Of a DNA stretch of 35,353 bases, positions 1 through 35,353 are shown piece by piece. Both the position numbers and the translations under genes were made by a program. Below the pieces are notes generated by a model. That model was not told the DNA's origin, did not search any database, and saw only the letters and a program-made list of their open reading frames with translations. The DNA is from Anaerolineaceae bacterium (GTDB taxonomy: Bacteria > Chloroflexota > Anaerolineae > Aggregatilineales > Phototrophicaceae). The first letter of the stretch is position 1. Each line of letters starts with the position of its first letter. The stretch spans positions 1-35,353 of the forward strand of contig REDR01000074.1 in the NCBI GenBank assembly GCA_007693385.1, written 5' to 3'.

Positions 1-53
1 GCAGTGGTTTTGCCGTGTGCTTCTAGCTTGCGGCAAAAAATGTCAACGGAAAA

Positions 54-1070
54 TCACACCGCATCGTAGCGGACGATCACCTTGCCATTGTTGCGCCCGC
101 TTTGCAGATAATCCACCGCATCGACCACCGCTTCCACGCCGACGAACGGCGTCGGATCAACCTGCACTTTAAGCTCGCCGCTTTGCAACAGGCCGACCAA
201 CTTCATCAGATGTTCCACCAGATGATCGCGTAGATAGTGCATCAAGAACATGCTACGGATGGAGGCTGATTTCCACAGCAGTGATGTGTAGATGCGCGGC
301 GCGTTGACGGTTTCCGGCTGTCCGGCGTATTCGGTGATGTAGCCGATGATGACCAGCCGCCCGCGTGTCGCCAGATGCTTGACGCACGTATCGAACATGC
401 CACGCCCGACGGATTCATAGACTAGATTAACGCCGCGTGGATATTCCGCTTTCAGCACCGCGTCGAGGTCTTCCTCTTTGTACTGCACCACACGATCACA
501 GCCGATGCTCCGCAAGAACTCGGCTTTCTCCGCGTTTCCGCATGTGCCGATGACGTGATTGCCGGCCAGCTTCGCCAGTTGTACCGCGATGTGGCCGGTG
601 CCGCCTGCCGCCGCCGTGACCAGCACCGTCTCGCCGCTTTTCATTTCGCCTTCGATTTCCAGCCCGAACGAAGCGGTCAGCCCGCTAAGCACCAGCGTCA
701 TCATCTCCGGCGTGATGTCGGGTACGGGGATGGCGCGGGTGGCGTCGAGCGTGTAATACTCGCGGTAGCCGCCGCCCATCGTCAACGCCATGACCGGCGA
801 GCCGACCTGAAAGTTGGTGACGCCTTCGCCCACCGCCACCACTTCGCCGATCACCTCCGCGCCCAGATCAAGCGGCGGTTGCTGGCCGGGCGTGTACAAT
901 CCGGCGGTGATGTTGCGGTCAGTGGCGTTGACGCCCGCGTAATGATTACGCATGACGATCTCGCCCGCTTGCGGCGCTTCTAACGGCGTCTCTACGATTT
1001 CGGTCACAGCGCGGAAGTCACGGCCTAGACGGGCGGCGACTAATTTCTGATACGTTGCCGGTAATGTCAT
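54..1070 (-). CDS. Zinc-free MDR-family NAD(P)H oxidoreductase (quinone oxidoreductase / PTGR3-like)
   Basis: The 338-residue protein has the two-part medium-chain dehydrogenase/reductase layout. An N-terminal GroES-like domain (about 1-125) carries the GAEVIGEVVAVGEGV stretch at 70-84. A Rossmann domain follows, with the AAAGGTGH nucleotide-binding loop at 153-160. The paired cysteines of the structural zinc site are absent, which places it with the zinc-independent quinone/enone reductases. Resemblance to prostaglandin-reductase-3/ZADH2-type enzymes suggests NADPH-dependent reduction of activated C=C bonds, but the substrate cannot be read from sequence. The ATG at 1070 is preceded by a purine-rich GGAGAAAAGAG stretch. 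The gene lies downstream of the ABC ATPase on the same strand, but 133 bp of AT-rich hairpins separate them, so co-transcription is uncertain. Confidence 0.88.
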   Translation of the reverse strand: MTLPATYQKLVAARLGRDFRAVTEIVETPLEAPQAGEIVMRNHYAGVNATDRNITAGLYTPGQQPPLDLGAEVIGEVVAVGEGVTNFQVGSPVMALTMGGGYREYYTLDATRAIPVPDITPEMMTLVLSGLTASFGLEIEGEMKSGETVLVTAAAGGTGHIAVQLAKLAGNHVIGTCGNAEKAEFLRSIGCDRVVQYKEEDLDAVLKAEYPRGVNLVYESVGRGMFDTCVKHLATRGRLVIIGYITEYAGQPETVNAPRIYTSLLWKSASIRSMFLMHYLRDHLVEHLMKLVGLLQSGELKVQVDPTPFVGVEAVVDAVDYLQSGRNNGKVIVRYDAV

Positions 1071-1146
1071 AACTCTATTTCTCTTTTCTCCAAAAGGCGA
1101 TCAATTCAATAACCAAAAAGACTTTTGCATCCTTTCAAAAGTTCTT

Positions 1147-1186
1147 GCCAAAAGTTTTTGGCCTCACCTTTTTGAAAAAAGGTGAG
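1147..1186. repeat. Two adjacent AT-rich inverted repeats between minus-strand genes
   Basis: The first inverted repeat, 1147-1162, pairs GCCAAAA with TTTTGGC. The second, 1163-1186, pairs CTCACCTTTTT with its complement around a very short centre. Neither has a T-tract on its 3' side in the minus direction, so they are not textbook terminators of the ABC ATPase gene. Their AT-rich make-up stands out in a GC-rich neighbourhood. They may act as a processing or transcription-end structure, or be a copy of a dispersed repeat. Confidence 0.5.
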
Positions 1187-1203
1187 AAAAAATCATATAC
1201 TCG

Positions 1204-2160
1204 CTAGGTGACGATGCCCTGCGTCACGCCCATGAACAGCGCTTCGAGGTCGCGGACTTCTTCGCTGAAGCTGTAAATCAGGATGTCGGCTTGATTCAAC
1301 TTCTGGTTGATGAGCGCTACGCCGTCGTCGTCGCCGTTGAACTGGATTTGCACGCGGGAGCGCCCGCCCTTCGGCTCGATGATGTCTACATCCAGCACGC
1401 CGACGATGCCGCCCACCACGCCGCGCACCTGTTCGGCGACGGCTTGATCTTTGACGGTGACGACGATCACGCGATGCGGCGTCAGACGTGCCTTCATCTC
1501 CGCCATGTCGCCCTGCATAATCATCTTGCCGCCTTCGATGATGCCGATGTGCGTGCAGATGTTTTCCACGTCGGCTAAGATGTGCGTCGAGAAGAAGATC
1601 GTCTTGCCCATCTTCGCTAGCTCGACCATCAACTCGCGGATTTCAATGCGGGCGCGTGGATCGAGGCCGGATGCTGGCTCATCGAGGATCAACACCTGCG
1701 GATCATGTGCCAGCGTCCGCGCCAGTGATAGGCGCTGTTTCAACCCTTTACTCAGCTCATTGACCATATCTTCGCGGCGGTGGCTTAACTCGACCAGTTC
1801 CAGTAGGTCGGCAATCAGGCGGCGGCGTTCATCGCGGGCGATGTCGTAGCACGCGGCGAAGAAATCCAGATATTCCCACACGCGCAGATCATCGTACACG
1901 CCGAACTCGTCCGGCATATAGCCGATCATGCGGCGCACCTTCCGCCGCTCCGCGCCGATGTCGTGCCCGCCGATGGTGGCCGTGCCCGATGTGGGGCGGG
2001 TGAGCGTGGTCAAAATCCGCATGGTGGTTGTTTTGCCCGCGCCATTCGGCCCGACGAATCCATAGATCGCGCCCGGCGGCACGGTGATAGATAAGCCATC
2101 TACCGCCGTGAATTTACCGAACGTCTTAACCAGTTCCCGCGTCTCGATCATATACTGCAT
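1204..2160 (-). CDS. ABC transporter ATP-binding protein (ABC-2 type export family)
   Basis: This is a 318-residue ATPase. It has Walker A GPNGAGKT (37-44), signature LSKGLKQR (136-143), Walker B LILD plus catalytic Glu161, and the H-loop His at about 193. The usual Q-loop glutamine region reads YMPDEFGVYDDL, a variant I recall in ATPases paired with ABC-2 permeases. The roughly 90-residue C-terminal extension after the ATPase core is also typical of that group (drug, antibiotic or polysaccharide export). No permease gene lies next to it in this window, so its partner must be elsewhere. Two in-frame ATGs (2160 and 2151) are possible; the first is used here and the choice is uncertain. It diverges from dnaG. 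Confidence 0.92.
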   Translation of the reverse strand: MQYMIETRELVKTFGKFTAVDGLSITVPPGAIYGFVGPNGAGKTTTMRILTTLTRPTSGTATIGGHDIGAERRKVRRMIGYMPDEFGVYDDLRVWEYLDFFAACYDIARDERRRLIADLLELVELSHRREDMVNELSKGLKQRLSLARTLAHDPQVLILDEPASGLDPRARIEIRELMVELAKMGKTIFFSTHILADVENICTHIGIIEGGKMIMQGDMAEMKARLTPHRVIVVTVKDQAVAEQVRGVVGGIVGVLDVDIIEPKGGRSRVQIQFNGDDDGVALINQKLNQADILIYSFSEEVRDLEALFMGVTQGIVT

Positions 2161-2213
2161 ACCCGCTTGACCTTTGATTGACCGTCAGAAATAACTCACG
2201 ACTCCCGCGCCCC

Positions 2214-2219
2214 ATTATA
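2214..2219 (-). promoter_or_regulatory. Candidate -10 box of the ABC ATPase gene
   Basis: On the minus strand this reads TATAAT, 54 bp before the ATG at 2160. I see no convincing -35 hexamer 17 bp upstream. Confidence 0.4.
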
Positions 2220-2290
2220 GCGCAAAATGGCGCAAATCGGACGCGAGATAACCGAACAGAAATTCTTATGCGATTCTGATGTTAGACCGC

Positions 2291-2319
2291 TTGCCGTGAT
2301 GCGTTCATCTACCTATAAT
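2291..2319 (+). promoter_or_regulatory. Sigma-70-type promoter of the dnaG-rpoD operon
   Basis: TTGCCG at 2291-2296 is separated by exactly 17 bp from a consensus TATAAT at 2314-2319. The predicted start near 2326 leaves a leader of about 27 nt before dnaG. Confidence 0.75.
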
Positions 2320-2352
2320 AGATAGTCTCGGAAAGTATGTGTGGGGCGGTAG

Positions 2353-4497
2353 ATGTCACCGACGGACGAGATTAAAGCACGTTTGGATATTGTCAACTAT
2401 ATCTCGCAATACGTCCCGCTTAAAAAGGCCGGGCGCACTTATAAAGCCTGCTGTCCTTTCCACAACGAGAGTACCCCCTCATTCAACGTAGACCCGGATC
2501 GGGGATCGTGGCGATGCTTCGGCGCGTGCGGCGAAGGCGGCGACATTTTCAGCTTCGCGCAGAAGTATCACGGCTGGGACTTCCGGCAAGCGCTGGAAGA
2601 ACTGGGCAAGCTGGCCGGTGTGGAAGTCCGCAAGCAGAGTCCGCAACAGCGCGAACAAGACGCCCACCGCGACCATCTGCGCGGCTTGATGAAAGCCGCC
2701 GCCGAGCTATTCCACGCGCACCTGACCGAGCCGCAGAGCGAGCAGGCGCGGCTGGCCGCCGCCTACGCCCGCCAGAAGCGCGGCTTCACCGACGAGACGA
2801 TCACCGCATTTCAGATCGGCTTCGCGCCGCACGGCTGGTCGAATACGCTGGACGCGCTGACCGCCATCGGCTATGACGTGGCCGACTTGATCGCGGTCGG
2901 GCTGGTCATCAAGAACGATCAAGGCCGCGTTTATGATCGCTTCCGCCATCGCCTGATGATCCCGATACGCGATGAACGCGGGCGGGTGGTCGGCTTCGGC
3001 GCCCGCGCTTTGAATCCCGAAGACAACCCGAAATATTTGAATTCACCGCAGACGCCGCTATTCGACAAGAGCCGCATCCTGTTCGGGCTGGATACCGCCC
3101 GCCGCGCCATCCGCGAGAGCGAAACGGCGGTCATCGTTGAGGGCTACATGGACGCGATACAGGCGCAACAGGCCGGATTTTACAACGTCGTGGCGCAGAT
3201 GGGCACCGCGATGACCGAGACGCAACTCGGATTGATCGCGCCGCGCTACGCGAAAAAGATCATCCTTGCGCTGGACGCCGACGCCGCCGGACAGAACGCC
3301 GCCCGCCGCAGTCTGGAAGTCGCCCGCCAGACGCTACAGGCCGACTATGCCGGGCGCATGTCGGTTGATATGCGCGTGTTGCAGATGCCGGACGCTAAAG
3401 ACCCCGACGACCTCATCCGCGAAGCGCCGGAGATGTGGCAGGCGCATCTGGACGCCGCCTTGCCGGTGGCCGATTTTGTCATCCAGATGGAGGCGGCAGG
3501 GTTGAGCGATGACGCGGGCATTCATCAACGCGAGGCTATCGCCCGCCGCCTGTTGCCGATTCTCATCGCGTCGGAGAGCGACATCTACACGCACGAGAAC
3601 ATTCAAAAGCTGGCGCTACGACTTCGCATACCGGAGAAAAAATTGCTGGCATGGGCGGGTCAACAGCGCGAGCAAATGTTGCGATCCGCCCCGCCCGCCG
3701 CGCCGGATCATGCCGCGCCGCCGGATGGCGACATGGTGGAAGTCTCCGATGATGACTTTTACAGCGACGTTGAAGCCTACCGTCAGATGCAATCCGGAGA
3801 GATGCCGCCCGCATCGTCCGCGCCGCCCACCGCCACCGATGACGACGATCTGACGCCGATCCCGCGCCCGTCAGCCGTGCCGCTGACAGCGCAGGCGGCG
3901 TCCGGCGACAACGTGCAGGAGGGCTATTGTTTGCGGATGTTATTCCTACATCCCCCCGTGTATTATCAAATTAATCGCCGCCTGCGCGAAATCGCGGCCG
4001 GGGATGATGACCTACTGGAAACCGCCTTCATTGATTTCGGCGTGGCTGACTTCACGCGGCACGATTACCGCGCCCTGATGCAGATGTTCCTGTTCGGCTT
4101 GCGTCAGGCGGAGGCCGAATTGCTGGACTTCATGCGCGAGACGCTTGACCCGGCCATGCGTGCCGAGCTAGAGCGCCTGATCGACGATGAGCGCGTGACC
4201 GTCTCCCAGCGCGTCAACAGCCGCTTTGACGCTGACCGCGAGCAACTATGGAAACAACATAAACGGCGTGCAATGCCCGCCTTTGACCCTGAAAAAGAAG
4301 CGATTTTGAAGGCGCTAGAGTTGCGGCGTGCCCGGCTCAAGCGCGAAGTTGACGCCGGTCGCTTTGCGATGATCGACGCGCAACGCCAGCGAGACGAGGC
4401 CGCCGCCGCGCAAATCAGCGCCCAATTCATCATCATCCGCCGCGCACTCGAACGACTCGACGGTGCGCTGGCCGATCAGCGCCGCAAGTTTGCTTGA
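2353..4497 (+). CDS. dnaG: DNA primase DnaG
   Basis: The 714-residue protein makes RNA primers at the replication fork. The N-terminal CHC2-type zinc finger has ligands C34-x2-H37 and C55-x3-C59; the second pair is spaced by three residues where many primases have two. The catalytic core includes the YDRFRHRLMIPIRD region near 194-207. The TOPRIM domain shows VEGYMD with Glu263 and the DAD pair Asp308/Asp310. A low-complexity Pro/Ala/Asp-rich linker (about 440-510) leads to a helical C-terminal domain expected to contact the replicative helicase. It is the first gene of a classic replication/transcription operon: rpoD starts 18 bp after its stop, behind a GAGG ribosome site. This makes it slightly longer than the roughly 600-residue typical DnaG. 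Confidence 0.97.
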   Translation: MSPTDEIKARLDIVNYISQYVPLKKAGRTYKACCPFHNESTPSFNVDPDRGSWRCFGACGEGGDIFSFAQKYHGWDFRQALEELGKLAGVEVRKQSPQQREQDAHRDHLRGLMKAAAELFHAHLTEPQSEQARLAAAYARQKRGFTDETITAFQIGFAPHGWSNTLDALTAIGYDVADLIAVGLVIKNDQGRVYDRFRHRLMIPIRDERGRVVGFGARALNPEDNPKYLNSPQTPLFDKSRILFGLDTARRAIRESETAVIVEGYMDAIQAQQAGFYNVVAQMGTAMTETQLGLIAPRYAKKIILALDADAAGQNAARRSLEVARQTLQADYAGRMSVDMRVLQMPDAKDPDDLIREAPEMWQAHLDAALPVADFVIQMEAAGLSDDAGIHQREAIARRLLPILIASESDIYTHENIQKLALRLRIPEKKLLAWAGQQREQMLRSAPPAAPDHAAPPDGDMVEVSDDDFYSDVEAYRQMQSGEMPPASSAPPTATDDDDLTPIPRPSAVPLTAQAASGDNVQEGYCLRMLFLHPPVYYQINRRLREIAAGDDDLLETAFIDFGVADFTRHDYRALMQMFLFGLRQAEAELLDFMRETLDPAMRAELERLIDDERVTVSQRVNSRFDADREQLWKQHKRRAMPAFDPEKEAILKALELRRARLKREVDAGRFAMIDAQRQRDEAAAAQISAQFIIIRRALERLDGALADQRRKFA

Positions 4498-4515
4498 ACG
4501 ATTGACGAGGATATT

Positions 4516-6111
4516 ATGGCGAATAAGAACAACCGCAAAAATACATCCGGCATCGACATTGACGACCTCAACGATGAATTTGATTTTGAAGACGACGAAG
4601 AATCTACTGACGACATTGACGACATCGACGAAGTAGAAGACGAGGAAGAAGAGGACGAAGAAGAAGAGGACGAGGACGCGATCAACGAGCGCCGACTGGA
4701 CGCCATCTCAATGGCGGATGATCCGGTGCGGATGTACCTCAAAGAGATCGGGCAGGTGCCGCTTCTGGATACCAACCGCGAAATCTGGCTCAGTATGCAG
4801 ATGGCGTCCGACCGCCTGACGCAGAAGTTGATCGACGAGTTATCGCAGGTGAAAGAGGGCGAAGAACCGCTCGACGGCCTGCCGAAGATGATCGACGTGG
4901 TGAAGCTGGCTTATCGGTACGTGGCCGATAATTGGTCGCAGGTGCTGGCGATTGCCGTCGATTATCCGCAGGAATCGCCCGACATCCGCGACCTGATCGA
5001 CGAGGTGCAGGCGGTCAATAGCGACTGGGACGTGACCGAAAAATCTTATGTGCGCCGCTATCTGCGCCAGAACGATTGGGGGCGTGATGATCGCTGGACG
5101 GAATTGGCGCGGCGCATCTTCGATGTGATGCACGGCCTGTTCTTGATCCCGTTCGACCAGCAGATCGCGCTACGCGCTCATGTGCGCGAGAACGACGGCC
5201 AATTGCCGCCGCCGGAATTATTCGAGCGCTGGCTACTGCAAGATGAAGAATCCGTCGATGAATTGCCGCATCATTTCGAGAGCGTCGAGCTAAAGTCTGA
5301 GGCGGCGGCGGAAGCGCTCACCCGCGCTAATCTGCGGCTGGTGGTCAGCGTGGCGAAGCGCTACATGGGGCGCGGCATCAACTTTCTCGATCTGATTCAA
5401 GAGGGCAATATCGGCCTGTTACGCGCCGTCGCCAAGTTCGACCACACCAAAGGCTTTAAGTTCAGCACTTACGCGACATGGTGGATTCGGCAGGCGATCA
5501 GCCGCGCCATCGCCGATCAAGCGCGGACGATCCGCATTCCGGTTCACATGGTCGAGACGATCAACCGGCTGATGCGCGTCCAGCGCGATCTGCTACAGCA
5601 TCTCGGCGCGGAGCCGAGCGCCGAGCAAGTCGCGCTAGAGATGGAATTCCTGACGCCGGAGGAGACGGAAGCCATCAAGCTACTGCGCGAAAACGGCACG
5701 CAACTCGACCCCAGCTTACAGCGAAAACTGCGCCGCGCCGCGCAGAAAGTCCGCAAGATCATGCGCATCAGTCAAGAGCCGATGAGCCTTGAAATGCCCA
5801 TCGGACAGGAAGACAGCAGTCTGCTAGGCGATTTCATCGAAGATGACAAGATTATGGGGCCGGTGGATGCCGCCAGCCGTCAGCTACTCAAAGAGCAGAT
5901 TCGCTCCGCGCTGGGCGTGTTGAGCGAGCGCGAGCGCGAAGTGCTGGAAATGCGCTTCGGCCTGCGTGACGGGCAAGACCACACGCTAGAGGAAGTCGGG
6001 CGCTATTTCGGCGTCACCCGCGAGCGCATCCGCCAGATTGAAGCGAAGGCGCTTCGCAAATTGCGCCACCCAACGCGCAGTCGCCAATTGCGCGATTATC
6101 TGGAAATGTAG
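4516..6111 (+). CDS. rpoD: Primary RNA polymerase sigma factor (sigma-70, RpoD)
   Basis: The 531-residue sigma factor opens with a very acidic, low-complexity segment (about 12-55) in place of a normal region 1.1. Region 1.2 follows ([16 protein letters not shown], 69-84). Region 2 spans about 270-345, with the RpoC-binding and -10-recognition parts [17 protein letters not shown] and [15 protein letters not shown]. Region 3 contains an extra stretch (about 378-412) compared with E. coli RpoD, before the [10 protein letters not shown] and LGDFIEDD motifs. Region 4 (about 465-531) ends with the -35-binding helix-turn-helix [18 protein letters not shown]. The complete region 1.2 and strong region 4 fit a housekeeping sigma rather than an alternative one. 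It shares a promoter with dnaG. Confidence 0.96.
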
Positions 6112-6118
6112 CCGATTG

Positions 6119-7096
6119 ATGGTCATGCAGACGCTCAAATTCTGTCCGGTGTGCGGCGATGAACTGGGCGAAAAAGCGGACGGCGGACGCTTGCGCCCAT
6201 CGTGCGCTAGTTGCGGTTATGTGCATTACGTCAATCCGGTGCCCGGCGTCGGCCTGTTGATTGAGATGGACGGCGGCATTGTGCTGATCCAGCGCAAGAA
6301 CCCGCCGCACCGTCTGGAATGGACGTTGCCTAGCGGCTTCGTTGAGGCGGATGAAAGCGCCGAAGAATCCGCCATCCGCGAGGCCGAAGAAGAAACCGGC
6401 CTCAAGACTGAAATCGTGGAGATGATGGGCGTCAACTCGTTTCCGGAGGGGCCGCCGGTCAGTGGCATCATGATATTCTACCGTCTGCGCCCTATCGGTG
6501 GCGAATTGCGCGGCGGTGATGATGCGCTGTCGGCGGCGGTGTTTCAGCCGGACGAGGTGCCGCTTTTGCCCTTCCGCACGCACCGCGAGATCATGGCCGA
6601 ATGGCTGGCGGTGCAGGCTGATAATGACCGCGCCCGCCGTGAGACTGACCCGCCCCGCGCCGATTTTTTCATCCGGCCATTCGAGCCTGCCGACACCGAC
6701 GAGGTGATCGGCCTGCTGGCGACCATTCCGGCCAACCGTCAACTGAACGAGGCCGGATGGTCGGCGGTGGCTTTGCGCTTGCGCGAATCGCCGATGCTGG
6801 AAATGTTCGTCGCGCAGACGCACGACCAGCCGCAGATGCTGGTCGGTTGCGTGTCGCTTTCGGTGGCGCGGGCGCTGACGCAAGGCTACGGCATGATTAA
6901 CGATATGGCCGTTCTGCCGACGTACCGGCGGCGCGGGGTGGGCGCGTCGTTGCTGGCGGCGGTCTTGCGGCGTGCCAATCAATTGAGTCTGGCCTCTCTG
7001 CTGGTCAACACGGAACGCGCCAACGATCAAGCGCAGGCGTTTCTGGTGGCGGCGGGATTCCAGCAGACCGGCATCATGACGCTGAAAATCCGCTAG
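6119..7096 (+). CDS. Zinc-ribbon / Nudix hydrolase / GNAT acetyltransferase fusion
   Basis: The 325-residue protein joins three modules. A zinc ribbon (C9, C12, C29, C32) leads into a Nudix domain whose box at 73-95 is a perfect G-x5-E-x7-REAEEETGL. From about residue 183 a GNAT fold follows, with the acetyl-CoA loop RRRGVG. The ribbon plus Nudix part resembles NudC-type or ADP-ribose-type pyrophosphatases; the substrate and the acetyl acceptor are unknown. An upstream in-frame ATG at 6038 would overlap rpoD by more than 70 bp. The ATG at 6119 (or 6125), just past the rpoD stop, is far more plausible and makes this the third gene of the dnaG operon. Confidence 0.85.
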   Translation: MVMQTLKFCPVCGDELGEKADGGRLRPSCASCGYVHYVNPVPGVGLLIEMDGGIVLIQRKNPPHRLEWTLPSGFVEADESAEESAIREAEEETGLKTEIVEMMGVNSFPEGPPVSGIMIFYRLRPIGGELRGGDDALSAAVFQPDEVPLLPFRTHREIMAEWLAVQADNDRARRETDPPRADFFIRPFEPADTDEVIGLLATIPANRQLNEAGWSAVALRLRESPMLEMFVAQTHDQPQMLVGCVSLSVARALTQGYGMINDMAVLPTYRRRGVGASLLAAVLRRANQLSLASLLVNTERANDQAQAFLVAAGFQQTGIMTLKIR

Positions 7097-7124
7097 GCGC
7101 GGGTGGAATTCATCCGGCCTTTAT

Positions 7125-7153
7125 TTGCGAGTTGCGGGCGTAAATGTTATAAA
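7125..7153 (+). promoter_or_regulatory. Promoter of the solute-binding-protein gene
   Basis: TTGCGA at 7125-7130, a 17-bp spacer, and TATAAA at 7148-7153. The predicted start is about 35 nt before the ATG at 7196. Confidence 0.6.
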
Positions 7154-7195
7154 ATCCCCTCATCGCTGGCTTAAAGCACGATTGGATGATGAATC

Positions 7196-8071
7196 ATGAA
7201 ACGATTATTCCTGCTGATCGCAATTGTGATGATGATGAGCGCGGGGACATTGGCCGTCCTCAGCGCGGAGGAAGAAGACGAAGGGCGCGGCACGCTGATT
7301 GATGTGCTGGCCGGTCTGGTGGTGGTACGCATTGGCGAATTGCCCGATCTGGACGGGCAGACGGTGCGCGTCGCCGCCATGAACGCTTACCCGCCATTCA
7401 ACGACATCAACGTTGAAGGCCGCGCCATCGGCTGGGATTATGATTTGATGGATGAGCTATGCGCCCGCTTGAATTGCACGCCGCAATTCGTCGAAATCGC
7501 GTGGGCGGGGCTGATTGATTCCGTCGCTGATGGTACGAACGATATGGCGGTGAACGGTATCACCATCATTGATGAACGCCGTGATCGGGTGGACTTCTCC
7601 GACCCGTATATCACCTTGCGGCAAGTGCTGGTGGTGCGGATCAACGAAGAGCGCTTCAGCAACGCGGCGGAATTCGCGGCGGACGAATCGTTGCGGTTGA
7701 TGGGGCTGACCGGCACGACCAATCTCGCCGCCGCCTATGATCTGCTGGGTGAAGATAGCCCGCGTGTCATCGAGACGGAAGCCGAGTTCGAGAATATGAT
7801 TGTCGCGTTGATCGCTGGCGAGACGGACGCCATCGTGATGGACGACGTGGCCGCCCGCCGTTTCGTCAATCAAACGCCGGACGCCATCCGCTTAATCGAC
7901 GAGACGATCAGCGATGTCGAAGAACTGGCGATGATCTTCACACGCGGTTCTGATCTGCTCGCGCCGTTTAACGCGGCGTTGGCTTCCATGCGTGAAGACG
8001 GCTCGCTGGAAACTCTGCGCGATTTCTGGTTCTTCCCGGATGAAGACGACGAAGAAGACGGCGACGAATAA
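7196..8071 (+). CDS. Secreted ABC-transporter solute-binding protein, amino-acid (SBP_bac_3) type
   Basis: The 291-residue protein begins with a signal peptide (basic MKR, then a hydrophobic core to about residue 24). No lipobox cysteine is visible, so it may stay attached by an uncleaved anchor or be released. The body follows the polar-amino-acid-binding fold: [13 protein letters not shown] near the start, [14 protein letters not shown] for the first lobe, and [14 protein letters not shown] at the hinge. The C-terminus is a striking Asp/Glu tail. No permease or ATPase lies beside it, so it is an orphan binding protein, or a sensor-type one. It is monocistronic: its own promoter precedes it and a strong hairpin follows it. 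Confidence 0.85.
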
Positions 8072-8076
8072 CGCGC

Positions 8077-8106
8077 AAAAAGGCGTAGCACACGCTACGC
8101 CCTTTT
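8077..8106. terminator. Bidirectional intrinsic terminator
   Basis: GGCGTAGC (8082-8089) pairs with GCTACGCC (8094-8101) around an ACAC loop. It is flanked by A5 on the left and T4 on the right, so both strands give a stem followed by Ts. It sits between the convergent solute-binding-protein and ferredoxin-reductase genes. Confidence 0.8.
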
Positions 8107-8116
8107 GATTTTGATG

Positions 8117-9526
8117 TTACGGCGTGGTCGCGCCGTCCAGCGCGGCCAGCATATCCTCAACGCGGCTGAACTTCAGGCGGGAACGCCCCACCGCCGCGCC
8201 GCGCTCTTGCTCGATGCGGTCAATCGTCTGCCAGTCGGCGAACGTCACCACGCGCACGCCCTTGGCGCTGAGGTGCGCGTCTACCGCGTCGCGGGCGGCT
8301 GTCTGCGGCTGGTTGAGCGCATCGCCGCGCATATCGTCCAGCAGTTGCTCCACCGTCTCGACGGCATCCGGCTTGTTGGTGCCGATGATGCCTGACGGCC
8401 CGCGCTTGATCCACCCGACGACGTAATTGCCGGTTAGTTGCTGGTCAGCGCCGTGCGCGGTCAGCACGCGGCCTCTGTCGTTGGGGATGATGCCCCACCG
8501 ATCATAGAACGGCACATCCGGCAACGGCACGCCCAGATAGCCCACCGAGCGAAACACCAGCCCGACGGGGACGGTGTACGTCTGGTCGGTGGCGCGTGGC
8601 CGGATACCGCCGCGCTCGTCCAGATATAGCTCGTTGCGTACCAGCGTGATCGACTCGACACAGCCTTCGCCGTTGATCGCCGTCGGTGACGCCAGAAAAT
8701 GCAGATATAGCCGCTTGCGTTTACCCTGTGGCGGACGCTCTGACAATTCGCGCATGATCTGCACGTTTTTGACGTCCTTCTTGTCGGCGTCGGGGCTTTC
8801 GATGTACTTCTGGCTGATCTCGTCGAGCGTGATTTCATCATTCTCGATGATGAGGTCGGCTTCTTCCAGTTCGCCCAACTCTTTGATTTCGGGATTGGTG
8901 AAGGCGGCCTGTGCCGGGCCGCGCCGCCCGAAGATGTGTATTTCGCGCACGCGACTGCGCGCCAGCGCATCGAGCGCGTAGTCGGCGATGTCGGTTTCGC
9001 GCAGTTCGCGCTCGCTCCGCGCCAGAATGCGGGCGACATCCATCGCCACATTGCCCACGCCGATCACGGCGACGCTCTCCTGCGATAGATCAAACTGAAA
9101 ATCACGATATTCGGGGTGACCGTTATACCAGCCGACGAAGGCCGTCGCCGCGTGACTGCCGGGCAGGTCTTCGCCTGCGATGTTCAGACTGCGGTCAGAC
9201 TGTGCGCCCACCGCGTAGATGACGGCGTGATAGAACTGGGTCATGTCCGCGTAGGTCATGTCGCGCCCGAACATCACATTGCCATAGAAGCGGAAGCCGG
9301 ATTTTGCGGCGACGCGCTCGTAATTTCTGGTCACGGATTTGATCTTCTGATGATCCGGTGCGACGCCGCCCCGTACTAACCCGAAAGGCGTGGGCAGTTT
9401 CTCGAACATATCGACTTCGACGCTGACATCCTTCTGCTTCAGCAGATGATCGGCGGCGTAAAAGCCGGAAGGTCCGCTTCCGATGATGGCGACGCGCAAC
9501 GGTTGTGAGGGGGTACCAATAGCCAT
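8117..9526 (-). CDS. fprA: FprA-like ferredoxin-NADP+ reductase (adrenodoxin-reductase family)
   Basis: A 469-residue flavoprotein that would move electrons between NADPH and ferredoxin through FAD. The FAD-binding motif is VAIIGSGPSGFYAADHLL near the N-terminus, followed by FEKLPTPFGLVRGGVAPDH, a signature of this family. A second dinucleotide motif, VIGVGNVAMDVARIL, starts the NADP domain, and FGRRGPAQAAFT is also characteristic. The C-terminal VVGWIKRGPSGIIGTNK closes the FAD site. The upstream in-frame TTG at 9556 is a poor start. The ATG at 9526 has an AGAGAAAG ribosome site and begins close to the FAD motif, so it is preferred. It follows the GMC oxidase by 86 bp but has its own extended -10 promoter and a CRP/FNR-type site. 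Confidence 0.92.
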   Translation of the reverse strand: MAIGTPSQPLRVAIIGSGPSGFYAADHLLKQKDVSVEVDMFEKLPTPFGLVRGGVAPDHQKIKSVTRNYERVAAKSGFRFYGNVMFGRDMTYADMTQFYHAVIYAVGAQSDRSLNIAGEDLPGSHAATAFVGWYNGHPEYRDFQFDLSQESVAVIGVGNVAMDVARILARSERELRETDIADYALDALARSRVREIHIFGRRGPAQAAFTNPEIKELGELEEADLIIENDEITLDEISQKYIESPDADKKDVKNVQIMRELSERPPQGKRKRLYLHFLASPTAINGEGCVESITLVRNELYLDERGGIRPRATDQTYTVPVGLVFRSVGYLGVPLPDVPFYDRWGIIPNDRGRVLTAHGADQQLTGNYVVGWIKRGPSGIIGTNKPDAVETVEQLLDDMRGDALNQPQTAARDAVDAHLSAKGVRVVTFADWQTIDRIEQERGAAVGRSRLKFSRVEDMLAALDGATTP

Positions 9527-9569
9527 AAGATGCTTTCTCTCGACGTATAAATTCAACAGATACAGCGCG

Positions 9570-9578
9570 ATTATAACA
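9570..9578 (-). promoter_or_regulatory. Extended -10 promoter of the ferredoxin-reductase gene
   Basis: On the minus strand this reads TGTTATAAT: a TGn extension plus consensus TATAAT, with no clear -35. The predicted start is near 9563. A palindromic activator-type site lies just upstream. Confidence 0.6.
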
Positions 9579-9599
9579 TGCGCTAATCGCTATAATCGC

Positions 9600-9613
9600 G
9601 TGACAGATGTCAT
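9600..9613. promoter_or_regulatory. CRP/FNR-family-type palindrome upstream of the ferredoxin reductase
   Basis: GTGACAGATGTCAT contains the perfect arms TGACA/TGTCA around GA, close to the GTGA-N6-TCAC core of CRP-type sites. Its centre (about 9606.5) is roughly 43 bp upstream of the predicted start, the class II activator distance. It is nearly identical to the site at 31623-31636. Confidence 0.5.
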
Positions 9614-11598
9614 CACAGCCGCGATGCGATGTGACCGGCGATATAATGCGCCACCGCCATGATGCTCAACATCGGATTGACGCCGGGCGCGTTAGGCAGG
9701 GCGCTTCCGTCGGCCACGTACAGCCCGCGCACCTCCCAGCTCTGGCCGGTGGGATCAACCGCGCCGCGTGCCGCATCACCGCCGATCCGCGCTGACGACA
9801 TCTGATGAGCGCTGAATAGCGCGAAGTCGTTCGGGCGCAGGCCGCGCCGGTCAAGCGACGCCAGATAATGATCTAACGCGCCGTTCGCGCCGGTGCTGGC
9901 GTGGAAAACCGGCCTATCGTTATGCGGTGAGGCGACCTCACGCGCACCCGCCGCCGCGTGAATCTTCACCGATTCTTTGAGGCCGAATAGCAGATGCGCC
10001 GCGTCGTATTTACTCAGGCGATATTTGACCGTCGGCTGGCCGTAGCGGTTGACGCTGACCTGTCCGCCGTCACGGTCACGGGTCAAAATGATGATGTTGC
10101 CGGTATGCGGCAGTTGTTGTACTACGCGCTTATGTTGACGCGCCCCCGTCCACGGCGACGCCTGCCCGTTGAGTCCCGGATGCGCGGGCGCGTTCTCCAG
10201 CCAGACGCCGTAGCCGTTGCCATCCAGATTCTTGAAGTCGATCACCACACGGGTTAGCGGTGCGCCGCGCCATGGGAATATCTCGTCATCGTAGAGGCCG
10301 GTGGTGACGGTGGTCGGATGCAGGCGCAAATTCGCGCCGATGTTGGGGTTATTCAGGCCGGAGCGTAGCATGATGGCGGGCGTGTGGATCGACCCGGCGC
10401 CGAGTACCACGACCTTCGCTTTGATTGTGACGTTGTGGGTGATGCCGTCGCTGTCGGTCACGGTGACGACTGCCCCGCGCACCGTCCCGCCGTCGTGCAG
10501 GATGCGGTCTACATGGCCGCGCACGATGATCTTGGCGCCCGCGTCGTAGGCGTCGCGCAGGTATGTTTTGGTCGTGCTTTGCTTCGCGCCGAATTGACAG
10601 CCGTAATTGCAAAAATCACAGACTTCGCACCCCTTGACGTTGCGTGGCACGACTTCGCTAGTGTATCCCAGCGCGGCGCATCCGGCGTCTAACTTCTGGT
10701 TGTTGGGGTTGGCTGTGCTCTCGTCGGTGTTGATGTTGGTGCGGGCGATGACCGCATCGAACGAATCCTGTAGGGCTTGCCCCGTCGCACCGCTAAAGCC
10801 GAGAACTTGCTCCCATTCGCGCAGGACATAATCCGGCGTGCGGAAAGAGGCCGTCCAGTTGACCGTCGTGCCGCCGCCCAGCGTGCTACCGGCCATGATA
10901 GCTATGGTGCTATCTTCGGACATCAACGCGCCGCGCTTCTCGTACATGGTGTTCATGCTGGTTAGCTCGTCGTTGGGCATCTGATGATCGGCGTAATAGT
11001 CGCCTTTTTCGACCACGATCATCTCATGACCGGCCTGTGCCAGCAGACCGGCCACCACGCCGCCGCCCGCGCCGCTACCGATGACCAGCACTTCGGTTTC
11101 CAGCGTGGTCGGCTTGTCGATCACGTGCGGGCGGATGGGGTCGGGTTCAGGATCGACGGGGGGCGGTGTGCTGTAGCGCAGGGCGCTCCATGTCGGGTTC
11201 GGCTGATCGCCTTCGCGGACGGAATAGAACAGGAACGCCGCCAGCCGCTTGAACGTCAGAAAGCCGGTGCGGGCTAATTCGTGGCGGCTGGTCGCCAGCT
11301 TGAACAGTAAATCCTCACGGATGGGGAGCGGCATATCTTTGATTGGCGACCAGTGTCCGGCGATCAAGCCATTGAACAGGCCGTTATTCAGCGCCCGCAA
11401 CAGGAATTTGATCTTGCGCCGCTCCTCGCGGGTGGTGATGCGCTCGTAGGCGATTTCCATCAGATTGGGCAGGTTGATGTCGTCGGCGCTGGCGCGGAAC
11501 AATACCGGATCGTCGCCCCCTGACGGCTCTAAAGACGGGATCAGCGTATCGCAGATGTAATAAAGTGTTTTTCGTTCTTGATCGTTTAAGAATGGCAT
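9613..11598 (-). CDS. GMC-family oxidoreductase, long-chain alcohol oxidase-like, with N-terminal helical domain
   Basis: The 661-residue flavoenzyme has an extra N-terminal domain of about 150 residues, resembling gluconate-2-dehydrogenase subunit 3 / fatty-alcohol-oxidase N-termini. The FAD Rossmann motif is LVIGSGAGGGVVAGLL (about 171-186). The GMC signature AGSTLGGGTTVNWTASFR lies at 236-253. A Cys-rich CEVCDFCNYGCQFGAK stretch fits the long-chain fatty alcohol oxidase branch. The catalytic pair expected near the C-terminus is visible as His598 (FSAHQMSS) and Asn641 (APGVNPM). It would oxidise an alcohol to an aldehyde or ketone, possibly passing electrons on rather than to oxygen; the substrate is unknown. 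There is no signal peptide. The next gene on the strand encodes a ferredoxin reductase. Confidence 0.9.
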   Translation of the reverse strand: MPFLNDQERKTLYYICDTLIPSLEPSGGDDPVLFRASADDINLPNLMEIAYERITTREERRKIKFLLRALNNGLFNGLIAGHWSPIKDMPLPIREDLLFKLATSRHELARTGFLTFKRLAAFLFYSVREGDQPNPTWSALRYSTPPPVDPEPDPIRPHVIDKPTTLETEVLVIGSGAGGGVVAGLLAQAGHEMIVVEKGDYYADHQMPNDELTSMNTMYEKRGALMSEDSTIAIMAGSTLGGGTTVNWTASFRTPDYVLREWEQVLGFSGATGQALQDSFDAVIARTNINTDESTANPNNQKLDAGCAALGYTSEVVPRNVKGCEVCDFCNYGCQFGAKQSTTKTYLRDAYDAGAKIIVRGHVDRILHDGGTVRGAVVTVTDSDGITHNVTIKAKVVVLGAGSIHTPAIMLRSGLNNPNIGANLRLHPTTVTTGLYDDEIFPWRGAPLTRVVIDFKNLDGNGYGVWLENAPAHPGLNGQASPWTGARQHKRVVQQLPHTGNIIILTRDRDGGQVSVNRYGQPTVKYRLSKYDAAHLLFGLKESVKIHAAAGAREVASPHNDRPVFHASTGANGALDHYLASLDRRGLRPNDFALFSAHQMSSARIGGDAARGAVDPTGQSWEVRGLYVADGSALPNAPGVNPMLSIMAVAHYIAGHIASRL

Positions 11599-11659
11599 TG
11601 TTTTATCCTTATTGAGTCACGTCGGACGGAAAATACCGAATCCGCGTTCGATTAATTCG

Positions 11660-11665
11660 ATTATA
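11660..11665 (-). promoter_or_regulatory. Candidate -10 box of the GMC oxidoreductase gene
   Basis: Minus-strand TATAAT, 62 bp upstream of the ATG at 11598. No good -35 is visible. Confidence 0.35.
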
Positions 11666-11736
11666 ACTCAAAAGGCGATGACGGGGGGATAGTGTGCGGC
11701 GGGGAGGATCGCGCCTGATTGTCGCTAGAAGTGATT

Positions 11737-11831
11737 CGGGAGTGCATGGGAGTCGAACCCACCGTAGCCTGCTTAAACAACCTACCGCCGATTTTGAAGA
11801 CCGGGACGCTCACCGGAGCGCACGCACCCCC
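11737..11831 (-). tRNA. selC: tRNA-Sec (selenocysteine, anticodon UCA)
   Basis: Read on the minus strand, this 95-nt RNA folds as a bacterial selenocysteine tRNA. It has an 8-bp acceptor stem (GGGGGTGC with GCACTCCC, one G-U) and a 6-bp D stem with a 4-nt CGGT loop. The anticodon stem CCGGT/ATCGG carries the loop CTTCAAA, so the anticodon is TCA (11795-11797). A long variable arm runs from GTAG to CTAC. The T arm has loop TTCGACT on a 5-bp stem, giving the 8+5 helix specific to tRNA-Sec. The discriminator base is G and CCA is not encoded. The 95-nt length equals my recollection of E. coli selC. It implies that SelA, SelB, SelD and at least one selenoprotein are encoded elsewhere; none is in this window. 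Confidence 0.95.
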
Positions 11832-11863
11832 CTACAGCGCGACGCACGCGCTAGCATACGCGC

Positions 11864-11893
11864 AGTATAAACATCGTCGCAGGGTGCGGTCAA
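11864..11893 (-). promoter_or_regulatory. Promoter of selC
   Basis: On the minus strand, TTGACC (11888-11893), an 18-bp spacer and TATACT (11864-11869). The predicted start lies about 26 nt before the mature tRNA 5' end. The first 12 bases, TTGACCGCACCC, are identical to the start of the Trm112-like gene's promoter. Confidence 0.7.
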
Positions 11894-11961
11894 GTGGGGT
11901 TGCGTACCGGTTTAGCGCCTGAACATGGTCAAAACGTCGGGTAGTCGCGGACAGAATGATC

Positions 11962-11967
11962 TATAAT
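11962..11967 (+). promoter_or_regulatory. Candidate -10 box of the FHA operon
   Basis: TATAAT lies 84 bp before the FHA gene; no convincing -35 is seen. The gene itself has a strong AAGGGGAG ribosome site at 12036-12042. The rest of the stretch 11832-12051 holds only this box and the selC promoter. Confidence 0.4.
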
Positions 11968-12051
11968 AAAAACTGACGTGCGCTTACAATGGCGGGCGAA
12001 TCTGTTGAACCGGAAGGCGGCGAACATAGCCGCTAAGGGGAGCAAAACATC

Positions 12052-14010
12052 ATGGCGTATGGTCGCTTAGATGTCTATTGGCCGAACGGCGAATTCAAAA
12101 GTTTTCTGCTGGAAGCCGATAATACGTCTATCGGACGATCTTCAGGTTGCACGGTGGTACTCGATACCGACACGATCTCGCGTTATCACACCCGCTTACA
12201 GCGCGAAGACGAACGCACATTCATCGCCGACATGGAATCGGCGAACGGTACATTCGTCGATGGCGTGCAAGTGCCCAACGGCGAATCGCGGGAGATGTTC
12301 GGCGGGGAGGAAATCCAGATCGGGCAACTCCGCATTATCTACATCGCCGCCGACGATCAACCGACGGTCAGATTGCAAGAATCGGAGGAGACACAGCGCT
12401 ATGAACGCGGCGATCACGGCCTGCGCGTCGATGTCGTCGTGCCGGAAACCGGCATCCCGCCCGGCTCACACAAATCAGTCGAGATCAATATATCCAACGT
12501 CGGCGATGAGGAGCAGACGTATCATGTCAGCGTGACCGGACTGCCGTCCGGTTGGGGGCGTGTTAATCGCCCGACGGTGCGCGTCCTGCCCGATGATGTG
12601 GCGCAGGTGTTACTCAACATTAAGCCGCCGCGCCAGTTCGATTCCAGTCCGGGCGATTATCCGCTAACGGTGATCGTCGCCCCGTCTGATGACCCCGATA
12701 AGGCGGTAGAAGCCTATGCGCTGGTCGAGATTCTGCCGTATAACGCCTTTGCGATGGCGCTGACGCCGCGCCGCGTCACGCTGTATGATCGCCTGAGCGT
12801 GGTACTTTACAATCAGGGGAGCGCCCCGCTTCCGGTGCAGGTCGCCGCCACCAGCGCTGACGATGCGCTGATCTTCGACATCGAATCGCCACAGCGCACG
12901 CTCGCGCCGGATGAGCGCGTCACGGTGCGCGGGGAGATACGCGCCCGTCGGCGGCATATCATCGGCCAGCCGCGTGAATACCCGTTCGATGTGCTGGTGC
13001 GCTCCCGCGATGCGGCCGGATTTCTGGCGGCGATGCGCGGTAAATTCGTGGAGGATGCGCTGTTGCCGCGCTGGTCGGGGTATGCCATCGGCGGGTTGGT
13101 GCTGGGCGTGGTGATGTTGCTGGCGTTCGCGCTGGCGCTGATCTTGCAGATTGACACGGCGCGGCCAGCTATCGCGCAATTCGACGCCGACGCGGTGCAG
13201 ATCACCAGCGATCAACGGCTGGGGCTACGCTGGCAAGCGCAGAACGCCGCCAGCTATACCGTGCGCGTGAATGGCGTGGATGTGCTGGCGAACTTGCCCG
13301 CCTCCACAGTGGAAGCCAGCATCGACGCCGCGCCCTATGCCGGTCAGCGCATCGAGATTGAGTTGATCGCCAATGGTGAGAACCGGAGCGATAGCGCCTT
13401 CGTCAGCGTGCAGGTGTTGCCGGGGTTGCGCCGCGTCGCCTTCGACATTCAGCCGTCGGTACTGGTGCGACACGTCATCACGTCGATCTCGCTCGGCTGG
13501 CAGATTGACGGAGCGCTACGCACCGAATTAGAGGGCGCATCCGCGATTCGTCGCGCCGCCGATGTGCCGGTAGAAGTCGAGAGCAGTTATGGCGCGTCGG
13601 CGGAACTGAGCTTGCAGGGCTACGTTACCGACGATTTTAGCCTGACGCTGATCGCGCATGGCGTCGATGATCTGGAAAGGCGCTGGTCGCTCAATGTCGA
13701 TGTGATCGACCCGACGTGTGCGCCGACCCTGCCGGAGTTCAAGCTGTACGAGCGCCCCGACACCGCCGCCAACGTGGTGCGGACGTATGGCTCTGCGCCG
13801 GTTGATCTGATTGTGGATCGCATCGACCCGACGCAGACGTGGCTTCGCGTCCGCATTGAGGGCGGTCAACGCGCATGGGGGCAACGCGCCGAATTGAATT
13901 GTGAGGATACTTTCAGGCCGGAGGATTTGTTGATCGAAGTGCCGCAGATGCCAGAACCAACCCAACCGCCGCCGACGCCGGTGCCGACGCCGACGGAGGA
14001 CGCCGAATGA
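12052..14010 (+). CDS. Membrane-anchored FHA-domain protein with extracytoplasmic SH3-like domain
   Basis: The 652-residue protein starts with a forkhead-associated domain: IGRSSGC at 27-33, SRYHTRL at 43-49 and SANGTFVDG at 63-71. All core phosphothreonine-binding residues are present. Two beta-rich segments follow (about 115-330), the first resembling NEW3/CARDB-type Ig domains. A single transmembrane helix lies at about 344-366. The outer part holds further beta-rich sequence, an SH3b-like segment near 565-625 (KLYERPDTAANVV...WLRVRIEGG), and a Pro/Thr tail. The FHA part is expected in the cytoplasm, where it would bind a phosphorylated partner. The stop overlaps the next gene's start (ATGA), so the two are translationally coupled. 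It opens a four-gene operon. Confidence 0.85.
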   Translation: MAYGRLDVYWPNGEFKSFLLEADNTSIGRSSGCTVVLDTDTISRYHTRLQREDERTFIADMESANGTFVDGVQVPNGESREMFGGEEIQIGQLRIIYIAADDQPTVRLQESEETQRYERGDHGLRVDVVVPETGIPPGSHKSVEINISNVGDEEQTYHVSVTGLPSGWGRVNRPTVRVLPDDVAQVLLNIKPPRQFDSSPGDYPLTVIVAPSDDPDKAVEAYALVEILPYNAFAMALTPRRVTLYDRLSVVLYNQGSAPLPVQVAATSADDALIFDIESPQRTLAPDERVTVRGEIRARRRHIIGQPREYPFDVLVRSRDAAGFLAAMRGKFVEDALLPRWSGYAIGGLVLGVVMLLAFALALILQIDTARPAIAQFDADAVQITSDQRLGLRWQAQNAASYTVRVNGVDVLANLPASTVEASIDAAPYAGQRIEIELIANGENRSDSAFVSVQVLPGLRRVAFDIQPSVLVRHVITSISLGWQIDGALRTELEGASAIRRAADVPVEVESSYGASAELSLQGYVTDDFSLTLIAHGVDDLERRWSLNVDVIDPTCAPTLPEFKLYERPDTAANVVRTYGSAPVDLIVDRIDPTQTWLRVRIEGGQRAWGQRAELNCEDTFRPEDLLIEVPQMPEPTQPPPTPVPTPTEDAE

Positions 14011-14378
14011 TCCGCTTTTTAATCTCGCTGTTACTCGGCCTGTTAGTCGGCCTTGCCTTCGGGCTGGGGCTGGGCTGGGGCGTGTTCCCCACCGAGACAT
14101 ACGGCAATCCGGCCTCATCATTGGCGCAACAATATCAGGATGAATACACCGCGATGATCGCCGCCGGTTTTCAGGTGGACGGCGACACATCCGGCGCGTT
14201 AGAGCGGCTGGCGGTGCTGGGCGTCGCCGATGTGCGCCTGCACGTTCAGCAAGTGACCGAGCGCTACATCGACGCTTCGCGCCGTCTGGACGACATCTAT
14301 AATCTGGTTCTGCTGGCTGACGCGCTCGGCGTATTGACCGAGAAGATGGAGCCGTATCGCGGGGTGATCGCACCATGA
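14007..14378 (+). CDS. Small single-pass membrane protein of unknown function
   Basis: The protein has 123 residues. A Gly/Leu-rich N-terminal hydrophobic helix (about 3-27, GLLVGLAFGLGLGWGVF) would act as an uncleaved anchor. After it comes a soluble, mostly helical segment of about 95 residues (YQDEYTAMIAAGFQVDGD, then TERYIDASRRLDDIYNLVLLADALGV). I recognise no named domain. It overlaps the genes on both sides by ATGA, which argues for a stoichiometric role with the FHA protein and the following membrane protein. It could be a subunit of one membrane complex. Confidence 0.75.
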   Translation: MIRFLISLLLGLLVGLAFGLGLGWGVFPTETYGNPASSLAQQYQDEYTAMIAAGFQVDGDTSGALERLAVLGVADVRLHVQQVTERYIDASRRLDDIYNLVLLADALGVLTEKMEPYRGVIAP

Positions 14379-15376
14379 CCGACCCGACAACCACCCGTGA
14401 CGACGCGCTACGGGCGCGTGAGCAAGCCCGCAAACGGGCGGATAAGCAAAAGACGCGCAGGCGCAGTCGTTATGACCGCCCGCGCCAGACCATCATCTGG
14501 ACGGTGTTATTGTTCGGCGTGGCTGTCGGGCTGGTCTCCGGCCTGTATTACGCATGGATCATCCAGCCACTCAACGAAGCGGAGGTCGCGCCGTGGCAAC
14601 TACGCACCGCCCGCGATACCGACGACTTATTGCCGGATCGTGACGCTTACATCATGGCGATTCTGCTATCGCACGAACACGAGCCGAGTCTCGGGCAGAC
14701 CGTCCAGCGTTTGATCGACCTGCGCCTATCCACCGACGACCCGATTCAATACGTCGCTGATCTGGCCTGTCGGCTGGTGCGCGGCGGCTACGTGGATAGC
14801 AACAGCCACCGCAACGCGGTGCGTAGCATGATGCGCTTCTACCAGCAACAGGGCAAATCCGGCTGTGCTGACCAGCTTATTTTGATGGATGGCCGCGACG
14901 TGCCGACGCCGACCACCATCGTCGTACCCACCGCGACGCTAGTCCCGCCGGCCACCAAGACGCCCGCGCCGCAGACCAGCCCGACGCCGGAAACGATCAT
15001 CGAGAGCGAGCCGTTCGTCGCGCCGCCCGCGCCCACCGGTTCGTTTAACATCGTGGTATTCGAGCCGTTCTGTAACCGGCAAAATAGCGGCGTCATTGAG
15101 GTGATCGTGCGCAACATCGTCTCCGGCGAGGAGTTGCCCGGCTATCCGGTGCGCGTGACCGGCGACGGCGTGGATAGCACATTCTTCACCGGCATGAAGC
15201 CGGAGCGCGGGCTGGGCTACGCGGATTATCGCATGGCGGCGGGCGGCGTCTATAATATCGAGATGCCGGGACTCTCCGCGCCGACTTCGCGGGAAATCCG
15301 CGCATTGGATTGTCTGGATGACGTGAGCGGTGCGCCCGCTATACGCTCTTATCGCATTGTGTTTGCTGGAAATTAA
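14375..15376 (+). CDS. Single-pass membrane protein with Thr/Pro linker and extracytoplasmic beta domain
   Basis: The protein has 333 residues. A strongly basic cytoplasmic N-terminus (many Arg/Lys up to residue 37) precedes one transmembrane helix (about 39-62). Next comes a helical extracytoplasmic segment (about 65-165) with a pair of cysteines, then a Thr/Pro-rich spacer (about 172-208). The final beta-rich domain (NIVVFEPFCNRQNSGVIEV to the end) resembles an Ig or carboxypeptidase-regulatory fold and has two cysteines that could form a disulfide. Its function is unknown. Overlap with the previous gene (ATGA) and the short 27-bp gap to the second FHA gene place it inside the signalling operon. 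Confidence 0.75.
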   Translation: MTDPTTTRDDALRAREQARKRADKQKTRRRSRYDRPRQTIIWTVLLFGVAVGLVSGLYYAWIIQPLNEAEVAPWQLRTARDTDDLLPDRDAYIMAILLSHEHEPSLGQTVQRLIDLRLSTDDPIQYVADLACRLVRGGYVDSNSHRNAVRSMMRFYQQQGKSGCADQLILMDGRDVPTPTTIVVPTATLVPPATKTPAPQTSPTPETIIESEPFVAPPAPTGSFNIVVFEPFCNRQNSGVIEVIVRNIVSGEELPGYPVRVTGDGVDSTFFTGMKPERGLGYADYRMAAGGVYNIEMPGLSAPTSREIRALDCLDDVSGAPAIRSYRIVFAGN

Positions 15377-15403
15377 ATGAGTGAGTAGAGGCAATTTCTA
15401 ACG

Positions 15404-15904
15404 ATGGACGACCACGACACACAGATCAACGACACCGAACCCAACGACAGCGCGACGCCGTTTGACGTGCGTAATCAGGCGGAGGAGGCGCTCCAGCGTT
15501 TTCAGGAGACGCTACGCCAGCGTGCCGCCGAGCGCGACGACCTGCCGCAATTCGCGGGGGCGGTGCGCCTGCGCCTGCTGGTTGATGGTGCGCCGATGGT
15601 CGAGTACGTGCTGGAAAGTGACGGCGATGCCGTCATCGGGCGATCAGACCTCAAGAATCCGCTACAGCCGCACATCGACCTCAGCGAGCAGGGCGCGTAT
15701 CGCATGGGGGTGAGCCGCCGCCATGCCATGCTCCGCCTGCGCGATGGCCGCCTGCATCTGGTTGATCTGGGTAGCCGTAACGGATCGTTCATCAACGAAA
15801 ATCAGCTCATGCCGCATCAACCGATGATGATCGCGTCTGATGACGAGATACGTCTGGGGCGGATGGTGCTACGCATCGACGCGGAAGAAGCCGCCAGCGC
15901 GTGA
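15404..15904 (+). CDS. Cytoplasmic FHA-domain protein
   Basis: A 166-residue soluble protein, last gene of the operon. A polar helical N-terminus of about 45 residues is followed by one FHA domain. Its conserved elements are AVIGRSD, VSRRHAML and LGSRNGSFIN. The Arg in GR, the Ser and His in SRRH and the Asn in NG are all kept, so phosphothreonine binding is expected. It has no signal or membrane segment. Partners may be a Thr-phosphorylated protein of this operon or the large membrane kinase at 26.7-31.0 kb; this link is inference. An AGAGG-containing stretch precedes the ATG at 15404. Confidence 0.88.
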   Translation: MDDHDTQINDTEPNDSATPFDVRNQAEEALQRFQETLRQRAAERDDLPQFAGAVRLRLLVDGAPMVEYVLESDGDAVIGRSDLKNPLQPHIDLSEQGAYRMGVSRRHAMLRLRDGRLHLVDLGSRNGSFINENQLMPHQPMMIASDDEIRLGRMVLRIDAEEAASA

Positions 15905-15938
15905 TGGTCGCTTCCGGTTGAATGCGGCCTAGCGCCGC

Positions 15939-16340
15939 TTACAACCCCAGAATTTCGGTGATCTCGATGCTGGCTTTCTTGGCGGCGAATAGTACCTTAG
16001 CGATGCGGGCGTCTTTATCGACCAGCACCGCCAGCGATGCCCGCCCCGCCGGATACACCACCATCACGCCTTCTTCGCCTTCCATGAGCAGGCGCTCTAG
16101 TTCGCCCTGCGCCAACCGTTTCAGCGTGCGCTCCGCCAGCCCGATTAACGTGGCCGACATCGCCGCTACCTGCGGGCTACTGGTCGGGTTCTCGTGCGGG
16201 TTCTCTTCGTCGCCGGGCGGATAAGCGGCCACCAGTAAGCCGTCAATATTGACGATCACCGTCGCTTTTACGCCGTCAACTAGCGTGTATAGATTCCTTA
16301 GTTTGTCTTCTAAGGCTTCACTGCGATATTGTTGGGACAT
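15939..16340 (-). CDS. Roadblock/LC7-domain protein
   Basis: A 133-residue alpha/beta protein matching the Roadblock/LC7 fold: an N-terminal helix, the strand pair VKATVIVNIDGLLVAAY (24-40), a central helix, then GVMVVYPAGRASLAVLVD (91-108) and a last helix. In bacteria these proteins dimerise and commonly regulate small Ras-like GTPases such as MglA. No GTPase gene is seen here. The ATG at 16340 has a GAGAGAGG ribosome site; longer starts (16376 or the TTG at 16379) lack one. It converges on the FHA operon with a 34-bp gap. Its place beside FHA genes suggests a shared signalling role, which is inference. Confidence 0.85.
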   Translation of the reverse strand: MSQQYRSEALEDKLRNLYTLVDGVKATVIVNIDGLLVAAYPPGDEENPHENPTSSPQVAAMSATLIGLAERTLKRLAQGELERLLMEGEEGVMVVYPAGRASLAVLVDKDARIAKVLFAAKKASIEITEILGL

Positions 16341-16379
16341 AACGCCTCTCTCAAGTCGGTGGAAATAAGCCACCATCAA

Positions 16380-16408
16380 AGTATAGCCGAATTGTTACAA
16401 CCCCTCAA
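16380..16408 (-). promoter_or_regulatory. Promoter of the Roadblock/LC7 gene
   Basis: Minus strand: TTGAGG (16403-16408), a 17-bp spacer and TATACT (16380-16385). This lies 39 bp before the chosen start codon and supports the shorter ORF. Confidence 0.6.
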
Positions 16409-16457
16409 CAACCTGTTTGTTGTGGGCGATATATCCGGCACATCAAGCGGCGCGTGA

Positions 16458-16486
16458 TTGACAGCTTGGCGCGTGGCTGTTAACAT
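16458..16486 (+). promoter_or_regulatory. Promoter of the metH riboswitch transcript
   Basis: A perfect TTGACA (16458-16463), a 17-bp spacer and TAACAT (16481-16486). The predicted start is near 16493, exactly where the riboswitch aptamer begins. Confidence 0.75.
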
Positions 16487-16493
16487 CAGCCGT

Positions 16494-16600
16494 GACTCAT
16501 AGGGAGTGGGGGAGAGAACCGGCTTGATGAACCCACAGCAACCGCCGAAGGCTCGGAAAGGTGCTACATCCGGCAGGCACGCCGCCTGAAAGATGAGCGA
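16494..16600 (+). promoter_or_regulatory. SAM-I (S-box) riboswitch aptamer upstream of metH
   Basis: The leader has the S-box landmarks in order. The P1 stem pairs CTCAT (16496-16500) with ATGAG (16593-16597). The conserved core reads GAGAACCGGCTTGATGA, CAGCAACC and GGAAAGGTGCTACATCC. A P4 hairpin, CAGGC/GCCTG, closes the junction before GAAAGATGAG. S-adenosylmethionine binding would stabilise P1. The 3' P1 strand GAAAGATGAGCG can instead pair with CGCTCTTTC at 16622-16630, giving an anti-terminator. SAM therefore should switch metH off, matching the enzyme's role in methionine synthesis. Confidence 0.93.
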
Positions 16601-16618
16601 TGAAGTCTGTGCATCATG

Positions 16619-16653
16619 ACACGCTCTTTCCGGCAGGCGAAAGGGTGTTTTTT
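16619..16653 (+). terminator. Riboswitch-controlled intrinsic terminator before metH
   Basis: ACAC...CTTTC pairs with GAAAG...GTGT around a GC-rich loop and is followed by six Ts (16648-16653). Its left arm is the partner of the P1 3' strand in the alternative fold. Confidence 0.8.
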
Positions 16654-16725
16654 GTTATATCTCGACGATTAGCAGTCAATTCTGTTTTAACGTGATGTAT
16701 GAACGATGGAGAGGCCGAATATAAA

Positions 16726-19700
16726 ATGACCACAACAGACAACCCCGCGGGCATCCGCGCCAAACGCACATTCACCAATCGCCGCTATCTGGACGCCATC
16801 GACGACCATATCGTGCTATTCGATGGCGCGATGGGCACCAGCATCCAATCGTATAATCTGACGCCGGACGACTATGGCGGCGTCCAGTACGAAGGCTGTG
16901 TCGATTATCTGGTCATCACCCGCCCCGACATCATCGAAGCGATTCACCGGTCTTTTCTTGATGTCGGTAGCGAAGTGGTGGAGACCAATACTTTTCGCGG
17001 CAATCGCTGGACGCTGGCCGATTACGGGCTGGGGGAGCGCGTGCTGGAGATCAACCGCGCCGCCGCACAGGTCGCCCGCCGCGCCTGCGATGCGGTGGAA
17101 GCACAGACCGGCATCCCGCGCTTTGTGGCGGGGAGCATCGGCCCTTCCGGTAAATTGCCCAGTGGCGACGATCCCGACCTGAGCGACGTGACGTTCGATC
17201 AGCTTTCCGACCTGTTTTACGAGCAGGCGCAGGGGCTAGTCGAAGGCGGCGCGGATTTACTGCTCATCGAAACCAGTCAGGATATTCTGGAAGTCAAGGC
17301 GGCGGTGCATGGCATCAACCGCTATTTCGAGACCGCCGGTGTGCGCGTGCCGTTGCAGGTGCAGATCACGCTGGACGTTAGCGGGCGGATGCTGTTCGGC
17401 ACGGACATCGCCGGGGCGCTGGTCACGCTGGAAAGCCTGCCGGTTGACATCATCGGCATGAATTGTTCCACCGGCCCGGAATACATGCGCCAGCCGATTC
17501 AGTATCTGGTCGAGCGCTCATCGTTGCCGATCAGCGTCTTACCGAATGCTGGCCTGCCGATCAACGTGGACGGCGAAGCGGTGTATCCGATGGAGCCGGG
17601 TCCGTTCAGCGAAATGGTGGGCGAGTTCACGCGCTGGGGGGTGAATGTGGTGGGCGGCTGTTGTGGCACGCGCCCCGACCATCTCGGCAAGCTGTACGAG
17701 AAGATCAACGGCCACAGTTACGCCGATTATCTGCAAAAGCGAGCAGAAGCCGACATCGCCCGCCAGAAACCGACGCCGCGCACCCCGATGCACGAGCCGC
17801 AGGCTTCCTCCGCGATGACCGCCGCCCGCATGATACAGGACCCCGGCCCGACGTTGATCGGCGAGCGCGTCAACAGTCAGGGGAGCCGCAAGGTCAAGCG
17901 GTTGCTACTGGAAGACGACTACGACAGCATCGTGCAGATCGCCGTCGATCAGGTCGAAAACGGCGCTCACATGCTGGATGTGTGCGTCGCGCTGACCGAG
18001 CGCGACGACGAGCGCGAGATGATGGAGAAGGTGGTCAAGAAGCTGGCGATGGCGGTCACTGCGCCGCTGATTATCGACACCACCGAAGCCGATGTCGTGG
18101 AGGCGGCGCTGGCGGTGTATCCCGGGCGCGGCATCGTCAACGGTAACAATCTGGAAAACGGGCGCGAGCGCATCGATGCTATTCTGCCCATCGTCAAGAA
18201 ACACGGCGCGGCAGTCCTCAGCATGACGATTGATGAGGTTGGCATGGCGCACACCCGCGATCACAAGCTGGCCGTCGCGGAGCGCATCACGCAGATCGCG
18301 GTGGCGGAATACGGCCTAGCGCCGGAAGATTTGATCTTCGATGCGCTGACCTTCCCGTTGACCACCGGACAGGAAGAACTGCGTAACGATGCCATCGAGA
18401 CGCTAGAGGGCATCCGCTTGATTAAAGAGCGCATCCCGGGCGTGATGACCGCGCTGGGCATCAGCAATGTGAGCTTTGGCGTCAGTCCGGCGGCGCGTGG
18501 CGTGCTGAATAGCGTGTTCCTGTACCATGCGGTGAAGGCCGGTCTGGATATGGCGATTGTCAATCCAGCCCACATCACGCCGTATGCTGAAATACCGGAA
18601 GATCAGCGCAAGATCACCGAAGACTTGATCTTCAACAGCGACCCCGACGCCTTGCCGCGCTTCATCCAATACTTTGAAGAGAATACCGTCGAGATGGCCG
18701 GACGCGATGCGGTTGACCCCACCGCCGACATGACCACCGAGCAGGCGCTCCACTGGCAGATCGTCCACCGGCGCAAGGAAGGCGTTGAAGCGTTGATCGA
18801 CGATGCGCTGACGCGGCAGGACGCCGTCGGCGTGCTGAATAACGTGTTGCTTCCGGCGATGAAAGAAGTCGGCGATAAGTTCGGCGCGGGCGAGTTGATC
18901 CTGCCGTTCGTGCTACAATCCGCCGAAGTGATGAAGAAGTCCGTCGCCTATTTAGAGCGCTTCATGGAGAAGGTGGAAGGCTCGACAAAAGGCGTCGTGG
19001 TGCTGGCGACGGTGTACGGCGACGTACACGACATCGGCAAAAATCTGGTCAAGACCATCCTCAGCAATAACGGCTATACCGTGTACGATCTGGGCAAGCA
19101 GGTGCCGGTCAATACCATTGTCGAGAAGGCGCAAGAATACAACGCGGACGCCATCGGGCTATCGGCTCTGCTGGTCAGCACGTCGAAGCAGATGCCGCTG
19201 GTGGTCAACGAACTGGCGCGGCGCGGGCTGGAATTTCCGGTACTGGTGGGCGGCGCGGCCATCAACCGCCGATTCGGGCGGCGCATCCTGTTCTTGGATG
19301 ATAGCGGCGAGCCGTACCCGCCCGGCGTGTTCTATTGCACCGACGCCTTCGAGGGGCTGTCGGTGATGGATACGCTCATCAGCGCGGAGCGCGATGACTT
19401 CCTGAATCAGGTCATCGAAGAAGCGTATGCCGAATTGAACAAGAAGCGCCCTAAACGTGCCAACGTCGCCACGTCCGCGCAAAAGACGGTCAAGCCCGCG
19501 CCGAATGTGCCGACGCCGCCCTTCTGGGGTAGTAAGCTGGTGGAATACATGCCGCTAGAGATCGTCCTGCAACACATCCACAAGCCGGAATTATTCCGCT
19601 TGAGTTGGGGCGCGAAGAACGCACGCGGCGCGGAATGGGAGAAGATTCAGGCGGAATTCGAGGCGCGTCTGGAACGCATGGGGCGCGATGCGCTACGCCG

Positions 19701-20307
19701 CAAGACGCTACAGCCGCAGGCGGTGTATGGCTACTTCCCGGCCAACAGTGAAGGCGACGACCTGCTGATCTACGATCCGGCGCGGTACAGCGCGGACGGC
19801 GGGCGCGTCGAGGTGGCGCGGTTCAAATTCCCGCGTCAGCCCGGCGGCGAATATCTGTGCATCAGCGACTACTACGCGCCATCGGATAGCGGCGCGGTGG
19901 ACGTGGTGCAGTTGCAGGTGGTCACGGCGGGCGCGGTGGCTGATGAAGAATTCGAGCGCTTGCAGGGCGCGGATAACTACAGTGAGGCGTATTTCTTTCA
20001 CGGGCTGGCGGTGCAAACGGCGGAGGCCGTCGCCAACTACATGACGGCGCATGTCCGCCGCGAGCTAGGCATCGCTGACAATGCCGGCAAGCGGTATAGC
20101 TGGGGTTATCCGGCGTGCCCTGATCTGGACGATCACGCGATTGTGTGGTCGCTGTTGCCCGCCGAGCGCGAGATTGGCCTGAAGTTGACGGAGAGCTTCC
20201 AGATTGTGCCGGAGCAAAGCACGGCGGCGATCTTCTCGCATCATCCCGATTCAAAATATTACAGCGTCGGCAACATAGACCGCAGTGAGCAGATATTGGG
20301 CGGTTAG
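16726..20307 (+). CDS. metH: Cobalamin-dependent methionine synthase
   Basis: The roughly 1193-residue enzyme transfers a methyl group from 5-methyltetrahydrofolate to homocysteine through methylcobalamin. Domains appear in the canonical order. The homocysteine-binding barrel has zinc ligands Cys247 (GMNCSTGP) and Cys312/Cys313 (GGCCGT). The pterin-binding barrel starts near 374 (TLIGERVNSQGSRK). The B12 cap helices cover about 669-755. The Rossmann B12 domain has DVHDIG with axial His768, plus ALLVSTS and GGAAI. The C-terminal reactivation domain, from about 938, includes a PEQSTAAIFSHHPDSKYYSVG motif. The ATG at 16726 has a GGAGAGG site 11 nt upstream; the in-frame ATG at 16699 has none. 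SAM-riboswitch control fits the product. Confidence 0.97.
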   Translation: MTTTDNPAGIRAKRTFTNRRYLDAIDDHIVLFDGAMGTSIQSYNLTPDDYGGVQYEGCVDYLVITRPDIIEAIHRSFLDVGSEVVETNTFRGNRWTLADYGLGERVLEINRAAAQVARRACDAVEAQTGIPRFVAGSIGPSGKLPSGDDPDLSDVTFDQLSDLFYEQAQGLVEGGADLLLIETSQDILEVKAAVHGINRYFETAGVRVPLQVQITLDVSGRMLFGTDIAGALVTLESLPVDIIGMNCSTGPEYMRQPIQYLVERSSLPISVLPNAGLPINVDGEAVYPMEPGPFSEMVGEFTRWGVNVVGGCCGTRPDHLGKLYEKINGHSYADYLQKRAEADIARQKPTPRTPMHEPQASSAMTAARMIQDPGPTLIGERVNSQGSRKVKRLLLEDDYDSIVQIAVDQVENGAHMLDVCVALTERDDEREMMEKVVKKLAMAVTAPLIIDTTEADVVEAALAVYPGRGIVNGNNLENGRERIDAILPIVKKHGAAVLSMTIDEVGMAHTRDHKLAVAERITQIAVAEYGLAPEDLIFDALTFPLTTGQEELRNDAIETLEGIRLIKERIPGVMTALGISNVSFGVSPAARGVLNSVFLYHAVKAGLDMAIVNPAHITPYAEIPEDQRKITEDLIFNSDPDALPRFIQYFEENTVEMAGRDAVDPTADMTTEQALHWQIVHRRKEGVEALIDDALTRQDAVGVLNNVLLPAMKEVGDKFGAGELILPFVLQSAEVMKKSVAYLERFMEKVEGSTKGVVVLATVYGDVHDIGKNLVKTILSNNGYTVYDLGKQVPVNTIVEKAQEYNADAIGLSALLVSTSKQMPLVVNELARRGLEFPVLVGGAAINRRFGRRILFLDDSGEPYPPGVFYCTDAFEGLSVMDTLISAERDDFLNQVIEEAYAELNKKRPKRANVATSAQKTVKPAPNVPTPPFWGSKLVEYMPLEIVLQHIHKPELFRLSWGAKNARGAEWEKIQAEFEARLERMGRDALRRKTLQPQAVYGYFPANSEGDDLLIYDPARYSADGGRVEVARFKFPRQPGGEYLCISDYYAPSDSGAVDVVQLQVVTAGAVADEEFERLQGADNYSEAYFFHGLAVQTAEAVANYMTAHVRRELGIADNAGKRYSWGYPACPDLDDHAIVWSLLPAEREIGLKLTESFQIVPEQSTAAIFSHHPDSKYYSVGNIDRSEQILGG

Positions 20308-20331
20308 ATCGGCGTTGCGCCCGATGCGCCA

Positions 20332-21117
20332 TCAATCAAGCTGGAAATAGTGCAGGCTATCGCGCATGGCCTGCACTTCCCACATCTCCAAGACCATCGT
20401 CGGCGGCGGTTCGATTTGACGCAATAGCGGCAAAATCTGGTGATAATCCAGCACGCCATTCTGCCAGTCAAAACCGTGATGCTCGTCCATCACGCCGTTG
20501 TTGTTGTTCATGTGCGTGTGCACCAGATGCGGATGCAATGCGCCGATCCAGTGGTGCAACGGGAAATCCGCTTCGCCGAATACCTCCGCGTGGCCGACAT
20601 CCAGACACGCCCGCAGGTTGGGGTGGTTCACTTCGTTGAGGATGTCGCCGATGATCGTCGGCTCGAATTCCCACATATTTTCTAGCGCGATGACCACGCC
20701 GTACTGCTTGGCGATCTCTGCCAGCGAATACCAGAACGGCACGTTGCGCTTATGCCAGCCCTCACGATAGAAGGCGTTATGAAGCGACCCGATGAAGTTG
20801 GCGTGCAGGACGACCAGCCCGATGTTCAAATCCGCCGCGATGCGGATGGCGTGCTGGTAACGGCGGGCGCATACATCGTTAATCTGCTGGTCTGGACTAC
20901 CGGAGACTAAATCCATAAATGGCCCGTGCAGGGTGATCGGCCCGCGTATCATCCGCAAGATACTGCGATACGTGGCGACCTCATGTTCCCAGTTGCCATC
21001 TAGCACATCAGGGTAAGCAAAAGCCATGATCTCAATGCCGAGATCATATTCCAACGCTAAATCAATGCAATCTTCGACGTTGTGGCGGTCTGCGGTTAAA
21101 AGCACTCGGTCAGTCAC
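20332..21117 (-). CDS. TIM-barrel protein of the sugar phosphate isomerase/epimerase (AP endonuclease 2-like) family
   Basis: A 261-residue protein with the xylose-isomerase-like barrel pattern. Candidate metal ligands sit at strand ends: Glu146 (VIALENMWE), Asp173 and His176 (ACLDVGHAEVF), His202 (VHTHMNNNNG) and Glu244 (MVLEMWE). The substrate cannot be assigned. A GTG at 21186 would give 284 residues. The GTG at 21117 is chosen because it has GTGAGG six bases upstream and starts just before the first barrel strand (VLLTADRHNVEDC). It converges on metH with a 24-bp gap and no clear terminator between them. Confidence 0.82.
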   Translation of the reverse strand: MTDRVLLTADRHNVEDCIDLALEYDLGIEIMAFAYPDVLDGNWEHEVATYRSILRMIRGPITLHGPFMDLVSGSPDQQINDVCARRYQHAIRIAADLNIGLVVLHANFIGSLHNAFYREGWHKRNVPFWYSLAEIAKQYGVVIALENMWEFEPTIIGDILNEVNHPNLRACLDVGHAEVFGEADFPLHHWIGALHPHLVHTHMNNNNGVMDEHHGFDWQNGVLDYHQILPLLRQIEPPPTMVLEMWEVQAMRDSLHYFQLD

Positions 21118-21130
21118 ATTCTGCCTCACT

Positions 21131-21159
21131 TTGACAACTGGTTTTCTACATTCTACACT
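21131..21159 (+). promoter_or_regulatory. Plus-strand promoter in the leuS upstream region
   Basis: A perfect TTGACA (21131-21136), a 17-bp spacer and TACACT (21154-21159), reading toward leuS about 390 bp away. It overlaps the upstream region of the divergent isomerase-like gene, so it might compete with that gene's promoter. Confidence 0.5.
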
Positions 21160-21217
21160 AAAAAATAATCTACGCTTGTCCGGCACTTGTATAAAAGTGT
21201 GGTATGCGGTGGGCGCG

Positions 21218-21235
21218 GGCGTAGGGCGCTACGCC
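21218..21235. repeat. REP-like hairpin
   Basis: GGCGTAG (21218-21224) pairs with CTACGCC (21229-21235) around GGCG. The sequence after it (CTACGCCGCTACA) is close to CTACGCCCCTACA at 34797-34809, as expected for pieces of a dispersed repeat. The 435-bp gap 21118-21553 otherwise holds promoters and a 17-codon ORF. Confidence 0.45.
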
Positions 21236-21300
21236 GCTACAGATTTCGCGTTGAGTGTTTGTGGGGATACGTTGCCCCCTGTATCGCTATCCCCAATGTA

Positions 21301-21309
21301 TGATATACT
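21301..21309 (+). promoter_or_regulatory. Extended -10 promoter before the 17-codon ORF
   Basis: TGATATACT gives a TGn extension plus TATACT. The predicted start is about 35 nt before the short ORF. Confidence 0.5.
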
Positions 21310-21350
21310 CGGTTTATCGTTCGGATGACCTACTTTAAGGAGTTAATCAC

Positions 21351-21404
21351 ATGGTCAGCAGATACAATCAGGGTATCGGGGTGACCCGCTCTTCTCTTAT
21401 GTAG
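21351..21404 (+). CDS. Possible 17-codon leader peptide or gene remnant upstream of leuS
   Basis: The ORF reads MVSRYNQGIGVTRSSLM and stops at TAG. Its start signals are the best in the region: AAGGAG at 21337-21342, an 8-nt spacer, then ATG, all behind an extended -10 promoter. It holds one leucine codon only, so a leucine-attenuation leader is unlikely. It may be a small protein, a regulatory uORF, or the head of a gene whose body was lost. Whether it is translated cannot be decided from sequence. Confidence 0.4.
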   Translation: MVSRYNQGIGVTRSSLM

Positions 21405-21490
21405 CGGCTCGCCGTCGCGCTCCACCCCACGCAATCCCTTCTCACCAGCTTTCTAAACTGACATTTCACCACGCCCGCCACCCCGTCGGG

Positions 21491-21499
21491 TGGTACAAT
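21491..21499 (+). promoter_or_regulatory. Extended -10 promoter of leuS
   Basis: TGGTACAAT: a TGn extension plus TACAAT, 55 bp before the leuS ATG. A 6-bp hairpin CCACCC-CGTC-GGGTGG overlaps it from 21478 to 21493. Confidence 0.5.
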
Positions 21500-21553
21500 G
21501 CGGCTATGCCGATTCGTTGTTCGATTATCAAACACATGACGAAGTGAGAAGTG

Positions 21554-24355
21554 ATGACTGATACCTACAATCCACAAGAAATTGAACCCAGATGGCAGGC
21601 GACATGGGAACGCGACGGCCTGTATCGTTCGCGTGTTGATTGGAGCAAGCCCAAACACTACGCGCTGACCATGCTCCCGTATCCTAGCGGCGACCTGCAC
21701 ATCGGCCACTGGTTCGCCATGACGCCCTCTGATGCCCGCGCCCGCTACATGCGGATGAAGGGCTATAACGTGCTGTTCCCGATGGGCTTCGACGCCTTCG
21801 GCCTACCGGCGGAAAATGCCGCGATTCAGCGCAACATCCATCCGGCAAAATGGACGTATGCCAACATCGAACGGATGCGCGGCCAACTGCGGAGCATGGG
21901 CGCGATGTTCGACTGGGAGCGCGAGGCGGTCAGTTGCGAGCCGTCGTATTACAAATGGACGGAATGGTTCTTCAAGAAATTCTATGAGGCGGGGCTGGCC
22001 TATCGCGGCGAAGCGATGGTCAACTGGTCGCCCACCTTGCAAACGGTACTCGCCAACGAGCAGGTCATCGACGGCCACGACGAGCGCACCGGCCAGCCGG
22101 TCATCCAGAAGATGATGACGCAATGGTTCTTCCGGTATACGCGCTACGCCGACGAGATGCTGGACTTCAGCGAGCTAGACTGGCCGGAGCCGATCAAGAT
22201 CATGCAGACCAATTGGATCGGGCGCAGTGAGGGCGCTCAGGTGGTCTTTAAGGTGGATGATACCGCCGACGAGATTCGCGTGTATACCACCCGCCCCGAT
22301 ACGCTGTGGGGGGCGACGTTCATGGTACTCGCGCCGGAGCATAAGCTGGTGGATAAGATCACCACGCCCGACCAGCGCGAAGCGATAGACGCCTACCGTC
22401 AGCAGGCGGCGGGCAGTACCGAGATCGAGCGCACCGCCGAAGACCGCGACAAGACCGGCGTATTCACCGGCGCGTATGCGATTAATCCGGTCAATGACGA
22501 GCGCATCCCGATCTGGATCGCCGATTATGTCATGGTGACGTATGGCACCGGCGCGATCATGGCCGTGCCGTATGGCGATCAACGCGACTTCGACTTCGCC
22601 CGCAAATTCGGGCTGAAGATCGTGCCGGTCGTCCAGCCGGAGGGCGTCGAAGAAGTCCCCACCGCCGACAATCTGACGGCGGCTTACACCGGCGCGGGCG
22701 TCATGATAAACAGTGGCGCGATCAACGGCACGGTACACAACGGCGGAAAAGGCCGTAAGAGTCCGGCCATCGCCGCCGCCATCGACTATCTACAGGCCAA
22801 CGGCATCGGGCAGGAATCCGTGAACTACCGCCTGCGCGATTGGCTGGTCAGCCGTCAACGCTACTGGGGATCGCCCATCCCGATGATTCACCGCGCCGAT
22901 GGGACGCTGGAAACTGTGCCCGACGATCAACTGCCGGTTGAGTTGCCGCGTGATGTCGAGTTCACGCCGTCAGGCCGTAGCCCGTTGACCTACTACGAGC
23001 CGTTCCTGAATGCCACCGACAGCGCCGGTGATCCCGCCCGCCGCGAGACCGACACGATGGATACGTTCATGTGTTCGTCGTGGTACTGGTACCGCTACCT
23101 GTCGCCGCAATACGACGCCGCGCCATTCGATCCCGAAGAGGCCGCCTACTGGCTACCGGTCGATGTGTACACCGGCGGCGCGGAACATGCCACCATGCAC
23201 CTGTTGTATGCACGCTGGTTCAACAAGGCCATGCGCGATCTGGGCATGTTCGATGAGGCGGCGCAGATCATGCGCCAGAACGGGCGCGACCCCGAGGGGC
23301 TGTTCGATGAGCCGATGATGCTACTACGCAATCAGGGGCAGGTACTCGGCGCGGAGCGTCCCGGCGATTACATACTGGCGACTGGCCGTTATGAGGGCGA
23401 TAAGCTGTTCGCCGATCATGTGCGCGTGGTGGACGGCCCCAACGACGTGCCCGCCGGATTCGAGGGCGTGTTCGGCGAGATACGCAAGCGCACCGAGAAC
23501 GTGCTACAGGTCGATATGACCGGTGTGCGCCGTATCGTGGAAGTGGTCGAGGGTGCGACGGTGGAAATCCCCGACATCGAAGGCAAAAACGACGTGAACC
23601 AACTGCGCCATCATCTGGAAATCATGCGGATGTCCAAGAGTCGCGGTAACGTGGTCAACCCCGATGAACTGGTAGGGCAGTACGGCGCGGACACGGTACG
23701 CGCTTATCTGATGTTCGCCTTCGACTGGGAGAAGGGCGGCCCGTGGGACCCCAACGGCATCAAAGGCGTGGTCAACTGGCTGAACGATGTATGGCAGATC
23801 GCCATGACCACCGCGCCGACCACATCCGGCGACCCGAACGTGAACCGCGACGTGGAGCGCAAAGTGCATCAGGCGATTGACTCCGTGCAGAGCAGTCTGG
23901 AGCGCTTCAGCTTCAACACCGCCATCGCCGCGCTGATGGCGCTACGCAATAATCTACAGGCGTTCATCAAAGGCGGCGGCATCGGTGAGGCGGCATGGCG
24001 CGACGCGATGAGCATCATGCTCCGGCTGATGTCGCCGATCACGCCGCACATCACCGAAGAACTGTGGCATCGGCTGGGCTTCGCCGATAGCGCACACGGT
24101 AGCGTGCATCAGCAGGCGTGGCCGGTCTATGACGCCGACAAAGCGCGGGAAGATAGCGTCACGCTGGTGGTGATGGTTAACGGTAAGCCACGCGGCGAAG
24201 CACAGGTCGCACCCGACATCAGCGAAGAAGAAGCGACGCAGATCGCGCTGACGAACAGCGACGCGCAACGCTTCATAAACGGCAACCAGCCCAAGAAGAT
24301 CATCTTCATTCGTGGGCGCAAAGGACAAGAGCCGAAGGTCAACATTGTGGTATAG
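21554..24355 (+). CDS. leuS: Leucyl-tRNA synthetase
   Basis: The 933-residue class I synthetase charges tRNA-Leu. The N-terminal catalytic motif is PYPSGDLHIGHW, with HIGH at 49-52. The CP1 editing domain shows YTTRPDTLWGATF and GTGAIMAVPYGDQRDFDF, whose conserved Asp is needed in this family to clear mischarged tRNA. The second signature appears as RMSKS (692-696) followed by RGNVVNPDELV. The stretch between FDEP and RMSKS is longer than in E. coli by my estimate of about 35 residues and has no cysteine pair. The C-terminal anticodon-binding and tail domains are complete. The ATG at 21554 is preferred to the GTG just before it. Confidence 0.96.
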   Translation: MTDTYNPQEIEPRWQATWERDGLYRSRVDWSKPKHYALTMLPYPSGDLHIGHWFAMTPSDARARYMRMKGYNVLFPMGFDAFGLPAENAAIQRNIHPAKWTYANIERMRGQLRSMGAMFDWEREAVSCEPSYYKWTEWFFKKFYEAGLAYRGEAMVNWSPTLQTVLANEQVIDGHDERTGQPVIQKMMTQWFFRYTRYADEMLDFSELDWPEPIKIMQTNWIGRSEGAQVVFKVDDTADEIRVYTTRPDTLWGATFMVLAPEHKLVDKITTPDQREAIDAYRQQAAGSTEIERTAEDRDKTGVFTGAYAINPVNDERIPIWIADYVMVTYGTGAIMAVPYGDQRDFDFARKFGLKIVPVVQPEGVEEVPTADNLTAAYTGAGVMINSGAINGTVHNGGKGRKSPAIAAAIDYLQANGIGQESVNYRLRDWLVSRQRYWGSPIPMIHRADGTLETVPDDQLPVELPRDVEFTPSGRSPLTYYEPFLNATDSAGDPARRETDTMDTFMCSSWYWYRYLSPQYDAAPFDPEEAAYWLPVDVYTGGAEHATMHLLYARWFNKAMRDLGMFDEAAQIMRQNGRDPEGLFDEPMMLLRNQGQVLGAERPGDYILATGRYEGDKLFADHVRVVDGPNDVPAGFEGVFGEIRKRTENVLQVDMTGVRRIVEVVEGATVEIPDIEGKNDVNQLRHHLEIMRMSKSRGNVVNPDELVGQYGADTVRAYLMFAFDWEKGGPWDPNGIKGVVNWLNDVWQIAMTTAPTTSGDPNVNRDVERKVHQAIDSVQSSLERFSFNTAIAALMALRNNLQAFIKGGGIGEAAWRDAMSIMLRLMSPITPHITEELWHRLGFADSAHGSVHQQAWPVYDADKAREDSVTLVVMVNGKPRGEAQVAPDISEEEATQIALTNSDAQRFINGNQPKKIIFIRGRKGQEPKVNIVV

Positions 24356-24378
24356 TGCCGGATGCGGTTGGGGTTACT

Positions 24379-24404
24379 GGCGGGCGAGACGTGTTCCGCC
24401 CGCC
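24379..24404 (+). terminator. GC-rich hairpin after leuS
   Basis: GGCGGGCG (24379-24386) pairs perfectly with CGCCCGCC (24397-24404) around a 10-nt loop. No T-tract follows directly, so it may be a weak or Rho-independent-like end, or an mRNA stabiliser. Confidence 0.4.
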
Positions 24405-24432
24405 GCTAACGTGTCTTTGAGGACGATGAGGC

Positions 24433-24702
24433 GTGGATGATAAACGAAAATATCGACTGACAGACCATGCTCGTGAAGAAGCCGAACGGCGTAGTATCCC
24501 GTTGGATGTGCTGGATTCTGTGATGAATACACCCGATCAGATCGTGGTGGCACATTCCGGGCGCAAAGTCTATCAGTCCCGAATGGAAATTGACAGTAAA
24601 CTATATTTGATACGAGTGATTGTCGAAGAAGCCGACCCGTTAGTGGTCATCACCGTTTACCGTACCAGTAACATCAAAAAGTATTGGAGTGATGAATCAT
24701 GA
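24433..24702 (+). CDS. DUF4258-like small protein
   Basis: The protein has 89 residues and a GTG start. The pattern YRLTDHAREEAERRSI, then LDSVMNTPDQIV and a C-terminal LVVITVYRTSN, matches my recollection of DUF4258, a small alpha/beta family often near toxin-antitoxin-like genes and distantly like RelE-fold proteins. The His in TDHA and the final Arg/Ser patch could form a site, but no activity is established. It overlaps the following DUF2283-like gene by ATGA, the usual pairing. Confidence 0.75.
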   Translation: MDDKRKYRLTDHAREEAERRSIPLDVLDSVMNTPDQIVVAHSGRKVYQSRMEIDSKLYLIRVIVEEADPLVVITVYRTSNIKKYWSDES

Positions 24703-24908
24703 AAGTAACCTATGATGCGGTAGTAGATGTTCTGCGTATTGTCCTGAGCGATCATCCGGTAGACGAGAGCGACGAAGATAAACCGGGCATCATCATTGAC
24801 TATGATGCACAGGGGAGTGTCGTCAGCATAGAAATTCTGGATGCGTCTAAACGCGGTATCAGTCCGCACGGCGTCGAGTATGTGATTAGAGGATTAAAGG
24901 GCGCATGA
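24699..24908 (+). CDS. DUF2283-like small protein
   Basis: The protein has 69 residues and is very acidic. It matches DUF2283: MKVTYDAVVDVLRIVL, a central Asp/Glu-rich turn, GIIIDYDAQGSVVSIEILDASKR, and a short helix. Its ATG overlaps the stop of the DUF4258-like gene, so they are translationally coupled. In such pairs this acidic protein could be the antitoxin-like or partner component; that is inference. Confidence 0.8.
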   Translation: MKVTYDAVVDVLRIVLSDHPVDESDEDKPGIIIDYDAQGSVVSIEILDASKRGISPHGVEYVIRGLKGA

Positions 24909-24930
24909 AGTCACCATCCGGAGAAAACAC

Positions 24931-25164
24931 ATGATTAAAGAGCATGAACAGGTGGTGCTGACTGCCGATCTCCCCGAACATGATCTCAAGGCGGGTGATG
25001 TGGGTGTGGTTGTCCACATTTACGGCGATGGTGAAGCCTACGAGCTGGAAATCTTCGCGCTGGATGGTGGTCGGACGCTGGATGTTGTGACCGTTGAGGC
25101 GGCTCAGGTACGCCCGATAAGCCGCCGTGATGTGTTGCATGTGCGTGAGCGCTCCACATCCTGA
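24931..25164 (+). CDS. DUF4926-like small protein
   Basis: The protein has 77 residues. A beta-rich sequence (EHEQVVLTADLPEHDLKAGDVGVVVHIYGDGEAYELEIFALDG, split here by clear turns) matches the DUF4926 pattern, a family common beside DUF4258 and DUF2283 genes in genomes with many small cassette genes. CGGAGAAAAC precedes the ATG. Its function is unknown. It is third in the small-gene cassette, 22 bp after the DUF2283-like gene. Confidence 0.8.
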   Translation: MIKEHEQVVLTADLPEHDLKAGDVGVVVHIYGDGEAYELEIFALDGGRTLDVVTVEAAQVRPISRRDVLHVRERSTS

Positions 25165-25187
25165 ACCGCGCCGCGCCATAAAAACGG

Positions 25188-25217
25188 TTGGCGTGATAGA
25201 TGTAACGATGTTAAAAT
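25188..25217 (+). promoter_or_regulatory. Promoter of the phosphoesterase-DtxR operon
   Basis: TTGGCG (25188-25193), an 18-bp spacer and TAAAAT (25212-25217), about 67 bp before the next ATG. Confidence 0.5.
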
Positions 25218-25283
25218 CTCATAAACTTAAAGAGGCGCACGCACACAGGCCGCCCGCGCCCGAAGATATAAAAGGTTAAATCC

Positions 25284-26015
25284 ATGCGGATACTCATTAT
25301 TTCCGACATCCATGCCAACTATGTCGCATTCGATACCGTGCTGGCGCACGCCAAAGGCGACTGGGATTATGTGTGGTGTTTGGGCGATGTCGTCGGCTAT
25401 GGCCCGTCGCCGAATGAATGTGTGGAGCGACTGCGCGAATTGCCGCATCTGTGTCTGGCTGGCAATCATGACTGGGCGGCGCTGGATCGTCTGGACATCC
25501 GCACGTTCAACCCCGACGCCAGCCGCGCTGTGCGCTGGACACGGGACGCGCTGACCGATGAAAACACGCGCTGGCTACAAGCTCTGCCGACGACGTTTGT
25601 CATCGGCCAATACACGCTGGTTCACGCCAGCCCGCGTGAGCCAATCTGGGAATATATCCTTGAGCCACTGGTCGCCGCGCTGAACTTCCCGCACTTCGAG
25701 ACGCCGGTCTGCTTCGTCGGCCACACGCATCAGCCGGTCATCTACGAGCGCACCACCGAATTAGGCGATACGGAAATCCGTAAACCGCGCTACTTCGAGC
25801 CGGTCAAACTCAACGGCCAGCGCATGATCGTTAATCCGGGAAGCGTCGGCCAACCGCGTGACGCCGATCCCCGCGCCGCTTATGCCATTCTCGACTTCGA
25901 CAAAGGCATGTTTGAGCATCGGCGCATCGAATACGACATCGCCAAAACCCAGCAACGGATGCGCGACGTGAATTTGCCGGAGCGCTTGATCTTGCGTTTG
26001 GAACACGGCTGGTAA
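25284..26015 (+). CDS. Calcineurin-like metallophosphoesterase (YfcE/MJ0936-like)
   Basis: A 243-residue soluble enzyme with the full binuclear-metal set: SDIH (Asp8, His10), GDVVGYGP (Asp35), GNHD (Asn61, His62), a later LVHASP and GHTHQP. NPGSVGQPRD near the C-terminus is typical of this group. The likely reaction is hydrolysis of a phosphodiester or phosphomonoester; the natural substrate is unknown. AAAGG lies upstream of the ATG. The DtxR-family gene follows after only 7 bp, so the two form an operon; metal-dependent enzyme and metal sensor may share regulation. Confidence 0.9.
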   Translation: MRILIISDIHANYVAFDTVLAHAKGDWDYVWCLGDVVGYGPSPNECVERLRELPHLCLAGNHDWAALDRLDIRTFNPDASRAVRWTRDALTDENTRWLQALPTTFVIGQYTLVHASPREPIWEYILEPLVAALNFPHFETPVCFVGHTHQPVIYERTTELGDTEIRKPRYFEPVKLNGQRMIVNPGSVGQPRDADPRAAYAILDFDKGMFEHRRIEYDIAKTQQRMRDVNLPERLILRLEHGW

Positions 26016-26022
26016 CCGCTTT

Positions 26023-26685
26023 ATGGCCGAATTGCGCGACTATCTAGCCCGCATTTACAGCTTGAGTGACTTGCAAGCGAAACCGGATGATTACGTCAGC
26101 ACGTCGGCCTTAGCGGACGCGATGGGCGTCACCGCGCCCGCCGTCAATCGCATGGTGACCAAGCTCAAGGAGAACGGCTATCTGCATCACGAGCCGTATC
26201 AGGGCATCAAGCTGACCGACGCCGGACGGCGCGAAGCGCTGGGCAAATTGCGCTATCAGCGCATCGCGGCGGCCTTTCTGGTCACGGTAATGGGCTTCGG
26301 CTGGCATGAAATCGAAGAAGAATCCAGCCGGATGAGTGGCGCACTCAGCGAGTTAATCGCGGGGCGTATGCTGGCGATGGCGGGCAACCCGACCCGCGAC
26401 CCGTTCGGCGAGCCGATACCGGCGGTTGATCGCACCGTGCCGCCTGCGGACGATACCGCGCTGGCCTCTGCGGAGGACGGCCAACAGGCGATCATCACGC
26501 GCATCAAAACCCGCGAGTCGGATCGTCTGGAATATCTGGCCGCGCTCGGCCTGTGGCCGGATGCGTCAATCACCATCATTCACAAAGCGCCGTTTAACGG
26601 GCCAATGCAATTGAAGCTGGCCGAAGAATATCGCATCATCGGCCATAATCTCGCGGAGTTGATCTGCGTGCGTCCGCTAACCTGA
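26023..26685 (+). CDS. DtxR/MntR-family metal-responsive transcriptional regulator with altered ligand region
   Basis: The 220-residue protein has a winged helix (about 1-65; VSTSALADAMGVTAPAVNRMV) and a dimerisation/metal domain around 75-130, including TRDPFGEPIP. A C-terminal FeoA/SH3-like domain covers about 145-220. In IdeR/DtxR the dimerisation helix carries metal ligands in the pattern H..E...C..EH. Here the corresponding stretch (91-106, GFGWHEIEEESSRMSG) lacks the Cys, the Glu-His pair and one His. Metal sensing may therefore differ or be weak. No iron or manganese transporter gene is adjacent. It ends 4 bp from the convergent kinase gene. Confidence 0.87.
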   Translation: MAELRDYLARIYSLSDLQAKPDDYVSTSALADAMGVTAPAVNRMVTKLKENGYLHHEPYQGIKLTDAGRREALGKLRYQRIAAAFLVTVMGFGWHEIEEESSRMSGALSELIAGRMLAMAGNPTRDPFGEPIPAVDRTVPPADDTALASAEDGQQAIITRIKTRESDRLEYLAALGLWPDASITIIHKAPFNGPMQLKLAEEYRIIGHNLAELICVRPLT

Positions 26686-26689
26686 GCGC

Positions 26690-29600
26690 CTAGCGCAACG
26701 TCACGCGCCAGCCGTTCACGTTGATGAGTACGCCGCCTTCCAGCATGAAAAGCGCCGGTTCGACCAGCGCTTCCGGCGCGACGAAGCGCAACGGCTCGCC
26801 CACCGGCACATCATCGAAGAAGATCGTCACATCGCCCGTCGCCGCGTCGCGTTCCAACCGCAAGCGCGGATCAATCGCGTTGACCGAGCGCTGAATGATG
26901 AACACCTGCTCATCCCCGTCTATCAAATACAGGTTCACCGTGTTCAGGTTGACCACGCCGACGCGCACGCCGACGCGCAACGCCGGATCATTGACACTTT
27001 GCAGATAGAACCCGAAGTACACATCATCCAGATCGGTGATGGAGGGGTTGTACGTGGTGAAGGCGATGTCGGCTTCCATGCGCCGGATGCGGGCGGGGGC
27101 GCTGTTGCCGTAGGCGGTATCCAGCACGTCGCCGTCGATCATCACCACCAGATCATCGCCGCTTGATGCGTCGGCGATGCCCATGCGCCAGCCACTTGTG
27201 CCGCTTGCGGGGGCGAATTGCTCCGTCGTCCAGTCGAACGAATCCGCGTCTAATCCGGCCAGCAAATCCAGCAGACTTTGTGTGCCCTGTATGCCCTGCG
27301 GCGGCAGTGTCGGCGTCGGCGTGATGGTTGGCGTCGGCGTATCCGAAGGGGTGGCGGTGACGGTGGGTGTCGGTTCGTCGGTTGGCGTCGGCGTGGCGGT
27401 GTCGTCCGCCGGTTCGGTGGCGGTGGCGCTGGGCGCGGGTGAAGGCGTGGCGCTACTGGTCGGCGTCGGCTCGGCGGTGGGCGTGGCGGATTCCTGCGTC
27501 GCGTCAAACACGCTGGCCGGATCGGTGACGACGATCACCGCCTCGACTTCGGTAGCGGTGGCTTCCGCGTCAACGATGGCGGGCAGGCCGTCGTCGGCGT
27601 CATCGTCCGCGCCGAAATCGCCCAGCAATACCAGCGCCACGCCGCCCAGCACGATCACCGCCAGCAACAGCAGGGCGATCAGCCGGAAGGGGATCGCACG
27701 GGCGACGGGCATCGGCGCGGGGCGCTCCTCGTCGTCGTAGCGCTTGCCCAGATAGATCGCGTCTTGCGGTTCGTCCTCGTCGTGCAGGCGCGGCGTCGGC
27801 TCGTCGGTGGGCGGCGCGGGGAATTCGGGGGCGCTGTCGGTCAGGTCGTACCAGTGGCGATATAGCTCATAGGCCGGATGGCGGTCAATGAACATCGCTT
27901 TGAATAGCTCGTTGAAGCGCTCTAGCTTGGCGCTACGCCGTGCGGATTCGTCGGTGTAGACGCTCAAGAATTGTTCATACGTCTCATGCCAGTTGGTCAA
28001 CTGCGCGTGATACGGCTCACCGAGTTCGCGGGCGGTGGTTTGCGCCGCTTGCCGGTGCGCGTCGCGCACGATGGCGGGCGGTTCGGCGGGGCGACGTTCA
28101 ATCGCCTGCCGCATCTGCCGGTAGCCGTTGTGTAGCTCGGCGCTGATCGCGTTGAGGTGCGTCAGCCAGCCGATATAGCGCGATAGCTTCACGTCGGCTG
28201 AGCGTTCCGCAGAAGCCGCTAGATTCAGCGCTGAATCCAGCCGCATACCGGCATTCTTGAACTCGGCATCCGCCCACAGGCGCAGGGCGGCCTCGAATTC
28301 GCGCAGGCTTTGCGCCGCATCCTGTAAGACGCGGGCTTCGGCGTGTTCGTTGAGCGTCCGCCGCACGGAGTCCACCGTTTCCAGCGCGGCGGGCTGATGG
28401 ATCGCGTTCAGCGCGGCGGATGCGTCGTTGATCTGCCGCCGCCGCTCGATGAATTCCATCAGCGCGAGCGTCGCCGGATGTCGTCCGCCGTAGTCGCCTA
28501 GCGTCCGCGCCGCGACTTCGCGCCAGAAATCGGCGTCTTCAAGGTTTTCGTCGTGGGCTTCTATCGCGCCGAGCAACACCGCGTTGAAGAAGAAAAGTTG
28601 TAGCGCCGGTGTACTGTGGCGGCGATAAGCGTCGATCAAGCCCTTGCCCATCGCTTTGAGGTACGTCTCGCGGGTGGGCATCTGCATGGCGAAGCGTTCA
28701 CGCTCGCGCAATTCGGCGTCGGTGTATAGCGCCTCCGTCGCGTCGAGCGCGGTCTGCGTGCGGGCTTTGTCGGCCACGCCGCCGCGTTCGATCCATTCGC
28801 GCACGATACCGGCCAATTCGCGCAATCGACGGGCGGCTTCGCGTCCGATCTCGTCGTTGGCGATCTCTAGCGCACGCTGGCCGAGTTGCTCCGCTTCGGC
28901 TGGCCGCCCGCGATCAAACGCCTCATAGCCATCGGCCAGCGCCCGCCCCAGCCCGCCGAATAGCGCGTGACGTTGCACATACGCCGCGCCCGCCACCACT
29001 GAATGCAACTGATTCAGCCATCCGGCCAGCGTCGGGCTGACTGTCTGCACGCCGTTTGCGGCCTCATCCAGCGCGGACAGGCCGCCATCACGATCACCGA
29101 TGATCGCGCAATCGGCATAGCGCCGCCATTCTGCCGCCGTCGCTGATACGCCGGATACCATGTTATCCAGCATTTCGTCGGACAGCCGTCCGGTATAGGC
29201 GCTCAACTGGCGGGCGGCGGAATCCAGCCACGCGGCCAGATCGCTCCCGTCGGCGGCGGGCACGTATGTTTGATACGATTGCAGTAATTCGTAGAGCGCG
29301 TTCAACCAGCCGCCCAGCCGTTCCCATAGCGGGCTGGTGGGGTCGATGGCGCGACTGCCGTCCAGCGCGACCAGCGCATCGCGTGGGCTGGCGGCGGCCT
29401 GCTTGCCGATGACGTGCATATTGTCCGCCAGCGCCATGCCCGCATTGATGGCACGATCCAGCGCATTGAGTGGCAGGCGGCGGTTGGGCAGGCGCTCCTG
29501 TACCATCAACGTGGATAGCCGCTTGTTGAGCAATGTCAACTGATCGACCACCGCGCGGTATGCGTCGCGCAATTCGGCCATGTCCGGCGCGAACCCGCCG

Positions 29601-31033
29601 TCGTCGGTTTGTCCGCGTCCGGCGATGTCGTCCAATAGCGCGTCCGTCTCCTGCAAGATACGGCCTGCTTCGGAGACTTCCACGCCATCGCGCTTGAGAT
29701 CATCCAGCGCCAGAGTCAGCCGGTACAGGTTGGGGCGGAGCAGTAGCACGTCGGTCATGCGCGATGAGATGCGCTCCGCCAGTAGCCATTGCGTCTTGCG
29801 GGCCTGATCGTCCGGCGTGTCAGTGGTCAGCAGGGTGGCGGCAGAGGCGATCATCTTGCCTTTGAACATGAAATCCACCGCGTCGGCGACGGCGGGCGGG
29901 TTGGCGTCCAGATCGGCCTCCAGCATCAACAACGCGCAATCCAGCAATAACTCGACAAGGCCGGTGGTATTCGTACCGGCTTTGTCGCGCAATTCGTTGA
30001 GCAAATCCGCCGCTTTCGGCCAATTGCCGCCGGTCATGTAAATCTTCACCGCGTCCAGATCGGCCTCAACCTCTAAATCGCGCAGGCGGTCTTGAATCTC
30101 GGCCTGCGATTTGCGCGTGGACGGATAGCCCGGGTCGAGTTGCGCGGCGGGTTGCAGGGTGTGGTTTAGCCCGCGCAATTCGACTTTGCTCAGATGGCGG
30201 CGCAGGCGCTCGTTGACGTGGCTCAGCACGTTGTCGCGTTCGCGCTCTAGCGGGCGGCGATAGTCGGCCAGATCGCGGCGCAGATCGTCGGCGCTGGCGT
30301 AACGGTGTTTGATGTTGGGGTGTAGCGCTTTGCTGACGACGCTCTGTAAGGTGCGCGGGACGCGCTCCGCGTCTTCGCCGAAATCGACGTGAAAATCGGC
30401 TGGTGCGTCGCGGTTGATCTCCGCCCGCTTGCCGCCGGTCAGGATGAAATACAGCAACTCCCCGACCTGAAAGACATCGGTCTGGCGGCTGATGCCCTGC
30501 GGGGTGGCGGTGTCGCCCTCCAGAAAGACCGCGTTGCCCCAGTCGATCAACTTCAGCCGGTATTGTTCGCGGCTCCAGAATAGATGCTTGGCGTCCACGT
30601 CGTTGTAGATCACATCTTTGCTGTGGGCGGCGGTCAACAAGTCGAGCAACTGGTCAACGATGACCAGCATCTCAAGCTGGGGCAGGCGCTCGCCGCTACG
30701 CGAGAGCGTCAGCACGGTATCGGCTACGATCATCCCGGCGGCGCGTTCCACCACGATATATTGATGTGGTTGCCCGCCGACGAAGAATTGCCCTTCGTCT
30801 AGCACTTCGGTCAGCACCGGATGGCCGGCCAGCCGTTTGAGCGCCTTGCGCTCGTTGAGGATGCTGACCTCCTGACCGGCGCGGATGGGGGGCGCGTCGT
30901 TGGGCGCGGGGCGCTTGACCACCACCGGACGATCATCAGCACCGGTGTCTATCGCCCGCAATGTTTCGCCACTGCGCCCACGCGGGTAGATGTAATCGTA
31001 GCGATAGCGATTATCAAACAGGCTGTCCGCCAT
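26690..31033 (-). CDS. Large membrane Ser/Thr-kinase-like protein with atypical catalytic loop and extracytoplasmic sensor
   Basis: The 1447-residue protein starts with a kinase-like domain (about 10-265). The ATP-binding lysine is present (VVVKRP, Lys40). The catalytic loop reads VIYNDVDAKHLFW, so HRD becomes YND: Asp145 stays but the Mg-binding Asn is His150. The DFG motif is DWG (Asp164). A long helical cytoplasmic part (about 270-1080) of unknown fold follows. One transmembrane helix lies near 1112-1134. Outside are a Thr/Pro/Ala-rich spacer (about 1150-1225) and a beta-rich, lectin-like C-terminal domain. It may sense an external ligand and phosphorylate FHA partners, or be a pseudokinase. 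GGAGAAA precedes the ATG. Confidence 0.85.
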   Translation of the reverse strand: MADSLFDNRYRYDYIYPRGRSGETLRAIDTGADDRPVVVKRPAPNDAPPIRAGQEVSILNERKALKRLAGHPVLTEVLDEGQFFVGGQPHQYIVVERAAGMIVADTVLTLSRSGERLPQLEMLVIVDQLLDLLTAAHSKDVIYNDVDAKHLFWSREQYRLKLIDWGNAVFLEGDTATPQGISRQTDVFQVGELLYFILTGGKRAEINRDAPADFHVDFGEDAERVPRTLQSVVSKALHPNIKHRYASADDLRRDLADYRRPLERERDNVLSHVNERLRRHLSKVELRGLNHTLQPAAQLDPGYPSTRKSQAEIQDRLRDLEVEADLDAVKIYMTGGNWPKAADLLNELRDKAGTNTTGLVELLLDCALLMLEADLDANPPAVADAVDFMFKGKMIASAATLLTTDTPDDQARKTQWLLAERISSRMTDVLLLRPNLYRLTLALDDLKRDGVEVSEAGRILQETDALLDDIAGRGQTDDGGFAPDMAELRDAYRAVVDQLTLLNKRLSTLMVQERLPNRRLPLNALDRAINAGMALADNMHVIGKQAAASPRDALVALDGSRAIDPTSPLWERLGGWLNALYELLQSYQTYVPAADGSDLAAWLDSAARQLSAYTGRLSDEMLDNMVSGVSATAAEWRRYADCAIIGDRDGGLSALDEAANGVQTVSPTLAGWLNQLHSVVAGAAYVQRHALFGGLGRALADGYEAFDRGRPAEAEQLGQRALEIANDEIGREAARRLRELAGIVREWIERGGVADKARTQTALDATEALYTDAELRERERFAMQMPTRETYLKAMGKGLIDAYRRHSTPALQLFFFNAVLLGAIEAHDENLEDADFWREVAARTLGDYGGRHPATLALMEFIERRRQINDASAALNAIHQPAALETVDSVRRTLNEHAEARVLQDAAQSLREFEAALRLWADAEFKNAGMRLDSALNLAASAERSADVKLSRYIGWLTHLNAISAELHNGYRQMRQAIERRPAEPPAIVRDAHRQAAQTTARELGEPYHAQLTNWHETYEQFLSVYTDESARRSAKLERFNELFKAMFIDRHPAYELYRHWYDLTDSAPEFPAPPTDEPTPRLHDEDEPQDAIYLGKRYDDEERPAPMPVARAIPFRLIALLLLAVIVLGGVALVLLGDFGADDDADDGLPAIVDAEATATEVEAVIVVTDPASVFDATQESATPTAEPTPTSSATPSPAPSATATEPADDTATPTPTDEPTPTVTATPSDTPTPTITPTPTLPPQGIQGTQSLLDLLAGLDADSFDWTTEQFAPASGTSGWRMGIADASSGDDLVVMIDGDVLDTAYGNSAPARIRRMEADIAFTTYNPSITDLDDVYFGFYLQSVNDPALRVGVRVGVVNLNTVNLYLIDGDEQVFIIQRSVNAIDPRLRLERDAATGDVTIFFDDVPVGEPLRFVAPEALVEPALFMLEGGVLINVNGWRVTLR

Positions 31034-31120
31034 GTGTTTGTTTCTCCGTTACATTTATTTCGTGCAGTTGGCCTTCCGATACTGCGCTCATCGCCGGTTA
31101 TCATCGGCGGCACAGCACAC

Positions 31121-31146
31121 GAAAAAGCCGGATTGCGCGTCCGGCT
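31121..31146 (-). terminator. Intrinsic terminator of the Trm112-like gene
   Basis: On the minus strand AGCCGGA pairs with TCCGGCT around a 7-nt loop and is followed by four further Ts. It lies 48 bp after the stop of the Trm112-like gene and before the kinase gene. Confidence 0.75.
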
Positions 31147-31193
31147 GGTTGCATCTGCCCTTGTGCGGGATGACAAAGGCGGGATGAAGCGTG

Positions 31194-31469
31194 CTAAATT
31201 TGATCAACCGGATTTTCGGCAGGCGGGGGCGGCACGGGCAGGTCTTCATCTGCCGTATCTTTCCAGCGTTCGCCCTCCTCGACGAGCATGACCGGAATGC
31301 CGTCGCGGATGGGGTATTTGTAGCCGCTATCCGCACAGACCAGCCAATAATCGCGCACCAGCTCAAGCTGTCCGGGGTCTTCGCCTTTACTCTTGTCCTG
31401 CACCGCAACCGGACAACGCAACACCGCTAACAAATCCGCGTTAACTTTGGGGGCGTTCTCATCCGACAT
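31194..31469 (-). CDS. Trm112/UPF0434-like small protein with a reduced zinc site
   Basis: A 91-residue protein. The family pattern is clear: LLAVLRCP, then LELVRDYWLVCADSGYKYP and YPIRDGIPVMLVEE. Trm112 proteins bind zinc through about four cysteines and activate methyltransferases. Here only Cys19 and Cys45 remain, and the first motif reads CPVAVQ rather than CPxC, so zinc binding is probably lost. A leading TTG at 31487 is unlikely; the ATG at 31469 has GAAAGGA nine bases upstream. It has its own promoter and terminator, so it is monocistronic. Confidence 0.85.
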   Translation of the reverse strand: MSDENAPKVNADLLAVLRCPVAVQDKSKGEDPGQLELVRDYWLVCADSGYKYPIRDGIPVMLVEEGERWKDTADEDLPVPPPPAENPVDQI

Positions 31470-31505
31470 AATGGGCTGTCCTTTCAAGATTTGTAATTTA
31501 GCACA

Positions 31506-31534
31506 AGTATAGCTATCGGATGGGGTGCGGTCAA
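31506..31534 (-). promoter_or_regulatory. Promoter of the Trm112-like gene
   Basis: Minus strand: TTGACC (31529-31534), a 17-bp spacer and TATACT (31506-31511), 37 bp before the start codon. It begins with the same 12 bases as the selC promoter. Confidence 0.72.
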
Positions 31535-31622
31535 CATCGCCCCGTTGTTATGTGTCGATATGCGGTTAATATTCACTTTGCGGGCGTATGCGGCAAACAT
31601 TAACATTTGATACCGCGCACTT

Positions 31623-31636
31623 GTGACAGATGTCAC
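31623..31636. promoter_or_regulatory. CRP/FNR-family-type palindrome
   Basis: GTGACAGATGTCAC is a perfect palindrome apart from its GA centre. With the flanking T it gives TGTGA-N6-TCACT, nearly the CRP consensus. Its centre is about 42.5 bp upstream of the start predicted from the TATACT at 31660, the class II activator position. Confidence 0.6.
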
Positions 31637-31659
31637 TAACCACCGCGCCTGACCTGCTC

Positions 31660-31665
31660 TATACT
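31660..31665 (+). promoter_or_regulatory. Activator-dependent-looking promoter (-10 box)
   Basis: TATACT without a recognisable -35; instead the CRP/FNR-type site covers the -35 area. The predicted start is near 31672 and would make a leader of about 184 nt before the penicillin-binding protein. Confidence 0.55.
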
Positions 31666-31743
31666 ACGGATACACTATTCCCTATCAACCGTGATGCAGA
31701 CCTAACAAGGTCGGTCAACGAACGTTTTTGAACTATGTTTTAG

Positions 31744-31784
31744 ACAGGCCGCTGACTTGCCCTCAAGCGGCCTGTTGCCGTTTT
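31744..31784 (+). terminator. Strong hairpin in the leader of the penicillin-binding-protein gene
   Basis: ACAGGCCGCT (31744-31753) pairs perfectly with AGCGGCCTGT (31766-31775) around a 12-nt loop; TTTT follows at 31781-31784 after a 5-nt gap. A smaller hairpin, GACCT-AACA-AGGTC, lies upstream near 31700-31714. It could end a short RNA of about 110 nt or attenuate the transcript. Confidence 0.5.
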
Positions 31785-31789
31785 GACGA

Positions 31790-31818
31790 TTGTTCAGGCG
31801 TTGAACTTCCACTATATT
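31790..31818 (+). promoter_or_regulatory. Proximal promoter of the penicillin-binding-protein gene
   Basis: TTGTTC (31790-31795), a 17-bp spacer and TATATT (31813-31818), placed after the leader hairpin, 38 bp before the ATG. Confidence 0.55.
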
Positions 31819-31855
31819 AAACCCGAATTGTGATGTTGATGAGGTCGGATAACTT

Positions 31856-34123
31856 ATGCGTATCCAGCGCTTTTTAGACTCAAAGTGGTTGTTGATCGTG
31901 TTTTTGCTGGCGCTTTTCCCGTTGATGAGCGTCCGCGCTCAGTCGTCGCCCTCCGGCGTGGTCGAGCGCTTCATGGAGCTATGGGGCGATCAAGCCTACG
32001 AAGAAATGTATGATCTGATACACGTCAACCGGATCAACGGTGAGCCGGAATTCCCGCAGGAGGTTTTCGTCCAGCGTTACCAGCAACTTGAGAACGCGCT
32101 GGGCGTGGTCGGCCTGCGCTATAACATCCGCGAAGAGCGTATTCAGGGCGGGTCGGCCAGCATCGAATATGACATCGTGCTACAAACAGAGGCTTATGGC
32201 GACATCGCCGACGGCGAGCGCATCATGCGGCTGATCGATAGCGGCGGGCGCTGGCGGGTGGCGTGGTCTACACAGGACATCTTCGCCGGACTCACCCGCG
32301 ACGCGGAAATCCGCGTGCAGAGTCAACCGGTGCGGCGGGCGACGATCTATGACCGTAACGGCCTGCCGTTGGCGTTTGATGGCGGTAGCACGGTGGGGAT
32401 GCGTACCGCACGGCAGAATATGTCCTCCGAGCGTCGCTGTGCCACCGTGCTGGCGGGCATTATCTTAGAGCCTATCGCCACCATCGAAGCGCGTTGGGCG
32501 AGCCTCAACCCGGACACGATCTTCTTTCTGGCGGAGATGCCGCCGGAGTTCTACGAGCAGAACAGCGCCGCCCTGCGCGATGCTTGCGGCGTGACCAACA
32601 CGTTCACCAGCCCGCCGCATCGCCTGTATTATGGCGGTAGTGCGCCGGTGCATGTGACCGGCTATGTGAGTCCGGTGCAGAGTGGCGCCGAAGAAGCGCG
32701 TTATGGGCCGGGACAGTTGATCGGGCGTAATGGCGTTGAGGAGTTCTATAACGATCTGCTGGCCGGTCAACAGGATCGCGTGGTGCGTATCGTCGGGCCG
32801 AACGGGACGACCATGCGCGAATTAGCCAGCGCCGCCGGATCGCCGCCGGTGCCGGTGCAGGTCAGCATTGACCGCGAGATTCAGCTGATGGCGGCGCGGG
32901 CGATGAACGACGCCTTCAACTATGCCATCACCAACTGGGGCGGGCCGGGCATATCGCCGGGTGGCGCGGCGGTGGTGCTAGACGTGCGTAACGGCGATGT
33001 GCTGGCGATGGTCAGCTACCCGATGTTTAACCCGAGCTTGTTCAACCCCTCCGGCCTGACCGTCGAATTCGGGACGGGCGGCGTCGAAAGCGGACAGGCC
33101 GCCCTGCAACGGGTTATCAACGATTCGCGCCGCCCGACGGTCAACCGCGCGACGGCGGAGCAATACGCGCCCGGCTCGACATTCAAGCTCATCACCGCCG
33201 CCGCCGCCCTCAACGAAGGCTTGATCGCGCCGGATGATCCGTTCATGTGTGATCTGATGTGGGATGGGCGGGATCGTGGCGATACCAGTTCGCCGCGTCC
33301 GGATTGGCGGGCATTCACTGACGGCTTCGACGCGACGGGCGAAGTGAACGCCGCCGAAGCGTTGATGGCGTCGTGTAATCCGTTCTTCTACGAGATGGGG
33401 CTGGAACTTTACCGGCAGGTGGGCGGTTCGGCCATCGCTGATTATAGCCGCCGCATGGGGATGTTGCAGAATTACTTCGGCGGCGTCCTGCGCGAAGCCG
33501 CCGGTGTGGTGTCGAACGTGTCATCGCCGGATCAGGCGGTGAATGAGTCAGTTGGTCAGGGTGATGTGCGCGTGCCGCCGATGCAGATGGCGGTGATGAC
33601 CGCCGGACTCGCCAACGATGGCCTCATCTATCGCCCGCGACTGGTGACGCAAATCGGCGGCTTTGACGGCGCGCCGGTGCAGGAACAATTCGCGCCGGAG
33701 TTGCTGGGCGATATGGACTTTAACGCCGGTGTCATCGAAGCGATACAGGAGGGGATGTGCGGCACGACCACAGAGGCCGGATTGGGCACGGCTTACGGGC
33801 GTTTCGTCAGCGCCAATAACGAATGGAGTTTTGTCGATGTCACCGCGCCGTATAGCTCCTGTGGCAAGACCGGCACCGCCTCCACCGCGATTGATCCGTA
33901 TGCGTGGTACGTGGCCTATGCGCCCGCCGATGAGCCGGAAATCGCCGTCGTGGTGATGGTCGAGCAATCGCTGGAAGGCTCGCAGGTGGCCGCGCCGATT
34001 GTGCGCCGCATTCTCGACGGCTACTTCGATGCGCCGCCCGCGTCATTCCCTGAATGGTGGAATGCTGAATCGTTCCAGCGCTTGCAGATTTCAATCGAAG
34101 AAGTGCCCGACGATTTAGACTAA
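31856..34123 (+). CDS. Class B penicillin-binding protein (transpeptidase) with MecA-N-like domain
   Basis: A 755-residue, membrane-anchored or secreted cell-wall transpeptidase. An N-terminal hydrophobic helix (about 11-28) is followed by an NTF2-like MecA-N-type domain (about 32-145), then the PBP dimerisation region (QPVRRATIYDRNGLPLA, GRNGVEEFYNDLLAG). The transpeptidase core has all three motifs: S441-TFK444 (active-site Ser), S506-C-N508 and K671-T-G673. It should cross-link peptidoglycan. The MecA-N domain is shared with low-affinity PBPs such as PBP2a, but resistance cannot be inferred. Two promoters, one with a CRP/FNR-type site, precede it. AGGAGG lies between this gene and the next, which follows after 12 bp. 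Confidence 0.92.
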   Translation: MRIQRFLDSKWLLIVFLLALFPLMSVRAQSSPSGVVERFMELWGDQAYEEMYDLIHVNRINGEPEFPQEVFVQRYQQLENALGVVGLRYNIREERIQGGSASIEYDIVLQTEAYGDIADGERIMRLIDSGGRWRVAWSTQDIFAGLTRDAEIRVQSQPVRRATIYDRNGLPLAFDGGSTVGMRTARQNMSSERRCATVLAGIILEPIATIEARWASLNPDTIFFLAEMPPEFYEQNSAALRDACGVTNTFTSPPHRLYYGGSAPVHVTGYVSPVQSGAEEARYGPGQLIGRNGVEEFYNDLLAGQQDRVVRIVGPNGTTMRELASAAGSPPVPVQVSIDREIQLMAARAMNDAFNYAITNWGGPGISPGGAAVVLDVRNGDVLAMVSYPMFNPSLFNPSGLTVEFGTGGVESGQAALQRVINDSRRPTVNRATAEQYAPGSTFKLITAAAALNEGLIAPDDPFMCDLMWDGRDRGDTSSPRPDWRAFTDGFDATGEVNAAEALMASCNPFFYEMGLELYRQVGGSAIADYSRRMGMLQNYFGGVLREAAGVVSNVSSPDQAVNESVGQGDVRVPPMQMAVMTAGLANDGLIYRPRLVTQIGGFDGAPVQEQFAPELLGDMDFNAGVIEAIQEGMCGTTTEAGLGTAYGRFVSANNEWSFVDVTAPYSSCGKTGTASTAIDPYAWYVAYAPADEPEIAVVVMVEQSLEGSQVAAPIVRRILDGYFDAPPASFPEWWNAESFQRLQISIEEVPDDLD

Positions 34124-34135
34124 TCAGGAGGCAGG

Positions 34136-34411
34136 ATGACCGATAAACAACTGGTGCGCTGTGTATCGTGTGATGGCTACGGCTGGTTTGAAGATGAAGA
34201 CACATTTGAGGCGGTAGATTGCGACTGGTGCGACGGTAGCGGCTATGTCTACCGCGACGCGAACGGGGTAGATAGCAAGATTCCGCAGGCGGATTATGCC
34301 CGCATCGCCAGCCGTCTGGAGACGCTGGACGCCCAGCGCCTGCGTGAACTGGGCTACACCGGAAGCGCCAAACATCCCGACGATCAGGCGGTGCGCCGCG
34401 ACGACGACTAG
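34136..34411 (+). CDS. Small CxxCxGxG zinc-finger-like protein
   Basis: The protein has 91 residues. Two DnaJ-type half-motifs, CVSCDGYG (C9, C12) and CDWCDGSG (C29, C32), can form one zinc site as in the DnaJ Cys-rich domain. The rest is acidic and helical (ADYARIASRLETLDAQRLRE, split by charge clusters). An AGGAGG ribosome site sits just upstream, and the gene follows the penicillin-binding protein by 12 bp, so they are co-transcribed. Its function is unknown; a redox, chaperone or binding role is possible. Its stop overlaps the stop of the convergent gene. Confidence 0.78.
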   Translation: MTDKQLVRCVSCDGYGWFEDEDTFEAVDCDWCDGSGYVYRDANGVDSKIPQADYARIASRLETLDAQRLRELGYTGSAKHPDDQAVRRDDD

Positions 34412-34668
34412 ATCACCGAGCCGGGCGCCGGTGGGCGCGTCGGCGTGGGCGGCTGGCCGATGCCGAGCGCTTCGATGACCGGCAGGCCGAAGTACATCAA
34501 CACCATCGCGGTGATGGCGATGATGGCGATCAGCAACAGAAAGACGCGGTAGAGCGTCCAGCCATCTTCGTTTTCTTCGTCGTCGTCCATCTCATCCGGC
34601 GGCACCGTCGGCGCGGGGATGACGATGTAAAAATTCTCATCTTGGTCATATTGTGGTGTGTTGAACAT
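34408..34668 (-). CDS. Small single-pass membrane protein
   Basis: The protein has 86 residues. An acidic cytoplasmic half (MDDDEENEDGW near 27-37) precedes one transmembrane helix (about 40-62, LLLIAIIAITAMVLMYFGL), followed by a short Pro/Thr tail (PPTPTRPPAPG) outside. I recognise no domain. The start is ATG with a weak ribosome site. The gene converges on the zinc-finger-like gene with the two stop codons overlapping in CTAG. Confidence 0.65.
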   Translation of the reverse strand: MFNTPQYDQDENFYIVIPAPTVPPDEMDDDEENEDGWTLYRVFLLLIAIIAITAMVLMYFGLPVIEALGIGQPPTPTRPPAPGSVI

Positions 34669-34823
34669 AGATCATCAGCCAATGTCGCTCATTTGAGTTT
34701 CCATTGTGCCATAGCCGCGTTAGTTTTGAATAAGACGCGGCGAAGATGTCCGCCGGTCGGCAGACATCCAACGAAAATCTATCGGGCATAGCTCACTACG
34801 CCCCTACAATCGTCAACGGGAAT

Positions 34824-34849
34824 CTATGGGGCGCAATTGCGCCCCATAG
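34824..34849. repeat. 26-bp perfect palindrome
   Basis: CTATGGGGCGCAA is followed directly by its exact complement. It ends 6 bp from the stop of the repeat-protein gene on the minus strand, so it may mark its transcript end, though no T-tract follows. The 187-bp gap 34669-34855 otherwise holds only a REP-like CTACGCCCCTACA fragment at 34797-34809. Confidence 0.65.
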
Positions 34850-34855
34850 CGTTAT

Positions 34856-35353
34856 CTACGCATTACGGCGGCGACGCACGAACAGCAATAACGCCAGAAA
34901 CACCGCCAGCCCGCCACCACAGATGAACGGCAAGAACTCCTGTATTTGATCGGTGAATGTTGCGCCCGGATCAGGATCATCGACTTCAACGATCTGCACC
35001 GGCGTCACCGTTGGCACCGGCGTATCGGTCACGTCGGCGGTTGCGGTGGCCTGCGCGTCGCGTGTGGCTTCGGCGTCGGCGGTGGCTTCGGCGGCCAGCG
35101 TCAGGCCGATAGCAGTGCTTTCCGCGTCGCGTGTGGCTTCGGCGTCGGCGGTGGCTTCGGCGGCCAGCGTCAAGCCGATGGCGGTGCTTTCCGCGTCGCG
35201 TGTCACTTGCGCGTCGGCTGTCGCCTGTTCGTCAGCGCGGGTTTGCGCGATGCTGGTGGCCTGCGCGATGTTGGTCGCCACCGCGTCGGCGGTGCCCTGT
35301 GCTTCGATTTCGGCTTGCGCGTCAGCAGTCGCTTGCGCGTCTAACTCAGCCTG
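34856..35353 (-). CDS. Ala/Thr/Asp-repeat protein with C-terminal membrane anchor (5' end outside window)
   Basis: The reading frame is open to the window edge, so the N-terminus is missing; 165 residues are visible. The visible part is built from repeats of 23 residues (ATRDAESTAIGLTLAAEAT then ADAE), two full copies plus degenerate ones. This Ala/Thr/Glu/Asp composition suggests an extended or helical stalk. Next come a Thr/Pro-rich spacer (TDTPVPTVTPV), a C-terminal transmembrane helix (LPFICGGGLAVFLALLLFV) and an RRRRNA tail. The layout of spacer, helix and Arg tail suits a surface protein held in the membrane by its C-terminus. A GTG at 35281 is an internal Val codon, not a likely start. 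Confidence 0.7.
   Translation of the reverse strand, partial: QAELDAQATADAQAEIEAQGTADAVATNIAQATSIAQTRADEQATADAQVTRDAESTAIGLTLAAEATADAEATRDAESTAIGLTLAAEATADAEATRDAQATATADVTDTPVPTVTPVQIVEVDDPDPGATFTDQIQEFLPFICGGGLAVFLALLLFVRRRRNA
35054..35191. repeat. Two tandem 69-bp repeats inside the surface-protein gene
   Basis: Copies 35054-35122 and 35123-35191 differ at only a few bases (for example AGGCCGATAGCAGTG against AAGCCGATGGCGGTG), with partial copies on both sides. The near-identity suggests recent duplication. Confidence 0.85.

Follow-up and report, generated by a model that had tools for sequence, protein, structure and literature searches.

A pair of membrane proteins that is widespread in the class Anaerolineae, and that falls outside named protein families, appears to have become joined in one lineage to a membrane-bound FHA protein, and the three may together form a signalling complex that spans the membrane. 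The window, that is, the whole stretch of 35,353 nucleotides analysed here (contig REDR01000074.1 of an Anaerolineaceae bacterium), carries the joined form within a series of four head-to-tail genes on the forward strand, as delimited by ORF calling: P1 (12052..14010), encoding a 652 aa-long membrane FHA protein; P2 (14007..14378; 123 aa); P3 (14375..15376; 333 aa); and P4 (15404..15904), encoding a 166 aa-long soluble FHA protein. A Roadblock/LC7 gene on the reverse strand (15939..16379) faces P4; its start is either the TTG at 16379 or an internal ATG at 16340, and the latter is where the earlier note placed the end of the region. The linkage of four genes through two ATGA overlaps, with a converging Roadblock gene, was confirmed along with the coordinates, the overlaps being read from the sequence at 14007-14010 (P1/P2) and 14375-14378 (P2/P3). 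P3 and P4 are separated by 27 bases, whereas the P4 and Roadblock genes lie tail to tail with their ends 34 bases apart. Hydropathy analysis detected a single hydrophobic segment in each of P1 (residues 349-367), P2 (4-22) and P3 (39-57), and none in P4 or the Roadblock protein. Between them, Pfam and hydropathy agree with the proposed presence of FHA domains in P1 and P4, of a Roadblock/LC7 domain, and of membrane segments in P1, P2 and P3. Scans of the window for promoter-like and terminator-like signals yielded nothing decisive.

P1 consists of an FHA domain, two Ig-like domains, one membrane helix, Ig/Fn3-like domains, a weakly SH3-like end (12.6 bits, against a Pfam cut-off of 24.1) and a Pro/Thr-rich tail. 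The FHA domain (residues 25-91; 12124..12324, forward strand) scores 57.7 bits (cut-off 20.7), while that of P4 (residues 77-152; 15632..15859, forward strand) scores 54 bits. FHA domains are characterized by the residues Gly-Arg, Ser-x-x-His and Asn-Gly. These are kept in both domains, as read from the sequence of P4 and from an alignment of four P1 rows in which G28, R29, S43, R44, H46, N65 and G66 are invariant. The same stretch of P1 also matches Yop-YscD_cpl (YscD of type III secretion; 40.3 bits, cut-off 33.2) but scores higher as FHA. The first Ig-like domain (residues 121-230; 12412..12741, forward strand) is FixG_C/NEW3-like, just exceeding the Pfam cut-off for FixG_C (25.8 against 25.6 bits), and its fold matches 2r39 (Z 11.3, rmsd 2.5, 106 aligned residues). 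The membrane helix (13096..13152, forward strand) is seen in the structural model as a helix at residues 351-364 with low pLDDT, and the model is poor across much of the N-terminal part. The topology was assigned solely from hydropathy, charge and cysteines: the FHA domain and the two Ig-like domains of P1 would lie inside the cell and the Ig/Fn3-like domains outside. Two of the three P1 cysteines and all those of P3 lie past the membrane helix, which is consistent with an external location of these parts of both proteins. In one related genome (G266), P1 carries a second copy of the external part.

Behind its FHA domain, P1 aligns with the region following a kinase-FHA arrangement in larger proteins at all eight fetched loci (E 1e-26 to 1e-14), and in five of these (L217-L221) the alignment extends to the membrane helix of P1. 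Both Pkinase and FHA were present in all seven larger relatives scanned, these having been chosen from long matches rather than at random. P1 thus shares with large kinase-FHA-Ig Ser/Thr kinases of the same phylum an FHA domain followed by an Ig-like region (best E 1.4e-26); unlike them, it lacks a kinase domain (no Pkinase match in Pfam up to E 1) and overlaps P2-P3. By its sequence, therefore, P1 resembles a receptor Ser/Thr kinase minus the kinase part, and the occurrence of the shared FHA-Ig part in kinase-FHA proteins fits a role in phosphothreonine signalling. In NCBIfam, the FHA portions of P1 and of P4 match the FhaB and OdhI models. However, the scores of P1 are far below the curated cut-offs (50.9 against 125 bits and 49 against 200 bits, respectively), and P1 differs from FHA proteins of the GarA/OdhI and FhaB/FipA types in having a membrane helix and external domains. 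The genome of the window yielded 16 kinase matches, and no other carrier of the Ig-Ig-membrane helix part of P1 was found in it.

Comparison of the P2 and P3 profiles with hhalign (probability 99.9, E 1.3e-31, 113 columns, 19% identity) indicates that the two proteins are paralogues, sharing a membrane helix and a helical domain, and rules out their being two unrelated proteins. We base the paralogy on this separate comparison because the E-values of the iterated profiles were obtained after each profile had absorbed the other protein; a single-sequence search with P2 did not show P3 in its own genome. The alignments used comprised 24 of 30 P2 sequences and 33 of 42 P3 sequences, or 65 of 76 in a larger P3 set, in each case plus the sequence from the window. 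That the two membrane proteins lie outside named families, as the earlier note had suspected, was borne out: Pfam gave no match up to E 1 for either, NCBIfam gave none for P2 and one line for P3 (E 0.19), none of the five proteins was hit by a PADLOC defence model (threshold E 0.01), and no convincing match to P2 or P3 was found among PDB sequences. Among 34 P3 members, two showed a weak match to Big_1 (best E 0.0031), other families appearing on single members. The shared helical domain (residues 88-158 of P3; 14636..14848, forward strand) is predicted to contain four helices and is possibly TPR-like; no TPR match was found for it in Pfam, and its PDB profile matches, to designed helical-repeat/TPR proteins and coatomer epsilon, are weak (E 0.046-0.5). 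Several P3 rows from the family of the window display a juxtamembrane Y-x-R-P-R-like motif. The N-terminal tail of P3 was also considered as an FHA target, but inspection of the alignment by eye revealed no conserved threonine motif there.

Relative to P2, P3 possesses a Thr/Pro linker and a C-terminal beta domain, probably CnaB/transthyretin-like (residues 224-332; 15044..15370, forward strand), the latter delineated by the structural model, fold search and alignment. The best fold matches have Z-scores of 9.3 (6fwv_A), 8.4 (3kpt_B) and 8.0 over about 80 residues, and lower rows (Z 6.9-7.8) are mostly of the same fold; matches from Foldseek are weak (best E 1.4e-3). Beta-domain rows filled this search, and the helical part was hardly covered by it. 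The probable fold is that of the CnaB-type domains found in pilins and adhesins on the surface of Gram-positive bacteria. Sequence identity is only 8-17% in the top eight rows, and the P3 domain is marked by two conserved cysteines: among 66 rows, Cys233 is invariant and Cys313 is present in 98%.

The P2-P3 tandem is present in 98 of 109 distinct loci of the class Anaerolineae, usually without FHA neighbours; a cultured relative, Ornatilinea apprima (L194), is among its carriers. These counts refer to a merged set (120 loci, 118 with P3, nine repeats dropped), which is quoted throughout since the 41-, 80- and 40-locus sets differ from it in composition and distance limits. In the 80-locus set, which represents the best 80 of 136 relatives, the tandem partner was not called at six of 79 P3 loci (L143, L149, L166, L193, L195 and L199). 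P1 directly precedes P2-P3 in at least four of 98 genomes of the family, including that of the window, and broken contigs may conceal others; in nearly all other family genomes holding both, P1 and P2-P3 are unlinked. At the other linked loci, P1 and P2 overlap by four bases (L101/L124) or are separated by three (L102/L130) or four bases (L131), and the four-base overlap of P2 and P3 recurs in all other P1-linked loci. The P3 proteins of the four genomes, 48-54% identical to that of the window, form one clade (support 100/97 in a tree of 66 rows). This pattern reads as a single joining of P2-P3 to P1 that has long been kept, and the tight coupling in three other genomes goes beyond chance, supporting the view of P1-P2-P3 as a retained operon. 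In the mostly open-access literature searched, including passages of PMC7159879 and PMC8195603, no description of the arrangement was found.

Synteny of the two membrane proteins with FHA genes, which the earlier note proposed to look for in Chloroflexota, was recovered in part: P1-P2-P3 and, far more broadly, P2-P3 are conserved, whereas the five-gene order, and even the position of P4 directly after P3, were seen in the window only among the 98 family genomes. The idea of one conserved five-gene system is rejected on this distribution, with P4 and the Roadblock gene forming a unit apart. The Roadblock protein is a clear member of Robl_LC7 (49.6 bits in Pfam, cut-off 23), and Roadblock genes occur at 16 of the 120 loci; in 14 of them (all except L067 and L198) the distance to an FHA gene is no more than 1.5 kb. 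All 14 pairs, from 12 distinct contigs, have the P4-type FHA gene and the Roadblock gene tail to tail, and in relatives the pair is located kilobases away from P2-P3. P4 and the Roadblock gene thus look like a conserved pair of their own, and their link to P1-P2-P3 is doubtful. The suggestion that the Roadblock protein regulates a GTPase is only a guess: no small GTPase was found among the 17 window proteins submitted to Pfam, a subset of the genes of the window, and although the protein shares its domain with the MglA/MglB polarity module, it scores 14.8 bits with the NCBIfam MglB model, far below the cut-off of 200.

We propose, with a probability of about 0.4, that P1, P2 and P3 form a membrane-spanning signalling complex which docks phosphothreonine proteins inside the cell and reads the envelope outside it. 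P1 would act as a receptor Ser/Thr kinase without a kinase domain, its FHA domain binding proteins phosphorylated on threonine by a cellular Ser/Thr kinase. On the outer side, the Ig/SH3-like domains of P1, the helical domains of P2 and P3 and the CnaB-like domain of P3 would meet each other and also contact the envelope or an extracellular ligand, the three membrane helices coupling the two sides in whichever direction the signal may run. P2-P3 would be the older tandem of the class, joined once to P1 in this lineage. Weighing against the complex are the separation of P1 from P2-P3 in nearly all other family genomes with both, the frequency of FHA genes in this genome (20 matches), which makes an FHA neighbour of P2-P3 no rare event, the missing threonine motif in P3, the want of a second Ig-Ig-membrane helix carrier in the genome and the poor model of much of the N-terminal part of P1. 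A structural role is conceivable instead, although improbable, with P2 and P3 as short surface proteins that P1 anchors to the wall by its external end and, through its FHA domain, to a cytoplasmic phosphoprotein. The tip of P3, probably CnaB/transthyretin-like as in pilins and adhesins, its Thr/Pro stalk, the weakly SH3-like end of P1 and the duplicated external part in G266 would suit such a scaffold; yet stalk and tip are missing from P2, and regulation is indicated by the FHA domain and, as described below, by cyclic-nucleotide-binding domains and sigma/anti-sigma genes that recur in the neighbourhood. Least likely of all, in our estimation, is a neutral relocation in which P2-P3 landed behind P1 and is co-transcribed with it while the functions stay separate, P4 and the Roadblock gene being near by descent only. 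A single joined clade, the separation of P1 from P2-P3 in most of the family and the restriction of the five-gene order to the window are all compatible with relocation. Against it, the coupling has stayed tight across three genera even as roughly half of the P3 residues were replaced, which argues for selection.

The neighbourhoods of P2-P3 elsewhere in the class point to further partners. Of 91 distinct loci, 39 have a divergent ECF sigma gene within 3 kb of P2-P3 and 42 have an anti-sigma gene nearby, recalling the pairing of ECF sigma factors with membrane zf-HC2 anti-sigma factors; around P1, counted for ECF alone as a control, the sigma gene was within 3 kb at one of 18 loci. P2-P3 might accordingly belong to the ECF pair, sensing the envelope and tuning the hold of the anti-sigma factor on the sigma factor, with P1 a later addition, a reading to which we give rather little credence, slightly less than to a scaffold. 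No ECF or anti-sigma gene stands beside the operon of the window, and none of the six ECF matches in its genome lies on C6. The genome nevertheless retains on another contig an ECF gene (C74:89861-90451, the best relative, 58% identical), followed by an apparent anti-sigma gene with two hydrophobic stretches, as judged from the sequence. Yet at 52 of these 91 loci a divergent ECF gene is missing from the 3 kb around P2-P3. A tRNA-Leu(CAA) gene is close by in 37 of the 39 linked loci, and scans of 45 and 60 sources, covering part of the loci, placed it between the ECF unit and P2-P3 in 43 of 45 divergent stretches, so that slow rearrangement around it could explain the association. In genomes whose two blocks are separated, the tRNA has remained beside the sigma gene (L214, from the genome of the window, L129, L145 and L155), although seven of 91 loci have it close to P2-P3 and lack a divergent ECF gene. 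A strongly enriched bipartite motif between the sigma gene and P2, present in 40 of the 45 regions and in no more than seven in one shuffle, proved to belong to this tRNA gene (T arm and 3' end), and no shared promoter motif was found.

Directly behind P2-P3, eight of 99 loci encode a cyclic-nucleotide-binding protein; each of the three scanned contains four such domains, the protein has a hydrophobic segment, and four of the eight (L056, L080, L178 and L199) carry a P3-type end domain. A tentative idea, to our minds less probable than the three-protein complex itself, is that throughout the Anaerolineae P2-P3 forms the core of an envelope sensor with exchangeable cytoplasmic readers: FHA here, elsewhere a protein with several cyclic-nucleotide-binding domains, and in many lineages with an ECF sigma factor as the output.

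What emerges is a pair of membrane proteins, as yet without a name, that occurs across a large and little-studied bacterial class and is connected with three classical components of signalling, namely FHA domains, cyclic-nucleotide-binding domains and ECF sigma factors. The analysis also makes P1 readable as a receptor kinase lacking the kinase domain and offers concrete protein pairs for interaction tests. Should the parts not interact, the locus would serve as a warning against taking an operon from a single genome for a system; should they do so, it would illustrate how bacteria exchange the intracellular readers attached to a single external sensor. If the modular reading is true, P2-P3 would represent a new, modular kind of transmembrane signalling, gene exchange having connected the same external sensor to different second-message systems.

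Four plus-strand genes lie head to tail in the window: P1, encoding a membrane FHA protein of 652 aa (12052-14010), the genes of the paired membrane proteins P2 (14007-14378) and P3 (14375-15376), and finally P4, encoding a soluble FHA protein of 166 aa (15404-15904). One ATGA is common to the end of P1 and the start of P2 and another to the end of P2 and the start of P3, while a Roadblock/LC7 gene on the minus strand (15939-16379) points towards P4, their stop codons separated by 34 bases. Just upstream of P1, on the opposite strand, is a selenocysteine tRNA gene (tRNA-Sec, anticodon TCA; 11738-11831); downstream of the five genes, a SAM riboswitch (16494-16599, plus strand) precedes metH, the gene of cobalamin-dependent methionine synthase (16699-20307). 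The minus strand further carries a gene for a 1447-aa protein (26690-31033), possibly a degenerate kinase, with a protein-kinase match of 31.3 bits against a Pfam cut-off of 31.7. An open frame on the same strand (34856-35353), built of a short repeated Ala/Thr/Glu/Asp-rich unit and without a match in Pfam, reaches the window end.

In P3 (model pLDDT 85.8), a membrane helix is followed by four helices within residues 88-158; a Thr/Pro linker then leads to a beta domain (224-332), which in fold comes closest to CnaB and transthyretin-like domains (Z up to 9.3). P2 combines a membrane helix with a helical domain of the same kind. Profile-profile comparison of the two gave a probability of 99.9 (E 1.3e-31, 19% identity) over 113 columns, an alignment that includes the membrane helix but continues through the helical domain; P2 and P3 are therefore paralogues.

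The P3 query found a match in 94 of the 98 genomes of the family and in 143/249 of the class, and a P3 profile in 109/301 across the phylum, matches outside the class being weak (best 4.7e-18) and many of them lying within the Thr/Pro linker. A genome scan confirmed 136 relatives, including one isolate, Ornatilinea apprima; 80 loci were retained. Their labels are Chloroflexota or its groups, with two exceptions, L144 and L148, found in records labelled Pleurocapsa minor and Bacteroidetes. The P3 tree, which does not include L148, places L144 amid rows from Chloroflexota; both labels may be wrong. Once 40 further loci had been merged with the 80, P3 was present in 118 (109 distinct), and the tandem partner stood beside it in 98 of the 109. 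The two genes overlap by 4 bases in 55 of 96 pairs (repeats kept in the count).

Upstream neighbours were counted in the 91 distinct loci whose sequence extends 3 kb or more upstream of P2-P3. A divergent ECF sigma gene lies within 3 kb in 39 of these (42 with either strand allowed), an anti-sigma gene occurs in 42, and tRNA-Leu(CAA) lies within 3 kb in 44, oriented as P2-P3 in 42 of the 44; the sigma and anti-sigma names derive from one Pfam-scanned example each and profiles built from those. Divergent ECF gene and tRNA occur together in 37/91 loci, the tRNA without a divergent ECF gene in 7/91, and 43 of the 45 divergent stretches (e.g. L043, L046, L061) have the tRNA between the ECF gene and P2-P3. 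Among 18 control loci around P1, an ECF gene was found within 3 kb in one and tRNA-Leu(CAA) anywhere in none. In 8 of the 99 distinct loci with enough downstream sequence, the gene directly behind P3 encodes a protein that matches a cyclic-nucleotide-binding profile. All eight proteins have a hydrophobic segment, seven of the eight loci have the divergent sigma gene, and each of three scanned proteins contains four cyclic-nucleotide-binding domains. In the genome containing the window (3.59 Mb, 137 contigs), a sigma gene (58% identical), its putative anti-sigma partner and tRNA-Leu(CAA) are still together on another contig, the tRNA (L214:6547-6627) adjoining the ECF gene without P2-P3; P2-P3 are therefore separate from this block here.

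From its FHA domain, P1 continues through a FixG_C/NEW3-like Ig domain and a second beta domain to a hydrophobic helix (residues 349-367); Ig/Fn3-like domains come next, followed by a weak match to SH3. The Ig domain resembles 2r39 in fold (Z 11.3, rmsd 2.5, 106 residues); the model of P1 is of middling quality (mean pLDDT 69) and represents FHA poorly, so that this domain's assignment is carried by the Pfam match. By hand count of the matches listed, 80/98 family genomes have one match each that spans 500 or more of the 652 residues; in three of the 80 (G201, G290, G322) it starts behind FHA. In a class sample, the part behind FHA is present in 13/15 genomes from the window's own order. Beyond this order, most of the matches reaching E 1e-8 or better are partial, and a few (G057, G085, G109) approach full length. 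Eight of the longer proteins with a partial P1 match were retrieved and seven domain-scanned. Ser/Thr kinase and FHA domains occur in all seven, with the P1-like region behind both; P1 therefore resembles a receptor kinase of this phylum that lacks its kinase. In the genome containing the window there are 16 kinase matches, but the Ig-Ig-TM part of P1 was not found there a second time. The P1 of G266 (L101:7587-10268, plus strand) measures 893 aa, with the external part present in a second copy; a single protein (L222:3108-7319, minus strand) joins a ParA/MinD-type ATPase domain to Ser/Thr kinase, FHA and GON domains; and a 2119-aa protein from the window's family (L224:1702-8058, plus strand) has two kinase and four FHA stretches.

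The earlier note had described the layout of these genes correctly, and had read FHA genes, membrane genes and Roadblock gene as a candidate signalling system. P1 adjoins P3 (match positions compared) in 4/98 family genomes from three genera (the window's, G266, G284 and G285), and further cases may be hidden by broken contigs. The P3 proteins of these four form one clade (support 100/97, tree of 66 rows), with rows L124 and L130 taken to stand for G266 and G284, and L131 at G285's positions; in all P1-linked loci the P1-P2 distance is between -4 and +4 bases. P4, among the loci seen, lies directly behind P3 only in the window, and the five genes are not supported as a single system. P4 and the Roadblock gene stand tail to tail in 14/14 pairs on 12 distinct contigs, and in L101 this pair starts about 5 kb behind P3. 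What stands of the signalling reading is the three-gene part, which is plausible and has a better foundation than could be known from the window alone. From domains, coupling and fusions we infer the mechanism proposed for P1-P2-P3, which would plausibly constitute a phosphothreonine-related membrane operon with P2-P3 as an unnamed partner pair.
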